64,000 nt of DNA from Henriciella litoralis (lineage in GTDB: Bacteria; Pseudomonadota; Alphaproteobacteria; Caulobacterales; Hyphomonadaceae), in contig NZ_NCSS01000004.1 in the NCBI RefSeq assembly GCF_002088935.1, positions 124,001 through 188,000 on the forward strand, read 5' to 3'. This document shows positions 1 to 64,000 of this stretch, in pieces. Position 1 is the first letter of the stretch. Each line of letters starts with the position of its first letter. The notes under the pieces are model-generated. The model was not told where the DNA came from. It ran no database searches and saw only the letters and a program-made list of their open reading frames with translations. Made by a program: the position numbers and the translations under genes.

Positions 1-389
1 CGCTTGTCGTGGATGACAATGCGCTCAATCTGCGCGTCCTGCGAACATTCCTGGAAATGTACGACATCGATATTTGTGAAGCCAGCGACGGCCGAGAAGC
101 GCTTTCCAAGCTGGACACCGAGACGTTCGACTTCGTGCTTATGGACGTTCACATGCCAAAGATGGACGGGGTTGAGGCTCTCCGCCGGCTTCGGATGTCG
201 AACAGCCGCAACCGACAGGTCCCGGTTCTGGCATTGACCGCAGATGCCATGAGCGGCGATCGCGAACGCTTCATCAGCCTGGGGTTTGACGGCTATGTCT
301 CCAAGCCAATCGAAGAACGCGACCTGATTTCGGCAATCGGCCAGGTTCTCTACGTCACAAGTGGCAAAGAGGTGCGGCTGGCCGGCTAG
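1..389 (+). CDS. Response regulator receiver (REC) domain, C-terminal part of a truncated gene
   Basis: The reading frame is open to the left edge, so this is the 3' part of a larger gene. It encodes a complete-looking CheY-like receiver: the acidic pair in VVDDN, the phospho-acceptor Asp in [13 protein letters not shown], the Thr in LALTADAM and the Lys in YVSKPI. The phrase [10 protein letters not shown] and the terminal position of the domain are typical of hybrid sensor histidine kinases, where REC follows the kinase core and receives phosphate from it. A free-standing regulator is less likely because the frame continues upstream. The stop codon lies in a CTAG shared with the stop of the convergent ivd gene. 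The kinase part is outside the window, so signal and target are unknown. Confidence 0.85.
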
Positions 390-1558
390 GCCGTCTCGCC
401 AAACAGTTCGCGCCCGATCAGCCAGCGGCGAATTTCGGACGTCCCTGCCCCAATCTCATAGAGCTTGGCATCACGAAGCAGCCGGCCCGTAGCATATTCA
501 TTGATATAGCCATTGCCACCGAGCAGCTGGATCGCATCAAGCGCAAGCTTGGTGGCAGTTTCTGCCGCGTAAAGGATCGCGCCAGCCGCGTCCTTGCGGG
601 CCGTTTCTCCGCGGTCGCAAGCTTTGGCGACGGTGTAGACGTAAGCCTTCGCCGCATTCATCTGGACGTACATGTCCGCGAGCTTGCCCTGAACCAGCTG
701 GAACTCGCCGATCGACTTGCCGAACTGCTTGCGGTCATGAATGTAGGGCAGAACGACATCCATACAGGCCTGCATGATGCCCGTCGGGCCAGCCGATAGA
801 ACCGCGCGCTCATAGTCGAGCCCGCTCATCAGGATTTCGACGCCGCTATTCAGCGGCCCCATAACATTCTCTTCCGGCACTTCACAGTCTTCGAAGACCA
901 GCTCGCCGGTCTCGGACCCGCGCATGCCGAGCTTGTCGAGCTTCTGCGCGACCGAGAACCCCTTCATGCCGCGCTCGATAATGAAGGCCGAAATCCCGCG
1001 TGACTTCTTCTCAGGCTCTGTCTTGGCGTAGACGATCAGCGTGTCGGCATCCGGTGAATTGGTGATCCACATCTTCGAGCCGTTTAGGATGAAGCGGTCG
1101 CCCTTTTTCTCGGCGCGCAGCTTCATCGAGACGACATCAGACCCGGCCCCTGTTTCGGACATGGCGAGGCCGCCGAGATGCTCTCCGGTGACGAGCTTTT
1201 CGAGATAGCGCTTCTTCTGGTCATCATTGCCCCAGCGGCGAAGCTGGTTGACGCACAGATTGGAGTGCGCGCCGTAGGAAAGGCCGACCGAGGCCGATGC
1301 GCGGGAGATTTCTTCCATCGCGACGACATGTTCGAGATAGCCGAGGCCAGAGCCGCCCCATTCTTCCTCAACCGTGATGCCCAGCAGGCCAAGCTCGCCC
1401 ATCTTGGGCAGTAGATGGCGCGGGAAAACGTCCGTCTTGTCGATTTCGGCGGCGATCGGGGCGATATGGTCGGCGGCAAATCCTTGCACCGTGTCGCGGA
1501 TCATGTCCGCTGTTTCACCAAGATCGAAGTTCAGCGTGGGATATGTGTTCGGGATCAT
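386..1558 (-). CDS. ivd: Isovaleryl-CoA dehydrogenase
   Basis: A 390-residue FAD-dependent acyl-CoA dehydrogenase predicted to oxidise isovaleryl-CoA to 3-methylcrotonyl-CoA in leucine breakdown, passing electrons to ETF. The family fold is clear: the N-terminal helical domain, the FAD/substrate motif [10 protein letters not shown] (about 132-141), WITNSP (165-169) and the C-terminal [13 protein letters not shown]. The key specificity sign is Glu250 in [12 protein letters not shown]: isovaleryl-CoA dehydrogenases carry their catalytic base in this helix, whereas most other acyl-CoA dehydrogenases have it near the C-terminus. The usual partners (methylcrotonyl-CoA carboxylase, hydroxymethylglutaryl-CoA lyase) are not in the window, but pccA, pccB and a thiolase are. 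The gene converges on the REC gene with a 4-bp stop overlap. No strong ribosome binding site is seen before the ATG. Confidence 0.93.
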
Positions 1559-1616
1559 GGGCTTTATCTAGCCGCCCTTGCCCCGAATGCCAATGCGAGA
1601 ACCGCGCTCTGCCCCG

Positions 1617-3140
1617 CTATTTGCGGGTGAACAGCGCGCGGATGCAGTAATAGGCCATGGCCAGGAAGAGGATGCCACCGATCAACATCAGGAATGGCGG
1701 AAGATAGGCCATGATGCTGGACTCATCGGTCGGCTGCAGACCGAACAAGCTGAATTCCCGCGCGCCGCCATAGGCGAAGACCCCTGCCCCGACCAGAGCA
1801 AGCAGACCGAAGATAAACACTTCCAGAGGGCTCTCTTTTTTGGCTTCAGCTTCCTTGGCATCTTCCGACAGCCAGACGTCTGATGGCTTCAGATCATCAA
1901 TGATGATGCGGCCGCGCTCATCTACGGTTTCATTCTCTTCCAGTTCGAGCGTTGTATCGTCGGCCGTCAGGGGCGTCGTTTCAAGCAGGACTTCTTCGTC
2001 GTCTTTATCATCGGACTGAGGCTGCTCGGTGTCGGTGACCGTTTCAGCCTCCTCAGCCGCCTCAACGGCGTCTTCCTTGTCGTCAGTCGGGTCGGTATCG
2101 ACCGGAGAATCGATCGTCTCGGCCACTGCCAGAGGGGCAAGTTCGGCGTCCTCGGCTTCGATTTCGTCTTCAGCAACAGCGGTTTCGACATCATCAGGCG
2201 CGTTTTCGACGACGAGATTATCGTTCTGCGCGTCCTTCGCAGCGTCCTCATCAAACGGTTCGACGGTGTCGACCGTTTCGGTCTCTGACTCAGTGTCGGT
2301 CTCAGTCTCCGTTTCGGCTTCGACCGGCTCATCAGCAACCGCCAGCACATCATCCGTCTTGTCGACGGCAAGGGCGGAAACGGCGGCGCGGATATTGTCG
2401 ACGGACGCTTTTTCATCATCCGTCGCATCCGTCAGATCAGTTTCGATCTCATCGGAGTCGATCTCGTCTGCTTCGACCTCATCAGTCTCATCAGTCTCAT
2501 TGCCGAGGATACGGGTCAGCCGGTCGCGGACATGGCGCGCAGCAGCTTCGGTCGAGGTCTCGTCTTCCGGCTTCGGTGCGGTCGCCGGCTTGTTCTCTTC
2601 ATTCCGAACGGCTGCGGGAACGAACATGCTTTGATCATTGTCGAGCACAGGACGGAATCGGCTCGTCGATGCGAGCGGGACAGATCCGGTGGTCTTGAGA
2701 AACAGCGCTTTTTCATCGGCGCGGCGACGCACCAGCGGATCGACCACCATATCGCGGGCGCCAACGCGCGCCTTGCGCCAATTTTCCATGGCCGAGGCGG
2801 CTTTCAGCTTGTTGCCGACATTGATGTGCGCGAGCACGTCTGAGGCTTCAAACTGATCAATTCCGATATTGTAGGCAAGCGAGGCCAGCGCGTCGAATTC
2901 GTTCTGGGACACTGGCACAAGCAGCAGATCATTCAGGGCCGTTTCAATTGGGGGCAGGTCAAATTCCTGAAGGATAGCCAAAGCCTCCTTCGGGCTGATC
3001 TTCACACCTTCGCGCGCACCCTTGGTATGCCCGTACCCCACGACCCAGCGCCCATCAGGCAGCTTCTTGGCGTGGGATCTGAAGCCCTCATAGGTCATGA
3101 TCAGTTTCAGACCAGCCTCGGATGTACGAAGTTCTGTCAC
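1617..3140 (-). CDS. GH24-type lysozyme-like protein with long acidic linker and C-terminal membrane helices
   Basis: Residues 1-150 resemble the phage-type lysozyme (GH24) domain: Glu18 in YEGFR, LPDGRW (Asp29), GYGHT (35-39), and a later SLAYNIG stretch. Such enzymes cleave peptidoglycan. Residues about 190-420 are an extremely acidic, low-complexity linker rich in Glu, Asp, Thr and Val, probably disordered. Two hydrophobic segments follow (about 443-462 and 475-500), then a short basic end. There is no N-terminal signal peptide, so how the lysozyme domain would reach the periplasm is unclear. The position occupied by the catalytic Thr in T4-type enzymes (T in WTIGYGH) is Val here (WVVGYGH), so activity is uncertain. 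The start is a GTG preceded by GGAG at 8 nt spacing. Alternative: a structural or regulatory peptidoglycan-binding protein. Confidence 0.75.
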   Translation of the reverse strand: MTELRTSEAGLKLIMTYEGFRSHAKKLPDGRWVVGYGHTKGAREGVKISPKEALAILQEFDLPPIETALNDLLLVPVSQNEFDALASLAYNIGIDQFEASDVLAHINVGNKLKAASAMENWRKARVGARDMVVDPLVRRRADEKALFLKTTGSVPLASTSRFRPVLDNDQSMFVPAAVRNEENKPATAPKPEDETSTEAAARHVRDRLTRILGNETDETDEVEADEIDSDEIETDLTDATDDEKASVDNIRAAVSALAVDKTDDVLAVADEPVEAETETETDTESETETVDTVEPFDEDAAKDAQNDNLVVENAPDDVETAVAEDEIEAEDAELAPLAVAETIDSPVDTDPTDDKEDAVEAAEEAETVTDTEQPQSDDKDDEEVLLETTPLTADDTTLELEENETVDERGRIIIDDLKPSDVWLSEDAKEAEAKKESPLEVFIFGLLALVGAGVFAYGGAREFSLFGLQPTDESSIMAYLPPFLMLIGGILFLAMAYYCIRALFTRK

Positions 3141-3213
3141 TGTGTTTGCTCCAAACCGATACAGTCAAACCTCCACGCTGCAATTCACGGGCCGTAAACC
3201 ATAAGCGCGCGGC

Positions 3214-4605
3214 TCAAACGAGAATGAGTGTGGCCAGACCGAGGAAACTGAAGAAGGCCATAATGTCCGTAAGTGTCAGCACAAAGACAGATGACGCAAC
3301 AGCCGGGTCTGCCCCTGCCCGCTTGAGCGCAAGCGGCACAACCACCCCCGAGAACCCTGCCCAGACAAAGGTCAGGAACATCGCAATTGAAATCGCGATA
3401 CTCAGACCGACATTCTGGAACCAGATATATGCGATGATGGCGACACCGATCGCAAAAATCACGCCATTGGCGAGGCCGGTCAGCGTCTCACGCAGGATCG
3501 CGCGGCGACCGGCATCGCCTTCCATCTCGCGCTCTGCAATGGCGCGTACAGCCACCGCGAGGCCCTGACTGCCCGCATTGCCGCCAAGCGCTGCAACGAC
3601 GGGCATGAGGATGGCAAGCTGAACAATTTGGTCCAGCGTGTTCTCAAAGATGGAAATGATGCCCGATGCGATGAACGCGGTAATCAGATTGACGGCCAGC
3701 CAGGGCGCACGCGCCTTGACCGAATCCAGCACAGTGTCCGAGCCGTCAGCCGAGTTCACGCCAGAGAGAGCCAGAAGGTCTTCGGTGTTTTCTTCCTGGA
3801 TAACGTCGACCACGTCATCCACCGTCAACATACCCAGGAGCCGTCCGGTATCATCTGTGACAGGCGCAGAGGCTAGAGAGTATTTCTGGAACTGGTAGGC
3901 CGCCTCTTCCTGGTCCATGTCGACCGTGATGTCAGACTCTACCTCTTCCATGATATCAGAGAGGTTCACATCGCGCGCCGTGCGCAAAAGCAGAGCCAGC
4001 GGCACCTGGCCTTTCAGCTTATGGGCCGGGTCGATCACGAAGACCTGGAAAAACTCCGTCGGCAGCGTTTCGGCATTGTCACGCGCATGGTCGATCGTGT
4101 GGCCCACGGTCCAGAACTCAGGCGCGGCGAAATATTCGCGCTGCATGAGGCGACCAGCGGTCTCCTCATCATAGGCAAAGCCCTGCTCGAGGGAGGCGCG
4201 GTCTTCCGGCGACAGCTCTTCGAGGATACGCTCACGCCGCTCATCCTCAAGGTCTTCGAGGATCGTCGTGACATCATCAGAATCAAGCTGTTCGAGAACG
4301 GCCGCCACGGCTTCATCGGGAAGCACTTCGACAGCTTCCTCGCGATACTCGTCACGAAGCTCGATAATGACATTGGTCGGCAGCTGCTCGCCCAGCAAAT
4401 CAACGCAGGCGGCAAAATCATCGCTCGACAGCTGTTCGAGAAGGTCAGCGGCGTCGGCAGGGTGCAGACGGCCAAGCAGGCGGGTCAGCCAGCGTGTGTC
4501 ATGATCCCAGATGGCATCGCGGACATCCTGCACAAAGGCAAGGTGCGCCTCGCGGCCCGAATCATCCTGATTGTCTGTCTGCTGTGTCTGCGGCAGGTCG
4601 GACAT
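3214..4605 (-). CDS. mgtE: MgtE-family magnesium transporter
   Basis: A 463-residue inner-membrane Mg2+ channel/transporter. The order of domains is typical: an N-terminal helical superhelix domain (LLGRLHPADAADLLEQL, repeated acidic helices), a CBS pair in the middle (PVTDDTGRLLGMLTVDDVVDVI), then a plug helix and about five transmembrane helices containing PVVAALGGNAGSQGLAVAVRA, the conserved pore motif. The acidic cytosolic domain senses Mg2+ and closes the pore in characterised members. I place the start at the ATG for MSDLPQ because GGAGG lies 7-8 nt before it; a GTG four codons upstream (4617) overlaps that site and is less likely. A tRNA-Leu gene lies just upstream in the same direction. 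Confidence 0.95.
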   Translation of the reverse strand: MSDLPQTQQTDNQDDSGREAHLAFVQDVRDAIWDHDTRWLTRLLGRLHPADAADLLEQLSSDDFAACVDLLGEQLPTNVIIELRDEYREEAVEVLPDEAVAAVLEQLDSDDVTTILEDLEDERRERILEELSPEDRASLEQGFAYDEETAGRLMQREYFAAPEFWTVGHTIDHARDNAETLPTEFFQVFVIDPAHKLKGQVPLALLLRTARDVNLSDIMEEVESDITVDMDQEEAAYQFQKYSLASAPVTDDTGRLLGMLTVDDVVDVIQEENTEDLLALSGVNSADGSDTVLDSVKARAPWLAVNLITAFIASGIISIFENTLDQIVQLAILMPVVAALGGNAGSQGLAVAVRAIAEREMEGDAGRRAILRETLTGLANGVIFAIGVAIIAYIWFQNVGLSIAISIAMFLTFVWAGFSGVVVPLALKRAGADPAVASSVFVLTLTDIMAFFSFLGLATLILV

Positions 4606-4667
4606 GGTCGCCTCCACTCATGCAGGTGCACGCGGGCACCCGACTTCTGCCTGTTCCCCCCGGGGGA

Positions 4668-4752
4668 TGGTGCGGTCGAGAGGACTCGAACCTCCACGGA
4701 TTGCTCCACAGCGACCTCAACGCTGCGCGTCTACCAGTTCCGCCACGACCGC
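4668..4752 (-). tRNA. tRNA-Leu (GAG)
   Basis: Folded by eye on the minus strand. The acceptor stem is GCGGTCG paired with CGACCGC, discriminator A, followed by an encoded CCA (4668-4670). The D-arm contains GGTAGACGC, the anticodon stem CAGCG/CGCTG encloses the loop TTGAGGT giving anticodon GAG, there is a long variable arm as expected for a class II Leu tRNA, and the T-arm loop is TTCGAGT. It reads CUC/CUU codons. Confidence 0.95.
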
Positions 4753-4802
4753 AATAGTCCCTCGGGGGAAGTCCGCGCGGTATAAGTGCGTCAGAAGGCT
4801 TT

Positions 4803-5528
4803 GTGAAGCCCTACATGCATCTCTATATGCGCGTTATGAAAGATTTTGCAGCTGTTGAATGGGCCGTAAGCCCCGCCCCCGTGGATTATCAGGCCGCTCT
4901 GGACTTTATGCAGCGCCGCGTGCGCGACATTCGTGACGCCGGCGCACCAGAGCTTGTCTGGCTGTTGGAGCACCCCCCGCTCTACACGGCCGGCACAAGC
5001 GCCAAAGCCGAAGACCTGAAGGATGCCACACGCTTTCCGGTTTTTGATGCCGGTCGCGGTGGCCAGTACACCTATCACGGGCCAGGCCAGCGCGTGGCCT
5101 ATGTCATGCTGGATGTCGCCAAGCGCGGCAAGGATGTGCGCGATTTCGTCCAGAAGCTGGAAACCTGGATCATCGAGGCGCTCGGCGAGTTCAATGTCAA
5201 AGGCGAGATTCGAAATGGACGTGTCGGCGTCTGGGTTGACCGGAGCCGGCCGGGCGGCCCCGTGCACGAGGACAAGATTGCCGCGATCGGCCTTCGCCTG
5301 AAGCGCTGGGTCAGCTTCCACGGCATCAGCCTGAATGTGGAGCCGGACCTGTCGCACTTTGAAGGCATCACGCCCTGCGGCATTTCAGAAGAAGGCCTTG
5401 GCGTTACGAGCCTCGTGGATCTCGGCCTGCCCGTGACCATGGAAGACGCAGACGTTGCGCTAAAAAAGGCGTTTCAGTCTGTCTTCCTGTCTCCGGTCGC
5501 CGATGCAACGGCGCCCGTCTCGACCTAG
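4803..5528 (+). CDS. lipB: Octanoyl-[acyl-carrier-protein]:protein N-octanoyltransferase (lipoate biosynthesis)
   Basis: LipB transfers octanoyl groups from ACP to the lipoyl domains of 2-oxoacid dehydrogenases and the glycine cleavage H-protein, the first step of lipoate synthesis before LipA. Recognised by the [13 protein letters not shown] motif, the invariant Lys of DKIAAIG, the stretch [10 protein letters not shown], and the catalytic Cys of PCGI. Up to 241 residues. The start is uncertain: a GTG at 4803 has AAGG about 5 nt upstream, but ATG codons at 4815, 4827 and 4836 are also in frame, and MKDFAAVEW (4836) would give a more usual N-terminus. It converges with the next minus-strand gene, sharing a CTAG as overlapping stops. 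Cytoplasmic. Confidence 0.94.
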
Positions 5529-6310
5529 CTGCGAACTCTATCGCGTCTGCGCTTGCGCGGCATAGGCTCTCTGAAGTCCGGATCGCCCGGGTAGCGGCCG
5601 AAGAAAGGCACGCGTGCCACCCAGAGCAGGCTCCAGACTGCAATCAATGCACTGAGCGGAATGATCGCCATCTGAATGCTCGGCGCTGCCGCTTCAAGAA
5701 CATATCCAGCTTTCGGAGGGAGCGGCTCTGCGACGCCGCCCGGACCACCGGGTCCCCCACGCCGCTGTGGGGGCGGTTTGCCACTAGCCTTGGCAGCTTC
5801 CTGGGCGGCCTTTCTTTCTTCAAGCTGTTTCAATCGGAACGCTTCGGGATTTTCCAGAAAATCCTGCCGCATCTCATAGCGCTTGTCGTACTGCGTGGAG
5901 GTTTTCGTCACCGTTCCAAAAAACAGGAACATGCCAACCAGAAGCGGCAGCAGCGGGATCAGCGCCAGCAATTGAGGCTTATCGGCATCGTTCAGGCGGC
6001 GCGAATGGATCACATATGACATCAAGGTCGTCACGATGAACACGATCGGAGAGACAAATGTACCAAAGGTCGAGACGCTGGAGCCGTCCCCGCCCGCCAT
6101 ATCCAGCACCGCGGCCACCATGAAGGGTAGCACGACAATGATCACTTGAGCCGCGAACAACATCGTCCAGGCCCGCGTAAAATGCAGACGCGGGGACTTT
6201 CCTGTCGGATCGAACAGCGTGCGCGCCCAGTTCATTCGGGCCGGGAGCTCTCGCTCGTCGGTCAACCAGGGGCGTTTGGGATCAATGATTTGTGGGGTTG
6301 CGTCAGACAT
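5525..6310 (-). CDS. DUF805-like integral membrane protein
   Basis: A protein of about 261 residues with an N-terminal cytosolic stretch, about four hydrophobic segments (roughly 45-75, 85-105, 120-145, 220-245 by eye), and a Pro/Gly-rich charged loop ([14 protein letters not shown]) before the last one. The [10 protein letters not shown] stretch resembles the RxxD motif after the second helix in DUF805 proteins, and the neighbouring gene is a clearer DUF805 member, so the two may be divergent paralogues. No function is known for the family. The ATG at 6310 is chosen; a GTG at 6325 would put the start inside a palindrome. No convincing ribosome binding site is visible. Two palindromic operator-like sites lie directly upstream (6325-6375). 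Confidence 0.6.
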
Positions 6311-6324
6311 CCGGGCCGCTTTCA

Positions 6325-6375
6325 CGTTTATCGATAAACGGCTTATACAAGCTTCTCAATTTTTATCAATAAACG
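6325..6375. promoter_or_regulatory. Tandem palindromic operator-like sites
   Basis: CGTTTATCGATAAACG at 6325-6340 is a perfect 16-bp palindrome. A second, imperfect copy, TTTTTATCAATAAACG, lies at 6360-6375 (13 of 16 matches), with centres 35 bp apart. They sit just upstream of the DUF805-like gene ending at 5525 and downstream of the other DUF805 gene, in an AT-rich 76-bp gap that likely contains the promoter. Probable binding sites for a dimeric regulator; its identity is unknown. Confidence 0.6.
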
Positions 6376-6386
6376 ATAAGAGCAAA

Positions 6387-6923
6387 TCAGGAAAAAGTAT
6401 CAGCTGGGCCGCCCGGGACCGGTCCATGCTTGTTCTGCCGTGGCTCGGTTGCAAGGGAGCCGACGATGAAGCCAATGATGACGGCATTCACGACCGTCGT
6501 AAGAAGCGACAAAGGTAGCAGTATTTCTGCCACACGCTCTTGCGCCTGCATGAAAATCGCAAGCTCACCCTGGCCTAACCGTTCGGCTGCCTCGGCCTGG
6601 ATTGCGCGGCCTTCCTCGCCCAGAAAGATGGGTGAAAACAGAAGCCCCTCAATAAACTGGAGCACGAAGCTGCCAGCCCAGACGGCCAGTATCCACCAGC
6701 CCGTCGTGCCCGCATCGTGGAACCGTTTGGCGTAGACACAGATGTTGCAATACATCAGCGCGAGAGCGGGAATCAGGAAGATCCCCGCAGCGAGACCAAG
6801 CGACGGCCCGATCATCACCTGCGCCGCCTGCAGGATGATAGCCACGACCGTGACAACGACCAGCCCCTGCCAGAACCGGCGTTTCAGAATACGCCCTTGA
6901 GGGCTGAACAGCAGGGTCTGCAT
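6387..6923 (-). CDS. DUF805 family membrane protein
   Basis: A 178-residue membrane protein with the DUF805 hallmarks: an N-terminal LLFSPQGRILKRRFWQG, a Cys/Tyr segment after the second helix, and YAKRFHDAGTTGWW, the conserved arginine-histidine-aspartate motif. About four transmembrane helices. The family (YhaH-like) has no settled function. I chose the ATG at 6923 because GGAG stands 6 nt upstream; the frame stays open to 7028 but would overlap pccA. It lies about 50 bp downstream of pccA on the same strand, so it may be read through from there. Confidence 0.75.
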   Translation of the reverse strand: MQTLLFSPQGRILKRRFWQGLVVVTVVAIILQAAQVMIGPSLGLAAGIFLIPALALMYCNICVYAKRFHDAGTTGWWILAVWAGSFVLQFIEGLLFSPIFLGEEGRAIQAEAAERLGQGELAIFMQAQERVAEILLPLSLLTTVVNAVIIGFIVGSLATEPRQNKHGPVPGGPADTFS

Positions 6924-6972
6924 GGTGCGCTCCATAAGTCGGGTCCCGGCAGAAAGGCCTGCCGAGAACAGC

Positions 6973-8973
6973 CTACTCGAATTCGACCATGACTTCATCA
7001 GCCGCAACACTGTCACCGGCGCCGACATTGATCGTCTTCACGGTGCCAGTGGCTTCAGCGCGGATGATGTTCTGCATTTTCATCGCCTCGACGATGCAAA
7101 CCGCTTCGCCCTCTTCCACGGTCTGGCCAAGCTCGACATCGACCGACACGACAAGGCCGGGCATCGGTGAGATGATCAGCTTCGACGTATCCGGCTTTGG
7201 CTTCTCAGGCAGGCGCGAGTGAAGCGTCGCTGTCACCGGAGTACAAACCAGCGCTGTGACGGACACCCCACGGTGCCGGAAGACATAGCCTTCTGTCTTG
7301 TCCGCAAACTTCACGGCAAAGGGCTCGCCATTGAGTTTGCCCTCGAACAGATGCGTGCCGGGACGCCATTCTGTCTCGAGCGTGTGCGTCTTGCCGTCGA
7401 TGACGATCTCGGCGGAGTTATCCTCGCCAAGGGTCAACTCAATATCGCAATGACGGTCACCCAGAATGACAACCCAGTCCTTGCGTTGCTCGCCAGGCTC
7501 GGTCATGCGGCCGGAAATCTTCTCGGCGCGGCGCGCAAACACGCCGTGCACATAAGCTGCCGAAACCGTCAGATAGGCGAGCTGCTCTTCAGTCGGCTCC
7601 ATGCCATTGAACCCGTCGGGGAATTCATCGGCGATGTATGCGGTTGTAATGTCGCCTGAGCGGAACCGCTTTTCGTCCATCACAGCGGCGACAAACGGAA
7701 TGTTGTCCTGAATGCCTTCGATGTGGAAACGGTCCAGCGCGGCTGCCTGCGTGTCGAGCGCGGTGTCGCGGTCCTTGCCATGGGTCACCAGCTTGGCGAT
7801 CATCGGGTCATAGAACATCGAGATTTCGTCGCCCTCGCGCACGCCGGAATCCATCCGGACAGTGCCGTCGTTCAACGCACCTTCTTCAGGTGGATGGAAA
7901 CGCTTCAGACGGCCGATCGACGGCAGGAATTTGCGATAAGGGTCTTCAGCATAGACGCGGCTCTCAACGGCCCAGCCATTTATCTTGAGGCTCGCCTGAT
8001 CGATGTTCAGCTTCTCGCCATAGGCCGAGCGCAGCATCTGCTCGACAAGGTCCACACCCGTAATCATTTCGGTCACAGGGTGCTCGACCTGCAGGCGCGT
8101 ATTCATTTCGAGGAAGTAGAAGCTCTTGTCGACGCCCGAGGCGACGAATTCGACCGTGCCGGCACTGTCATAATCAACGGCCTTGGCCAGCGCGACAGCT
8201 TGCTCACCCATCTTCTTGCGGGTCGCTTCATCGAGAAGCGGGCTTGGCGCCTCTTCAATGACTTTCTGGTTACGGCGCTGAATGGAGCATTCGCGCTCGA
8301 ACAGGTAGACGCAGTTGCCATGCTTGTCGCCCATCACCTGGATCTCGACATGGCGTGGGTTCAGAATGAACTTTTCGATGAAGATCCGGTCGTCACCAAA
8401 AGAAGCCTTGGCTTCGGATTTCACGGCCGGAAAGCCTTCCTGAACTTCCTTATCATTGGCCGCAACGCGAATACCTTTACCGCCGCCGCCAGCTGACGCC
8501 TTGATCATCACTGGATAGCCAATCTCACGTGAGATCTCGACAGCGTGCTCTGTGCTCTCGATGAGGCCCATATGGCCCGGCACCGTTGAGACACCCGCTT
8601 CTGCGGCCAGCTTCTTGGAGCTGATCTTGTCACCCATCGCTTCGATCGCGTGCGGGTTCGGGCCGATGAAGGTGATGTTTTCCTTTTTCAGCCGTTTTGC
8701 AAATTCAGGGTTCTCGGACAGAAAGCCAAAGCCTGGATGCACGGCCTCTGCGCCGGTCTGCTTCACCGCATCAATGATCTTGTCCATGACAAGATAGGAT
8801 TCAGCGGCAGGCGCCGGTCCGATGTGAACGGTCTCGTCAGCCATCTCGACGGCCATCGAATCGGCGTCGGCATCGGAATAGACTACAACGGTTTTAACAC
8901 CGAGACGTCTGCACGTCTTGATGACCCGAACCGCGATCTCGCCTCTGTTGGCGATCAGGATTTTCTTGAACAT
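6973..8973 (-). CDS. pccA: Propionyl-CoA carboxylase, biotin-containing alpha subunit
   Basis: A 666-residue biotin-dependent carboxylase subunit: biotin carboxylase domain (residues 1-450, starting FKKILIANRGEIAVR, with the ATP-grasp glycine loop GGGGKGIRV and the EMNTRLQVEHPVTE catalytic stretch), a BT linker domain, and a C-terminal biotinyl domain with Lys632 in EAMKMQN as the biotin site. It carboxylates biotin with bicarbonate and ATP; the beta subunit then forms methylmalonyl-CoA from propionyl-CoA. The matching beta subunit is in this window at 27157-28689, about 18 kb away, which supports PCC over methylcrotonyl- or acetyl-CoA carboxylase, although the alpha subunits are hard to tell apart by eye. 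AGGGGG precedes the ATG by 6 nt. Confidence 0.9.
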   Translation of the reverse strand: MFKKILIANRGEIAVRVIKTCRRLGVKTVVVYSDADADSMAVEMADETVHIGPAPAAESYLVMDKIIDAVKQTGAEAVHPGFGFLSENPEFAKRLKKENITFIGPNPHAIEAMGDKISSKKLAAEAGVSTVPGHMGLIESTEHAVEISREIGYPVMIKASAGGGGKGIRVAANDKEVQEGFPAVKSEAKASFGDDRIFIEKFILNPRHVEIQVMGDKHGNCVYLFERECSIQRRNQKVIEEAPSPLLDEATRKKMGEQAVALAKAVDYDSAGTVEFVASGVDKSFYFLEMNTRLQVEHPVTEMITGVDLVEQMLRSAYGEKLNIDQASLKINGWAVESRVYAEDPYRKFLPSIGRLKRFHPPEEGALNDGTVRMDSGVREGDEISMFYDPMIAKLVTHGKDRDTALDTQAAALDRFHIEGIQDNIPFVAAVMDEKRFRSGDITTAYIADEFPDGFNGMEPTEEQLAYLTVSAAYVHGVFARRAEKISGRMTEPGEQRKDWVVILGDRHCDIELTLGEDNSAEIVIDGKTHTLETEWRPGTHLFEGKLNGEPFAVKFADKTEGYVFRHRGVSVTALVCTPVTATLHSRLPEKPKPDTSKLIISPMPGLVVSVDVELGQTVEEGEAVCIVEAMKMQNIIRAEATGTVKTINVGAGDSVAADEVMVEFE

Positions 8974-9145
8974 GGACTGCCCCCTGAATCAGCAGTAATT
9001 TACGTAGGAAGGCTGACGCTTATAACCCGCAGGCCCTCGTGTCCATCGCATGTCCTAGGGTCAATTTGTCAGAAATTATGCCACAGCAGCCGTGCTATGC
9101 AGATGTGCAGGGCAAATTTGAGGTTCGCCGTGGGCGATCTGGAGC

Positions 9146-10114
9146 TCAGGCGGCCGCGTCATGCGGCTTAAGGGCTTCGTTCAGTCCGCGAACAAAACCA
9201 GGCGCTTCTTCCTTCAAAAGCTCGATCAGCTGACGCTCACCGGCATTTACCGATTTGTCCCAGCCAAGCCGCTTCAGAAACCAGTTCTGCTCGTCGCCCG
9301 TAAGAACCCGCCCTGATTTGCTCGCGGTCTCACGCGCCATGTAACGGGCCCGGGCAGCGGATTCTTCGCTATAGCTGATGCTGGAAAACCAGTCGCCGCT
9401 GGTGAACGCGTCGGCCATCCGGCCAAAAAAGCCGCGCACATCCGCCCTGCTATCCTGGAACCAGGCCTCACGGGCCAGCGCATCTGCCTCTGAAATCGGG
9501 TCTGGATGGGCCGCCGACAGAAGATGATTGAGGATGCCCTTGGCGAACACATTGTTCCAGCTGCGCGAATTCGAAGCGCCTGAAACGGCGTCATTAGTGC
9601 GGAACAGGACATTCGCCTCATGACGGGTCACCCAGAGGGAGCCCTCGCCGGAGGGGGCGCTAAGGACCGAGCGCATCCGCTCTGCCATCGCATCGCTCGC
9701 TTTACCGTCCTCAATAATGCGATTTGAAATGGCTTTCAGCGTAAAGCGTGACAGCGATTCTGGCGCACTGTCGGCATGGCGCAGGAGCGCCAGTAGCAGA
9801 TCTATCTCGCCTTCGGTTTCAATATGCCCATCGCGCTCAATTTGCGCCTGCAGCCAGTCAGCCTCATCCTGGCTGACCCAGCCTTCTGGCGCCTCACGTA
9901 CGATCAGGAAATCCTTGATCGCTTCGATGAACCGTCCGGTCCACTCAGAATCCGTTGCGCTAAATTGATCATTGAGTTTGAACAGCGCCTCTGCCTCGGC
10001 GCGGCTGACAATCCCGTCGGCATAGACTTCATTGACGATCTTGCGCGCCTCGCTTCCGCTGAGGTCACCGAGTTGCGCGATACGCGCCATCATCAGTTGC
10101 ATCTCTTCATTCAT
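9146..10114 (-). CDS. Conserved hypothetical protein, all-helical, possibly TerB-like repeats
   Basis: A soluble protein of about 322 residues without signal peptide or membrane segments. It consists of short amphipathic helices, with repeating phrases of the type VSRAEAEALFKLND, VSQDEADWLQAQIERDGHIET, VTRHEANVLFRTNDAV and LTGDEQNWFLKRLG. These repeats, each placing an acidic loop before a hydrophobic helix, resemble tellurite-resistance TerB-like or EF-hand-like helical repeats, but I cannot assign a family firmly. The ATG at 10114 (MNEEMQ) is preferred, with GAGGCAGGG upstream; the frame extends to an ATG at 10159 without a ribosome site. Its 3' neighbour is pccA, about 170 bp away; its upstream neighbour is the BLUF gene. 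Confidence 0.6.
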   Translation of the reverse strand: MNEEMQLMMARIAQLGDLSGSEARKIVNEVYADGIVSRAEAEALFKLNDQFSATDSEWTGRFIEAIKDFLIVREAPEGWVSQDEADWLQAQIERDGHIETEGEIDLLLALLRHADSAPESLSRFTLKAISNRIIEDGKASDAMAERMRSVLSAPSGEGSLWVTRHEANVLFRTNDAVSGASNSRSWNNVFAKGILNHLLSAAHPDPISEADALAREAWFQDSRADVRGFFGRMADAFTSGDWFSSISYSEESAARARYMARETASKSGRVLTGDEQNWFLKRLGWDKSVNAGERQLIELLKEEAPGFVRGLNEALKPHDAAA

Positions 10115-10219
10115 CGCGACGATACCCTGCCTCACAAGTCTCTGCCGGCAGGGTTGCATGAATCAGTTTCGATAGAGTTAGCAGGTCTGCCCGCTCTTTA
10201 TCGAAGCCCGCGTCCGGGG

Positions 10220-10630
10220 CTATCGCATCCGGATGAACTTCGAGAACATATAGAGCAAGTCCCGCGGCATGGACGGATTGAGAAGCGTATCGACCGAATC
10301 GTCCTTGCGAACGACCATGGTTGATGAGCCTTCATCATCGTCAACGCGGTGATAATTCATTGACCAGTCAGGAAATGCGCGGGTCTCAATGGGCTCGCCA
10401 ATGATCTGCGTCACACCAAAGTGCCGATCATCGTTTTCGATGCGGCTATAGATGTCGAGAACCTCGTCGCGCTGGCCTTCAAGCGCCTGCATGAAGGCGC
10501 GACCATTGTGGGCCAGGAAGCCCGTTATATAGCGCTCATCATTATTGGACTGCGACACATTGAGGATATTCTCAATGTCGGCATCCCCAAGATGCTCGGT
10601 TGCTCTGCTAACATATACCAGACGGTACAT
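10220..10630 (-). CDS. BLUF-domain blue-light sensor, single-domain
   Basis: A 136-residue protein made almost entirely of a BLUF (sensor of blue light using FAD) domain. The residues that define the photocycle are present with the correct spacing: Tyr6, Asn30, Gln48, Trp89 and Met91, matching Tyr21, Asn45, Gln63, Trp104 and Met106 of AppA. Other landmarks are LVYVSRA, ITGFL, FMQALEG and the RH of DDRHFGV. About 35 residues after the core form the cap helices usual for short BLUF proteins (PixD-like), which act by protein-protein contact. No output domain is attached and no obvious partner lies next to it; the following genes encode an aldehyde oxidoreductase. Confidence 0.93.
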   Translation of the reverse strand: MYRLVYVSRATEHLGDADIENILNVSQSNNDERYITGFLAHNGRAFMQALEGQRDEVLDIYSRIENDDRHFGVTQIIGEPIETRAFPDWSMNYHRVDDDEGSSTMVVRKDDSVDTLLNPSMPRDLLYMFSKFIRMR

Positions 10631-10842
10631 CGTGATCCGTTCCTCGGAATGTCCAATTCGACGTGTAGAGAAACGAGCGGTCTCAACCTATCGGTGTGGC
10701 GCACAAAAGCTAATGAAAACCGGGCGGTCTTCCCAATTATCCATAGCTGATTTTTGCGAGTTTTGCCAGATCAAGCGCAGGATCGGCCGCAGTTACTTAC
10801 CGTGAGGATAGACCTGAATCTGACGCCCCTGCCCCGCTCACA

Positions 10843-13032
10843 TCAGACGGCTGGCAGACCTTCAAGCAGCTTGTCCAGTGTGACCGGATAGTCCCGAACG
10901 CGTACGCCTGTAGCATTATATACAGCGTTCGCGATGGCCGCGCTGACACCGCAGAGCCCCAGCTCGCCCACGCCCTTGGCTTGCAACGGCCCGGCATGCG
11001 GGTCCTGTCCATCAATGAAGATGACCTCCTGGCGTGGAATATCTGCATGCACCGGTACTTCATATCCGGCCAGATCGTGGTTCGCGAAGAAACCGCGCTT
11101 GGTATCGACCGCGAGGTGCTCCATTAGCGCAGCGCCGACCCCCATCGTCATTGCGCCAATCACCTGGCTGCGGGCCGTGAGCGGATTGAGGATGCGTCCG
11201 GCATCACAGACCGCCAGCATACGGCGCACCCGGATCGTGCCTGTCGCGGCGTGCACGCCGACCTCGGTGAAGTGCGCCCCGAACGTCGAGACCACATACT
11301 TGTCACGCGCATCGCCAAATTCAGCATCATCCTCGCCAACAAGCTCGCCCGTCGCCGCAATCCGCGCCAGTGGCATTGAGCCGTTCTCGAACTTCACCTC
11401 GCCATTGGCGAAACTGACATCCGCGCCAGCATTCTCCAGCCGTCCGGCGATCTTCTTTCGAAGGTCCAGACACGCCGCATAAACGCCGGCCGTAGAACTG
11501 GCCGCGCCCCACTGGCCACCAGAGCCGGACGAGACTGGAAATGCGGAGTCGCCCAGGATGACATCGACCTTCTCGATCGGCAGCCCAAGCATCTCAGCGG
11601 CGGTCTGTGCGATAATTGTGTAAGACCCGGTGCCGATATCGGTCATGTCGGTCTCTACGATGAGCTTTCCACCTTCAACGAGGCGCACGCGCGCGCCAGA
11701 CTTTGTAGCCGGTGACCCTCGATAGGCTCCGGCAACACCAGTCCCGATCAACCACATGCCATCGCGCTCAAGCTCGCCCGGGCCGGTGCGCGGCGTCCAG
11801 CCGAATTTTTCAGCGCCGGTTTTCAGGCACTCAACGAAATTGCGCTGGGAGAAGGGTCTGCCCGAATCGAGCGGATCAACCTGCGCATCATTGCGAATGC
11901 GGAACTCGACCGGATCCAGCGATAGCTTCTCGGCCATCTCGTCCATCGCGATTTCCAGCGCCATCAGCCCCGATGCTTCGCCCGGAGCGCGCATGGCATT
12001 GCTTTCAGGCAGCCCAAGGGTCGCCACCTGATTGCGCACCAGAAACGACTTGCTGCCATAGAATTTGAGTGTCTGGCTCGTCGCGTTTTCACCGCTACCG
12101 TCCGGCAGGGCGCCAGACGTATTGTCATGCCCCAGCGCCACGATCTTGCCATCACTGGACGCGCCGATCCGGATTCGCTGGATTGTTGCAGAGCGATGGG
12201 TCGTGTTGTTGAAGACCATTCCACGCGGCAGCATCATTTTAACCGGCTGGCCGGTCTTGCGCGCAGCAAGCGCTGCAAGCACGCATTCGGCGCGCAGGAA
12301 CAGCTTCGCCCCAAAGCCGCCGCCAACATAGGGAGAATCAACGCGGATGTTCTCCGCAGGCATGTCCAGCGTGGTCGCCAGCGCCTCAACGGTCCATTGG
12401 ACCATCTGGTTTGACGTCCAGACCGTGAGCTTGTCGCCCTCCCAATTTGCGACGGTCGCGTGCGGCTCCATCATGGCGTGGCTCTGACACGCCGTGCGAT
12501 AAGTCTCGTCCAGCTTGACGTCTGCATTGCCAAACGCATCGTCGAAGTCACCTGTATCAGCGGCTGGATCGACATCATCCTTGCTCAGGCGGTCATGCGC
12601 CGCCTCAAGATCGAATTCTGCTGGCGTTGTCTCATACTTTATGTCCAGCAGCGCTGCGCCAGCGCGGGCCTGCTCAAACGTTTCAGCCACTACAACGGCG
12701 ACGGCCTGATGATAGTGTTGCACCTCAGCGCCGCCGAAGAGACTGGCCGTGTTCCAGTCGGACAGTGGCAGAGGCTTCACGTCCGTCGTCAGGATGACAT
12801 CAACAACGCCCGGAGCAGACCGGGCGGCGTCCGCATCAATCGACGCAATGCGACCTTTCGCGATCGCCGCGCCGACCGGATAGGCGACGAGCTGAGGACC
12901 CGTCACATCGTGGCGCTCATAGGCATAGGGCGCGAGGCCGGACGTCTTGAGCGGACCGTCAATGCGCGAGGTGGTCTTGCCAACAAGGGCGAGGTCACCT
13001 TGGTAATTGTCGTCCAGGTCGTCGAATTTCAT
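10843..13032 (-). CDS. paoC: Molybdopterin-binding subunit of a PaoABC-type aldehyde oxidoreductase
   Basis: A 729-residue large subunit of the xanthine dehydrogenase family, which binds the molybdenum cofactor and carries the active site. Its N-terminus (VGKTTSRIDGPLKTSGLAPYAYE) and overall length fit PaoC/YagR, the large subunit of E. coli periplasmic aldehyde oxidoreductase. Conserved segments include GGGFGAK (Moco binding), RAPGEASG, and the C-terminal GVGELGLCG with the catalytic Glu. It is last in a three-gene minus-strand operon, 3 bp after the FAD subunit. Predicted to oxidise aldehydes, possibly aromatic ones, to acids in the periplasm. The exact substrate is not evident. Gene symbol by resemblance to E. 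coli. Confidence 0.88.
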   Translation of the reverse strand: MKFDDLDDNYQGDLALVGKTTSRIDGPLKTSGLAPYAYERHDVTGPQLVAYPVGAAIAKGRIASIDADAARSAPGVVDVILTTDVKPLPLSDWNTASLFGGAEVQHYHQAVAVVVAETFEQARAGAALLDIKYETTPAEFDLEAAHDRLSKDDVDPAADTGDFDDAFGNADVKLDETYRTACQSHAMMEPHATVANWEGDKLTVWTSNQMVQWTVEALATTLDMPAENIRVDSPYVGGGFGAKLFLRAECVLAALAARKTGQPVKMMLPRGMVFNNTTHRSATIQRIRIGASSDGKIVALGHDNTSGALPDGSGENATSQTLKFYGSKSFLVRNQVATLGLPESNAMRAPGEASGLMALEIAMDEMAEKLSLDPVEFRIRNDAQVDPLDSGRPFSQRNFVECLKTGAEKFGWTPRTGPGELERDGMWLIGTGVAGAYRGSPATKSGARVRLVEGGKLIVETDMTDIGTGSYTIIAQTAAEMLGLPIEKVDVILGDSAFPVSSGSGGQWGAASSTAGVYAACLDLRKKIAGRLENAGADVSFANGEVKFENGSMPLARIAATGELVGEDDAEFGDARDKYVVSTFGAHFTEVGVHAATGTIRVRRMLAVCDAGRILNPLTARSQVIGAMTMGVGAALMEHLAVDTKRGFFANHDLAGYEVPVHADIPRQEVIFIDGQDPHAGPLQAKGVGELGLCGVSAAIANAVYNATGVRVRDYPVTLDKLLEGLPAV

Positions 13033-13035
13033 CGC

Positions 13036-13986
13036 CTACTCCTTCGCCGCTGCGAGCAGACCAGCGAGCGTGCGCTCCGCCAGAACCAGCTTGAAACGAT
13101 TGTCTTCTGTGGGGTTTGCCTCACGGAACAGCTCAGCCATCACGGCCTTTGCGCCATTGGGCAGCTGCGCGTCGGCACTATCCTTGCGCCAGGGTCGCGG
13201 CGCGACGCCGCCAAGCGCAACCCGGCCCGTGCCATCCGTCTGCAGGATCAGCGCGACCGATACCAGCGCGAATGCATAAGAGGCCCGATCACGGATTTTC
13301 TCGTAGAAATGGCGTCCACCTACAGGCGCTGGAAGCACGACATGGGTGATCATCTCACCCGGTTGCAGCGTCGTTTCCACTTCCGGCGTATCGCCAGGCA
13401 GACGATAGAAATCCCCAAGCGGGATCTGACGCGAGGTGCCATTCGGCGATGTTGTCTCAACAACGGCGTCCAGCGCCATCATCGCGACCGCCATATCGCC
13501 CGGATACGTCGCGATGCATTTGTCACTGGTGCCGACAACGCCGAGCTGACGGCTCTCACCGTCCAGCGCTGAACAGCCAGACCCGGGCTCGCGCTTATTG
13601 CAGTCCATATTGGTGTCGTAAAAATACGGGCAGCGCGTGCGCTGAAGCAGATTGCCGCCTGTCGTCGCCTTGTTGCGCAGCTGTCCTGACGCCCCGGCCG
13701 CAATGGCACGGCTGAGAACACCATAATCCCGGCGAACCACCTCATGTGCCGACAGCGCGGTATTGGAGACAAGCGTCCCGATCCTCAGACCGCCCTCCTC
13801 CGTCGCTTCAATCTTGTCGAGACCAAGTCCGTTCACATCAACGAGGTGCGTCGGCACCTCGATCTCGAGCTTCATCAGGTCCAGCAGATTCGTCCCGCCA
13901 GCGATGAACTTCGCGCCTTCGTTCTGGGCAACGGCGCCCGCTGCCGCAGAAACACTGGTCGGCTTTTCATAGCTGAACGCTCTCAT
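13036..13986 (-). CDS. paoB: FAD-binding subunit of a PaoABC-type aldehyde oxidoreductase
   Basis: A 316-residue FAD subunit of the xanthine dehydrogenase family (CO dehydrogenase flavoprotein fold) with the FAD motif [15 protein letters not shown] near residue 30 and [15 protein letters not shown]. It contains the extra cysteine cluster of PaoB/YagS, in [20 protein letters not shown] followed by GCSALDG and [15 protein letters not shown], which in the E. coli protein binds an additional [4Fe-4S] cluster. It passes electrons from the small-subunit [2Fe-2S] clusters to FAD. It starts at an ATGA overlapping the stop of the small subunit, so the two are translationally coupled. Confidence 0.9.
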
Positions 13987-14633
13987 GTGTCGCTCCCTGC
14001 GACGTCTTCAATCGCGTCCAGAATGTTCGAGTAGGCTCCGCACCGGCAGATATTGCCGCTCATCCGTTCGCGGATTTCATCGGGGGACAATTTGACCGGG
14101 GCCGTAAGATCGCCCGTGACATGGCTTGGAATGTTCTGCTTGATCTCTTCCAGCACAGCCTTGGCCGAACAGATCTGGCCGGGCGTGCAATAGCCGCACT
14201 GATAGCCATCATGTTTGACGAAGGCCGCCTGCATCGGATCAAGACTGTCTGGCGTCCCGACCCCTTCAATCGTCGTCACCTCATCGCCATCATGCATCAC
14301 CGCCAGCGACAGGCAGGAATTCACCCGCTGCCCATTCACCATGACCGTACAGGCACCGCATTGGCCGTGGTCGCAGCCCTTCTTTGTACCGGTCAGTTTC
14401 ATGCCTTCGCGCAGCGCGTCGAGCAGCGTCACGCGATTGTCCACGAATAGTTTCTGATCGACCCCATTGACTGTCAGGGTCACGACAGAACTCGACGGAT
14501 TTCCATTGGCCATGCGGTTGACTACCTTTTTCTGTGCAGCGGCCCCGACAGGCAGGCTGATAACGAATGAAGACGCAGCGCCAACGACGATGATCTCTCG
14601 TCTGGACGGTCTGAGGTGCTGATCTGAAGCCAT
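13983..14633 (-). CDS. paoA: [2Fe-2S] subunit of a PaoABC-type aldehyde oxidoreductase, Tat-exported
   Basis: A 216-residue iron-sulfur subunit. It has a twin-arginine-like leader ([14 protein letters not shown], then a hydrophobic stretch ending near AAAQ) that would direct the folded complex to the periplasm. The plant-type ferredoxin cysteines are in [21 protein letters not shown] and the second cluster cysteines in [11 protein letters not shown] and [17 protein letters not shown] stands 7 nt before the ATG. It is the first gene of the paoABC-like operon, divergent from the following 2OG-oxygenase-like gene. The Moco-insertion chaperone PaoD found next to E. coli paoABC is not seen in the flanking genes. 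Confidence 0.92.
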
Positions 14634-14878
14634 TTAGGTCCTCCGGCTCAATTTCAAGGCGCCGTGGCTCGCTTGGGAGAGGATCACCCTCCCCTGCAGA
14701 CCAAAGCCTCGGCACGGAGAAAAACCCGAAGGCCATGTGCCAGCTTACGGTAGAGACTCCCCGGCAAGCCTGCCGGTTCCGGAAAACGTCGAGTGAGCTG
14801 AAATTGGAAACATCTGGAACGCCGCGCCCTTGGGGTCAGACGCTTGCCTCGCATGGCGGGCGCGCCTAACAATCGGAT

Positions 14879-15487
14879 GTGCTTCCAAATGTCTGTATCT
14901 TCGATGACTTCCTGAAAGATCCGTCTGCCGCGCGGCAGAAGGCGCTCGAGCTTGTCGCCAACCCAATGGAAAACCGCGGAAACTATCCCGGTCAAATGTC
15001 CGGCAAGCCGCTGGAAATTCAGGGGCTCAGCGAGACGGTGTCGCGCCTTCTGAACGTCAAGCTGGCGGCCGCCGCAGATACGGTACACAGCCATTGCCGT
15101 CTGACATTGAAAAATGACCGGGGTCGCAGCGGCGTTCACATCGATCCATGTCAGTATTCCGGCATCCTGTTTCTGAGCGACGAAGCCAACAGCAAGGGCG
15201 GAACCGATTTCTTCAGACATAGACGAACCGGACTCGACTATGTGCCGACCAGAGCGGACCAGATGCTCAAGGCCGGCTATTCGGACCCCAACCGTCTGAT
15301 CGAGGAAGTGGTCAACCGCGACTCCAATAGCCCGGCCAAATGGGAACGCACGATGCGCGTCCCGATGCGCTTTAATCGGCTTGTCCTGTTCAATCCGTGG
15401 ATGTTCCACAATGCAGGTCCCGCTTTCGGCACGGACGCTGCCTCAGGCCGTCTGGTCTGCCTAATGTTCTTTAATCGGGCGCTATAG
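14879..15487 (+). CDS. DUF6445-like protein, putative 2OG-Fe(II) oxygenase fold
   Basis: A 202-residue soluble protein opening with PNVCIFDDFLKDP, a phrase common at the start of small prolyl-hydroxylase-like proteins. It carries an apparent Fe(II)-binding triad: His87 and Asp89 in GVHIDP, and His177 in FNPWMFHNAG, with Arg191 in SGRLV in a suitable position for 2-oxoglutarate. The segment GGTDFFRH lies between. It resembles DUF6445 proteins, which have no proven substrate. The start is a GTG; a stop codon three codons upstream fixes the N-terminus. The ribosome site is weak. It is divergent from the aldehyde oxidoreductase operon and followed 30 bp later by a lipoprotein gene. Confidence 0.65.
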   Translation: MLPNVCIFDDFLKDPSAARQKALELVANPMENRGNYPGQMSGKPLEIQGLSETVSRLLNVKLAAAADTVHSHCRLTLKNDRGRSGVHIDPCQYSGILFLSDEANSKGGTDFFRHRRTGLDYVPTRADQMLKAGYSDPNRLIEEVVNRDSNSPAKWERTMRVPMRFNRLVLFNPWMFHNAGPAFGTDAASGRLVCLMFFNRAL

Positions 15488-15517
15488 GTCGCCCTCAATC
15501 TCACTGGGAGTGAAGCG

Positions 15518-16000
15518 ATGGCCAAATCAAAAAAGACAATGTCCGGTCTCGCCATGGGGGCTGTGTTGAGCGCCTGCATGCAGCCCGGTGACCCTTCAGA
15601 CACTGAGAGCCTGACGGCCGGCACAGAGGCCGCTCCAAAGCTGACGCGACCAACCGGCGCCGTTCAGTCACCGGGCCCCGGCGCGCCATCCGGTCCTGTT
15701 TCCGATCTCACCGCCGCGCAAATTCCAGGCGACTGGGATCTGGTGACCGAGACGGCCGAACCGGTCGCCATCACACTGACGGGTCGGGAGGGCTTGAGCG
15801 TTGGCCAGGTGGAGATGCAGTCCGCCTGGACGCAGACAGGTCCTGCCCCAACCACATGGCTCTACCTCGCCTATGGGCAGCTTACCCTGGTGGACGAAGA
15901 CGGCACTGCGGTGTGGACGGGCGAGGTCAAAGGCGACGCCTTCTCTGGCACTCTCAACGCCACTGGCCAAACTGCCGATCTGGTCACTCGCGCCGACTGA
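15518..16000 (+). CDS. Small lipoprotein of unknown function
   Basis: A 160-residue predicted lipoprotein. The N-terminus is basic (MAKSKK), followed by a short hydrophobic stretch and the lipobox LSAC with Cys20. A Pro/Gly/Thr-rich linker follows, then a compact domain with alternating strands (QIPGDWDLVTE, AITLTGREGLSVGQVEMQS, AYGQLTLVDEDG, WTGEVKGDAFSGTLNATG), which looks like a small beta-barrel of the META/lipocalin type, though this is only an impression. GGAG is placed 7-8 nt before the ATG. A strong hairpin terminator follows. Confidence 0.7.
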   Translation: MAKSKKTMSGLAMGAVLSACMQPGDPSDTESLTAGTEAAPKLTRPTGAVQSPGPGAPSGPVSDLTAAQIPGDWDLVTETAEPVAITLTGREGLSVGQVEMQSAWTQTGPAPTTWLYLAYGQLTLVDEDGTAVWTGEVKGDAFSGTLNATGQTADLVTRAD

Positions 16001-16025
16001 ATTTTCCCATAAGAACCCATAAAAA

Positions 16026-16053
16026 AAGGCCTGCGTCCGATGACGCAGGCCTT
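16026..16053. terminator. Bidirectional hairpin terminator
   Basis: A perfect 12-bp stem AAGGCCTGCGTC / GACGCAGGCCTT with loop CGAT, preceded by an A-run and followed by TTCTTAATT. It sits between the lipoprotein gene and the convergent autotransporter gene and can serve both strands. Confidence 0.9.
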
Positions 16054-16077
16054 CTTAATTAGATCAACAATCAGGCC

Positions 16078-19000
16078 CTAGAACTTGACCGTCAGGCTAC
16101 CGCCGATGGTCGTCTGCTCGAGGTCGTCGCGGCTGAGCGTCTGCTTGACGTTCAGGGAGCCAACGATGCTGGAGCTGAGATCGACATCCAGACCAGCCTG
16201 GACTTCAACCCAGAAGTCATCTGGATCCTGGCCGGTCAGAACGATGGAACCGGTGGTTGGCGCCGCAGCGAACGTACCGACGACGACATCCTCATCAGAA
16301 TTGAGGTCGTAGACACCGAAGGCACCAGCGTTCAGGCGAACACGGCCTGATTCTGTTGCATTCCAGTCTGCGACACCGCCGAACGACACTTGCGTGCTGC
16401 TCACCGTGCGGCCGTCCACTGCGAGAGCGATCGGACCACCAGTTTCGGTGTAGGCATCGAAATCGACGCTCAGGTGATCAATGCTGAGGCTAGGCGTGAA
16501 GCTCGCGACACCCGAAGAGTGGGTGAACACTTTACCAACAGACGCACCGATCATCATTTGATCCGCATCGGTTTCGCCAGCTGCCGAGTAGGACGTTCCG
16601 CCTGGAATGGTCACGTCACGGCGCATGTCGTAGCTGTAGCTACCGAGGCTTGCATAACCGTCAACGAAGCCTTCGAAGGCGAACGGCGCGGAGCCGTAGA
16701 CACCAACCGAGCCACCATCGGCATCAGCTGAACCGATAGCATTGTTGAGATCGCTCTCTGCTTCGGCATAGCTACCGAAGATACCGAGCACAGCTCCGTT
16801 CTCGAACTGCTGATCAAAGCCACCTGTGACCGTGAAGCCTTCGACGTCCGTGTCACCGCGACCGGTGAAGGCCGTTTCAAACTGACCGGTGAAGAAGTCG
16901 ACGTTCAGGAAGCCGCCGAAGCCAGGCTTCATGTCGTAGGTCTTGGTTTCGACTTCCGATTCCGTTGCAGCGAGCTGCGAAGCAGCTGCGGCGAAAGCCG
17001 ACTGGCTGTTAGAAGCGGCAACATCGACGGCATTCGCCGGTGCTGTCGTCGTGAAGCCACGTTTGCCGTTGCGAACATCGCGAAGACGTGAGTCGAGACG
17101 GTTGGACAGGGCTTCACCCATCGACAGAGCGACCTGGCCTGACGCGATTGCGTCGTCTGGCGAGATCAGATCGAAGGCTGTTGCCACATCGGCTGCTGCC
17201 AGAAGGTCAACCGCACCATAGAGGCCCGAGAGATCGTCATAGCTGCCGCTGCGTGCTGCATCGAGTGTGCGGGCATAGGATTTCTGAACCTCGGTCGCAT
17301 CTGCACCCAGGAAGTCCTGGTATGCCTGAGCTTCAACCGAGACAGTCACCGCACCATCATTGATCGAGATGTCGCCAAACAGAACGCCATCGCCAACTCC
17401 GGTAACACCAGCAAAATCACCGTCCACATCACCGTCGATGTTCACGAGTGAGTATTCCTGACCGAAGGCTGGGCCACCATCAAGATAACCAAGCGCGATG
17501 ATACCGCCGAGCGATGCGTCGCCCGTGACGTTCAGCGTGTCGGAGCCATCTGCACTGACATCCATGAGCAGCGCGCTGCCCGAAGACAGGACAAGCGATC
17601 CATCGATGGTCAGCTCACCAATCGTACCTGGCGTGCCTGGCGCGATGCCACCGGCAACGTTCGTCAGGAACGGCGTCGTGACGGTGCCGTTACCGCTGAG
17701 GATGCCCATCATGAGAAGATAGTCACCGACAGATGTCAGAGAGCCATCGACATTCATCAGGCCGCCCGCTTGCGTGACGTCGATGAGGCTCGTGAGGGCA
17801 CCATCAGATGTGATGTTGAGACCGGCTTCTGCGCCAGAAAGCGTGAAGCGATCAATCTCGACAGAGCTCGACAGTGTGGTCGTACCAGCACGCGACAGGG
17901 TCACGTCGAAGTACTTGCCACGAACGCCGGCAGCAGCATCTGGATCCTGGTTGTCTGGCACAAAGTCAGTTGCACCCGGCAGACCATTGTCGATCGTTGC
18001 TGGTGGCAGGGCCGCATCAACTTGCGGCGCATTGTCAGCAAATTCAACACCGGTTGCGGCACCTGCAGATGCAGCGGCCTCATCCGTTGTAGCAGCCGAG
18101 TTTGCAGTGAAGTTGATGCCTTCAAAGCCGTCTGAATTCAGCAGGTCGCCAAGAGAAACCCGGCCGATATTGTTCGACACGGTTTCAGTCGACTGCTCTT
18201 CTTCATCGTCGACAGTTGGGCCAGGGCGGGCTGGGTCAACAGGGTCACCCGTCGAGAGGTCCTGACACGCGTCACCGACATTGTCGCCTTCAGGGTCAAA
18301 ACAGACCACACCAAAGTCGTCGTCCGTTCCGGCAATGCCGGCTGCAGGTTCATCAGGGAAGCCGTTCACGATGTTTCCATCGGCGTCGATGATGCGGTAA
18401 TTCGGGTCAAGTTCGCTCACCCAGTGGCTTGCGTCTTCCCAGTTACCGTCACCTTCCAGCGCGCTGACATAGCGGTAAGGGTTCACTTCAGCGATGTAGT
18501 CATAGAACAGGTACAGCGGCTGATAAAAGCTCTGCGTGCCGTACGAGCTGAACACCTGACCACCAAAGAAGCGCGAACCACCGGACAGAACACCGATGAC
18601 GAGGTCTTCGTCGGTGATGTCGTTATTTGCCGCATCAAGGATCAGCGGGCCACCGGAGTCACCACCAGCCGTCGTGGCTTCATTCGCGAGCGGCTCATCC
18701 TGATAGAGGTTGAAGTCGTATGGGTTGGTCTTGTTCGGATCATCGAAATCGAGGTGGTAGAGATCCTGTGGCAGACCTGATGCGGAACCGAAAAGGAACT
18801 CGTCGCGAGCATCAAAAGATGTCAGCGCGCCCAGCATGTTTTCGGCGGCGCGGCGGCGCCAGTCGATGCCCTGGATGTCGCCCTGCGTTCCGTTACCGCT
18901 ACGGCCATAGCCAGTGATGTTGACGTGATATCCTGTGCCATTGACCGGATCTTGCGTCGGCGTTGGCAGCGCGGAGAATAGAAGGGCCCAGGTCGGAATG

Positions 19001-19488
19001 TCTGCAGCTGGCGTATCAAGCGTGGCCAGCGCGATGTCGGCTTCCAGGAAGCCTTGCGACTGCGGGTTCTTCAGCGAGTCTGGATGGTACTGGATCTGGC
19101 TGACATTGTAGACAAACGCAGCTGGGTTGCTGGCGTAGCCGTTATTGATCCAATCGATAAAGCCGGGAAGCGCATCCACGTCGAAAGAGAACGCTGCAGG
19201 CAGCTGCGACCCGAAAACCTCTTGCGGATAGTTATTCACGCAGTGAGCGGCAAACAGAACGGTCCGCGGGTTGATCAGCGTGCCGGTACAAACAAAGCCG
19301 TCGGCCCGGTAGAACATGCCAACGCCATTGACGCCGCCTTCTGTGTCTACGGCCTCATCAGGCGTGACATTATCATTTGGAACAATCGCGCTGGCCGTCG
19401 GCGCGAACGCAACGCTGATCAGTGCTGCTGCACCAACCGTCAGCAAAAGCTGAGAGCGACTGATTGTCGTGTTTTTGCGAATTTTCAT
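16078..19488 (-). CDS. Autotransporter with trypsin-like (S1) serine protease passenger
   Basis: A 1136-residue type Va secreted protein. A signal peptide ends near ASA (34). The passenger begins with an S1 protease with a complete triad: His82 in FAAHC, Asp151 in EADIALA, Ser278 in GGDSGGPL. An acidic spacer follows, then beta-helix repeats (GIAPGTPGTIGELTIDGSLVLSSGSALLMDV style) typical of autotransporter passengers, and from about 850 a 12-strand beta-barrel domain ending in the outer-membrane signature TVKF with terminal Phe. The ATG at 19488 is chosen because GAGGG precedes it at 8-9 nt; the frame is open further upstream without start signals. It would expose a protease on the surface or release it. 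Monocistronic, with its own terminator. Confidence 0.92.
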   Translation of the reverse strand: MKIRKNTTISRSQLLLTVGAAALISVAFAPTASAIVPNDNVTPDEAVDTEGGVNGVGMFYRADGFVCTGTLINPRTVLFAAHCVNNYPQEVFGSQLPAAFSFDVDALPGFIDWINNGYASNPAAFVYNVSQIQYHPDSLKNPQSQGFLEADIALATLDTPAADIPTWALLFSALPTPTQDPVNGTGYHVNITGYGRSGNGTQGDIQGIDWRRRAAENMLGALTSFDARDEFLFGSASGLPQDLYHLDFDDPNKTNPYDFNLYQDEPLANEATTAGGDSGGPLILDAANNDITDEDLVIGVLSGGSRFFGGQVFSSYGTQSFYQPLYLFYDYIAEVNPYRYVSALEGDGNWEDASHWVSELDPNYRIIDADGNIVNGFPDEPAAGIAGTDDDFGVVCFDPEGDNVGDACQDLSTGDPVDPARPGPTVDDEEEQSTETVSNNIGRVSLGDLLNSDGFEGINFTANSAATTDEAAASAGAATGVEFADNAPQVDAALPPATIDNGLPGATDFVPDNQDPDAAAGVRGKYFDVTLSRAGTTTLSSSVEIDRFTLSGAEAGLNITSDGALTSLIDVTQAGGLMNVDGSLTSVGDYLLMMGILSGNGTVTTPFLTNVAGGIAPGTPGTIGELTIDGSLVLSSGSALLMDVSADGSDTLNVTGDASLGGIIALGYLDGGPAFGQEYSLVNIDGDVDGDFAGVTGVGDGVLFGDISINDGAVTVSVEAQAYQDFLGADATEVQKSYARTLDAARSGSYDDLSGLYGAVDLLAAADVATAFDLISPDDAIASGQVALSMGEALSNRLDSRLRDVRNGKRGFTTTAPANAVDVAASNSQSAFAAAASQLAATESEVETKTYDMKPGFGGFLNVDFFTGQFETAFTGRGDTDVEGFTVTGGFDQQFENGAVLGIFGSYAEAESDLNNAIGSADADGGSVGVYGSAPFAFEGFVDGYASLGSYSYDMRRDVTIPGGTSYSAAGETDADQMMIGASVGKVFTHSSGVASFTPSLSIDHLSVDFDAYTETGGPIALAVDGRTVSSTQVSFGGVADWNATESGRVRLNAGAFGVYDLNSDEDVVVGTFAAAPTTGSIVLTGQDPDDFWVEVQAGLDVDLSSSIVGSLNVKQTLSRDDLEQTTIGGSLTVKF

Positions 19489-19775
19489 ATGAATTTCCCT
19501 CACTGGACACCATAAAGTCATATTAAGGCTTGGTGAGCAGTCGTAAGTCCATTCCGCAAGATGGACCAGCAGAAATTTCCAATCGCCAACCATAAGTGCA
19601 TTGGTGTGTTGCCTTTTTGCCAACACCAGGCAGCAACGGGACTACCAAACCGGTCAAATCGGGGGCAGATTTGCCAGCGCGGCTGCTGACCGCACCTGCG
19701 GTTTCCGCTGCGTAGATCGTTCCCTTTGCCAGCAGCACATGTATGCTCACTACAATCAAAAAATTGGGAGTGACG

Positions 19776-21470
19776 ATGCATTACGCTGAGCTATCAAAAG
19801 CGCGAGAAGAGCTGACCGGACCTGGCGGCGATTTCGAAATTGTTGAGGAAGACATCCTTGGCAATCGCATCCGCACCTACAAGAACGCCCCGCCGAGCGT
19901 GCGTGAAGTCTGGCTTGCGACCGCTGAATTCGCTGACCGGGACTATCTGGTCTACGAAGATGAGCGCCTGACTTATGGTGAGACGCATCAACGCGTCGCC
20001 TCCCTCGCATCATGGATGCTGGATCAGGGCGTAAAGCCGGGAGATCGCGTCGCAATTTCCATGCGCAACTATCCCGAATGGATGCAGATCTACTGGGCCT
20101 GCGCTTGCGTGGGAATCACCGTCGTCGGGATGAATGCCTGGTGGACGGCCGAGGAAATGTCCTATGCGCTGTCAGACTCAGAGCCGAAAATCCTGTTTCT
20201 CGACGTCGAGCGGCTGGCGCGGATTGGCGAAAAACCTGACATGGCTGAAGGCCTCAAACTTGTTGGCGTCCGTATCGACAATCTGCCTGATGGGATCACC
20301 CCCTGGCAGGATGTCATTGCCAGGGAAGCTCCTTTGCCGGACGTTACAGTCGACCCGGATTCCGACGCTTGTATCTTCTACACATCTGGCACGACCGGCT
20401 TTCCCAAGGGCGCACAGCTCACCCATCGCGGCTGCGTCGCGAACCTGATGAACATGCTCTATGCCCGGGCTTCGGGCGCACGCGCCATGAACCTCGCAAC
20501 CGGTGAAGTCCCGCCAGACCCGCTGCCCATCCCCGTCGGCCTCATCCCCACGCCGCTGTTCCACGTCACCGCCAACAATTGCGGCGCATATGCGATCACG
20601 GCGGCAGGCGGAAAAATGGTGCTGATGTATCGCTGGGATGCTGGCGAGGCGCTGCGTCTGATTGAGCGCGAGAAAGTTACGGGCTTGAGCGGCGTGCCCG
20701 TTATGGCGCGGGAAGTGATCAACCATCCCGATTTTGACAAGACAGACACGTCCAGCCTGATGACGCTCGGCGGCGGCGGCGCACAAGTGCCACCAGACCT
20801 CGTTCAGAAGATTGACGACAAGGTCGCCACAGCCCGCCCGAACACCGGCTATGGCATGACCGAGACCTGCGGGATCATCACCTCGCTTGCAGCTGACTTC
20901 TTCATCGACAAGCCCGACAGCGCCGGCCCTTACATGCCGAACTTTGAGGCCAAATGCGTCAACGATGCCGGCGAGGCCGTCCCGCAGGGCGAACTGGGTG
21001 AGCTTTGGGTGCGCGGCTCGTCCGTCATCAAGGGCTATATCAACCGCCCCGAGGCGACCGCCGATTCCATCACCGATGGCTGGCTTCACACCGGGGATAT
21101 CGCCCGCATCGACGAGCACGGCTTCATCTTCATCGTGGACCGCAAGAAGGACATGGTTCTACGCGGCGGCGAGAATATCTATTGCGCTGAGGTTGAGGCC
21201 GCTCTCTACCGCAATGGCGCGATTGCCGAGTGCTCTGTGTTCGGCGTTCCGGACGAGCGTCTCGGCGAGGAAGTTGGGGCCGCGATCGTCGTTAAACCCG
21301 GCGAGTCTCTGACCGAAGAGGATGTCCGGGCCCATTGCGCGTCGATCATGGCGAAGCACAAGATCCCCCGCTACATCTGGCTGCGCTACGAGCCCCTGCC
21401 CCGCAATGCCAGCGGCAAATTCCTGAAAAAAGACCTCAAGAAAGAGCTGACCGAGTCTCTTTCCAGCTAA
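19776..21470 (+). CDS. AMP-dependent acyl-CoA synthetase/ligase
   Basis: A 564-residue member of the ANL superfamily that activates a carboxylic acid with ATP and CoA. Motifs in order: YTSGTTGFPKGAQLTHRG (P-loop, A3), GYGMTETCG (A5), GWLHTGDIARIDEHGF (A7), KDMVLRGGENIYCAEVE (A8 hinge) and the C-terminal PRNASGKFLKKDLKK with the catalytic Lys. Closest in style to medium/long-chain fatty-acid CoA ligases; the substrate cannot be read from sequence. The ATG at 19776 has GGGAG at 7 nt; the upstream ATG at 19743 lacks a site. It converges with a thiolase gene, which could share a fatty-acid pathway. Confidence 0.9.
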   Translation: MHYAELSKAREELTGPGGDFEIVEEDILGNRIRTYKNAPPSVREVWLATAEFADRDYLVYEDERLTYGETHQRVASLASWMLDQGVKPGDRVAISMRNYPEWMQIYWACACVGITVVGMNAWWTAEEMSYALSDSEPKILFLDVERLARIGEKPDMAEGLKLVGVRIDNLPDGITPWQDVIAREAPLPDVTVDPDSDACIFYTSGTTGFPKGAQLTHRGCVANLMNMLYARASGARAMNLATGEVPPDPLPIPVGLIPTPLFHVTANNCGAYAITAAGGKMVLMYRWDAGEALRLIEREKVTGLSGVPVMAREVINHPDFDKTDTSSLMTLGGGGAQVPPDLVQKIDDKVATARPNTGYGMTETCGIITSLAADFFIDKPDSAGPYMPNFEAKCVNDAGEAVPQGELGELWVRGSSVIKGYINRPEATADSITDGWLHTGDIARIDEHGFIFIVDRKKDMVLRGGENIYCAEVEAALYRNGAIAECSVFGVPDERLGEEVGAAIVVKPGESLTEEDVRAHCASIMAKHKIPRYIWLRYEPLPRNASGKFLKKDLKKELTESLSS

Positions 21471-21484
21471 GTCGAAGGTTCGGA

Positions 21485-21517
21485 CTTGCAGGGCAGACAT
21501 CCGGTCCGCCCTGCAAG
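21485..21517. terminator. Hairpin between convergent genes
   Basis: A 10-bp perfect stem CTTGCAGGGC / GCCCTGCAAG with a 13-nt loop, located between the ends of the acyl-CoA ligase and thiolase genes. The T-tract is weak, so it may be a poor or factor-aided terminator. Confidence 0.6.
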
Positions 21518-21531
21518 CCCGTTATTCGAGG

Positions 21532-22695
21532 CTAGGCCATCTCGATGATGGTGACGTTCGCGATGCCGCCGCCTTCACACATGGTCTGCAGGCCCCAGCG
21601 CTTGCCGCGCGCCTTCAGGCCATAGATCAGCGTCGTCATCAGCTTCGTGCCGGTCGCGCCAAGCGGGTGCCCGAGCGCAATGGCGCCGCCATTGACGTTG
21701 AGCTTGTCCGGGTCGGCGCCCGTGTGCTTCAGCCAGGCCATCGGGATTGAGGCGAACGCTTCATTGACCTCATAGAGATCGATATCGCTCATCTTCATAC
21801 CGGCCCGCTGAAGCGCCTTGTCGGTCGCAAACAGCGGCTCCTCAAGCATGATGACCGGGTCGCCAGCCGTAACTGTGAGATTGTGGATCCGCGCGAGCGG
21901 CGTCAGACCGTGGCGCTTCACCGCCTCTGCCGATGCCACCAGAACAGCCGACGAGCCGTCGCAGATCTGGCTGGCGGTCCCGGCGGTGAGGATGCCGTCT
22001 TCCGCCATCGTCTTCAGCCCGGCGAGCGCGTCCATCGTGGTGCCCGGACGAATGCCCTCATCGGTGACGTGCATCTCGGTCTCGCCTTCTGGCGTAACGA
22101 TCTCAACCGGCACGATCTCATCCTCAAAAGCGCCCGCCTCCGTCGCAGCGGCGGCGCGGCGCTGGCTCTCAACGCCGAACGCATCGGTCTGATCGCGGGT
22201 AAAGCCGTGCTTCTTCGCGACCATTTCGGCGCCGACGAACTGGCTGAAACCCTTGATGCTATACTTGTCCTTGATCGCCTGCGAGATGGGCGAGATGCCC
22301 GTCCCCGGCAGGAAGTTCGAGCCCATCGGGGCGCGCGACATCGATTCGACGCCGCCGGCGATCACAACATCCTGCGTGCCTGACATCACGGCCTGCGCGG
22401 CGAACTGGACGGCCTGCTGCGAAGACCCGCATTGGCGGTCAATCGTGACGGCGGGGACGCTATCCGGCAGAGAGGAAGCGAGGACACAGTTGCGCGCCAC
22501 CTGCCCGGCCTGCTCGCCAGCTTGCGTCACACAGCCGAAGATCACATCATCAATCGAGGCCGGATCGATCCCGGCCCGGGCGACGACCGCGTCCAGCGCC
22601 TTGGCGCCAAGGTCGTTTGCGTGAATACCTGAGAGGCGTCCGCCGCGCCGTCCACCAGCGGTTCGGACGGCGGCGCAGATGTAAGCGTCTGTCAT
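21532..22695 (-). CDS. Thiolase (acetyl-CoA C-acyltransferase)
   Basis: A 387-residue thiolase of degradative or biosynthetic type. Catalytic residues are visible: nucleophile Cys89 in DRQCGSSQQA, NEAFA, His in GGAIALGHPLGATGTK, and the second Cys in MCEGGGIAN. These enzymes cleave 3-ketoacyl-CoA with CoA or condense two acetyl-CoA. The sequence is of the type often annotated as acetyl-CoA acetyltransferase near acyl-CoA ligases and dehydrogenases rather than PhaA; no PHB genes are present. Its convergent neighbour is an acyl-CoA ligase. AAGAAGGA lies 12 nt before the ATG, a rather long spacing. Confidence 0.92.
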   Translation of the reverse strand: MTDAYICAAVRTAGGRRGGRLSGIHANDLGAKALDAVVARAGIDPASIDDVIFGCVTQAGEQAGQVARNCVLASSLPDSVPAVTIDRQCGSSQQAVQFAAQAVMSGTQDVVIAGGVESMSRAPMGSNFLPGTGISPISQAIKDKYSIKGFSQFVGAEMVAKKHGFTRDQTDAFGVESQRRAAAATEAGAFEDEIVPVEIVTPEGETEMHVTDEGIRPGTTMDALAGLKTMAEDGILTAGTASQICDGSSAVLVASAEAVKRHGLTPLARIHNLTVTAGDPVIMLEEPLFATDKALQRAGMKMSDIDLYEVNEAFASIPMAWLKHTGADPDKLNVNGGAIALGHPLGATGTKLMTTLIYGLKARGKRWGLQTMCEGGGIANVTIIEMA

Positions 22696-22841
22696 GATTG
22701 TAAAAATTCCTTCTTATAGATCGCACTTAAAACGGTGATGCACATTATCCAGCCCTTGCCGCTGGGGCAGACAAGCGCCGTTTTGAACCTCTGCCAAATT
22801 AGAGCTTGGTCGCCGTGCCGTTTCGCCCGACATTGGGTCCC

Positions 22842-23210
22842 ATGCACTGGATCGCCATTCTCATCATCGCCGTATGGATGCTCGCCGGCGGGGTAGCCCA
22901 CTTCATCGTACCCACCTATTTCTATCCGATCGTGCCGGACTGGATGCCGGAGCTTGCCGTGGTCTACGTCTCCGGCATTGTCGAGATCGCGATTGGCGTT
23001 GGCGTGCTCTTGCCACGGACCCGCGCGCTGGCGGGCCTCGCTTTTGCCGCGCTCTGCCTTGGCTTTCTGCCGCTGCATGTCTGGGATTTTTTCCGCCCGG
23101 ACCCGGTGTTCGAGGTGCCCGTTGCGGCGAGCATCCGGATTGCCGTGCAGTTTGTCCTGATCGGGCTCGGCCTATGGCTCTGGCAGCGTGGGCGAACACC
23201 CAAGGCCTGA
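22842..23210 (+). CDS. DoxX-like small membrane protein
   Basis: A 122-residue protein with four hydrophobic segments (about 2-20, 38-58, 63-82 and 95-116) and a short basic tail. The pattern (AVWMLAGGVAHFIVP at the start, IVEIAIGVGVLLPRTRALAG, FLPLHVWDF) fits DoxX/DoxD-like membrane proteins, which are often linked to redox stress but have no single proven function. The ATG at 22842 is preferred; TTG at 22806 is an alternative. It is divergent from the thiolase gene. Confidence 0.7.
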   Translation: MHWIAILIIAVWMLAGGVAHFIVPTYFYPIVPDWMPELAVVYVSGIVEIAIGVGVLLPRTRALAGLAFAALCLGFLPLHVWDFFRPDPVFEVPVAASIRIAVQFVLIGLGLWLWQRGRTPKA

Positions 23211-23435
23211 GGCGCGCCGCGGGACCTCATACATGCCCAGCGGTGGAAACGCCTTGCGCTCTGCCGCCGGAACCACCATATACCCGCTATCGACCTTTCG
23301 CCGGACTATCGGGCTTTGTTTGCGGTTGCCCCTTTTGGGGTCTCCCCGCGCCCACGACCTAGACGACTCCTTCAAAAGTTTCGACACCTCCGCTCGCACT
23401 GTCGCGCGCGGATAACGCTTTGCAGGAGATCTTTT
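23211..23435 (+). other. Upstream region / likely long 5' leader of the cold-shock gene
   Basis: This 225-bp stretch has no convincing gene. Before the cold-shock start it contains a short inverted repeat CCCC TTTT GGGG near 23330 and AGGAG 7 nt ahead of the ATG. Long structured leaders that control translation with temperature are known for cspA-type genes; that role here is inferred only from position. Confidence 0.35.
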
Positions 23436-23645
23436 ATGACCCAAGGCACAGTTAAATTCTACAACGACCAAAAAGGTTTTGGTTTTATTGCACCCGACCA
23501 GGGCGGCGACGACGTGTTCGTTCACGCCACGGCTCTGGAACGCTGCGGCATGCAGGCCCTCAATGAAGGCCAAAAAGTCCAGTTCACGACCGCCGTCGAC
23601 CCCCGCAAGGGCAAGACCGCCGTCGACCAGATCGAAGCAGCCTAG
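23436..23645 (+). CDS. Cold-shock domain protein
   Basis: A 69-residue single cold-shock domain protein (CspA type), a five-stranded beta-barrel that binds single-stranded RNA/DNA and melts RNA structure. RNP1 is KGFGFI (residues 13-18) and RNP2 is VFVHA (27-31); the start GTVKFYN and end QIEAA are typical. Full length for the family. AGGAG precedes the ATG. Two hairpins follow, the second a very strong terminator, consistent with an abundant short mRNA. Confidence 0.96.
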   Translation: MTQGTVKFYNDQKGFGFIAPDQGGDDVFVHATALERCGMQALNEGQKVQFTTAVDPRKGKTAVDQIEAA

Positions 23646-23656
23646 GCTTTTTTGAT

Positions 23657-23724
23657 GAGACCGGCTTTGCCCGGTCTCGCACAAGACAAGAAGCGCCAGC
23701 AGGTTTCCTGCTGGCGCTTTTTTT
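23657..23724 (+). terminator. Two consecutive hairpins ending the cold-shock transcript
   Basis: The first stem is GAGACCGG / CCGGTCTC (23657-23678) without a T-run. The second is a perfect 11-bp stem GCGCCAGCAGG / CCTGCTGGCGC with a TTT loop (23693-23717) followed by seven T (23718-23724), a textbook intrinsic terminator. Confidence 0.95.
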
Positions 23725-23777
23725 ATGCGTGGTGGGGAGGATTGGGGCGTTTTGCGCACATTCGAAACGATCCGCTC

Positions 23778-23850
23778 ATTCCCGCGAAGGCGGGAATCTC
23801 GTGAAACTGAGGTCCTACTTTAGCTGGCTGAGATCCCCGCCTTCGCGGGG
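23778..23850. repeat. Pair of inverted palindromic intergenic repeats
   Basis: ATTCCCGC-GAAG-GCGGGAAT (23778-23797) and TCCCCGC-CTTC-GCGGGGA (23834-23851) are each hairpins, and they are reverse complements of each other over about 20 bp (GAGATTCCCGCCTTCGCGGG type). Repeats of this kind are scattered between genes in many alphaproteobacteria. They lie in a 405-bp gene-free stretch; the remainder (23852-24050) shows no gene and is visibly less GC-rich. Confidence 0.75.
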
Positions 23851-24050
23851 AAGATCGGTGTTTTGGAGGGCGGGTGTGCGATCTGGATTTGAGATTGGTA
23901 CGACCGCCGCCAGCCCAACGAGGAAGAGCAAAAACCAAACGTTGAGTGCTGCTGAGAAGCTTCCAAACGATTCCAGCCAAGAAACTAAAAGGAATTAAAG
24001 TGGACCCAAACTTCCGTCGCGCCGCATGTATTTAGGTTCCTCATTTCTGC

Positions 24051-24764
24051 TCATTCGGGGGGTGTATTGCCTTGATCCCGATGTGCAGGGACTGGGTGGT
24101 CATCAATGGCAGCTGAAGCCGAGACTTCGTTGGAATACTGATCGCCAGAATCTACGGTTGAGGCGACTACCTCATCGCGAAGTTTGGTGATTTCTGGGGC
24201 ATGAAGCGCGATGAGCAGAAGACACCAAGAGAGAAGGCCGAGCGATGACGCAACTAGCCCAGCTGCGATCAACCCCATCATATTACGCCACCTAGCAACT
24301 CTCTTTAAAGGTAAATCGCTGGCGGCCTCGTCGCCGACGTTCAATTTCCTTTGGAAGAACCAATTAGAGGCGAAAGAACTCCTCAACGCTAGCGCAACCG
24401 GAGCCACTCCTGAAAAAGCAAGACTCAACAGTGCCATGCGTAAGATTGGCACTGAATCGGGAAATTCTTGGCCTGCAAGTATTGTAGACCCCATTGCCGC
24501 GGCTAGTGCACCACTCGCAACCGACACACTAGTTATCCATGTCCGCATCCAGTAAGTGGTGTCGTCGACAGAGTGTACGAACGCTTTCTCTAGATAGTTT
24601 TCAAGCGCATCCTGATTACGCTTCAATTTCTCCGAAATTTCCTTGAGTTGGGATTCCGACATCGAAGCTTTGGCTTCCAGCGCTGCCTCACTCTTTTGCA
24701 GCTCAGCTAGATGATTTTTACCCTCTTTGGATTGCTCATCTCGGCCAATAGGCTCATCGGTCAT
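24051..24764 (-). CDS. Hypothetical membrane protein with N-terminal coiled coil
   Basis: A 237-residue protein. Residues 15-60 are a charged heptad-like helix (AELQKSEAALEAKASMSESQLKEISEKLKR split into short runs), probably a coiled coil. Hydrophobic segments follow at about 73-95, 105-125 and 165-187, then a polar tail rich in Asp, Ser and Pro. No known family recognised. Its codon use is less GC-biased than the surrounding genes and it lies beside the pccB-duplication region, so it may be acquired DNA. No strong ribosome binding site is visible before the ATG, so the start is provisional. Confidence 0.55.
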   Translation of the reverse strand: MTDEPIGRDEQSKEGKNHLAELQKSEAALEAKASMSESQLKEISEKLKRNQDALENYLEKAFVHSVDDTTYWMRTWITSVSVASGALAAAMGSTILAGQEFPDSVPILRMALLSLAFSGVAPVALALRSSFASNWFFQRKLNVGDEAASDLPLKRVARWRNMMGLIAAGLVASSLGLLSWCLLLIALHAPEITKLRDEVVASTVDSGDQYSNEVSASAAIDDHPVPAHRDQGNTPPE

Positions 24765-24979
24765 TGGCTCGTCCCCTGCCTAGAAATGCTAGGTGTTTCA
24801 GTTATGTGCGTGCCCTTGTTTCGCCCGAACCTGATCTCAGGGCAAGTTGACATTCGGCCGCCAATACCCTCAGCGCCACGACGTCAGCTTTGCCAAACCT
24901 TCTGAAGCCAGCTAGCGGCGCACAGGCTTCATCATCAGCGACACCTACAAGTCGAGATCAATCGTGAACTGTGTCTGCC

Positions 24980-25078
24980 CTAAAGCGGAATGTTATCGTG
25001 CTTCTTCCAGGGGTTTTCCAGCTCTTTGCCGCGTAGGGTGCGCAGCGCTTTTACGATGCGGCGGCGGGTTGAGTGGGG
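24980..25078 (-). pseudogene. Displaced 3'-terminal fragment of pccB (99 bp)
   Basis: These 99 bp match the last 99 bp of the intact pccB at 27157-27255 at 97 positions, with no gaps, and encode the same C-terminus [18 protein letters not shown]... ending NIPL and a TAG stop. Both differences are synonymous (CTA/CTC Leu, AAC/AAT Asn). Upstream of this block the frame runs into unrelated sequence with no start signals; only about 14 bp of decayed similarity continues. It is therefore a gene remnant and not a separate 92-residue protein. Confidence 0.9.
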
Positions 25079-25254
25079 TAGATGGTGTCCAAGCCATATG
25101 AGGCTGAAATGGAGGGGTGGGGAAGCTTCTGCGCTATCCTTCCCGAAAGCGGGGGCACTGCGGTGTTTTCTCAGGGCTTGCCCCGTCAGCGGATGAGCCA
25201 CGCGGCGTTCAAACGCTGCCGCTGGTCCACCCGCCCCTAAACGAAGGCATTCAA

Positions 25255-26919
25255 TCACTGAGAAACAAGGTCGACAGGCTTGTAAACGCGGACCACTCCG
25301 CTTCCCGGATTTGCAACCATCACGACATTGTCACTGAAATTATCATCCTTAGCTGTCGCAGCCGAGCCCGCACCCGGCTCAATTGCGAATGATTTTGGTT
25401 CAGCAAAGCTTGGCACTTCTCCGACCCCCTGATTTTCGGCCAGCGTGTTCTCAAACACCATCGCCTGACCAGACTCCGTGACGACCACAAGATCGAGGCG
25501 CTTTTGGTCTGCCGGCCTCACGCCCACAAACGCGCCCTGGACCAAACCGACCGGTACGCCGCCCGTCCAGGCGAATGTTTCCTGCGATATCTCCTCGCTG
25601 CTATTGTCCTGGCTCACCATTATCAGGCGCTGCTGACCGCCATCTTTCCCATCCGTCAGCAGTACGACCATGTATCTGGGCTTCAGGCTTGGCGAGCCGA
25701 AGGACAGGACGTCGACAATGGTCATTTGCTCCGTCGTTTCTGTCTGGAGCGGTATTGCTGTCAGTTCGACATATTCCTGGGTCTCATCCGTATCGCCGTA
25801 GAGGACCAGCTCATTTGAATCAAAATCGACAGCGATCAGCGGGCTGAAGTTCGACTCGTCGAAAGGGTCTTTCGTGTAGACGTCCGCAGGCAATTCAGTC
25901 GGGAAAATGTGGCATAGAGACCGATCGGAATTGAGATCGAAAATCACTTCGCTGTCGAATTGGTTGGATGAACTGGAATTGTCCGGCGTGATACGTACGA
26001 CCGCCAGTCCATTATCGCGCTGCCCGACCCAGCCGAAGTCTTGCCCGGTATTTGTCCGCCCCTCGAAGTAGCAGGGCTGGTCAATTGCGAAGCTGTCGGC
26101 CAGCTGGAATGTACCGCCTGGTACGACGCTCCGATCTGAATTTACAAGGCTGATTTTGTTGGCGCCCTCTTCGACGACAACAAACTGATTGGGCGCCTCA
26201 ACACCGTTGAAACCCAGACCATTCGGAACGATCTGGGCGATGCCGGAAAAAGATGGCTCAACCGTTGCCAGGTCCGTTCTGGAATAGTCAAAATAGCCTT
26301 TTGTTGTGTCTTCGCCGAATAGAACCAGATCTCGGGGATTGTTCGGACTTCCGGCAACCGCAGGCACAGACGCAAAGACCTCAGAAAAAGTGGTGCCGAT
26401 ATTTCCGACTTCCAGTCGTGCGCCTTGATCCAGAAGGGCGACCGGGCGGCCGGGGCCAGAAAAACCCCGCAGCTGAACGTTCGCAGATTTTGTACTCACC
26501 GCACCGCGAGAGTCTTCAGCGCGAATTTCAAACACCATCGTGGCGGTCGTGTTCGTCGTGATATCAGGCGCACGCCATTTGGTGGCGTAGGCGTTCACAT
26601 CTTCCAGCTGCTCGGCAGCAGGGCCAGAGGTCTGGCGTAGCGTTATGTTGAAAGAATCGCCGTCCGGGTCCGTCGTATCGAACGTGTCGATGACAAAGAT
26701 ATTTTGCTCGAGAACGGGGTTGCTGGACAGTTCTATCCGGATGTCCGGGCCTCCGTTCCCCGGTGGGGGCGGCGGAGGAGGAGGCGGTCCGCCGTTTGGC
26801 GTTCCTCCGCCACCGGACGAGCCGCCACCGCATCCTGCCAATGAAAGCGCGCCTACCCCCAAAGCGAGGGCTAATATTATTCTGCTCGCGCTCGAACGGA
26901 AACGATTGTGGCTCATCAT
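25255..26919 (-). CDS. Secreted lipoprotein with Gly/Pro linker, possibly beta-propeller
   Basis: A 554-residue predicted lipoprotein. A basic N-terminus and hydrophobic core lead to the lipobox LAGC near residue 30. A low-complexity linker follows (Gly/Ser, then nine prolines), then a PKD/cadherin-like stretch (about 60-150, with TDPDGDSFNITLRQTSGP and FEIRAEDSRGAVSTKSANVQ), and a C-terminal region of repeated blades mentioning LVLFGEDT, VVVEEGANKI, AVDFDSNELVLYGD and LDLVVVTESGQAMVFENT, which look like FG-GAP/VCBS-type propeller repeats. Probably anchored in the outer membrane; function unknown. AGGGG lies 7 nt before the ATG. The gene fills the segment between the two pccB 3' ends, so it is probably an insertion. 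Confidence 0.75.
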   Translation of the reverse strand: MMSHNRFRSSASRIILALALGVGALSLAGCGGGSSGGGGTPNGGPPPPPPPPPGNGGPDIRIELSSNPVLEQNIFVIDTFDTTDPDGDSFNITLRQTSGPAAEQLEDVNAYATKWRAPDITTNTTATMVFEIRAEDSRGAVSTKSANVQLRGFSGPGRPVALLDQGARLEVGNIGTTFSEVFASVPAVAGSPNNPRDLVLFGEDTTKGYFDYSRTDLATVEPSFSGIAQIVPNGLGFNGVEAPNQFVVVEEGANKISLVNSDRSVVPGGTFQLADSFAIDQPCYFEGRTNTGQDFGWVGQRDNGLAVVRITPDNSSSSNQFDSEVIFDLNSDRSLCHIFPTELPADVYTKDPFDESNFSPLIAVDFDSNELVLYGDTDETQEYVELTAIPLQTETTEQMTIVDVLSFGSPSLKPRYMVVLLTDGKDGGQQRLIMVSQDNSSEEISQETFAWTGGVPVGLVQGAFVGVRPADQKRLDLVVVTESGQAMVFENTLAENQGVGEVPSFAEPKSFAIEPGAGSAATAKDDNFSDNVVMVANPGSGVVRVYKPVDLVSQ

Positions 26920-27156
26920 TACGCTACCCCTTGATTTTTACATAACCTTAGGGCGGACAAAATCGCAGTTTCTATTTTTGGTCTAGAACCAAATGCTGCG
27001 AAAATGGTGGTGAGCCCCCTTTTTCTTTTTAGATCGGCATCGGGGCGGCGCTTCCATTCGATCTATGCGGACGGCGCATCGACGGGCTCTAAGCGCTTTT
27101 TTCTGTTTACGCTCAAAGCCCTCTGCCGGTTCGTCTCCGTCCGATCAGTTCGAAAT

Positions 27157-28689
27157 CTAAAGCGGAATATTATCGTGCTTCTTCCAGGGGTTTTCCAGCT
27201 CTTTGCCGCGGAGGGTGCGCAGCGCTTTTACGATGCGGCGGCGGGTTGAGTGGGGCATGATGATGTCGTCGATATAGCCCTTTTTCGCGGCCACATAGGG
27301 GTTCGCGAAATTGTCTTCGTACATCTTGGTGTGGGCCGCGATCTTGTCGGCGTCGCCGATATCCTTGCGGAAGATGATCTCAACCGCGCCCTTGGCGCCC
27401 ATCACGGCGATTTCGGCGGTTGGCCAGGCATAGTTCACGTCGCCGCGAAGGTGTTTGGAGCTCATCACATCATAGGCGCCGCCATAGGCCTTGCGGGTGA
27501 TGACGGTGACTTTTGGCACGGTGGCTTCGGCATAGGCGAAGAGCAGCTTCGCGCCATGCTTGATGAGGCCGCCATATTCCTGCTTGGTGCCCGGCATGAA
27601 GCCCGGCACGTCGACGAAGGTAACGACAGGAATGTTGAAGCAGTCGCAGAAGCGCACGAAACGGGCCGCCTTGCGGGAGCTATCAATGTCGAGCACGCCG
27701 GCGAGCGTCATCGGCTGGTTGGCCACGATGCCGACGCTGGAGCCTTCCATACGGCCAAAACCGCAGATGATGTTGGCGCCGAAATCAGGGCTGACTTCGA
27801 AGAAGTCGCCCTCGTCCACCGTCTTCTCGATCAGCTCTTTCATGTCGTAAGGCGTGTTCGGATTGGACGGGATCAGCGTGTCGAGGCTTGGCTCAATGCG
27901 CTCAGGGTCATCGAAGCTTGGCCGCACGGGCGGCTGCTCACGGTTTGAGAGGGGCAGGAAGTCAATCAGGCGGCGCATCTGGACGAGCGCCTCAATGTCA
28001 TTCTCGAACGCGCCATCGACGACGCCAGACTTCTTCGCGTGGACGGAGGCGCCGCCGAGCGTTTCGTGGGTGACTTCCTCATTGGTGACGGTTTTGACCA
28101 CGTCCGGGCCGGTCACATACATGTACGAGGTATCCTTCACCATGAAGATGAAGTCGGTCATGGCGGGGCTGTAGACGTCGCCGCCGGCACAAGGGCCCAT
28201 GATGACAGAGATCTGCGGGACAACGCCTGAGGAGAGAACGTTCTCCATGAAGATGTCGGCATAGCCTGCCAGCGAATCAACGCCTTCCTGGATGCGCGCG
28301 CCGCCAGCATCAAAGATGCCAATGACCGGTGCGCCATTGCGCGCGGCCATGCGCTGAACCTTCACGATCTTCTCAGACTGCGCCTTGGAGAGCGAACCGC
28401 CGAAAACGGTAAAGTCCTTGGAGAAGACGTAGACGAGGCGGCCGTTCACCGTGCCGAAGCCGGTCACCACGCCATCGCCCGGAATACGCTGTTCTTCCAT
28501 GCCAAAATCGTGAGAGCGGTGCTCCACGAACATGTCCATCTCTTCGAACGAGCCTTCGTCGAGCAGCATAGTGACGCGTTCGCGCGCGGTGAGCTTGCCT
28601 TTTTCGTGCTGGCGTTCGATCCGCTTCTGTCCGCCGCCGAGACGGGCCTCTTCGCGTTTCGCCTCAAGCGCTTCGATCACGTCTTTCAT
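27157..28689 (-). CDS. pccB: Propionyl-CoA carboxylase, carboxyltransferase beta subunit
   Basis: A 510-residue carboxyltransferase of the acyl-CoA carboxylase beta family. It transfers carboxyl from the biotin on PccA to propionyl-CoA, giving (S)-methylmalonyl-CoA. Two crotonase-like halves are seen: the N-terminal one with [19 protein letters not shown] and [17 protein letters not shown], and the C-terminal one with [25 protein letters not shown] and [15 protein letters not shown], typical for PCC. The ATG at 28689 (MKDVIEAL) has GGAG 8 nt upstream; an ATG at 28725 is less likely. The last 99 bp are duplicated at 24980-25078. The partner pccA is at 6973-8973. Confidence 0.94.
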
Positions 28690-28816
28690 GAAGGGTACTC
28701 CATCAGTCTTTGCCTTGCGTTGCACTTGATACGCGATGAGGCGCAGGACGCAAGAAAAAGGACGGGTTGCCGCAAAGACAACCCGCCCACCTTTCAGTTT
28801 TTGAACACGTCAGACG

Positions 28817-29557
28817 CTAGTGGCCGCGCCGTCCATCGCGGTCGCGATGGTCCCTGTCATCCCTGCCGCCACGGTCATCACTTCTGTCGTGGGAGTGGCC
28901 CTCGCTGCGCCCGCCATAGGTGGACGCTTTGGAGGTGTAGGTCGGATGACCGTAGCTATTGCTGGATCCATAGCTGTAGCCGCTATAGGTCGTGTAGCCG
29001 TGTTGACCCCAGGATGGTCGGCCCGAATATCCGTAATTGTGGTGGGAGCCCTGACGGTAGCCATAGCCACGGCTGCCAGGTTGCGGGATGCCATGGAGCG
29101 CGACAACGTTGCCATAGGCCACGCTGCAGGAAATATCCCGTTCCAGCTCGCGGCGGCGACCTTCGAACTCAACATCCTCGAAACGAATAGTGAAGCTGTT
29201 GCGGCCGGTCTGCTGAACGCGAATGTCGTCATCGATATCCACATCCCGGAAACCGACGCGGTAGCCCTGGCGCTGAATCGATGCTGCGCAGGATTCGACG
29301 GCCGACCGACGAAGCTGGCGGGCTTCCCAGGGATTCTGGCCGTAGCGGCTACGGCTATAGCTGCGACCGTCGCGGCCTCTCCAGCTATTCGTGCCTGTCG
29401 AGACATAGAAGGACGCATCTCCGATCGACAGGGAAAGACCCGATGTCGACGTCGCTGGTTTCCACGAAGGTTGATCAGCCAGAGCTGGAGCTGCAGTGAG
29501 TGGGATTGCCGCAAAAGCCAGCGCTGCCACCCGGGTCGTCATGATGCGATTTATCAT
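28817..29557 (-). CDS. Hypothetical secreted protein with Tyr/Gly/Ser and His/Asp/Arg-rich tail
   Basis: A 246-residue protein with a signal peptide (cleavage near ALADQ). A core of about 100 residues contains two cysteines (ESCAASIQ and ISCSVAYG) and WEARQLRRSAVESC, a pattern seen in small periplasmic proteins of alphaproteobacteria of unknown role. The last 90 residues are low complexity, first Tyr/Gly/Ser/His (YGYSGRPSWGQHGYTTYSG), then charged repeats of His, Asp and Arg, which could bind metal or other polymers. The start at 29557 is tentative; an ATG at 29542 is an alternative. Confidence 0.65.
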   Translation of the reverse strand: MINRIMTTRVAALAFAAIPLTAAPALADQPSWKPATSTSGLSLSIGDASFYVSTGTNSWRGRDGRSYSRSRYGQNPWEARQLRRSAVESCAASIQRQGYRVGFRDVDIDDDIRVQQTGRNSFTIRFEDVEFEGRRRELERDISCSVAYGNVVALHGIPQPGSRGYGYRQGSHHNYGYSGRPSWGQHGYTTYSGYSYGSSNSYGHPTYTSKASTYGGRSEGHSHDRSDDRGGRDDRDHRDRDGRRGH

Positions 29558-29720
29558 GAGCCCAGATAATCATGAGGGTATGGAACCCCGCATGACCGCC
29601 CCGTTCGGAAACCGTTCAGAAAGTTTATACGTTTAATTTCAACGGATTAAATGAACGCATTTAAGCTGACCAGCAGCAGAAGTCAGGCTTTCTGAACGAA
29701 GTGGCGCGCTTTGTTCAGGT

Positions 29721-29753
29721 AAAAAAATGAGGGCTCGCGAAACAAGCGAGCCC
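29721..29753 (-). terminator. Intrinsic terminator for the upstream lipoprotein gene
   Basis: Stem GGGCTCGC / GCGAGCCC with a 7-nt loop GAAACAA (29731-29753). On the minus strand it is followed by CTCATTTTTTTA, giving a proper T-tract; it ends the gene starting at 30410. Confidence 0.9.
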
Positions 29754-29780
29754 CTGATGTCATTCTATCCAGCCTGACAA

Positions 29781-30410
29781 TCAGCCACAGCCTTCGACGA
29801 AGTCTACGGCTGGCTCGATGCCAACGCGCCATCCAATTATCGTGCCGTCTGCATCACTTTCGAAGACCGCCTTGGCGCCGTCGTCCAGCGTGACGGTAAG
29901 GTCTTCTGCGTCGAAGTCATACTTGTTTGGTGACCGGGACGTCTCTTCAAACGCCGCCTCGGCCTCTTCCAGTGTGTTTCCGATGCCGATCTCACCGAGT
30001 TTCACATCAGGGTCCAGCACATCAACACGCTGGACCGTGCCCTCATATATCATGAAGGCGCGGTCGTAATTGTTCTCATTGGCGCGCAAGGAATAACAGC
30101 TCGGCTCGGTTGCTTCGCCGTAGAGCGTGCCCTCGAAGGACGCTTTCGCCTCTTCGGCGGTCATACCAAATTCGACGCCGCAAAACCCGTTTGCATCGAC
30201 ACTTGTGCAGCCAGCAGTCTCTGCGGCCGCCGACTGGGTTGGCTCTGCATCACCTATCGACACGCCATCAACAGCGTCGGCACCCGGCACCATTTCTGAC
30301 GTCACGTTTTCTGGAGGTGTGATCGGCGCCGGATCGGTTGGTGTGTCAGGCCCGCAAGAGGCAAGTGTCACGGCAATCGCGCCGAGTGCGCAGTATGTTG
30401 AGAATTTCAT
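29781..30410 (-). CDS. Lipoprotein of unknown function
   Basis: A 209-residue predicted lipoprotein with lipobox LASC near residue 19, a Pro/Thr/Glu-rich linker, and a C-terminal domain of about 140 residues with four cysteines (GCTSVDANGFCGVEFGMT, EPSCYSLRANENN, VEGCG). The piece FGMTAEEAKASFEGTLYG and IGIGNTLEEAEAAFEETS look like repeated helix modules of the kind found in small outer-membrane SH3/SPOR-free proteins, but no family is recognised. GGGAG precedes the ATG at 7 nt. It has its own terminator downstream. Confidence 0.7.
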   Translation of the reverse strand: MKFSTYCALGAIAVTLASCGPDTPTDPAPITPPENVTSEMVPGADAVDGVSIGDAEPTQSAAAETAGCTSVDANGFCGVEFGMTAEEAKASFEGTLYGEATEPSCYSLRANENNYDRAFMIYEGTVQRVDVLDPDVKLGEIGIGNTLEEAEAAFEETSRSPNKYDFDAEDLTVTLDDGAKAVFESDADGTIIGWRVGIEPAVDFVEGCG

Positions 30411-30463
30411 TTCGGATCTCCCGCTTTCAAAGTGTCAGCGGACATTTCATCCCCGCCAAACAA

Positions 30464-31192
30464 TCAACGACTGAGCGCGGCAAATAGTTTCCCGATAGAC
30501 TGGGCATCTTTCCGGCGGCGCGAGAGGGCATCCATCGCTTCTTCGTCTTCGCCCCACTGCTCGACCTGCCAGGCCTCATCGATGCGGGACAGCTCAAACG
30601 CCTCATCTGCCTTCAGCGCGCCGCGTTCTACAGCGCAAGCGAGCACGGCCGACCCAAACAGGGCGCAGCCCCAGGTCAGTCCCGTCAGCGAAATGTCATC
30701 GAGCGATGCAGCATGCGCCCGCGCAGCGGTCAGCGAAGCGGCAGGCTGCGGTGAGGCGATGATGCCTTCGACCGGCACGAGCACAATATCAAGCTCACGG
30801 CCGGCCCAGTCGCGCCAAGGACGCCAGCCTGCATCCTGGCGCTCACGCAGTTCGGTTGGACCTTCGGCCAGATGGCAGACCAGATCGGTCTCTGCATATT
30901 TGGCGATTTCATCCGCCATGGCGTCCCGGGTGAGCGGCGCACGGTCTATGGCGACATTCAGCAATCGCGTCAGCGGCATGGTGGATGGATCGATATGCTC
31001 GCCCTGCGCCGACCATTCGCTGGCGACGAGGGCCGCGAGGTCCTGCGACGCAAACGACAATTCGTTCTTTGCAGGCGTCTTGACGGGCCGCCCATCCAGC
31101 TCGACGCGCCAATTGCCTTCATGCGCGCAGGCGCTGGCCGTCTTATAAAAGCGGCGCGGCAGTTGCGATTGTTTTTGAGATTGCTGTGTCAT
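30464..31192 (-). CDS. ATP12-family F1-ATPase assembly chaperone
   Basis: A 242-residue ATP12 homologue, a chaperone for the F1-alpha subunit found in mitochondria and alphaproteobacteria. Family marks include RRFYKTASACAHEGNWRVELDGRPVKTPAKNEL split at the N-terminus, VASEWSAQGEHIDPSTMPLTRLLNVAIDR, and the C-terminal LTWGCALFGSAVLACAVERG with LSRIDEAWQVEQWGEDEEA. Its presence is good evidence that this is an alphaproteobacterium. It lies in the conserved crcB/RluC/HAD neighbourhood of that group. The N-terminal MTQQSQKQSQLP is a variable extension. No strong ribosome site is seen before the ATG. Confidence 0.93.
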   Translation of the reverse strand: MTQQSQKQSQLPRRFYKTASACAHEGNWRVELDGRPVKTPAKNELSFASQDLAALVASEWSAQGEHIDPSTMPLTRLLNVAIDRAPLTRDAMADEIAKYAETDLVCHLAEGPTELRERQDAGWRPWRDWAGRELDIVLVPVEGIIASPQPAASLTAARAHAASLDDISLTGLTWGCALFGSAVLACAVERGALKADEAFELSRIDEAWQVEQWGEDEEAMDALSRRRKDAQSIGKLFAALSR

Positions 31193-31243
31193 CTCGTCTG
31201 CCTTTGCACCATGAGGCGCATCAGGGAAAGATGTCAGACTGTC

Positions 31244-31687
31244 CTAACCGGCTGTGACGGCCTCGGTTTCAGCATTTTGCTGCGGGCCGACATCCAGCAT
31301 GTCGATAACGGTCCGCGTTTCGCGATCCATCAGGATAAGTGTCTGGCCGACGCGAACGGTCTTGAGGTCAGGCGCTTTTTGATCCAGCGCGAGGCCCGCT
31401 CTCCATTCAATTGCCAGCGGGAACATGTTTTCCGGAAACGGTTCACCAAGCTCGATGCGCTGCTCCAGAGGCGATGGCTCAAAGCAGATGCCATGCTTGG
31501 CGAGGCCCACATCGCATTGGCCGTTCGCAGCTTTAAAATTGGTATCGAAGGTCACTTTGTCCGAAGACGTAAAATTCGACGCTAACCCTTCATCCTGAGT
31601 GGATGAGTGTGCCGACAGAGCAAGAAACCCGCCTCCGATCAGTGCGACGGCAATTCCCATCAGTACATGGTCGATATTGAGTTTCAC
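31244..31687 (-). CDS. Membrane-anchored hypothetical protein, weakly RcnB-like
   Basis: A 147-residue protein with one N-terminal hydrophobic segment (about 7-25) that acts as a signal anchor. Two cysteines at NGQCDVGLAKHGICFE may form a periplasmic disulfide. The C-terminal half (GEPFPENMFPLAIEWRAGLAL, LKTVRVGQTLILMDRETRTVIDML) resembles RcnB-type periplasmic domains in the order of hydrophobic strands and the VRVGxxxxLxD ending, but this is an impression. The start is a GTG. It lies 51 bp upstream of the ATP12 gene on the same strand and is probably co-transcribed. Confidence 0.6.
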   Translation of the reverse strand: MKLNIDHVLMGIAVALIGGGFLALSAHSSTQDEGLASNFTSSDKVTFDTNFKAANGQCDVGLAKHGICFEPSPLEQRIELGEPFPENMFPLAIEWRAGLALDQKAPDLKTVRVGQTLILMDRETRTVIDMLDVGPQQNAETEAVTAG

Positions 31688-31797
31688 GGGCCTCTGTCCT
31701 TTTCGGCTGTTTTCGATCTGTCTGATTAGCCAACGCAGCTTGGGGGAAATCGATCCATAAAAACTGCATTTAATGCATATACTTCAACGCACTACAG

Positions 31798-31829
31798 AAA
31801 AAGGCCGACCCTCTTTCGAGGATCGGCCC
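31798..31829 (-). terminator. Intrinsic terminator of the small lipoprotein gene
   Basis: An 11-bp stem with one mismatch, GGCCGACCCTC / GAGGATCGGCC, loop TTTC. On the minus strand it is followed by TTTTTCTG, suitable for termination of the gene starting at 32000. Confidence 0.85.
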
Positions 31830-31856
31830 ATTCATTATTCTGATCAGTTCAGACGT

Positions 31857-32000
31857 CTAGTCGACAGCGTCTTCCATATCGTCCGCTGCTTCATCCAGGT
31901 TTTCCCCGGCTTCTTCCATTGGGCCGTCATTGTCTTCACAAGCTGCGACACCGCCAATTGCGCCCATACCGATGAGCAGAGCTAGAAAAGTCTTTTTCAT
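31857..32000 (-). CDS. Very small acidic lipoprotein (47 residues)
   Basis: An intact short gene: basic start MKKTFLALLIG, hydrophobic helix, lipobox VAAC with Cys21, then a very acidic tail (EDNDGPMEEAGENLDEAADD and MEDAVD) with heptad-like spacing. AGGGG stands 6 nt before the ATG and a terminator follows, so it is a complete transcription unit. It resembles entericidin/LEA-like small lipoproteins in size and charge pattern. The function is unknown. Confidence 0.8.
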   Translation of the reverse strand: MKKTFLALLIGMGAIGGVAACEDNDGPMEEAGENLDEAADDMEDAVD

Positions 32001-32104
32001 GAGATTCCCCTTTTGAATTAGTCTCTCAACAGTCCAACGTTACACACCGCGCGTGGTTCCTTACATTTTGGACATTTTTTTGAGATGGTCCGCAGCGCGG
32101 TCCA

Positions 32105-32779
32105 TTACGCCGTCAAAATACGCGAAATGGCCCCGTGCATATCGGCGTCTGAAATCTTCTTTTCACGCGCATAGGACACCCAGTCGAGCCTGCGGATACT
32201 CTGGTCTTCAAAGACCAATTGATCACCGGGATTGCGGGCGAAAGCGATACCAAGCTGGACATAATCCCCGATTGGAAGGCGTCCGTTCGCGTCGATTTTG
32301 CCAACCAGCTCTGCGTCAAGCCGATGCATGGACGGCCCGGTGACCAGCCCCCTTTTGGTCGATGGCAAAACGCCGAACACACAAATCCGCGCGTTGGACA
32401 GCGCCTTCACTTCACTTTGCAGTGTGTCGATGAGCGCCGGTAACTCTTGGCGCGTGCTGGACCTTTTTGTCATCGCCCCCAACGGGCCGACAAGCTGGGA
32501 CAGCGCGCCCGAAAATATCGCACCGAAGATGAAGATGCCGAGCGGCGAAATCAGAGCAACGCTGATCGCCATCGGAATGGCCGCCAACCCGGTGCCGACC
32601 ATGGCCCATGGAATTTTCCGGCTGCATTGTTGGATGACCCGCCTTTTGATCTCGATGACCTTGAGCGTCTGAACCGCCCGCTCCAGCTTCAAATCCTCTG
32701 TGTCGGGACGGCTGGCTTCTGCCTCAGCGAGTGCGGCCCGCCGGGCTTTCTGAATGGGACTGCGTTGTCGTCTGGCCAT
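32105..32779 (-). CDS. Hypothetical protein with central membrane segments
   Basis: A 224-residue protein. The N-terminal 50 residues are basic and helical (MARRQRSPIQKARRAALAEAE...), two adjacent hydrophobic segments lie at about 57-100 (AMVGTGLAAIPMAISVALI and IFIFGAIFSGALSQLVGPLG), and the C-terminal half is soluble with alternating strands. No family recognised. GGAGG stands 9 nt before the ATG. It sits 36 bp downstream of the HAD phosphatase and may be co-transcribed. Confidence 0.6.
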   Translation of the reverse strand: MARRQRSPIQKARRAALAEAEASRPDTEDLKLERAVQTLKVIEIKRRVIQQCSRKIPWAMVGTGLAAIPMAISVALISPLGIFIFGAIFSGALSQLVGPLGAMTKRSSTRQELPALIDTLQSEVKALSNARICVFGVLPSTKRGLVTGPSMHRLDAELVGKIDANGRLPIGDYVQLGIAFARNPGDQLVFEDQSIRRLDWVSYAREKKISDADMHGAISRILTA

Positions 32780-32815
32780 TTGAGAATTCCTCCAGACGTC
32801 AGGCTAGCCGCGCCC

Positions 32816-33505
32816 TCAGGTTGAGACAATCGGAGATTGAACAGACCGGCCAAATTTATCGAGGCCCTGATTCAGGCTTGTGAACTCATCATGCACCTCA
32901 TGCGCCCCGGCCGCCTTCAATTCACCCGCCTCGCCGAACCCCCAGCTAACGCCCATCGTGTGAATGCCAGCATTCCGGCCCATCGCAATGTCATGGATGG
33001 CATCGCCGATGATGAGGCTTTGATGCGGCTCGCAGCCGAGCGCGTCCATGGCCTGCTGCACCATGAAAGGGTGCGGCTTGCCGGGGCCGTCATCGGCGCA
33101 CCAGATCGTGTCGAAATACTGCTCCAGCGGATGCATCTCGAAGATGGCGCGGATGCCGCGATGCGACTTGCCGGTCGCCATGGCAATCAGCCAGCCTTCA
33201 TTGGCCAGCCGGTCGAGCGTCTCGATCGCGCCATCATAGAGCGGCTCGACAAAGTTCTCTTCGGTTCGCCGGGCAACGAAGGCCTGTCTGTAGGCTTCGG
33301 TGAGGGCCGGAATGTCATGATAGTCCGGCGCCAGCGTGCTGCAGACTTCATGTAGGCCGAGCCCTACCGTCTTGCGCAAGTCATCATAGGCCGGTTCCGG
33401 CAAGCCGCAGGCCACGAAGGCGCGGCACATGGCCGTCTGAATCACGTCTCGGCTGTCGACGATGGTGCCATCCATGTCCCAGATGGCGAGTTTGAGGTCT
33501 GTCAT
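32816..33505 (-). CDS. HAD-superfamily hydrolase, phosphoglycolate-phosphatase-like
   Basis: A 229-residue HAD-IA phosphatase. Motif I is WDMDGTIVDS, with the nucleophile and general acid Asp; motif II contains MATGKS; motif III is GPGKPHPFM; motif IV is IIGDAIHDIAMGRNAGI. The cap domain lies between I and II. In the same conserved cluster of other alphaproteobacteria a HAD protein is usual next to RluC and ATP12. Possible substrates are phosphoglycolate or other sugar phosphates. The ATG at 33505 has GGAGG 8 nt upstream; the frame runs to 33520. Confidence 0.85.
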   Translation of the reverse strand: MTDLKLAIWDMDGTIVDSRDVIQTAMCRAFVACGLPEPAYDDLRKTVGLGLHEVCSTLAPDYHDIPALTEAYRQAFVARRTEENFVEPLYDGAIETLDRLANEGWLIAMATGKSHRGIRAIFEMHPLEQYFDTIWCADDGPGKPHPFMVQQAMDALGCEPHQSLIIGDAIHDIAMGRNAGIHTMGVSWGFGEAGELKAAGAHEVHDEFTSLNQGLDKFGRSVQSPIVST

Positions 33506-33528
33506 GCGCTCGCCTCCCACGAACCGCC

Positions 33529-33550
33529 GACCCCTGCGCAGGCAGGGGTC
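33529..33550. repeat. Palindromic intergenic repeat
   Basis: GACCCCTGC-GCAG-GCAGGGGTC, a perfect 9-bp hairpin, lying between the HAD and RluC genes. A second, degraded copy (GGCCTTCGCAGGTATCTGCGG) follows near 33604. Similar GACCCCTGCCTGCGCAGG repeats are widespread between genes in alphaproteobacteria. Confidence 0.65.
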
Positions 33551-33649
33551 CAGAGTATGCGGCCCGAAACCCCAAGAGACGGCGATGCTGCGTCATGGGC
33601 ACCGGCCTTCGCAGGTATCTGCGGCGCGGGGGCATTCGCGCAGGCCATT

Positions 33650-34645
33650 CTACAAAAACAGCTCAAACGGATCGTTGCCCGCCTCGGCTTCCAGAAAGCC
33701 GAGTGTCTTGAACGTCTCTTTCATATGGCCCGACAGCGGCGCCTTGAGGAGAAGCGGTTTCTTGTTGGCACGCGGGATGAGCAAGGCGCGCGCGTGCAGG
33801 TGCAATCCGCTGGCGACGCCCTGCGGCACTTCACGCCCGGTGACGTACTTGTCGTCACCGAGAATGGACGTGCCAAGCTCATGCATGTGAAAGCGCAACT
33901 GGTGCATCCGGCCCGTCTGCGGGCGGAGCGCAACCCATGCTGCCTTCTGAGCTGCTTGCGACACTGTGATATAGTCTGTGATGGAATGGCGCGCGCCTTC
34001 ATCATTTTGCGCAGCGTGCACCATGCGTTCGCGGCCTTCCGGCCCCTGCCCCTTGGCCATCCAGCAGCGTATCTGACCGGCCGCCGGTTTTGGCGCACCA
34101 ACCGTGACGGCCCAGTAGGCCTTCTGCATGTCGCGTGAGCGGAACAGATCGGAAAGCTTCGCCGCAGCAGCCGGATGCTTGGCGATCAGCAGCAGGCCAG
34201 AGGTCTCCTTATCAAGGCGGTGAACCAGTTTCGGGCGATATTCGCCGTCGGACAGAGCGTCCAGCAAGCCATCAATATGACGACCGCCCTGCCTGGTGCC
34301 GCCCTGGACGGCGATGCCAGCGGGCTTGTTCAGCGCGAACATCTCATCGTCTTCATAGACGACCATTTCACGCATGAAGTCCTGATCGCGGGAGGTCAGC
34401 TTGCCGGGCTTGTAGGCCTGCTTTTCCTCAGCGGTCTGCTGATGGACGGGCGGCAGGCGCACGACCATGCCGGCTTCGAGGCGCGTATTGGCTTTCGCCC
34501 GGCCGCCATCGACACGAATCTGGCCCGAGCGGAGCAGCTTTTCCAGCTGGCCCTGCGTCACCTGAAGGCGGCGTTTGACCCAGCGATCAAGGCGCACGCC
34601 CTCTTCCTTCGGGCTGACAGTCTCATTGATAACCTGGGAGTTCAT
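33650..34645 (-). CDS. RluC/RluD-family 23S rRNA pseudouridine synthase
   Basis: A 331-residue pseudouridine synthase. An S4 RNA-binding domain comes first (VRLDRWVKRRLQVTQGQLEKLLRSGQIRVDG), then the catalytic domain with the invariant Asp in HRLDKETSGLL and the ALRPQTGRMHQLRFHM motif. The annotated frame extends to 34738, but the ATG at 34645 overlaps the TGA stop of crcB (ATGA), so translation is coupled; the longer version would overlap crcB widely. Likely modifies specific uridines in 23S rRNA. Confidence 0.9.
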   Translation of the reverse strand: MNSQVINETVSPKEEGVRLDRWVKRRLQVTQGQLEKLLRSGQIRVDGGRAKANTRLEAGMVVRLPPVHQQTAEEKQAYKPGKLTSRDQDFMREMVVYEDDEMFALNKPAGIAVQGGTRQGGRHIDGLLDALSDGEYRPKLVHRLDKETSGLLLIAKHPAAAAKLSDLFRSRDMQKAYWAVTVGAPKPAAGQIRCWMAKGQGPEGRERMVHAAQNDEGARHSITDYITVSQAAQKAAWVALRPQTGRMHQLRFHMHELGTSILGDDKYVTGREVPQGVASGLHLHARALLIPRANKKPLLLKAPLSGHMKETFKTLGFLEAEAGNDPFELFL

Positions 34646-35031
34646 GCGAAAAACTTTCTCATTATCATCATGCCGGCCATCACGAGCAGGAGGCCCGCCA
34701 CCACCGACAGGCCAGCATAGGCAAACGCCTTTGGCCATTGGTCTTCCTGAACGAAGCGGGCAACTTCCAGCGAGAAGGCCGAGAAGGTCGTAAAACCGCC
34801 AAGCAGGCCCGTCGCCAGAAACAGGCGTGTTTCCTGTCCGCCGGCAAGGGTCTCACCGCGAAACGTCATCCAGCCGATCAGCAAACCCATCAGGAGGCTG
34901 CCCAGCAGATTGACGAAGAAGGTCGCCCACGGCCAACCCAAAAGACCAAGGCGTACCGTCGCAAGGCCAGCGCCATGACGCAGGCTCGCGCCGATGGCGC
35001 CGCCGAGAGCTACGTATAGAAAACCGTTCAT
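34642..35031 (-). CDS. crcB: CrcB/Fluc fluoride ion channel
   Basis: A 129-residue four-helix fluoride channel that exports F- as a dual-topology dimer. The family motifs are GGAIGASLRHG, FVNLLGSLLMG and ATGLLGGFTTFSAFSLE, with the conserved Asn and Phe residues that line the pore. AAGGGAG precedes the ATG at 7 nt. No fluoride riboswitch was recognised in the 165 bp upstream. It overlaps the RluC gene by 4 bp (ATGA). Confidence 0.95.
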   Translation of the reverse strand: MNGFLYVALGGAIGASLRHGAGLATVRLGLLGWPWATFFVNLLGSLLMGLLIGWMTFRGETLAGGQETRLFLATGLLGGFTTFSAFSLEVARFVQEDQWPKAFAYAGLSVVAGLLLVMAGMMIMRKFFA

Positions 35032-35198
35032 AATGCCGCTCCCTTACTGCGAATATCCCAACAGTGATAGGGCTGCGCGCACGCGAGCTGATAGCAATTT
35101 AACATGGCGCCTGACGCGGCGTCCCCTCTTGCCAGCTTTAGACGCACCGATACGCTCGCCTGCATTCAACGTCCGCAAAGAGACGATCAGGAGGAAAC

Positions 35199-36428
35199 AT
35201 GACCTACGATCTAGTTATCGTCGGTGCCGGGATCGGCGGCTCTGCGATGGCCGCAACCATGGCAAAATCCGGCGCCAGCGTTTTGCTGCTCGAAAAATCT
35301 ACAAGCTATGAAGACCGTGTGCGCGGCGAGTGGATCGCGCCATGGGGCGTCGCAGAAGTTCGGCGGCTTGGGCTATATGACCTGTTGATGGAGGCGGGCG
35401 GCCACCACATCACTTCGCACGTGACCTATGATGAAAGCCGCGATCCGGATGCGGCAGAAACGACGGCCATGCCGCTCAATATCTTCGCGGAGAACGTGCC
35501 CGGCCCGCTCACGATTGGTCATCCACATCACTGCCAGACGCTGTTCGATGAAGCGGTGCGATGCGGCGCGGCGGCGCTGCGCGGCGTCAATGTGACGAAT
35601 ATCGAGCTCGGTGCTTCGCCCACTGTCACCTATGATCATGACGGCGCCGAACACACCGCGCACGCCGCACTCGTGATTGGCGCCGAAGGGCGGATGTCGC
35701 CGACGCGCAAGCAAGCCGGGATCAAGCTGCATCAGGACAAGCCGCATCACTGGTTTGCGGGCCTGCTGGTCGAGGGCGTCGAGGGCTGGGACCCGTCGCG
35801 CCAGGCGATCGGCACTGAGGGGCAGTTCGGCTTTCTGGCGTTTCCGCAGGGCGGAGATAAAGTGCGCGTCTATGGGGGCTATCCCCTCGCAGAAAAGGGC
35901 CGCTTTGCCGGTGAGGATGGCGCGCGAAAATTCCTCGACAGTTTCAGGATGAATTGCGCTCCCGCCAATCGGGCGATCGCCGACGGCACGCCGGCCGGGC
36001 CGCTTCTTTCCTATTTCAACAATGATAGCTGGACCGATGAGCCTTTTGCCGAGGGCGCGGTGCTGATCGGCGATGCGGCCGGCTGGAATGATCCGATCAA
36101 CGGGCTTGGCCTGTCGATCACCTATCGCGATGTACGGATCGTCTCAGACATTCTGAAGGCGACGCCCAAGGGCAAAACGCCCGACTTCTCATCCTATGCG
36201 AGCGAACGGGCCGAGCGGATGCGCCGGCTGCGCTTTGCCGGTCACTTACAAGCTGCGCTCGATATGGAGTTTGGCGATGAGGCCCGCGCGCGCCGCAAAA
36301 GCTATCATGAGCGCAGCGCAGCTGACCCGACGCTCGGGATGCATGGCGCGGCGATCATGGGCGGGCCGGAAAGCGTGCCGGCTGAAGTGTTCACCGATGC
36401 GCACCGCGACCGCGTCCTACAGGGGTAA
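35199..36428 (+). CDS. FAD-dependent monooxygenase/oxidoreductase
   Basis: A 409-residue flavoprotein of the aromatic-hydroxylase (PHBH) type. The N-terminal dinucleotide motif is VGAGIGGSAMAATMAKSGASV followed by LLEKS, the second flavin motif is LIGDAAGWNDPINGLGLSITYRDVR (GD motif), and a conserved Asp-Gly (VIGAEGRMSPTR) is present. Such enzymes hydroxylate or epoxidise small molecules with NAD(P)H and O2. GGAGG stands 6 nt before the ATG. It starts a three-gene set with an NTF2-like protein and a CHK-type kinase. Substrate unknown; some homologues act as dehydrogenases. Confidence 0.85.
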   Translation: MTYDLVIVGAGIGGSAMAATMAKSGASVLLLEKSTSYEDRVRGEWIAPWGVAEVRRLGLYDLLMEAGGHHITSHVTYDESRDPDAAETTAMPLNIFAENVPGPLTIGHPHHCQTLFDEAVRCGAAALRGVNVTNIELGASPTVTYDHDGAEHTAHAALVIGAEGRMSPTRKQAGIKLHQDKPHHWFAGLLVEGVEGWDPSRQAIGTEGQFGFLAFPQGGDKVRVYGGYPLAEKGRFAGEDGARKFLDSFRMNCAPANRAIADGTPAGPLLSYFNNDSWTDEPFAEGAVLIGDAAGWNDPINGLGLSITYRDVRIVSDILKATPKGKTPDFSSYASERAERMRRLRFAGHLQAALDMEFGDEARARRKSYHERSAADPTLGMHGAAIMGGPESVPAEVFTDAHRDRVLQG

Positions 36429-36432
36429 GTCC

Positions 36433-36798
36433 ATGGATATTGAGAAATTCAACGCCGACTGGCTTCAGGCCTGGACCGACAAGGATGTCGACAGGCTGGT
36501 GGGCTTCTATAGCGCCGACACGGTCTACAAGGATCCGCAGACAACCGCCGGTCTTGAGGGCCGCGAGGCGCTGCGCGGCTACCTCACCACTCTCTTCGCC
36601 TCGACCCCGCCGATGACCTACACGCCGGAAACGGTCTGGGCCATCGAGGGCGGCTTCTGCGGACGCTGGTATTGCGAGATCGGCGAAAATGGCGCCGAGG
36701 GAAAGATGCGCGGCTTTGATCTGGTGCTGCTGGAGCATGGCCTGATCAAGCATAATGAGGTCTATGTGCATCCCTTGGGCGAGCCGCAAGATGCCTGA
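36433..36798 (+). CDS. NTF2-like / SnoaL-type small protein
   Basis: A 121-residue protein with the cone-shaped NTF2-like fold: the N-terminal helices (FNADWLQAWTDKDVDRLVGFYS), the AVFxDP-like strand TVYKDPQTTAGLEGREALRGYL, and the curved sheet (YTPETVWAIEGGFCGRWYCE, MRGFDLVLLEHGLIKHNEVYV). SnoaL-like members act as isomerases or cyclases, others as binding proteins. AGGGG stands 6-7 nt before the ATG, 4 bp after the monooxygenase stop. The downstream kinase starts inside its last codons. Confidence 0.85.
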   Translation: MDIEKFNADWLQAWTDKDVDRLVGFYSADTVYKDPQTTAGLEGREALRGYLTTLFASTPPMTYTPETVWAIEGGFCGRWYCEIGENGAEGKMRGFDLVLLEHGLIKHNEVYVHPLGEPQDA

Positions 36799-37861
36799 TA
36801 TTCGCGAGTGGAAAGACATCGACGCGGCCTGGCTGAGCGAGGCTCTGCAGGCCGGCGGCGTTGACGCGAAGGTCAGCGCGTTTGAGGCGGGCAAGGTCGG
36901 CACAGGCCAGATTGGTGACTGTGTTCGGTTCAGGCTGGACTACGCCTCAGCCCCGCCAGACGCGCCAGCGACGATTGTCGGCAAGTTCCCGTCCGAGGGC
37001 GCTGAAAGCCGCGCGACAGGCGTGCAGCTTGGCAATTATCACCGCGAGGTGAAGTTCTACCAGCTGCTCCAGCCGGATGCGCGAATCTCGACGCCGCATT
37101 GCTATTTCACCGATGTGAATGAGGAGACGCACGATTTCGTCCTGATGATGAGCGATCTTGCGCCCGCCGAGCAGGGCGACCAGCTGGCGGGCGTCACGCT
37201 GGACCAGACGCGGCTTGTCCTTGATGAAGCGGCGAAACTTCATTCGGCCTTCTGGCAGGATGAAAAGCTCGATGATTTTAGCTGGGTGATGAACACCAGA
37301 AATGCGCCTGACCCGATCCCGCCAGAGCTGGTTGTGCAGCTCTGGGATGGCTTCAAGGCCCGATACGGGTCCCGCGTCACGCCGCAGGCAAGACAAGTCG
37401 GCGATGCGATGAGCCGCAATCTCGACGGCTATAATGATGCTCGCGAAGGCCCGAAATGCCTCATCCATTCGGACTTCCGGCCAGACAATATGATGTTCAA
37501 TCCAGCCGATCCGGACAAACCCGTCACCGTCGTTGACTGGCAGTCATTCGGCTATGGCCCGGGCGGCGCGGATGTCGGCTATTTCATCGCAGGCGCGATC
37601 GACCCTGAAACGCGCCGCGCCCATGAGAGCGAGCTTCTGGACCTCTACCTCTCGAAAATGTCGACGCTCGGCGCGGATGACTACTCACGCGATATTTTCC
37701 TCCCCCATTATGTCGCTGGGGCGTACCAGCATTTCTTCACGGCCTTCTTTGCCGCAATGCTGGTGACGCAAACTCCGCGAGGGGATGACATGTTCTTCCG
37801 GATGGCCAACGGTGCGGTCGATCTCATCGCTGATCATGACGCGCTCGACTGGTTCAACTAG
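36791..37861 (+). CDS. CHK/ecdysteroid-kinase-like phosphotransferase
   Basis: A 356-residue protein kinase-fold phosphotransferase. The catalytic loop is CLIHSDFRPDNMMF (HxDxxxxN) and the metal site is VVDWQSFGYGPGGADVGYFI, the pattern of aminoglycoside-phosphotransferase/EcKL-type small-molecule kinases, with an N-lobe FRLDYA..VGKFPSEG lysine region. It probably phosphorylates a hydroxyl on a small molecule. It overlaps the NTF2-like gene by 8 bp, and the order suggests one pathway: oxidise, rearrange, phosphorylate. The real substrate is unknown. Confidence 0.8.
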   Translation: MPDIREWKDIDAAWLSEALQAGGVDAKVSAFEAGKVGTGQIGDCVRFRLDYASAPPDAPATIVGKFPSEGAESRATGVQLGNYHREVKFYQLLQPDARISTPHCYFTDVNEETHDFVLMMSDLAPAEQGDQLAGVTLDQTRLVLDEAAKLHSAFWQDEKLDDFSWVMNTRNAPDPIPPELVVQLWDGFKARYGSRVTPQARQVGDAMSRNLDGYNDAREGPKCLIHSDFRPDNMMFNPADPDKPVTVVDWQSFGYGPGGADVGYFIAGAIDPETRRAHESELLDLYLSKMSTLGADDYSRDIFLPHYVAGAYQHFFTAFFAAMLVTQTPRGDDMFFRMANGAVDLIADHDALDWFN

Positions 37862-37941
37862 CCGCCGCGGGGAACCAGACTAGGTCTTAAAGGGTAAACC
37901 AGAGCGTGCGGACCGCACGTATCAGACCCAGAAAGGCTCTC

Positions 37942-39150
37942 ATGTCCCCCAGATTTTTCTCCCGATTGCTTCTTGTTTCCGCCTCTTCCGCCGCCATCGG
38001 CCTCTGCGCATCTGCGCAGTCCGCCGAGTCCATGACGGTCACCGGCTCTGCCGATACCGAGCTGACCGCCACCCCGCTCGAAACCTTTGATGGCGCCTGG
38101 GCGATGGCTTTCCTGCCGGATGGCCGCGCGCTCGTCACCGAACAGGATGGCGACCTCTGGCTACTGGACGCGGACGGCAAAAAGCTCGGCCAGATCGAGA
38201 ATGTGCCGAAAGTCACTGCACGCGGACAGGGCGGGCTTGGCGACATCGTGGTCGGTCCGGACTTCGGCGATGATAGCGGCGTCGTCTATCTCTCCTATGT
38301 CGAGCGTAACCCGGAAGACGATTCCCTTAGCGGCGCGGTGGTCGACACCGCCCTCCTCTCCCTGACACCTGAAGGCGGCATGCTGTCGGAGGTCAACCGG
38401 ATCTGGGAGCAGTCCCAGAAAGTGCCTGGCAATGGCCACTATAGTCATCGGATCGCCGTTGCGCAGGATGGCAATCTGATCATCACATCAGGCGAGCGCC
38501 AGAAATTCAGCCCGGCGCAGAATATGGACATGAACCTTGGCAAGACGATCCGCGTCACTCCCGATGGCGAACCTCTTTCCGACAATCCATTCTATGGCAG
38601 CGGCGGCGTGACCGATACGATCTGGTCGCTCGGCCATCGCAATATGCTGGGCGTCGCCTTTGATGCTGATGGCGATCTCTGGGTGCACGAGATGGGCCCG
38701 AAAGGCGGCGATGAGCTGAACCTCATCCTGAAGGGCGAGAATTACGGCTATCCGATCGTGTCGAATGGCGAGCACTATAATAGCAAACAGTTCTTCGGAA
38801 ATCACGAAGACCATCCGATCTATGAGAACCCTGCCGTTTCCTGGACGCCTGTGATCAGCCCGGCTGGTCTGATCATTTATGATGGTGACATGTTCTCTGA
38901 CTGGGACGGCGACGCCTTTATCGGCGGCCTCTCATCCAAGGCGCTGATCCGTGTCGAATTTGAGGAAACCCCGCTCGACAATCAGGGCGCTGGCGGCAAA
39001 TCGAAGACAATGGAAAAAACCGCAACCGAAGCCGAACGCTTTGAATGGGGCAAGCGCATCCGCGAGGTGGAACAAGGCCCGGATGGCGCGATCTATGTGC
39101 TGGAGGATGATCCGGGCGGCCGGCTGATCAAGCTGACGCCTGCTGGCTAA
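37942..39150 (+). CDS. PQQ-dependent aldose sugar dehydrogenase, periplasmic
   Basis: A 402-residue soluble quinoprotein dehydrogenase (Asd/YliI type) with a six-bladed propeller. A signal peptide ends near QSAE. Landmarks are GQGGLGDIVVGPDF, the catalytic His in NGHYSHRIAVAQDGNLIITSG, NMDMNLGKTIRVTPDG, and WSLGHRNMLGVAFD with LWVHEMGPKGGDELN (PQQ and calcium contacts). It oxidises aldose sugars to lactones, passing electrons to the respiratory chain. The ATG at 37942 has AAAGG upstream. No PQQ synthesis genes are in the window, so the cofactor must come from elsewhere. Confidence 0.88.
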   Translation: MSPRFFSRLLLVSASSAAIGLCASAQSAESMTVTGSADTELTATPLETFDGAWAMAFLPDGRALVTEQDGDLWLLDADGKKLGQIENVPKVTARGQGGLGDIVVGPDFGDDSGVVYLSYVERNPEDDSLSGAVVDTALLSLTPEGGMLSEVNRIWEQSQKVPGNGHYSHRIAVAQDGNLIITSGERQKFSPAQNMDMNLGKTIRVTPDGEPLSDNPFYGSGGVTDTIWSLGHRNMLGVAFDADGDLWVHEMGPKGGDELNLILKGENYGYPIVSNGEHYNSKQFFGNHEDHPIYENPAVSWTPVISPAGLIIYDGDMFSDWDGDAFIGGLSSKALIRVEFEETPLDNQGAGGKSKTMEKTATEAERFEWGKRIREVEQGPDGAIYVLEDDPGGRLIKLTPAG

Positions 39151-39174
39151 ACCTCGCCGCTCAACTGAATTGAT

Positions 39175-39210
39175 AGGGCCGCCCGGTGACGACCAGGGGG
39201 CCCTTTCTTT
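39175..39210 (+). terminator. Intrinsic terminator after the sugar dehydrogenase gene
   Basis: Nested stem AGGGCC...CCC GGT...ACC GGG...GGCCCT followed by TTCTTT, directly downstream of the stop. The pairing is interrupted by two unpaired bases. Confidence 0.75.
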
Positions 39211-39281
39211 GCCTTTTGGGCTGTCGCAATTGGCACGCGATATGGTCCTGAACCTTGGCTCAAGCGAGCGGACCCGGCCAA

Positions 39282-40016
39282 CTACGCCACTTCCAGGCCG
39301 AGCGAACTGGCTTTTTCCAGAAAGTCCGGTGGCGCACCTGCTTCCAGGGTCAGGTCACTTCCATCGGGATGCTTCAGCTCAAGCTGCTGTGCGTGGAGCA
39401 TCAACCTGTCGGCAGACATTTTGCCAGTCCCGTAAATCCGGTCCCCGAGAATCGGACATCCGAGCGCGGCCATGTGCGCGCGAATCTGGTGCATCCGTCC
39501 TGTGCGGGGCTTTGCCCGGATGAGCGCATGGGCCCCAGACCGCGCAATGATGGTCCAGTCGGTCCGCGCCGTCTGCGCCTTTGGCGTATCAGCGGATGAA
39601 GGCACCATTTTCTCCCGTCCGCCCCGGTCCGAAGGCACTTTCAGCAAAGCCTGGTCCATTGTGCCGGACGTTTCTGCGGGGATGTCACCGCCGACCAGCG
39701 CGAGATAAGTCTTGCGGGCTGTACGTCTGGCAAATTGTTCGGACAGGGCTGCCGCTGCAGGCTGCGTGCGCGCGACGATGAGTACGCCCGATGTGCCGGA
39801 ATCGATCCGGTGCACAAGTTTGGGCCGCTTCCCATTCGATTTAGCAAAGGCCCAGAGCAGGAAGTCGACAGACTGCCCCCGGCCACCCGCGGTCTGGACG
39901 GCGAGGCCGGACGGCTTGTTGAAGGCCAGAATTTGATCATCCTCATGGATCACCAGCGAGCGAATGAAATCCGCATCTTCTGGCTTGATGTGAGGAATTG
40001 GTCTGTTGCGGCCCAT
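39282..40016 (-). CDS. RluA/RluC-like pseudouridine synthase without S4 domain
   Basis: A 244-residue pseudouridine synthase consisting only of the catalytic domain: the active-site Asp in HRIDSGTSGVL, IRAKPRTGRMHQIRAHMAALG and the end DRLMLHAQQLELKHP. No S4 domain is present. It is the second such enzyme in the window. The ATG at 40016 (MGRNRPIPHI) is the plausible start; the frame is open to 40256 but overlaps the terminator and receptor gene. The ribosome site is weak (AAGAG). Confidence 0.85.
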   Translation of the reverse strand: MGRNRPIPHIKPEDADFIRSLVIHEDDQILAFNKPSGLAVQTAGGRGQSVDFLLWAFAKSNGKRPKLVHRIDSGTSGVLIVARTQPAAAALSEQFARRTARKTYLALVGGDIPAETSGTMDQALLKVPSDRGGREKMVPSSADTPKAQTARTDWTIIARSGAHALIRAKPRTGRMHQIRAHMAALGCPILGDRIYGTGKMSADRLMLHAQQLELKHPDGSDLTLEAGAPPDFLEKASSLGLEVA

Positions 40017-40070
40017 GCATGCGCTCTTAGCGCGCGAGGCGCCCGGACCGCAATCTTCCGGACAAAAGAA

Positions 40071-40094
40071 AAGGGCGGCCAAGAGGCCGCCCTT
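40071..40094 (-). terminator. Intrinsic terminator of the TonB-dependent receptor gene
   Basis: A perfect 10-bp stem AAGGGCGGCC / GGCCGCCCTT with loop AAGA; on the minus strand it continues CTTTTCTTTTG, a T-rich tract. Confidence 0.93.
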
Positions 40095-40122
40095 CCCAAA
40101 TACTTTTCGGTTGAACCGTCGA

Positions 40123-43100
40123 TTAGAAGTCGAGACGGAAGCCGGCGTAGTAGCGACGACCGAGCGAGTCATAGACTGCGTCGTTCGTGTACTGGCCGGT
40201 ACCACCAACAAGGCCAACACCGGTGTAGACGAACTCGTCAGTGACGTTGTCCACACCGAACACCAGGGTCATCGTGTCAGCAACACGGTAACGAGCCTGA
40301 ACGTCGGTGAAGAACTTGTTACCGATTTCGAAGTCTGTGGACAGGAAGCCGTAGTCGTCAGACGTTTCGCCAATCCAGGTGGTGTCGAGGGCCAGCGTAA
40401 CTGGACCGTAGTCGTACACTACACCGAACAGACCTTCGTGCTCGGACAGACCTTGGTCGCCCACGGAGTCAGAGAAACCGTCGCCTGGGAAGGCTTCGCT
40501 CGAATACTCGTCGAGATACTGATAGTTGGCCGAGAAGCCAAGGATACCGTAATCCGTCTGAGAGCCGAACATGTCAGCAATATCCAGCGTGTAGCTAGCC
40601 TGCAGGTCGATACCGGACGTCTTGATAGACGCGAGGTTCTGCGTGAACGAGTTCACCTGATCCGTTGCGCCGAGCGACGGGCCGACTGGGAAACGAACAA
40701 CGTTCGAACAGAACGTGCTGGTCGGATCGAAGGTCGTAACCGTATCATCACCGTTACCATAACAGCGGTTCAGCGAGGTCTGACGACCCAACGTACCAAT
40801 CGCGTCGGTGATTTCGATGTCGAAGTAGTCGACCGAAATCGCGAGTGGTTCGAGCCACTTGTTGAAGTCCGGATTGAAGACAAAACCAATCGTGAAGGTT
40901 TCAGCTTCTTCTTCCTTGAGGTCAAAGCCGCCAGCGATTGCGCCGCCGACGAAACCACCTGTGCCCTGACGTTCAGCGAGCGTCAGATCAAACGAACCGT
41001 CACGAGCGATACGGGCCGCAACGAGTGGGTCAGCCGCACAGATGCTTGCGATACGACCATCATCACCGGTCGTGACGCCGTTTCTGGCTGGTGTGCCACC
41101 AACGATCGACACGCCGTCACAAGGATCGGAAACAGTCGCGAAGGTTTCACCGAGACCGGAGAAGGCTTCACCAATGTTCGGTGCGCGAACAGCTTCGGAG
41201 TAAGAAGCGCGGAAACGCAGCGAGGAGATTGGCTGATAGTCGATGTTCGAGGACCAGGCAAACGTGTCGCCAACTGTGGAGTAGTTGGATGCACGAGCAG
41301 CAAGGTTCACCGTGAGCTCTTCAGCGAATGGAGCGTCTGCCAGGATAGGCAGTTTAAGTTCGCCGAAGATTTCGTCGACTTCAAAGCTACCGATCGTTTT
41401 CGGAGTGACGTTACCGCCATTCAGACCGCTTTGGGAAAGCGCGTCCGGAATTTCCGAAGACGATTCACTACGCCATTCGTAACCGAGCACGAAAGCCGCA
41501 GGGCCACCTGGAAGGGAGAAGCCTGCCAGCGACGAGTCACCGGTGATGAATGCGTTAAAGACGGTCTGTTCGATTTCAGCATCGAACTTCGAATCAGCAC
41601 GAACCCATGCAGCGGCGTCATCAGTGATGCTGCCCTTGCCGAAGATGTTGATTGGCACACAACCAAGCGAACGTTGTTCTGGATCAGCACAAACGACCTC
41701 ACCGTTGACGACGGTCGTGTCGAGCGCTGCAGCAAACGCACGAACGTCAAGCTGACCAGTAGATTCCTGGTTCTGCGTGGTGCGGCCCCAGTTCAAGCTG
41801 GTTTCGTACGCAAGTCCGTTTTCGAACTCACCGTCGAAACCTGCCACGATACGTGCCGTTTGACGTGTGTTGTTGGCCGAACGGATGTTAACTTCCGTGG
41901 TCCGACGAACGAAGGCGTACTTCAGGTCTTCGTCAGCAATGCCTGGGTTGGCAGCGCGGATCTGATTGCGAAGGGCTTCTGGAACAAAAGCGCCGAGAAT
42001 TGGGGCACCATTGATACAGGTTGGCGCCGTCGCAGCGTTGCTGTCGAGATCACCACACTGGATCGCTCCACCATACACGTCTTCATAAGAAAGCGGGAAT
42101 GGCTCGAGCTCAGCGCGCGTGTCGGTCGAAGCGTAGTTGATTTCCGTGAAGAAATTCGCCCAAGGTGCCAGCTCATAGTTGATCACAGACGATGCAGTGA
42201 TCCGCTCGGTTGGCGTGAACAGTGCGCGGAAAGCTTGGCGGTTAAAGCCGTCGGTCCCGCTGCTGAACGCACGATAGGTGCCAGTGGTTTCGTCGAAGGT
42301 ACCGTTACCAACGCCGGCGCCAAAGAAGCGGCCGCGCTCGGAGAACGAAGAGAAACGTGGCGCGCCGAAATACTCGGACGCATTGTAAAGGACATCGGCC
42401 GGGTCGCCGGTGTAAGCCGCGAACGAAAGGTCGTCCACGCCTTGGCCTGTACGGTTACGGAAGAACGAACCGTTGTTACGGCTCCAGCTGATAGAAGCAA
42501 CTGCGTTACCGCGACCTTCGTCGAAGTTGGCACCTGCCGTCATCGTTGCGCGATAGCTCTCAAGGTCGCCAGCTTCGGCCATGCCGGTCTGTGCGGAGAA
42601 GGAGAAGCCTTCGTAGTCGTCCTTGAGGATCAGGTTGACAACACCTGCGAGCGCGTCGGAACCGTAAACGGCCGATGCACCACCAGTGATGACGTCGATA
42701 CGCTCGATGAAGTCAGTCGGGATCTGGTTGAAGTCGACGATTTGCGAACCAGGAAGACCAGCGACAAAACGGCGGCCGTTAACCAGAACCAGCGTACGGT
42801 CTTCACCAAGGTTACGAAGATCAACAGTGTTGATACCCGAAGCAGTTGTCGTGAAGTTCGAGTTGGTGGATGTCAGGCCTGACACACCAGCTGCTGGAAG
42901 GGTCCGCAGGATTTCTGCAGTGTTCACAGCACCGGTCAGCTCAATTTGCTGAGCGTCGAACTGCGAAACTGGAACTGGCGACGACAGGTTGGTCTGACCG
43001 ATACGCGTACCGGTAACCGTTACAGTTTCCTGACGCGCGGTGCTGTCTTCAACAGACGAATCCAGCGCAACTGCTGGCTCATCTTGACCCTGCGCAATGG

Positions 43101-43179
43101 CAGTACCGCCGAATGTAAATGCAGCGCCCGCGATTACGGACGAGGCAAGAAGGCGGGTCTTAAAAAATTTCCCGTTCAC
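40123..43179 (-). CDS. TonB-dependent outer-membrane receptor
   Basis: A 1018-residue TonB-dependent receptor of the large carbohydrate/siderophore-type class common in marine alphaproteobacteria. The signal peptide ends near AIAQ. The TonB-box region is followed by the plug (ETVTVTGTRIGQTNLSSPVPV, NTAEILRTLPA, LVLVNGRRFVAG, IDVITGGASAVYGSDALAGVVNLIL) and the 22-strand barrel ending in the terminal Phe motif GFRLDF. The cargo is unknown. The GTG start has GGAGG 7 nt upstream, and its own terminator follows. Confidence 0.95.
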   Translation of the reverse strand: MNGKFFKTRLLASSVIAGAAFTFGGTAIAQGQDEPAVALDSSVEDSTARQETVTVTGTRIGQTNLSSPVPVSQFDAQQIELTGAVNTAEILRTLPAAGVSGLTSTNSNFTTTASGINTVDLRNLGEDRTLVLVNGRRFVAGLPGSQIVDFNQIPTDFIERIDVITGGASAVYGSDALAGVVNLILKDDYEGFSFSAQTGMAEAGDLESYRATMTAGANFDEGRGNAVASISWSRNNGSFFRNRTGQGVDDLSFAAYTGDPADVLYNASEYFGAPRFSSFSERGRFFGAGVGNGTFDETTGTYRAFSSGTDGFNRQAFRALFTPTERITASSVINYELAPWANFFTEINYASTDTRAELEPFPLSYEDVYGGAIQCGDLDSNAATAPTCINGAPILGAFVPEALRNQIRAANPGIADEDLKYAFVRRTTEVNIRSANNTRQTARIVAGFDGEFENGLAYETSLNWGRTTQNQESTGQLDVRAFAAALDTTVVNGEVVCADPEQRSLGCVPINIFGKGSITDDAAAWVRADSKFDAEIEQTVFNAFITGDSSLAGFSLPGGPAAFVLGYEWRSESSSEIPDALSQSGLNGGNVTPKTIGSFEVDEIFGELKLPILADAPFAEELTVNLAARASNYSTVGDTFAWSSNIDYQPISSLRFRASYSEAVRAPNIGEAFSGLGETFATVSDPCDGVSIVGGTPARNGVTTGDDGRIASICAADPLVAARIARDGSFDLTLAERQGTGGFVGGAIAGGFDLKEEEAETFTIGFVFNPDFNKWLEPLAISVDYFDIEITDAIGTLGRQTSLNRCYGNGDDTVTTFDPTSTFCSNVVRFPVGPSLGATDQVNSFTQNLASIKTSGIDLQASYTLDIADMFGSQTDYGILGFSANYQYLDEYSSEAFPGDGFSDSVGDQGLSEHEGLFGVVYDYGPVTLALDTTWIGETSDDYGFLSTDFEIGNKFFTDVQARYRVADTMTLVFGVDNVTDEFVYTGVGLVGGTGQYTNDAVYDSLGRRYYAGFRLDF

Positions 43180-43383
43180 TATGGAACCTCCAAATTAACT
43201 CTCACATGCCAATTGGCAGCCGCGCCCCCTGAGGATACGGCATGGACACGACGTAATGTTTGAGAATTCAACTGGTCAATCAAAAGTGACACTGAAGTAA
43301 CAACTTCTTCAACGACTGTTGCGAAGTTGTCTCACAATGCCGCTCTGAGCCCCAAAATTAGTAAATTTTACCCCGGTTTCTTT

Positions 43384-44484
43384 TTACACCGACAGAGCGC
43401 TGACGATCAGCACCGAGGTAAACAGGAAAATTGCCCCTATCAGCCAGACGAAGCTCAGGAACAGGAATCTGAGGAAGGCAGTGACATATCCAGAGCCATA
43501 AGCGCCCCGGAAACTGAGCACGACGTAGATGGGCAAAATGAGGAACAACAGACCCGGCGCCCAGCCCCCCAACCAGGGGGACACCAGGAAGGCAATTGTC
43601 GCCATCATATACATCCATGTGTGCAGATGCAGAGCGTGGATGGCGTGGTCGTAGATGTAGTATTTTCGTCGCCAGGCATACAGGATCGAGAGCGCGAGCA
43701 CCGTCATCGGCACGAAAAGCAGGCTGAGTCGCGGCGCCCAGGATTCGATCGCCGCAAAGAAAAGTCGCGGATTATCAGCCACGCGTCTGGCCGCATTTTC
43801 CAGAGCCTCGCCTGTGCTGCTGCTGCTCGCAGCCCCCTGCGCGTCTTCTTCGTCAGACGGCGCGGCGTCCTCTGATGCGCCAGCGTCCATCGCCACGGTT
43901 TCGTCCTGAACGCCAATGGTGGCGGCATCGACGGCAGCTTCAGCGTTTCGAAGGCCTTCCGCCTGTTCAAGCAAGCGGCGAAGCGTATCTGCCTCCACTT
44001 CGGTCTCGGCGTTCGCCAGCCGTTCGCGCAGGGCGCCCAGTTGTTCGTCCGTCACCTCGATCCTGGCCTCGCGGCCAGATTCGCCCACTTGCACAATCTC
44101 GTCGATCCAGCCGGCCCGGTCGGCAAACAGGAACACGACAAAATAGAAGATCAGGCTGGACAGCAGGAACAGGCGGAAAGGCGGCACATAACGCGCACGC
44201 TTGCCCTCGCTATAGCGGCGGCTGAGCCGTCCCGGCCTGAAGAAAAGAAGCGGGAGGGTTTTCGCGATACGTCCATCCAGCGCGAAACTGTCTGAGATCG
44301 TATCGATGATCAGCCCGAGGAAAGGCCGATGGAAACTGGCCGCCAGCTGCCCACAGACCGGACAGTGCCGCTTGGCGACAAGCTCGCCGCAATTGCGGCA
44401 AGGCTGACCGGAAAGGTCTGACTTGCCACCCGCCGAAAGCCCGCCAACCGAAGCGGCGGCGGCCGTTTCCATTTCAGCACTCAT
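43384..44484 (-). CDS. DUF3667 domain membrane protein with zinc ribbon
   Basis: A 366-residue membrane protein with an N-terminal zinc ribbon, Cys29, Cys32, Cys41 and Cys44 in PCRNCGELVAKRHCPVCGQ, followed by hydrophobic helices and GRIAKTLPLLFFRPGRLSRRY, the DUF3667 signature. An acidic coiled stretch (about 140-240) separates the first membrane segment from four C-terminal ones. Its function is unknown; homologues often sit with cell-envelope or sensory genes. The start is close after AGGGG. It lies 25 bp downstream of the OppA-like gene. Confidence 0.8.
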   Translation of the reverse strand: MSAEMETAAAASVGGLSAGGKSDLSGQPCRNCGELVAKRHCPVCGQLAASFHRPFLGLIIDTISDSFALDGRIAKTLPLLFFRPGRLSRRYSEGKRARYVPPFRLFLLSSLIFYFVVFLFADRAGWIDEIVQVGESGREARIEVTDEQLGALRERLANAETEVEADTLRRLLEQAEGLRNAEAAVDAATIGVQDETVAMDAGASEDAAPSDEEDAQGAASSSSTGEALENAARRVADNPRLFFAAIESWAPRLSLLFVPMTVLALSILYAWRRKYYIYDHAIHALHLHTWMYMMATIAFLVSPWLGGWAPGLLFLILPIYVVLSFRGAYGSGYVTAFLRFLFLSFVWLIGAIFLFTSVLIVSALSV

Positions 44485-44509
44485 TTTCCCCTAGCCCCTT
44501 CAGGCTCCC

Positions 44510-46177
44510 CTATTCTTCCGGCGACGCATCCGCTGTCGAAGCGTCGGCAGCCTCAGCGCGGCACAGCCAGCGAGAACGGTGCTGGTCCTGCGCATTCTCT
44601 TCCCAACCCGTGAGGGTCGGATCGACCAGGTTCTTGGTAACCTGCACCCACATCGGCGTGATCGGGTAATCTTCCAGCATCAGCTTTTCCGCCTCGGCGA
44701 AGATTTCAGCGCGCGCTTGCAAGTCACGCTCCCGACTGGCCTGCTGAAGCAGAGCGTCATATTCGGGATTGTTGTAGCGGCCATAGTTCTGCTGGCCGGT
44801 GGTCGAATCAAGCAGGTAGAGGAAGTTGATCGGATCATCGAAATCAGCGACCCACGCCCCGTCTGCAACTTCAAAGTCGCTCTGGCGAAGGCGCGCATAC
44901 AGCACCTTGGTGTCCTGACGCAGAATTTCGGCATTCACCCATGGCGCAATCTCGTTCCAGTTCGCCTGGGCGACAGGCGCAACCTTCGGATTGTCGTCGG
45001 TTGAGCGGTGAATGAACTCAAACTTCAGCGGATTGTCCGGGCCATAGCCGGCCTCTTCAAGAAGGCTTTTGGCCTCAGCCAGCCGTTCCTCGCGTGACAT
45101 GTCCGCAAAGCTCACTTCTGGCCGCTCAACATTATAATTGCTCATCTTCGGTGGGACGAAGGAGTAAGCTGGCACATAGCCGGGCGTCAGCACCTTATCG
45201 ACGATGAATTCGCGGTCCAGCGCCATAGCGAGCGCCTTGCGAACGCGCACATCGGTAAACGGCTCCTGGCTGGAGTTAAGCGTCCAATAGGTCGTGATCA
45301 GCCCCGGCGTTGTGCGCACCCAGCCCGGAAAGCGCTTTTCCAGCTCCTGCGTACGTCCACCATCAAAGCCGTTATTGATATCCAGTTCGCCCGATTCGAT
45401 CCGGCGCTCGACGGCCGCCGCGTCTTCGATCTCAAAATAGGCGACACGATCAAAGCAAAGCTCATCGGCGCCTTCCCAGAGCGGGTTCTTCTCGGTGACG
45501 AGCTGGTCGCCCGTGCGCCAGTAGGCGAGTTTGTAGGGACCGTTCACCTCGATGTTCTCAGGCTGGATCCAGGCCTCACCATACTGCTCGACGATGTGTT
45601 TTGGCACCGGATAGGTCGTGTAATGGGTTAGCAGGCCGAGCAGATAAGGCGCTGGCTCTTCTAGGGTGATCTCGAAGGTGTGCTCATCCACGGCACGCAC
45701 GCCAAGCTCTTCCGGCGGAAGATCACCTGAGTTCACCTCGGCCGCATTCTTCACAATGTAGAGAAGCGAGGAGTATTGCGAGGCGATGGCCGGGTCCTGA
45801 ATGCGGCGGAAAGCATAGACGAAGTCTTCAGCCGTGAGCGGTTCGCCATCGGACCAGACAGCATCTTCTTTCAGTTTGAACGTCCAGGTCAGGCCATCTT
45901 CGCTCGTCTCCCAGCTTTCAGCCATGCCGGGGATAACTTCATTGTCCGCCGCTGCCGTCGTCAGGCCAATGAACATGTCGCCGATGATGATGTTTTCCCA
46001 CTGCGCGGAAGAGCGGTGCGGATCCAGCGTATCGACCTTTGCCGAAATACCGCGGCGTAGAACCTGCGCTTCATCACCGCCTTTGCTACTGCCACCGCCG
46101 CCGCCACAAGCAGCGAGCGTCAAGAGAAGGCCGGCCGAACCGGCGGCGAAGAGTGTCCGTTTGAAAGAATTCATCAT
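44510..46177 (-). CDS. OppA-like peptide ABC transporter substrate-binding lipoprotein
   Basis: A 555-residue extracytoplasmic solute-binding protein of the SBP_bac_5 family (peptide/nickel/opine type). A lipobox LAAC follows the signal peptide. Landmarks are VDTLDPHRSSAQWENIIIGDMFIGL, WTFKLKEDAVWSDGEPLTAEDFVYAFRR, and VNGPYKLAYWRTGDQLVTEKN, which are conserved in OppA/MppA. The permease and ATPase genes are not in the window, so it may feed a distant transporter. An ATG 13 codons upstream is possible but without clear site. Confidence 0.92.
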   Translation of the reverse strand: MMNSFKRTLFAAGSAGLLLTLAACGGGGGSSKGGDEAQVLRRGISAKVDTLDPHRSSAQWENIIIGDMFIGLTTAAADNEVIPGMAESWETSEDGLTWTFKLKEDAVWSDGEPLTAEDFVYAFRRIQDPAIASQYSSLLYIVKNAAEVNSGDLPPEELGVRAVDEHTFEITLEEPAPYLLGLLTHYTTYPVPKHIVEQYGEAWIQPENIEVNGPYKLAYWRTGDQLVTEKNPLWEGADELCFDRVAYFEIEDAAAVERRIESGELDINNGFDGGRTQELEKRFPGWVRTTPGLITTYWTLNSSQEPFTDVRVRKALAMALDREFIVDKVLTPGYVPAYSFVPPKMSNYNVERPEVSFADMSREERLAEAKSLLEEAGYGPDNPLKFEFIHRSTDDNPKVAPVAQANWNEIAPWVNAEILRQDTKVLYARLRQSDFEVADGAWVADFDDPINFLYLLDSTTGQQNYGRYNNPEYDALLQQASRERDLQARAEIFAEAEKLMLEDYPITPMWVQVTKNLVDPTLTGWEENAQDQHRSRWLCRAEAADASTADASPEE

Positions 46178-46280
46178 GTGTGTCTGTGACTTTCCCTTGG
46201 TGTAACGTCCCGCCATACTGTTTCAGACGAGCGCGGTCTTGGAAAGAGAGCGCAACAAGCCTGAGCGGGAGATGAATATA

Positions 46281-46808
46281 ATGCGGCACATATTGCTCAC
46301 GATTGGCCTTCTGGGAAGCATAACCCTGCCAACAGTTGCCCAAACGACGGATATTTCTACGTCAACGGTCTATGCTTGCGTGGATCTTACCGACGATGCA
46401 CAGCGGCTAGAGTGTTATGACTCGGCCGTTGGGCGCCTGAAGGCAGCGGAAGAAACCGGTGAAGTAGTCACGGTGACCCGCGAGCAGGTCGAGAACGTCA
46501 AACGCGATACGTTCGGTTTTTCGATGCCAAGCCTGCCGAAACTGACAATGCCGAAATTCGGCAATGGCGATAAGGACACGACTCTGAAAGAGGTCCAGAT
46601 CCCTATCAAAAAGGTCGACGAGACGCTTCGCGGCCGTTTCCTCATCTATCTCGATAACGGACAGATCTGGGAACAGATTGACGACAAGAGGGTCTACTAC
46701 TCCTCGCGTCGGGGCGCAGAAATGGCGCTGATCAAGAAAGCTTCGTTTGGAAGCTATATGATGAAGATGGACGATGGCGTCATGTTCCGCGTGAAACGCG
46801 TTCAATAA
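46281..46808 (+). CDS. Hypothetical secreted protein, VasI-like N-terminus
   Basis: A 175-residue protein with a signal peptide cleaved after VAQ. The segment YACVDLTDDAQRLECYDSA has two cysteines separated like the conserved CxxxxxDxxRLxCYD phrase in VasI-type periplasmic proteins, and the C-terminal half is a short beta-rich domain (RGRFLIYLDNGQIWEQIDD, YMMKMDDGVMFRVKRV). GGGAG is 9 nt before ATG 46281; ATG 46272 is in frame but too close to it. Divergent from the OppA-like gene. Confidence 0.7.
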   Translation: MRHILLTIGLLGSITLPTVAQTTDISTSTVYACVDLTDDAQRLECYDSAVGRLKAAEETGEVVTVTREQVENVKRDTFGFSMPSLPKLTMPKFGNGDKDTTLKEVQIPIKKVDETLRGRFLIYLDNGQIWEQIDDKRVYYSSRRGAEMALIKKASFGSYMMKMDDGVMFRVKRVQ

Positions 46809-46859
46809 TCAGACCGGCCGGGGCGCTTCGCATCTGTGAGCGCCTCGGTCCTCACGCCT

Positions 46860-47513
46860 TCAGTATTTGATTGCGCAACCATACGGCTTGGATGAGGCGA
46901 CCTTGATCGGCTCACCTGCCTCAATGGCTTGGAGGGCGGCGCGGACGTAATTGTCTGCCTTCTCAATGTCGGCGACCCGCGCTGACCCGATCGAATCGAT
47001 CGCGCCCGCATAGGCGATCTCACTGTTCGCCTTGATCACGAACATGTGCGGGGTCGTCTTGGCCTCGTAAAGGCGACCAATATCGCCGGACGGATCAAGG
47101 ATGACATGATCCGGGCTCGCGCCCCGTCCGTCATTGATCTCCTCAGCTTCTGCGCCATCGACATAGCCCTGCTTGCCGGGCGCCGAAGAAACGATCTGCA
47201 GCCAGATGATGTCATCACCCGCCGCGTCTTCGCTCTGCAGCGTCTGCATGTTGGCCGGCGGGGTTTCATAGTGCTTCTGCACGAACGGACAGCCATCATT
47301 GGTCCATTCCAGAACAACGGTCTTGCCCGCAAAATCTGCCAGGGAAATCGTCTCGCCGACGCTCGTCGTCCCGGAGAAGTCAGGCGCGGCCATGCCGACT
47401 TCTGCAGCTGGGCTGGCATCTGCGGAAAAGGCGATCAGCGCCCCGGCGCTCAGCGCAACGGCGGCCGCCATGCCTGAGGCCAGACCAACGTTTCTGCGGG
47501 TAATCTTGAACAT
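46860..47513 (-). CDS. Secreted redoxin-type protein, partner of the DsbD/ScsB-like protein
   Basis: A 217-residue exported thioredoxin-fold protein (redoxin/AhpC-TSA type). After an N-terminal signal-like segment come VGMAAPDFSGTTSVGETISL, the active-site region EWTNDGCPFVQKHY with a single Cys followed by Pro-Phe, and HMFVIKANSEIAYAGAID. The usual CxxC is missing; the only other cysteine is near the C-terminus (YGCAIKY). The ATG at 47513 has GAGG about 10 nt upstream. It lies 21 bp downstream of the membrane DsbD/ScsB-like gene, and is probably reduced by it. Confidence 0.85.
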   Translation of the reverse strand: MFKITRRNVGLASGMAAAVALSAGALIAFSADASPAAEVGMAAPDFSGTTSVGETISLADFAGKTVVLEWTNDGCPFVQKHYETPPANMQTLQSEDAAGDDIIWLQIVSSAPGKQGYVDGAEAEEINDGRGASPDHVILDPSGDIGRLYEAKTTPHMFVIKANSEIAYAGAIDSIGSARVADIEKADNYVRAALQAIEAGEPIKVASSKPYGCAIKY

Positions 47514-47534
47514 GCGATACATCCTCTTGATCTA

Positions 47535-49655
47535 TTAAGGCGCCGCCCCACCGAGCGCCCCCAGCTTCCGTTTCATCAGTCCGGGATTGAGCAAGACCGG
47601 CAGGACTTCCGGATCAGAGTCTCCAGGGCCGTAAAGAAGATACATCGGTACGCCGGGGCTTCCACGTTTTTTAAGCTCGGCGGCGATGGTTTCATCATTG
47701 CGCGTGAAGTCCGCGACGAGGAAGGCGACATTGGCGTCCGCCATCGCGTCCAGCACATCCGGGCGGGTTAACGTGCTGCGCTTGTTGACCTGACAGGTCG
47801 CACACCAGCTGGCCGTGAAGTCGACGAAGACGCCGCGGCCCTCACCGATCAGGTCATCGACGCGCTCGGGTGACCAGGGTTCGGTCTGCACGCTGGCATA
47901 GCTCTCACTGGTCTGACTTGTGGGTGCGTCCTCCAGTCCAGTCATGACCGGCCAGACAATACCGACCAGCGCCAATACGCCGCCAATCACCAGAACCGGG
48001 GCACGAAGTTTGCCGCCTGCCACGCTCACCAGCCAGAGGCCAAAGGACAGAATGACGGCGCCAAAGGCCGTCGCGCCGGCGGCCGGGTGGTTGCCGAGGA
48101 CCGTGATCAGCCAGGCCGCCGTCAGGAACATCGGGAAGGCAAAGGCCTGCTTCAGGCGCTCCATCCAGGCGCCGGGCTTTGGCAGGGACTTATGCAGGCC
48201 CGGCACGAAGCTGAGAACCAGGAACGGCAAGGCAAGGCCGAAGCCAAGAATAAGAAAGACGCCCATGACGACCGGCCATGGGTCATCCAGCACGGCGCCG
48301 AGGGCAATGCCGACAAATGGGCCGACACAGGGCGCCCCAACGACAGCGGCCAGTACACCTGTAAAGAAGGCCCCTACACTGCCGCGTTTGTCCGCCAGTC
48401 CTGAGCCGACATTCTGCACGGAGGTGCCGAGACTGAAAACGCCGAGCAGCCAGAGGCCGATGATAACCATCAGAAGGGCGAGGCCTGCCACGACAGCTGG
48501 ATACTGAAGCTGGAAGCCCAGGCTGACGAATTGCCCAGCTGCCCTCAGCGTCAGGAAGACGGCGCCAATCGCCGCAAAGGAGATCAGCACGCCGCCCGTA
48601 TACCAGAGGCCGTGCTTGCGCAGCTCACCCTGATGTCCGCTGGCGGCAGCCTGCACCATCCCGATTGCCTTGATCGACAGCACCGGCAGCACGCAGGGCA
48701 TAAGGTTCAGGATAAGCCCGCCGAGCAATGCTGCGCCCAGAAGGATGATCAGGCTGGAGCCCGCCTGCCCGGATGTGGCCGCGCTATCTGGCCCTTTGGT
48801 GCCCGTTGTTCCGGCCAGCGCTTCACCCGGCTGCGCGGCCAGATTGAAGGCAACAGGTTCACCTTCGCCGGTATCGATGCGAATGATTCCTGCCAGCTGA
48901 TCCGGGCGCTCATCGCTGTCCGGTGTCAGCTGAAGCTGTAATCCAGCCTCGCCGAATTCAGCAGGCTGGTCGACGGCATGTACGATATCGTGCGTCTCAG
49001 GAAAAAAGCGGGCCGGGCCGACAGATCCAGCAATCTGGTCGCCTGCGATAGAGAGCAGCCAGGTGTCGCCAGACCGGCTGAGCGCGGCGTCGCCCTCAAA
49101 AGCGGGCGGCACGTCTGCCAGCGCCGCAGCGATCCGTTCGCCGCCGTCTATGTCTGGCACCTGCGTCTCGCCAACATTGACGAACGTCTCCACCTCAACG
49201 CTTTCAGGAATGCAGATGTCCTTGCAGATCAGATAATCGACCGTGCCGCCAAAGCGCAGCGCTTCGGTCGCATCCGACGGGATCTCGACGGGAAATGGCA
49301 GCACGATCGTATCGCTGTAGCCATAATCCATGATCTCGCCTTCAACGACGGGAATGAGTTCAGGCAGCGGCCAGCTGATCTCGCCAAAGGCGGCTTCGTC
49401 GACCGACGTGTTGTCGTCCCAGAACATTGCGGGCGGAATGCCGGCATCCCCGGCATTCTTCCAATAGATGTGCCACTCGGGATCCATCTCGAAGCTGAGG
49501 CCGAACCAGACCGTTTCGCCGGGCGTGACAGTCTCACGTTCACTCAGCAGCTCGACACGGGCATGTCCGCCATCAACGGGCTGAGCGACGGCGCTGAAAA
49601 ACGACGTGCCGAGATACAAAAGCGCTGCGAGGAAGCTGAGGCATTTGATCATCAT
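47535..49655 (-). CDS. DsbD/ScsB-family protein-disulfide reductase
   Basis: A 706-residue membrane reductant conduit. The exported N-terminal domain (about 30-300, with DYLICKDICIPESVEVE cysteines) is ScsB-like, followed by an eight-helix membrane core carrying one Cys in LMPCVLPVLSIKA and another in GAPCVGPFVG, and a C-terminal thioredoxin domain with the WCATCQVNK CxxC. It carries electrons from cytoplasmic thioredoxin to periplasmic proteins. The ATG at 49655 has AAGG at 6 nt. It is followed on the same strand by the redoxin gene. Confidence 0.92.
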   Translation of the reverse strand: MMIKCLSFLAALLYLGTSFFSAVAQPVDGGHARVELLSERETVTPGETVWFGLSFEMDPEWHIYWKNAGDAGIPPAMFWDDNTSVDEAAFGEISWPLPELIPVVEGEIMDYGYSDTIVLPFPVEIPSDATEALRFGGTVDYLICKDICIPESVEVETFVNVGETQVPDIDGGERIAAALADVPPAFEGDAALSRSGDTWLLSIAGDQIAGSVGPARFFPETHDIVHAVDQPAEFGEAGLQLQLTPDSDERPDQLAGIIRIDTGEGEPVAFNLAAQPGEALAGTTGTKGPDSAATSGQAGSSLIILLGAALLGGLILNLMPCVLPVLSIKAIGMVQAAASGHQGELRKHGLWYTGGVLISFAAIGAVFLTLRAAGQFVSLGFQLQYPAVVAGLALLMVIIGLWLLGVFSLGTSVQNVGSGLADKRGSVGAFFTGVLAAVVGAPCVGPFVGIALGAVLDDPWPVVMGVFLILGFGLALPFLVLSFVPGLHKSLPKPGAWMERLKQAFAFPMFLTAAWLITVLGNHPAAGATAFGAVILSFGLWLVSVAGGKLRAPVLVIGGVLALVGIVWPVMTGLEDAPTSQTSESYASVQTEPWSPERVDDLIGEGRGVFVDFTASWCATCQVNKRSTLTRPDVLDAMADANVAFLVADFTRNDETIAAELKKRGSPGVPMYLLYGPGDSDPEVLPVLLNPGLMKRKLGALGGAAP

Positions 49656-49754
49656 TGGCATCCTTAGCACTTCGACATCATCAGAACATCGGCACATATG
49701 GACACACATTCGCGAAGACCAAGTTACGCTGGACACCTGCCCACATCACAAAAA

Positions 49755-49785
49755 AAACAGCTGACCTTCTAAAGATCAGCTGTTT
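49755..49785. terminator. Bidirectional hairpin terminator
   Basis: Stem AAACAGCTGA / TCAGCTGTTT with an 11-nt loop; A-rich before and TTTTTC after. It lies between the SapC-like gene (minus) and the DsbD-like gene. Confidence 0.85.
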
Positions 49786-49809
49786 CATTTTTCGTCAGAC
49801 CTGCAGGCG

Positions 49810-50634
49810 CTAGTTCTGCAGCGCTGGACCGCCCGCTCCGCCTTGTGGCTGCGGGGCAGACTCTGGCGCTTGCGTACGCATGGCGCGGTTGATGACGCGT
49901 GACCAGTTCAGCAGCGACATCGAGTGGGCATTACAGGCGCCGAGAATACCATTGCGGGCCAGTTCAGCCAGCTTGGCTTCTGGCAGGGCTCTCAGCTTGT
50001 CTTCGTCGATGGCCCAGTATTGAGCAATCGTCTGAGGCGGGCCGGTATCATTGCCTTCCGCATCACGTGGCTGGTAGTTGGCCGAGCGCTCAACAAACAG
50101 TCCGAGTTCATCAATCACTTTGACAAAGTCATTCGTTCCGCGGCGCTGACGCTCGAATTCCTGGCAGAAAGCCATCGCATTGTTGGTGTATTCGGTCGGC
50201 TCGCCATTTTCGAAGAATGGGATGTCTGGCTTGTTGCTGACCATAGGGGCATCACGATCGACGCAAAGCAGCATGCGTTCCTGCTGCGGATCGTTCGCGA
50301 AGACGAATGGATAGCGGCGCGCAAAGGCCGGCACGTAGAAATCGACATCAACATTGCCATCGACAACGAAAAGGTTTTCGTCCTGGCGAATGCCCATGGC
50401 GGCGATCGGTGTCTTGTCCGCGCCCACGAAAATGATGGGATAGGAGGTTGCCGCAATCGCGAATTCGGTGACCGTCACAGGCACAGCGTGAGCCTTGCCA
50501 AGAAAGGCGAATGGCTTCTCGATGTTCTTGAGGCCAAGGCCGCCATGCTTTTCAGCAGACAGTGGTTGAGGGTTTGAATAGAAAAGCACTTGCCCGCTGA
50601 GCGCTGCGGTCGGTGATTGCTGTGAATTTTCCAC
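49810..50634 (-). CDS. SapC family protein
   Basis: A 274-residue SapC-like protein. Signature phrases are QVLFYSNPQPLSAEKHGGLGLK, FAIAATSYPIIFVG, VDGNVDVDFYVPAFARRYPF and the C-terminal GACNAHSMSLLNWSRVINR. Named after an S-layer-linked protein of Campylobacter, and common in marine alphaproteobacteria next to TonB receptors and tryptophan halogenases, though here it is not. The role is unclear. No signal peptide is seen. The GTG start has GGAG 7 nt upstream. Confidence 0.88.
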   Translation of the reverse strand: MENSQQSPTAALSGQVLFYSNPQPLSAEKHGGLGLKNIEKPFAFLGKAHAVPVTVTEFAIAATSYPIIFVGADKTPIAAMGIRQDENLFVVDGNVDVDFYVPAFARRYPFVFANDPQQERMLLCVDRDAPMVSNKPDIPFFENGEPTEYTNNAMAFCQEFERQRRGTNDFVKVIDELGLFVERSANYQPRDAEGNDTGPPQTIAQYWAIDEDKLRALPEAKLAELARNGILGACNAHSMSLLNWSRVINRAMRTQAPESAPQPQGGAGGPALQN

Positions 50635-50742
50635 GGGAAGACTCCATTGATTGACCGGCGCGGTTTACCGGATATGCCAGAACCTCACAACCGCCGAGCA
50701 GTTATTCGGCTGCCAGCCGGCCCGACGGACCGCGCAACCGGA

Positions 50743-52623
50743 ATGAAGATTGGAATGAATCGACTGAAATCCCGCTCCCATTCGCTCGCTATGGCTGCCT
50801 TTTCGGCGGCTTTACTGGCGGCTGCGTGCGGCCCGCCAGTCAATGAGGACGGGATTGCGCGGCGGACGGTGCGGGAGATCAATCGAAGCTTCGATGACAC
50901 GGCACGGGCTGAGATGGCCCTCTCGCCAGAGACCGCCACACGGCTCGGCCTCAGCGAATCAACCATGCGCCAGCCGTTTCAGAACATGCTGGATGACCGC
51001 TCCCAGGCCCGTTTTGAGCGCACGCGCCTGTTGCGGATCGAGCTGCTCAACCGGTTGAACAACACGCCGGACATTCCCCAGGACAGCCAGCTCGCGCGCC
51101 ATCTGGAGATCGTGCGCGCCCAATATGAGGCGCTAACGAATCTGGAAGCCTATGGGTTTGGCCGGTACGGACCGGGCATCGCGCGCCCCTATGCCGTGGA
51201 CCAGCTCAGCGGCGCCTGGGTCGATGTGCCGGACATGCTGATCTCCAGCCATCCGCTGAGGTCACATGAAGACGCGAAAAACTATCTGGCCCGACTGGCC
51301 GCCCTGCCCGATGCGCTGGGCGATGAAAAGCGCCGCCTTCTGTCAGATGCGGCGAGCGGCATCATACCGCCGCGCTTTGTCCTGGAAGCGCTGGAAGCCC
51401 GCCTTCGGGAGTTTGCTGGTCAGCCGGTCAGCACCCACCCGCTCATCCAGACATTCGGCAGCGTTGTCGGCGGGCTCGACCCGGCGCTAGGTCCATCGGC
51501 AAACACCTACCGCCAGGCGGCCGCAAGGCTCATGCTCAAGGATGTCATCCCGGCCTATGTCGAATTTGCAAATGCTGTGCGCGACCTGCAGGCCGAAGCA
51601 AGCCCCGACCCCGGCCTCTCGTCTCTTCCTGATGGCGAGGCCTATTATCTTCAATTGCTTGGCTTCTACACACAGCCGGGCGTCAGCGCCGACGCGTTGC
51701 ATGAAGAGGGCCTTGCTGCAGTCGCGGATATCCGCGCGGAAATAGATGCCCAGTTTGCGGCCCTCGGCCTGACGGCAGGTTCCGTGCAGGAGCGCCTCAG
51801 ACTGCTGGCGGCCTCCTCCGAGCAGATCTACACAGACGAAGACGATGGACGCGGACAGATCCTGCGCCGGCTTCGCACCCTGATAAAAAAGGCCCAGGCA
51901 AATCTGCCGAAAATCGTCAAGAACGCGCCTGACGCGACCGTGCTCGTCAGACGGATGCCGAGCTATGAAGAGGCCGCCTTCAATGGCGCGACCTATGTTG
52001 GCGCGACCGCCAATGGCAGCAGCCCGGCTCTGATCGAGATCAATCTGCGCCGGCTCGAGAACTGGTCAGACTATGCGCTGCCGACGCTCGCCTATCATGA
52101 GGCCGTTCCCGGCCATCATGTCGAAAGCATGGTAGCCGCCAATCAGACCCGGTCGCCGCTGATCCGGCAGATGATCTGGGACACCGCCTTTGGCGAAGGC
52201 TGGGCCACCTATGCCGAGGACCTTGCAGATAGCGCGGGGCTTTATGCCAACGATCCGCTTGGGCGGATCGGCTATCTTCAGTCCATCCTGTTCCGGGCGG
52301 CGCGGCTTGTGGTGGACACCGGCATTCACGCTGAGGGCTGGTCATACGAACGGGCCGTCAGCTACCTCGTCAATACGACCGGCTTGCCGCGTGCGGAGAT
52401 GGAAGACGAAGTTGCCCGCTATGCTGTCTGGCCCGGCCAGGCCGCCTCCTATTTTACCGGGCGCCGGCGGATACTGGAAATGCGAGCTCGGGCCGAAGCG
52501 GTTCTGGGCGGACAGCTCAACGCGCCTGCCTTCAACGCCGTCGTGCTGGATGGCGGCCCAAGGCCGCTCTCCATGGTCGAGAAGGATGTCGAGGACTGGT
52601 ACGACAATTTGCTGCAAGACTGA
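50743..52623 (+). CDS. DUF885 family lipoprotein, putative metallopeptidase
   Basis: A 626-residue lipoprotein with lipobox AAAC near residue 28 and the DUF885 zinc-binding motif HEAVPGHH (HExxxGHH), with FGEGWATYAEDLA as the third-ligand region. DUF885 proteins are predicted M32-like metallopeptidases. The ORF is open from 50647, but MKIGMNRLKSRS (50743) is the sensible start by its basic N-terminus, with a poor ribosome site; ATG 50755 is also possible. Confidence 0.83.
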   Translation: MKIGMNRLKSRSHSLAMAAFSAALLAAACGPPVNEDGIARRTVREINRSFDDTARAEMALSPETATRLGLSESTMRQPFQNMLDDRSQARFERTRLLRIELLNRLNNTPDIPQDSQLARHLEIVRAQYEALTNLEAYGFGRYGPGIARPYAVDQLSGAWVDVPDMLISSHPLRSHEDAKNYLARLAALPDALGDEKRRLLSDAASGIIPPRFVLEALEARLREFAGQPVSTHPLIQTFGSVVGGLDPALGPSANTYRQAAARLMLKDVIPAYVEFANAVRDLQAEASPDPGLSSLPDGEAYYLQLLGFYTQPGVSADALHEEGLAAVADIRAEIDAQFAALGLTAGSVQERLRLLAASSEQIYTDEDDGRGQILRRLRTLIKKAQANLPKIVKNAPDATVLVRRMPSYEEAAFNGATYVGATANGSSPALIEINLRRLENWSDYALPTLAYHEAVPGHHVESMVAANQTRSPLIRQMIWDTAFGEGWATYAEDLADSAGLYANDPLGRIGYLQSILFRAARLVVDTGIHAEGWSYERAVSYLVNTTGLPRAEMEDEVARYAVWPGQAASYFTGRRRILEMRARAEAVLGGQLNAPAFNAVVLDGGPRPLSMVEKDVEDWYDNLLQD

Positions 52624-52630
52624 TCAGCGC

Positions 52631-52993
52631 TCAGGCCGCGGCAAGATTTACTGGCGCAGCCGTTGGGCGCAGACACATCGATTTGAGCACCGGGCTTAGC
52701 CCCGCCTCCAGGTCAGCAATCAGCGCCTGCCGGACATCAGCATCAGCTTCATCGCGGACAAAGACAGCCGAAGCGCCATAGCGCCGCGCATCCATCATCG
52801 CCCAAGCGGCGTCCAGCGCCCCCTCCTGCCCGCGCAGGTCCACAATACGCACGACCCGCCATCCATAGGCATCGCTGGCGACCAGAAGCGCGATGCCGGT
52901 GCGCGACGTCCACGCCATCAAGCTGTCTTCATGAGTGAAGGTAACAGGTTTGCCGGACCGACCGACGAAACTGGAAGCGGTTTGCAGGCGCAT
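52631..52993 (-). CDS. Conserved hypothetical protein
   Basis: A 120-residue soluble protein with no signal peptide and no recognised domain. It has a ferredoxin-like alternating pattern (LMAWTSRTGIALLVASDAYGWRVVRIVDLRGQ, LDAAWAMMDARRYGASAVFVRDEADADVR). AGGAGG stands 6 nt before the ATG at 52993, which fixes the start; the frame further upstream is not supported. It converges with the DUF885 gene (8 bp gap) and diverges from nadA. Confidence 0.7.
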   Translation of the reverse strand: MRLQTASSFVGRSGKPVTFTHEDSLMAWTSRTGIALLVASDAYGWRVVRIVDLRGQEGALDAAWAMMDARRYGASAVFVRDEADADVRQALIADLEAGLSPVLKSMCLRPTAAPVNLAAA

Positions 52994-53212
52994 AATGTTC
53001 CTCCTTTGTTCCGCCCCAAGGTATTCCTTTTTTGGACCGGCGCAAGCGATCTTTGGTAAACGAAACCTTAACCGCGAGGCCCCGCCCATGGGCGTCACAA
53101 AATTGATATTTTGCTTGCAAAGCCGTATCCGCCGCCATAAACGCGCTTATGCTCACCCTGCCTATAAGGGGTGATGCTCGATGGTGATTTCCTCTCTTTC
53201 CGCGCGAAAGTC

Positions 53213-53257
53213 TTGAAATCGGGCATCTGTGTACTTATATAATGCTCAGATTGAGCA
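53213..53257 (+). promoter_or_regulatory. Candidate nadA promoter with palindromic operator
   Basis: A good -10 box TATAAT (53238-53243) and a -35-like TTGAAA (53213-53218, 19 bp spacer) precede the nad operon. Immediately downstream of the -10, TGCTCAGATTGAGCA (53243-53257) is a perfect palindrome spanning the likely transcription start. The half-site ATGCTC recurs at 53149-53154 and 53174-53179. Probable repressor site; NadQ-type regulators are the NAD regulators I associate with alphaproteobacteria, but the identity is inferred. Confidence 0.65.
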
Positions 53258-53277
53258 AAAGCGTGGAGGACCGCGAC

Positions 53278-54426
53278 ATGGCCAGACTTATTGATTCCGG
53301 ACCCGGCTGTCCGACCCCAACCCCAATTCGCGCGAAAAGCGCCGCCGAAGCGCGCGGCCTCGTCTATGACGACGCGGTGAAAGCGGAAACCGAAGCGCTG
53401 TACCCGCTCGTGTCAGACTTTGTGACGCCGATGGAGTGGCCCGCGATTGCGCCGCTGGTGGCAGAGATCAACCGCCTCAAAAAGGCGAAGAACGCCGTCA
53501 TTCTCGCGCACAATTATATGACGCCGGACATTTTCAGCCTCGTCGGCGACTTTCGTGGCGACTCCCTGCAATTGGCGCGTGAAGCCGCGCAGGTCGATGC
53601 AGACATTATCGTCCAGGCCGGCGTGCACTTCATGGCCGAGACGTCAAAGATCCTCGCACCGGAAAAGACCGTGCTGATCCCGAGCCTTGAAGCGGGCTGC
53701 TCGCTTGCTTCTTCGATCACCGGCGCTGATGTGCGCCTGATCAAGGAACGCTATCCGGATTATCCGATCGTCACCTATGTGAACACAACGGCAGACGTGA
53801 AAGCCGAATGCCACATTACGTGCACCAGCTCCAACGCCGCTCAGGTTGTTGAAGCGGTCGCCAAGGAATGGAATTCCGACACCGTCATCCTCGTGCCGGA
53901 CCAGTATCTTGCCAAGAATGTTGCGGCTCAGACCGATATTCGCATCATCACCTGGCCGGGCGCCTGTGAGGTGCACGAACTGTTCAGCGCAGATGATGTG
54001 AACCAGCTTCGTGACGCCCATCCCGGCGTCGTCATCCTGGCCCACCCGGAATGTCCGCCAGACGTGCTCGAAGCGGCTGACTTTGCAGGATCGACCTCGG
54101 CCCTTGCCAACTACGTCAAGGATAACAGCCCCAACAAAGTTGTCCTTCTGACCGAGTGTTCGATGAGCGACAATGTCGCCGCTGAAAACCCCGGCGTGAA
54201 CTTCGTTCGCCCGTGTAATCTCTGCCCGCACATGAAGCGGATCACGCTGGAGAACATTCTCGATTGCCTGATCGAGCTGAAACACGAGGTCGAGATCGAG
54301 GAAGATGTGCGCGTGCGCGCCAAGGCTGCGATCGATGCGATGCTGGCCCTGCCGAAAACGGACAAGCCACTTGCTTTCGAAACCGGCCTCAAGCCGATGG
54401 ACATCGAGGTCATTTCTCCGGCCTGA
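53278..54426 (+). CDS. nadA: Quinolinate synthase
   Basis: A 382-residue iron-sulfur enzyme that condenses iminoaspartate with dihydroxyacetone phosphate to quinolinate in NAD synthesis. Recognised by [75 protein letters not shown] and [16 protein letters not shown]; cysteines in [14 protein letters not shown] and CNLCPHMK supply the [4Fe-4S] ligands. GGAGG lies 8 nt before ATG 53278; ATG 53242 overlaps the -10 box and is excluded. It heads the NAD operon. Full length for the longer class of NadA. Confidence 0.96.
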
Positions 54427-54498
54427 TGCCTTGAAGTCGCCGTTTTGACGCGGTTTGCTGATGGCGAACCGCGTCTTTTCCAATCGGAGCCATGCCAA

Positions 54499-54957
54499 AT
54501 GCGTCTTGCCGTTGCCGCCTGCCTTGCCGCCCTCTGCCTTGCTGGCTTGCCCGCATCGGCGCAGGAAGATGACCAACGAGACTCCGGTGATATTCTGGGC
54601 AACTGGACTTTCCAGACAAAGCCATATCGCGAAGGCCGCTGCATTATGTCTGGCACAGCGCGTCTGACGCCCAATCCGGAAAAGGGCGTCTATGATTGCG
54701 AACTGACAGCCGTAGAGGTCTGTTCGATGTGGGGGCGGTCAGTTGTCCTTCAGAAATGCTCCGCACGCCGCTTCGGCAATCAGGTCTCGATCCGCTCGGA
54801 GATTGATCAATTCCTTGAGTCCAAGGAAGAAGGCCTTGTTTACGTTCCGGACAATTTTGCGTTGACGATACAGAGCGCAAAGCGGATGTACGGCTCACTG
54901 GTGTCAGCCGCTACGGCCCCGGCAGAATTTATCCGGTCTGAAGAAGGCATTTCCTGA
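54499..54957 (+). CDS. Secreted protein of the nad operon, paralogue 1
   Basis: A 152-residue exported protein with a signal peptide cleaved after ASA. Its core shares with the next gene the pattern G-x-W-x-F...C...GTARLTPNPEKG-YDCELTA-x-C, followed by a VYVPDNFALTI segment near the C-terminus; cysteines at RCIMSG, YDCELTA, VCSMW and KCSARR may form disulfides. No known family. GGAG lies about 9 nt before ATG 54499. Its stop overlaps the next start (TGATG), so the pair is translationally coupled within nadA-nadB. Confidence 0.8.
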   Translation: MRLAVAACLAALCLAGLPASAQEDDQRDSGDILGNWTFQTKPYREGRCIMSGTARLTPNPEKGVYDCELTAVEVCSMWGRSVVLQKCSARRFGNQVSIRSEIDQFLESKEEGLVYVPDNFALTIQSAKRMYGSLVSAATAPAEFIRSEEGIS

Positions 54958-55403
54958 TGCAGAGAGCTGCACACTCAATGATCGGCTTGGCCGGGTTGGC
55001 GATGGTGTTTTCAGCCGCGCACGCCCAGACGCTGCCGCCGAACATTGCAGGTCTCTGGAACTTTGAGGCCCAATTGCCGGATGTCTGCGACTTTGACGGC
55101 ACAGCCCGCCTCACCCCAACCGAAGACCCCGCCGAATTTGGTTGCGAATTGACCGCCCGCCAGTATTGCCCGGAACTCAATGTAACCTATGTCGTCGAAC
55201 AGACTTGCACTGCGTCCATCATCGAAGAAGGCGTGATCGTTCAGTCGACAATCGTGAACTTCATCGAAGGCGAACCAAGCGTGAATTATCGGCCTGACAA
55301 TTTCATCCTCACGATCACCGACCCTTCCACCATGACGGGCAAGCTTTTCGGAAGCGAAGAGTTTCCGGCTGAATGGCGACGCGCGAACGGCGCGATATCC
55401 TGA
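54957..55403 (+). CDS. Secreted protein of the nad operon, paralogue 2
   Basis: A 148-residue exported protein with signal peptide ending at AHAQ. It is a clear relative of the preceding product: LWNF, DGTARLTPTEDPAEFGCELTARQYC, and YRPDNFILTITDPSTM correspond in order to the same segments there. Cysteine positions are largely conserved (CDFDG, GCELTA, YCPE, QTCT). It starts at TGATG overlapping the previous stop and ends 22 bp before nadB. Function unknown. Confidence 0.8.
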   Translation: MQRAAHSMIGLAGLAMVFSAAHAQTLPPNIAGLWNFEAQLPDVCDFDGTARLTPTEDPAEFGCELTARQYCPELNVTYVVEQTCTASIIEEGVIVQSTIVNFIEGEPSVNYRPDNFILTITDPSTMTGKLFGSEEFPAEWRRANGAIS

Positions 55404-55425
55404 TCTTCCCCGGAGAGACGACCTG

Positions 55426-56970
55426 ATGCCCGATCCGATAAGGCTAACGGCCGATGCCCCGGCTGATGACAGCAATATCCTTATTGTGGGCGCGGGTTTA
55501 GCCGGCCTGTTCCTCGCGCTGAGACTTGCCCCTCATAAGTGTACCGTGATCGCGCCTGCCCCGCTGGGCGAGGCGGCGTCCTCGGCCTGGGCACAGGGCG
55601 GGCTTGCCGCCGCGCTAGACCCGCTCGACACTGCAGAAGCGCACGCGAAAGACACGGTGATCGCCGGGGCTGGCCTCGTCGACCCGGTCATTGCCCGGCT
55701 GATTGCCGAGGAAGGCCCGGCGCGGGTCCTCGACCTCATTGAACTTGGCGTCCCGTTTGACCGCACGCCTGAAGGCGCTTTGCAATTGTCGCTGGAGGCG
55801 GCCCATTCGCGTCCGCGTGTCGCCCGCGTGGCCGGTGACCTGGCCGGCAAAGCCATCATGGGCGCCCTGACCACCGCGGTGAATGCGGCGAGCCATATCC
55901 GCCTCATGTCACCCTATCTCGCCGTTGGCCTCCTGCAGGATGACAAAGGCTCTATTGCCGGGGTCATCACGCGTGACCGCAAAGGCCGCCTGGCTCCGCT
56001 TACAGCGCGCGAGACGATTTTCTGCACTGGCGGCTCAGGCGGACTATTCCGCGTGACAACAAACCCGCCGCAATCACGCGGCGATGCGCTCGCCATGGCG
56101 CACCGCGCTGGGGCTCTGATCGCTGATCCTGAATTTGTCCAGTTCCACCCGACCGCCATGGATGTCGGCCTGGACCCTGCCCCGCTCGCGACCGAGGCCC
56201 TTCGCGGCGAAGGTGCCATCCTGCGCGACAGCAAAGGCCGCGCCTTCATGAGCGACTATCATGAGCAGGCAGAGCTTGCCCCGCGTGACGAGGTTGCGCG
56301 CGCCATCGACAGCGAAATCAAGGCTGGACGCGGCGCCTTCCTCGACGCCTCAAAGGCGGTGGGCAAGCATTTCCCGGCGCACTTCCCAACCGTGTTCGGC
56401 GCCTGTATGGCGGCCGGTATTGACCCCCGCCGCCAGCCCATCCCAGTCGCGCCTGCCGCGCACTATCATATGGGCGGTGTCGTCGCCGACGCCTGGGGTC
56501 GCTCCACGCTTGAAGGTCTGTCCGTCTGCGGTGAATGCGCCTCCACCGGCGCGCATGGCGCCAATCGCCTCGCGTCAAACTCCCTGCTCGAAGCCGTCGT
56601 CTTTGCCGCCCGCATCGCCGAGCGCTTGCGCGACGCAGACCATGCCATGCCCGGCGCCGCTTCCGGCGAAGTGCCCACCGATCTGCCAACCGATGCCCTG
56701 CAACAGTTGCGGGTCGACATGGCCAGCAAGTGCGGTGTCATTCGCGACGGCGCGGGCCTCTCCTCGCTGCTCATCGACATTGATAGCGCCGAGGAAGAGC
56801 ACGGCCCCGCCCGCGCCCTTGATGCCGCGCGCCTGATCGCCAGCGCCGCCCTCGCCCGCAAGGAAAGCCGGGGTGGACACTTCCGCTCTGATTTCCCCGA
56901 AACTGATGAACTCGCCGCGCGCACCTTTATTCGCCGCGATGCCAAGAAACCCCTTGAGGAGGTTGCCTGA
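55426..56970 (+). CDS. nadB: L-aspartate oxidase
   Basis: A 514-residue flavoenzyme of the succinate dehydrogenase/fumarate reductase flavoprotein family that oxidises L-aspartate to iminoaspartate for NadA. FAD motif VGAGLAGLFLALRLAP, SSAWAQGGLAAAL, the His-rich substrate site (QFHPTAM, and HMGGVVAD), and GECASTGAHGANRLASNSLLE are characteristic. GGAGAG precedes the ATG. Its TGA overlaps the ATG of nadC (TGATG). Confidence 0.95.
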   Translation: MPDPIRLTADAPADDSNILIVGAGLAGLFLALRLAPHKCTVIAPAPLGEAASSAWAQGGLAAALDPLDTAEAHAKDTVIAGAGLVDPVIARLIAEEGPARVLDLIELGVPFDRTPEGALQLSLEAAHSRPRVARVAGDLAGKAIMGALTTAVNAASHIRLMSPYLAVGLLQDDKGSIAGVITRDRKGRLAPLTARETIFCTGGSGGLFRVTTNPPQSRGDALAMAHRAGALIADPEFVQFHPTAMDVGLDPAPLATEALRGEGAILRDSKGRAFMSDYHEQAELAPRDEVARAIDSEIKAGRGAFLDASKAVGKHFPAHFPTVFGACMAAGIDPRRQPIPVAPAAHYHMGGVVADAWGRSTLEGLSVCGECASTGAHGANRLASNSLLEAVVFAARIAERLRDADHAMPGAASGEVPTDLPTDALQQLRVDMASKCGVIRDGAGLSSLLIDIDSAEEEHGPARALDAARLIASAALARKESRGGHFRSDFPETDELAARTFIRRDAKKPLEEVA

Positions 56971-57821
56971 TGATCGCACCGCCCGCCCTGCCCGATCTGC
57001 TGCTTGACCCGATTGTCCGCCTTGCCCTGTCCGAAGATCTTGGCCGCGCCGGAGACCTCACCACAGACGCCACGATTGCCCCTGGCACGCGCATTGAAGC
57101 GCACATCGCTGCGCGCAAGCCCGGTCGTCTCGCCGGCATGGATGCTGCCGCCTATGCCCTGAAATTGATCGACGCATCGGTAGAGCTCGACCAGCACCTC
57201 GGCGATGGCGCAGAGCTCTCTCCCGGCAGCAAGATCGCCACCCTGTCTGGCTCAGCGCGCTCCATCCTGATGGCTGAACGCACAATGCTGAACTTCATCG
57301 GCCGCCTCTCAGGCGTTGCGACGCTGACCGCAAGGTTCGTGGCAGAGATCGCACATACGAACGCGACCATCGTCTGCACACGCAAAACCACGCCCGGCCA
57401 TCGCGCGGTCGAGAAGCGCGCCGTTCGCTGCGGCGGTGGCACCTCGCACCGCTATGGCCTCGACGACGCGATCCTGATCAAGGACAACCACATCGCCGCC
57501 TGTGGCTCGATCACCGAAGCGCTGAAGCGCGCGCACGCCTATGCCGGGCATCTGCGTATGATCGAGATCGAGGTGGATAATCTTGACCAGCTCGAGGAAG
57601 CGCTGCCACTGAAGCCGCATGCTGTCCTTCTGGATAATATGGACAATGAGACGCTGCGCCGAGCCGTTTCCATGATTGACGGCGTTTGCAAGGCCGAAGC
57701 CTCGGGCGGGGTCAATCTCGATACGGTGAAGGGGATCGCAGAAACCGGGGTCGATTATATCTCGGTGGGCGCCCTCACTCACTCTGCGTCAAACCTTGAC
57801 GTAGGCCTCGACCTGCCCTGA
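56970..57821 (+). CDS. nadC: Nicotinate-nucleotide pyrophosphorylase (quinolinate phosphoribosyltransferase)
   Basis: A 283-residue type II phosphoribosyltransferase that turns quinolinate and PRPP into nicotinate mononucleotide. Motifs are ERTMLNFIGRLSGVATLT, CTRKTTPGHRAVEKRAVRCGGGTSHRYGL, DDAILIKDNHI, IEIEVDNLDQLEEAL and EASGGVNLDTVKGIAETGVDYISVGALTHS. It completes the de novo route after NadB and NadA. Translationally coupled to nadB. Confidence 0.96.
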   Translation: MIAPPALPDLLLDPIVRLALSEDLGRAGDLTTDATIAPGTRIEAHIAARKPGRLAGMDAAAYALKLIDASVELDQHLGDGAELSPGSKIATLSGSARSILMAERTMLNFIGRLSGVATLTARFVAEIAHTNATIVCTRKTTPGHRAVEKRAVRCGGGTSHRYGLDDAILIKDNHIAACGSITEALKRAHAYAGHLRMIEIEVDNLDQLEEALPLKPHAVLLDNMDNETLRRAVSMIDGVCKAEASGGVNLDTVKGIAETGVDYISVGALTHSASNLDVGLDLP

Positions 57822-57881
57822 CTGTGCCTCTCAGGAAGCAATGCCGATCAAACGGTCATGCGAAATGGGAGAGAATGCACG

Positions 57882-58691
57882 ATGAGCAAAGCGTCAGGCC
57901 GCAAGAGCATCTTCATTACAGGCGCCGCATCCGGCATCGGCAAGGCGACGGCAAAACTGTTTGCCGACCGCAGCTGGTTTGTCGGTCTCTACGACATCAA
58001 TGAAGCCGGCCTCAAAGAGGTCGTGGATGAGATCGGCGCGGAGAACTGCATTTCGGCCAAGCTGGATGTGCGCTCCCGCGATGACTGGGCCGCTGCCATG
58101 AAAGACTTCGGCGAGGCGACAGATGGTCGGATGGACGTGTTATTCAACAATGCCGGGATCGGCCGCCATGGCTGGTTTGAAGAGATTTCCGGCGAAGACA
58201 ATGATGCGATTGTCGACATCAATGTGAAGGGCGTCATCAATGGTGTGCAGGCTGGTCTGCCACTCCTGCGCCAAACCAAAGGCTCGCGCATCGTCAACAC
58301 AGCCTCTACCGCAGGCGTATTTGGCGCGCCGAAGCTCGCCGTCTATGCAGCCACGAAGTTTGCGGTTCGCGGCCTGACCGAGGCGCTCGATATCGAATTG
58401 TCGAATATTGGCATCCGGGTCACATCGCTGATGCCGTGGTTCATCGACACGCCAATCCTCGACATGGGGGCCCAGGATGGTGCCAACGTCAAAATGAGCG
58501 ACATGATCCGCGAGTCAGGCTCTGACGTCTATCCGGTCGAGATGGCCGCCGAGCGCGCCTGGGACGCCGCCCACGGCAAGGATACGCACTACATGGTCGG
58601 CAAGATGGCAGAACGCACGCGTTTTGCGGCCCGCTTCATGCCGAACCGCCTTAAAAAGACGCTGATGAAAACGCTGGAACCGCGCGACTAG
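57882..58691 (+). CDS. Short-chain dehydrogenase/reductase
   Basis: A 269-residue classical SDR. The cofactor motif is TGAASGIGKAT (TGxxxGIG), followed by DINEAGL suggesting NAD over NADP, NNAG at about 90, catalytic Ser-Tyr-Lys in NTASTAGVF and YAATKFAVRG, and the PWFIDTPI segment after it. The substrate is unknown. ATG 57882 has GGAGAG about 9 nt upstream. It lies 60 bp after nadC and may belong to the operon; its stop overlaps the convergent methyltransferase stop in a CTAG. Confidence 0.88.
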   Translation: MSKASGRKSIFITGAASGIGKATAKLFADRSWFVGLYDINEAGLKEVVDEIGAENCISAKLDVRSRDDWAAAMKDFGEATDGRMDVLFNNAGIGRHGWFEEISGEDNDAIVDINVKGVINGVQAGLPLLRQTKGSRIVNTASTAGVFGAPKLAVYAATKFAVRGLTEALDIELSNIGIRVTSLMPWFIDTPILDMGAQDGANVKMSDMIRESGSDVYPVEMAAERAWDAAHGKDTHYMVGKMAERTRFAARFMPNRLKKTLMKTLEPRD

Positions 58692-59347
58692 TCTTTGACG
58701 CGCGCAATGGCGAGGCCGTCATGGCCCTTGATGCCGACCTGCTGGAGCACAATCGCCTCCAGTTCAGGGTGACCGGCCAGCGCCTGGTTGAAAGCCGCCG
58801 CGCCAATTGCATTCGGATCAACATTGGACGGTTTCAGAACAGCGCCTTCGCGCACGACATTATCGGCCACAATCAGGCCGCCGGGCCGTAGCAGGCGGAT
58901 GGCCTGCTTCAGATAGGCCGGGTAGCCGTCCTTATTGGCGTCGAGGAACACAAAGTCGAAAGACGGCTCAAGCGCCCGCATTTCGTCCAGCCCTTTACCC
59001 TCAACCACCTCACAGCGATCGGCGAGGCCAGCATCCTTCAGCGTCTCTCGCGCCACAGCGGCATGTGCCGGGTCGAGCTCGATGGTGATGAGTTCGCCGC
59101 CCTCCGGGATCGCACGGCCCAGCCAGACAGTCGAATAGCCGCCCAGCGTGCCGACTTCGAGAACGCGCCTGGCGCCAATCATCTTGGCCAGCAGGTAAAT
59201 CAGCTTGCCCTGGCCGGGCGAGACCTGAATGTCCGGCAGACCAGCCTTGGAGGCGCGCTCTATCGCCCTCTCAAGGACAGGATCGGCCTGCACAAAAAGA
59301 CTGTTAATGTAGGTATCGACGTCTTCGAACAGGTGTTCTGCGGACAT
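58688..59347 (-). CDS. SAM-dependent O-methyltransferase (CCoAOMT-like)
   Basis: A 219-residue class I methyltransferase of the caffeoyl-CoA/catechol O-methyltransferase type. SAM motifs: EVGTLGGYSTVWLGRAIPEGGELITIELD (I), FVFLDANKDGYPAYL (metal/substrate Asp and Asn), LLRPGGLIVADNVV. It methylates a hydroxyl on a small molecule with a divalent metal; the substrate is unknown. AAGG stands 7 nt before the ATG. It starts 10 bp after the stop of the cell-wall hydrolase on the same strand. Confidence 0.9.
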   Translation of the reverse strand: MSAEHLFEDVDTYINSLFVQADPVLERAIERASKAGLPDIQVSPGQGKLIYLLAKMIGARRVLEVGTLGGYSTVWLGRAIPEGGELITIELDPAHAAVARETLKDAGLADRCEVVEGKGLDEMRALEPSFDFVFLDANKDGYPAYLKQAIRLLRPGGLIVADNVVREGAVLKPSNVDPNAIGAAAFNQALAGHPELEAIVLQQVGIKGHDGLAIARVKD

Positions 59348-59356
59348 GAAAGGTCC

Positions 59357-60346
59357 TTATGGAGCCGGGCTGATCACACTCAGCGATTTTGCATTGAGGT
59401 CTTCGGTCTGCTCGGACGTGATGGTCATGATCGAACTATCGACCCCACCACCGGTCTCTGCTTTGGCAAGACGCGACTTCTGGGCAGCGCGGGCGCTCGC
59501 CCACTCCGCTCCACGTGGGAAGCGATAGAAAACATGCGTCCCGATCTTCGACGTTCTCACCAGACCTGAATTCCAGACCGGGTTCACATAGGTCGCGTGG
59601 TAATGGGTCGCGCCATCGGTGCGCGGCTCATCAAGATCGAGAAAGACATGAGCGGCAATCGTTTTGGCATCTTCCCATCTTTTGCCGCGAGGGGCGCGTG
59701 AAAGCGCACCATCACAGGTGAAGGTGAACTGACAACCCGTCGTCCGCGTCGCGCCCTGATAGACAACACCGCAGGCGCTGTTCGGGTAACGATGATCGCG
59801 AACACGGTTCATGATGACTTCTGCCACAGCGATCTGGCCAGGCTTGGACTCGCTGCGCGCCTCGTAATAGACCGCCTCCGCCAGACATTTCATCTGGTGG
59901 CTCATCTCTTCGGCGCGCTTGAGGTGCGCAGGATCAAAGCTCTTCATGCCAGCCAGAACAGCTGCGTCGCGCTCAAGGCCGCCATAACGCGTCATGGCAG
60001 ATTCCGGATCACGCTCGAGCGAATATTCGACGTTGCGCATCCACTCATGCTTCATGACGGCCGGGGCTAGCGGATCGGCCCGCACAGCGTCGCCGCCATC
60101 CTGGGTCTCGGCAAAGCGAATGGTCTGCTCACGGAAATCGGCTTCGGCCTCTTTCTGCGTGTTTGCGGACGAAATGGCAGGCAGCGCAAAGCTGAGGCCC
60201 AGCGCGAATGTGGACACAAGCATGGAGCGCGACACCACGGCGCGCTGCTCTGAATCGGATTTCGCCAGCCACCAACGGCCGACCCGATTCTTCAGAGACT
60301 TCTCCGCGAAGATACGCGGGGTCTGATTTTTGGTCTTGGTTGACAT
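59357..60346 (-). CDS. SleB-like cell-wall hydrolase with N-terminal membrane anchor
   Basis: A 329-residue protein with a basic N-terminus, one hydrophobic signal anchor (about 40-60) and a C-terminal SleB/Hydrolase_2 domain: CLAEAVYYEARSESKPGQIAVAEVIMNRV, CGVVYQG, CQFTFTCDG and THYHATYV. The catalytic Glu is the one in LAEAVYYEARS. It probably cleaves peptidoglycan glycan bonds. The ATG at 60346 has AGGGGG at 7 nt; the frame further upstream (to 60463) has no site. Confidence 0.88.
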   Translation of the reverse strand: MSTKTKNQTPRIFAEKSLKNRVGRWWLAKSDSEQRAVVSRSMLVSTFALGLSFALPAISSANTQKEAEADFREQTIRFAETQDGGDAVRADPLAPAVMKHEWMRNVEYSLERDPESAMTRYGGLERDAAVLAGMKSFDPAHLKRAEEMSHQMKCLAEAVYYEARSESKPGQIAVAEVIMNRVRDHRYPNSACGVVYQGATRTTGCQFTFTCDGALSRAPRGKRWEDAKTIAAHVFLDLDEPRTDGATHYHATYVNPVWNSGLVRTSKIGTHVFYRFPRGAEWASARAAQKSRLAKAETGGGVDSSIMTITSEQTEDLNAKSLSVISPAP

Positions 60347-60713
60347 ATTCTGTCCCCCTCTTTCACCGGCACTCCAACGGGCACAGCGATCAATTCGGCT
60401 CGTCTGCCCAAAGTCCGCTGCGCCGTAAATTCCGGTTTTGCTACCGGTATCGATATTAGACACGAGCCGGACATATCAACGATAAGGTCGTACTGAAGAC
60501 TTACATTTCCGTTAGGACGGGAACCATACCGGCCTGAACCAGTTCTGCAGAATCACCTGAAAATCAAAAAAATGAAGGTAAATCAGGTATAAAGGCGTTA
60601 ACGACCTAGGCTTCTGCGTGCCGTAGCACCAATAGCAGTGTTGCCCTGGCGCAACACTGCCCGTCTTCTGATTTCACGCCTCACCTGGCTTATTCAGCCA
60701 TGAATCGCCGGTT
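60347..60713. other. Intergenic region with strong hairpin, no gene
   Basis: A 367-bp gap between the cell-wall hydrolase and ppdK, both on the minus strand. It should contain the hydrolase promoter. Its most visible element is the hairpin at 60635-60660; no ORF in it has a plausible start and composition. Confidence 0.6.
60635..60660. terminator. Hairpin downstream of ppdK
   Basis: A perfect 10-bp stem GCAGTGTTGC / GCAACACTGC with loop CCTGGC, about 55 bp past the ppdK stop. There is no T-tract on either side, so it may be a factor-aided terminator or mRNA 3'-end stabiliser. Confidence 0.6.
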
Positions 60714-63407
60714 TTAGCTCTCCGGCTTCTGAAGCACGGCATGGGCCGCAGCGAGCCGGGCAATCGGCACGCGGTAAGGCGAACAAGAGACATAGTCGAG
60801 CCCCAGCGCGTCGCAGAACATTACCGAGGCCGGGTCGCCGCCATGCTCACCACAGATGCCGAGCTTGATGTCAGGACGCGTTGCGCGCCCCCGCTCAGCG
60901 GCGATCTTCACAAGTTCACCCACGCCTTCCTGGTCCAGCGTGACGAACGGGTCTTTCTCATAGATGCCCTGCTCTTCATACGCCTTGAGGAAACGTGTCG
61001 CATCATCGCGCGAAATGCCCAGCGTCGTCTGCGTCAGGTCATTCGTGCCGAATGAGAAGAACGCAGCGGACTTTGCGATATTGCCAGCCTGTAGCGCGGC
61101 GCGTGGCAGCTCAATCATCGTGCCGACGAGATAGTTGAGCTCTGTGCCCGTCTCCTCGAAGACAGCCTTGGCGGTCGCGTCGACCTTGGCTTTGAGGATG
61201 TCGAGCTCTTTCTGCGTCGCAACGAGCGGGATCATCACCTCAGGGATCGGCTTGTAGCCGGTTTCCTTGGCGACCTGCACGGCCGCTTCAAAGATCGCAC
61301 GGGCCTGCATCTCGTAGATTTCCGGATAGGTGATGCCGAGGCGGCAGCCGCGGTGGCCGAGCATCGGGTTGCTCTCATGCAGGTCGTCTGCCTGGCGCTT
61401 CAGCACCTCGACGCTGACACCGGCCGATTTGGCAACTTCCGCCATCTCTTCTTCCGAATGCGGCAGGAATTCGTGCAGCGGCGGATCCAGCAGGCGGATC
61501 GTGCACGGGCGATCTTCCATGATGCGGAAAATCTCAGCGAAATCGCTGCGCTGCATTGGCAGAAGTTTGGACAGCGCGGCTTCGCGGCCCGCCTTGTCAT
61601 TGGCCAGGATCATCGAGCGGACGACCGGGATACGTTCAGCATCGAAGAACATGTGTTCGGTGCGGCAAAGGCCGATGCCTTCCGCGCCAAATTTCTTCGC
61701 GGTTTCAACATCGTGCGGCGTTTCGGCATTGGTGCGCACCTTGAGGCGGCGGACCTTGTCAGCCCACTCCATCAGATGACCGAAATCACCGGAGAGATCC
61801 GGCTGGACCATGTCGATTGCACCGATCAGGACTTCGCCTTCGGCTCCGTCAATCGTGACGACGTCGCCTTTCTTGAATTCCCGGCCATTCGCCCGGAACA
61901 CGCCATTCTTCACATCGATCTGCAGACCGCCCGCGCCGCAGACGCAAGGCCGGCCCATGCCGCGCGCAACGACCGCTGCGTGCGAGGTCATCCCGCCGCG
62001 CGCCGTGACGATAGCGCGAGCCGCGTGCATGCCGTGAATATCCTCGGGGCTGGTCTCGACGCGCATCAGGATGACGTCTTCGCCCTTTTCGGCGAGCGCC
62101 GCGGCTTCATCGCTGTCAAACACGACCTTGCCAACGGCAGCGCCGGGGCTGGCTGGCAGGCCTTTGACGATGACGTCGCGTGCCGCATCTGGAGAAATCG
62201 TCGGGTGCAGCAACTGGTCGAGCTGGCCCGGCATGAGGCGAAGGACCGCCTCTTCCTCATTGATCAGCTTCTCGCGCGCCATATCGACGGCGATCTTGAG
62301 CGCGGCAGCTGCGGTGCGTTTCCCGTTCCGGGTCTGCAGCATGTAGAGCTTGTTGTCTTCGACCGTGAACTCGATGTCCTGCATGTCGCGATAGTGGCTT
62401 TCCAGCTTCTCAGCGACCGCCACCAGCTCTTTGTAGACCGCTGGCATGGCTTCTTCGAGCGGCAACTCATCAGAAGACAGAGCTTCGGCGCGGGAGCGGG
62501 AGATCGGCGCTGGCGTGCGGATGCCGGCGACAACGTCTTCGCCCTGCGCATTGACCAGGAATTCACCGTAGAACACTTTTTCGCCGGTCGACGGATCGCG
62601 CGTGAACGCAACGCCGGTCGCCGAGGTATCGCCCATATTGCCGAACACCATGGACTGCACGTTCACAGCCGTGCCCCATGCCGCCGGAATGTCGTTGAGC
62701 TTGCGATAGAGGATCGCGCGGTCATTCATCCAGGAGCCGAACACCGCCCCGATGGCGCCCCAGAGCTGTTCGCGCGGATCATCCGGGAAAGGCTTGCCGA
62801 GCTGTTTCTCAACGGCTGCCTTGTAGCGAACGATGATCTCTTTCCAATCTTCAGCCGTCATCTCGGTGTCGAGGCTGTAGTCCTGGCGCTCTTTGTAGTC
62901 GTCGAGGATGTGCTCGAACGTGTCATGCTTCAGGCCGAGCACCACATTGCAATACATCTGGATGAAGCGGCGATAGCTGTCATAGGCAAAGCGCTCACCG
63001 GCTTTCTTGGCGAGGCCTGCAACCGTGACTTCCGAGAGACCGAGGTTCAGGACGGTGTCCATCATGCCCGGCATCGAGGCGCGTGCGCCCGAGCGCACCG
63101 ACACCAGAAGCGGATTGTCAGCATCACCGAACGTTTTGCCGGTTTCGGCTTCAACCGCCTTCAGCGCCTCATCAACCTGCGCTTCCAGGCCGCCCGGATA
63201 CTTTTCACCAAGGTCGTAATAGGCCGTGCAGACGGCGGTGGTCAGGGTAAATCCGGGGGGAACCGGCAGTCCAAGGCGCGCCATCTCGGCGAGGTTCGCG
63301 CCCTTGCCGCCCAGCAGGTTTTTCATGGTCGTATTGCCGTCGGCTGTCCCCCCGCCGAACGAATACACCCATTGTTCCTTAGCCTTGAGATCAGCAGTGT
63401 CAGCCAT
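60714..63407 (-). CDS. ppdK: Pyruvate, phosphate dikinase
   Basis: An 897-residue PPDK that interconverts pyruvate, ATP and phosphate with PEP, AMP and pyrophosphate. The ATP-grasp half begins WVYSFGGGTADGNTTMKNLLGGKGANLAEM; the phosphohistidine domain has GGMTSHAAVVARGMGRPCVCGAG with the catalytic His; the C-terminal barrel carries LCRTEHMFF, MIPLV and GICGEHGGDP with the catalytic Cys. The ATG at 63407 has GGAG 10 nt upstream and overlaps the stop of the preceding gene by 8 bp; the open frame to 63470 is not used. Cytoplasmic; gluconeogenesis or PEP supply. Confidence 0.96.
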   Translation of the reverse strand: MADTADLKAKEQWVYSFGGGTADGNTTMKNLLGGKGANLAEMARLGLPVPPGFTLTTAVCTAYYDLGEKYPGGLEAQVDEALKAVEAETGKTFGDADNPLLVSVRSGARASMPGMMDTVLNLGLSEVTVAGLAKKAGERFAYDSYRRFIQMYCNVVLGLKHDTFEHILDDYKERQDYSLDTEMTAEDWKEIIVRYKAAVEKQLGKPFPDDPREQLWGAIGAVFGSWMNDRAILYRKLNDIPAAWGTAVNVQSMVFGNMGDTSATGVAFTRDPSTGEKVFYGEFLVNAQGEDVVAGIRTPAPISRSRAEALSSDELPLEEAMPAVYKELVAVAEKLESHYRDMQDIEFTVEDNKLYMLQTRNGKRTAAAALKIAVDMAREKLINEEEAVLRLMPGQLDQLLHPTISPDAARDVIVKGLPASPGAAVGKVVFDSDEAAALAEKGEDVILMRVETSPEDIHGMHAARAIVTARGGMTSHAAVVARGMGRPCVCGAGGLQIDVKNGVFRANGREFKKGDVVTIDGAEGEVLIGAIDMVQPDLSGDFGHLMEWADKVRRLKVRTNAETPHDVETAKKFGAEGIGLCRTEHMFFDAERIPVVRSMILANDKAGREAALSKLLPMQRSDFAEIFRIMEDRPCTIRLLDPPLHEFLPHSEEEMAEVAKSAGVSVEVLKRQADDLHESNPMLGHRGCRLGITYPEIYEMQARAIFEAAVQVAKETGYKPIPEVMIPLVATQKELDILKAKVDATAKAVFEETGTELNYLVGTMIELPRAALQAGNIAKSAAFFSFGTNDLTQTTLGISRDDATRFLKAYEEQGIYEKDPFVTLDQEGVGELVKIAAERGRATRPDIKLGICGEHGGDPASVMFCDALGLDYVSCSPYRVPIARLAAAHAVLQKPES

Positions 63408-63807
63408 GTTGCATATTCTCCAGATTTTCCTGTCTTGCTGCGAGCGTCCGTGCCAGCCGCGCAGCGTCATCGGTGAGGCGATAGCGGCCCGGCTCGAAAG
63501 ATACCAGCATTTTCAATGCCGGCAGCCGCACGCCGAGTTCGGTTGTGTCATCCAGTGGCGCTTGAGCAACGCCAAAACGCGATGCAATCTTTGCATCAAG
63601 CGTCTGAGCCTTGATGGACTTGAAGCGGAAATCCGCCGTGCCGAAGCGCTTATGAAGCTCGACGACATAGGCTTTGTCCCGGTCGGTCATCTGTGAAGGG
63701 GCCTCGCCTTGCGCTTCAAAAATGTCTCGCGCCTGCTTCGACGGCATGTTCACTAAACTCCAGATCCACATGGCCAATAGGCCAAACAGGAGCAGGATGA
63801 CAATCAT
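63400..63807 (-). CDS. Small membrane-anchored hypothetical protein
   Basis: A 135-residue protein starting with a hydrophobic signal anchor (VILLLFGLLAMWIWSLV), then a helical soluble domain (DKAYVVELHKRFGTADFRFKSIKAQTL, LPALKMLVSFEPGRYRLTDDAARLARTL). No family recognised. GGGGGAG stands 5 nt before the ATG. It lies between glyS and ppdK on the same strand, its stop overlapping the ppdK start, so the three are probably co-transcribed. Confidence 0.7.
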   Translation of the reverse strand: MIVILLLFGLLAMWIWSLVNMPSKQARDIFEAQGEAPSQMTDRDKAYVVELHKRFGTADFRFKSIKAQTLDAKIASRFGVAQAPLDDTTELGVRLPALKMLVSFEPGRYRLTDDAARLARTLAARQENLENMQHG

Positions 63808-63828
63808 ACTTGCTCCCCCAAGGGTAAT

Positions 63829-64000
63829 TTATGCCGACAGTTTTGAAAAATCTGCGACGCGATGCAAAGCGTCACGGATAGAATTCAGAATCAAGAGGCG
63901 GTTTTGCCTCAATTTTGGGTTTTCGGCGTTCACGATGACATTTTCAAAGAAATTGTCGACCGGCAGGCGAAGACCCGCCAGTGCGCGCATTGCTTTTTCG
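63829..64000 (-). CDS. glyS: Glycyl-tRNA synthetase beta subunit, C-terminal end (truncated)
   Basis: The last 56 codons of a gene that enters from the right edge. The translation contains [38 protein letters not shown] and the terminal VADFSKLSA, matching the conserved C-terminus of GlyS, the beta subunit of the bacterial alpha2beta2 glycyl-tRNA synthetase with an anticodon-binding role. It ends 21 bp before the downstream membrane protein. The 5' part is outside the window. Confidence 0.92.

Follow-up and report, generated by a model that had tools for sequence, protein, structure and literature searches.

Exported proteins predicted to form calycin-like barrels occupy the nadA-nadB junction of the NAD biosynthesis operon in Henriciella and its relatives

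We analysed a 64,000-nucleotide stretch of the Henriciella litoralis genome (the window), in which two genes for small exported proteins, here called X1 and X2, lie inside a NAD biosynthesis operon on the forward strand. The first operon gene is nadA, encoding quinolinate synthase (53278..54426, +; PF02445, E 1.8e-108). Its reading frame is open also from 53242, and the true NadA start is probably 53278, because homologues align from residue 11-13. X1 (54499..54957, +) runs from an ATG at 54499 to a TGA at 54957 and encodes 152 residues, with a signal peptide at about residues 1-21 and predicted cleavage at ...LPASA/QE. Its paralogue X2 (54957..55403, +) runs from an ATG at 54957 to a TGA at 55403 and encodes 148 residues, with a signal peptide at about residues 1-23 and predicted cleavage at ...AAHA/QT. 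The genes for L-aspartate oxidase, nadB (55426..56970, +; PF00890/PF02910), and quinolinate phosphoribosyltransferase, nadC (56970..57821, +; PF01729/PF02749), follow.

A preliminary description of this DNA had these genes joined by TGATG stop/start overlaps. Such one-base overlaps are present at the X1/X2 and nadB/nadC junctions, but not at the other two: the X2 stop (55403) and the nadB ATG (55426) are 22 bases apart, the TGATG preceding nadB not being the X2 stop, and nadA and X1 are separated by a 72-base gap. In the named genomes the distance is mostly -4 or -1 bases between adjacent X genes, about 2-21 bases between X and nadB and about 60-110 bases between nadA and X.

A candidate promoter 5' of nadA (53213..53241, +; TTGAAA, 17 bases, TATATA) was read by eye, and a stricter scan did not recover this element. 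A hairpin noticed by eye in the nadA/X1 gap (GACGCGGTT...GAACCGCGTC followed by TTTT, at about 54446-54476) was considered as a terminator or attenuator and set aside: the scan did not list it among terminators, and folded nadA-X intergenic sequences differ widely across other genomes. Divergent from nadA, the minus strand at 52631-53098 carries a small open reading frame without a match in a Pfam search, and a similar frame lies upstream of nadA in genome G007 (L173:4501-4863). In other genera of the window's family, an NrtR-like NAD regulator gene lies near nadA (L033:10107-11060; PF21906, E 1e-19), with similar open reading frames in L032 and L034.

X1 and X2 align with 37% identity across a core of about 120 residues (E 5e-17 to 8e-17), and thus their likeness is not chance. 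Both carry the motifs GTARLTP and CELTA, a later Q.C and PDNF, so that the earlier account of two paralogous exported proteins with a shared core between nadA and nadB is borne out. A strongly hydrophobic N terminus is found in 118 of 127 family members, and most of the others look like wrong start choices made by our script. Conservation across the family falls on Y.PDNF, Q85, D118, R146, G34, W36 and the C terminus, which ends in Ser in 118 of 127 members and in Ile-Ser in 95. The X1 tail has low pLDDT and is nevertheless conserved, which suggests that it may serve as a contact or processing signal.

Searches of Pfam, NCBIfam and PDB sequences returned no match for the family and no enzyme family, in agreement with the earlier remark that no family name was known for these proteins. 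No X copies were found on the plasmids searched, and the literature, as far as our partial coverage extends, yielded neither a description of this family nor a case of exported proteins encoded within nad operons. To judge from the libraries and papers searched, the family, its disulfide switch (see below) and its nad-operon address seem not to have been described before, while the fold itself is known.

Both genes are under purifying selection. Across nine close pairs, dN/dS ranged over 0.014-0.176 in X1 and 0.068-0.160 in X2, the corresponding ranges being 0.011-0.074 in NadA and 0.026-0.149 in NadB; thus, X1 and X2 are real genes. In a quick maximum-likelihood tree, whose branches are long, whose support is SH-aLRT only and whose details are unsure, X1-like and X2-like copies form separate clades spanning several genera each, and other genera carry a third lineage. 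On this tree the paralogy is old, the X1/X2 split apparently predating the rise of Henriciella. Hyphomonas retains the X1 type only, in a single copy. At L074 (G240), L078 (G201) and L079 (G238), three to four X copies that have diverged from one another stand in tandem, and one copy in G201, interrupted by two in-frame TGA codons, may be decayed.

The genomic address of the family is strikingly constant. A search with X1 alone matched 35 of 61 relatives, and a wider search with a 39-row alignment matched 73 of 249 sampled genomes of the order. In all 73 carriers, as judged from fetched DNA or match coordinates, one to four tandem X copies lie between nadA and nadB, although at a few contig ends just one flanking nad gene is visible. 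A separate named collection (Henriciella, Hyphomonas and unnamed relatives) showed the identical gene order at 61 of 61 loci; the two sets are not summed because they overlap in species. The possibility, raised beforehand, that homologues lie mostly away from nad genes thus fails within the order. The companion expectation that X follows nadABC holds in one direction: within the order X is never found off the operon, but many nadA-nadB pairs lack it. Four metagenome-assembled genomes titled Acidobacteria or Sulfopaludibacter (L125, L133, L135 and L136) carry Hyphomonas-like nad loci with X, and for that reason their titles are probably wrong.

Beyond the order, 385 genomes sampled from the class and 398 from the phylum yielded two distant homologues, each in another order and neither adjacent to nad genes. 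One (G376, L167:5636-6394; E 1e-7) is lipoprotein-like; the other (G856, L198:6305-6775; E 6e-16) is exported and lies near ATP-synthase-like genes. A search of 60 congeners of G856 found an X homologue in none.

Structure prediction with AlphaFold2 gave the same fold for both proteins, as the preliminary description had thought worth checking: X1 (mean pLDDT 84.6) and X2 (mean pLDDT 89.1) are each modelled as eight-stranded calycin (lipocalin-like) barrels. The top natural structural match of both models is one domain of the quinohemoprotein amine dehydrogenase alpha subunit (1jmx_A, residues 176-283), with Z 13.6 (rmsd 2.2) and 13.4 (rmsd 2.4) and 102 aligned residues each. Designed barrels score equally well, and we therefore take the match as evidence for the calycin arrangement and not for function. 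With Foldseek alone natural matches were weak, natural lipocalins reaching E 0.005 or weaker, and the matches in a viral structure library were weak, most of them being uncharacterised proteins. Strand alternation suggests that Trp, Phe and Met, together with the predicted disulfides, fill the barrel interior, so that a roomy lipocalin pocket is doubtful.

The cysteines point to how such barrels may be stitched. X1 has cysteines at residues 48, 67, 75 and 87, and among 47 diverse members, in a pattern that was both noticed and counted in one alignment of the same sequences, C48 and C75 are both present in 41 and both absent in six, without exception; C87 is invariant (47/47), and every sequence (47/47) has exactly one of C67 and C100. 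The X1 model places C48 on strand B, both C67 and C75 on strand C, C87 on strand D and C100 on strand E. The partner sums (123, 154 and 187) agree with the hairpin centres B-C, C-D and D-E of the model (122, 154 and 187). Because this covariation and these sums fit antiparallel hairpin partners, we predict two cross-strand disulfides, one between C48 and C75 and the other joining C87 to C67 or to C100. One disulfide is thereby predicted to have switched its partner strand.

Our preferred explanation, held tentatively and at somewhat less than even odds, is that the X proteins are exported, disulfide-stitched barrels that settled in the nad operon and perform a non-catalytic binding or structural role in the periplasm, at a dose tied to the NAD enzymes. 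A founder gene would have settled at the nadA-nadB junction early in the order, and would later have been duplicated into one to four tandem copies of up to three old lineages, and repeatedly lost. Gene spacing suggests a single mRNA from a promoter 5' of nadA, with translation probably coupled from X1 through X2 to nadB; the dose of X would be tied to NAD enzyme synthesis. X1 and X2 would be secreted to the periplasm, where their two cross-strand disulfides would form, and the working end may comprise the Y.PDNF motif, Q85, D118, R146 and the Ile-Ser C terminus. The weakest step is the last, the role itself, for which non-catalytic binding or a structural function seems most likely. Whether X is a mere resident of the operon or its dose is matched to NAD synthesis, the data fit about equally. 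That X has kept its place while being duplicated and lost favours dose matching; other inserts in the gap, frequent absence and two unlinked homologues favour mere residence.

The strongest competing explanation, which we consider possible and give roughly one chance in three, is that X1 and X2 are passengers. Their envelope job, for example as structural or inhibitor-like barrels, would be unrelated to NAD; the operon would offer steady expression and a permissive site, and coupling to nadB would hinder leaving. Much in the distribution of X is consistent with this. Sister genera house unrelated genes in the same gap: genus g10 of family f2 has a gene for an M50-peptidase-like membrane protein there (L149-L154, for example L150:1277-2233; PF02163, E 6e-10 in one tested copy), and unrelated open reading frames occupy it in L160 and L161 (f3, genus g14), in L162 and L168 (f5) and in L155 and L156 (f4). 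The junction thus looks insertion-tolerant. Additionally, nadABC occurs without X in most of f3 and in nearly all sampled f2, f4 and f5 genomes, as well as in G007 and G029, which belong to the window's own family and have small genomes. In many f3 genomes, including those of genus g23 whose congeners carry X, nadA is separated from nadB by 4-115 bases and X is absent. Since nadABC works without X in these relatives, X is dispensable. The distance of the G856 and G376 homologues from nad genes points the same way, as does the lack of association between X and either PnuC or NAPRTase. Against passenger status, X has never relocated in any of the 73 carriers despite repeated duplication and loss, whereas a plain passenger would be expected elsewhere at times.

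Unlikely in our judgement is a periplasmic binder of a NAD-pathway metabolite (quinolinate, NMN or nicotinamide riboside, or another pyridine) that would serve retention, scavenging or detoxification alongside de novo synthesis. The linkage to de novo NAD genes is fixed, and lipocalin-like barrels often bind small molecules. Periplasmic quinolinate binding is reported for Bug27 and Bug69 of Bordetella (PMC11452294), a precedent for such a function, though in a different protein family from X. However, no transporter accompanies the X genes, the barrel core looks filled on the models and most relatives manage without X. Among 40 tested genomes PnuC exceeded the cut-off in three and NAPRTase in none, while control genomes matched, and neither showed a clear association with X. 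Handling of nicotinate, one of the functions first suggested for these proteins, is weakened because NAPRTase was found in none of the 40 genomes, with or without X, and nothing in the analysis pointed to the response to oxygen stress that had also been suggested. A slightly less probable variant still is that de novo NAD synthesis in these bacteria has a periplasmic arm, in which a dedicated secreted barrel, translated from the mRNA that also encodes NadA, NadB and NadC, would bind or shield one of the pathway's metabolites beyond the inner membrane, or signal how much of it is present. That X1 and X2 are secreted inhibitors of proteases or lysozymes, of the Inh/Omp19 or MliC type, is very improbable, for although size, export and disulfides are similar and U-Omp19 (7mhw) is among the structural matches (Z 9.6 and 9.4 across 88-90 residues, tied with many unrelated barrels), the models resemble the quinohemoprotein amine dehydrogenase (QHNDH) domain and designed barrels more closely, the Pfam inhibitor families gave no match and the X genes are tied to nad genes, not to proteases.

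These genes define a family of secreted proteins for which a clear fold and disulfides are predicted and whose address in a core metabolic operon is strikingly fixed. Either NAD metabolism involves the envelope in a way not suspected so far, or a gene has been locked for a very long time in an essential operon without serving its pathway. Both alternatives are testable in cultured Hyphomonas or Henriciella strains.

Among known systems, the closest fold match to X is domain II of the QHNDH alpha subunit (PF14930), and the likeness is one of barrel fold, with a D..G.W start in common. In sequence, the 1jmx_A domain is the only PDB match of a wide X profile, at an insignificant E of 0.42; PF14930 in turn matches two X members weakly (best E 0.028, short of the curated cut-off) and neither window protein. 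Profile alignment with hhalign gave a probability of 46-47% over 40 columns only, with a template alignment of three sequences, so that homology is no more than possible. The PF14930 domain is part of a haem-containing enzyme subunit, whereas X stands alone, with four cysteines, Y.PDNF and a nad operon around it. Like the Inh/Omp19 inhibitors, such as U-Omp19 of Brucella, X is a small exported barrel, but it matches no inhibitor family in Pfam or NCBIfam and sits in another gene context. With the lipocalins, members of the calycin superfamily, the predicted models share a barrel of eight up-and-down strands, the G.W of strand A and a conserved Arg in the last strand; X differs in being shorter, in lacking the closing helix and in its probably filled core. 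The operon itself resembles other proteobacterial nadABC operons in having nadA, nadB and nadC in order and co-directional, and differs from them in the one to four exported barrel genes that lie between nadA and nadB.
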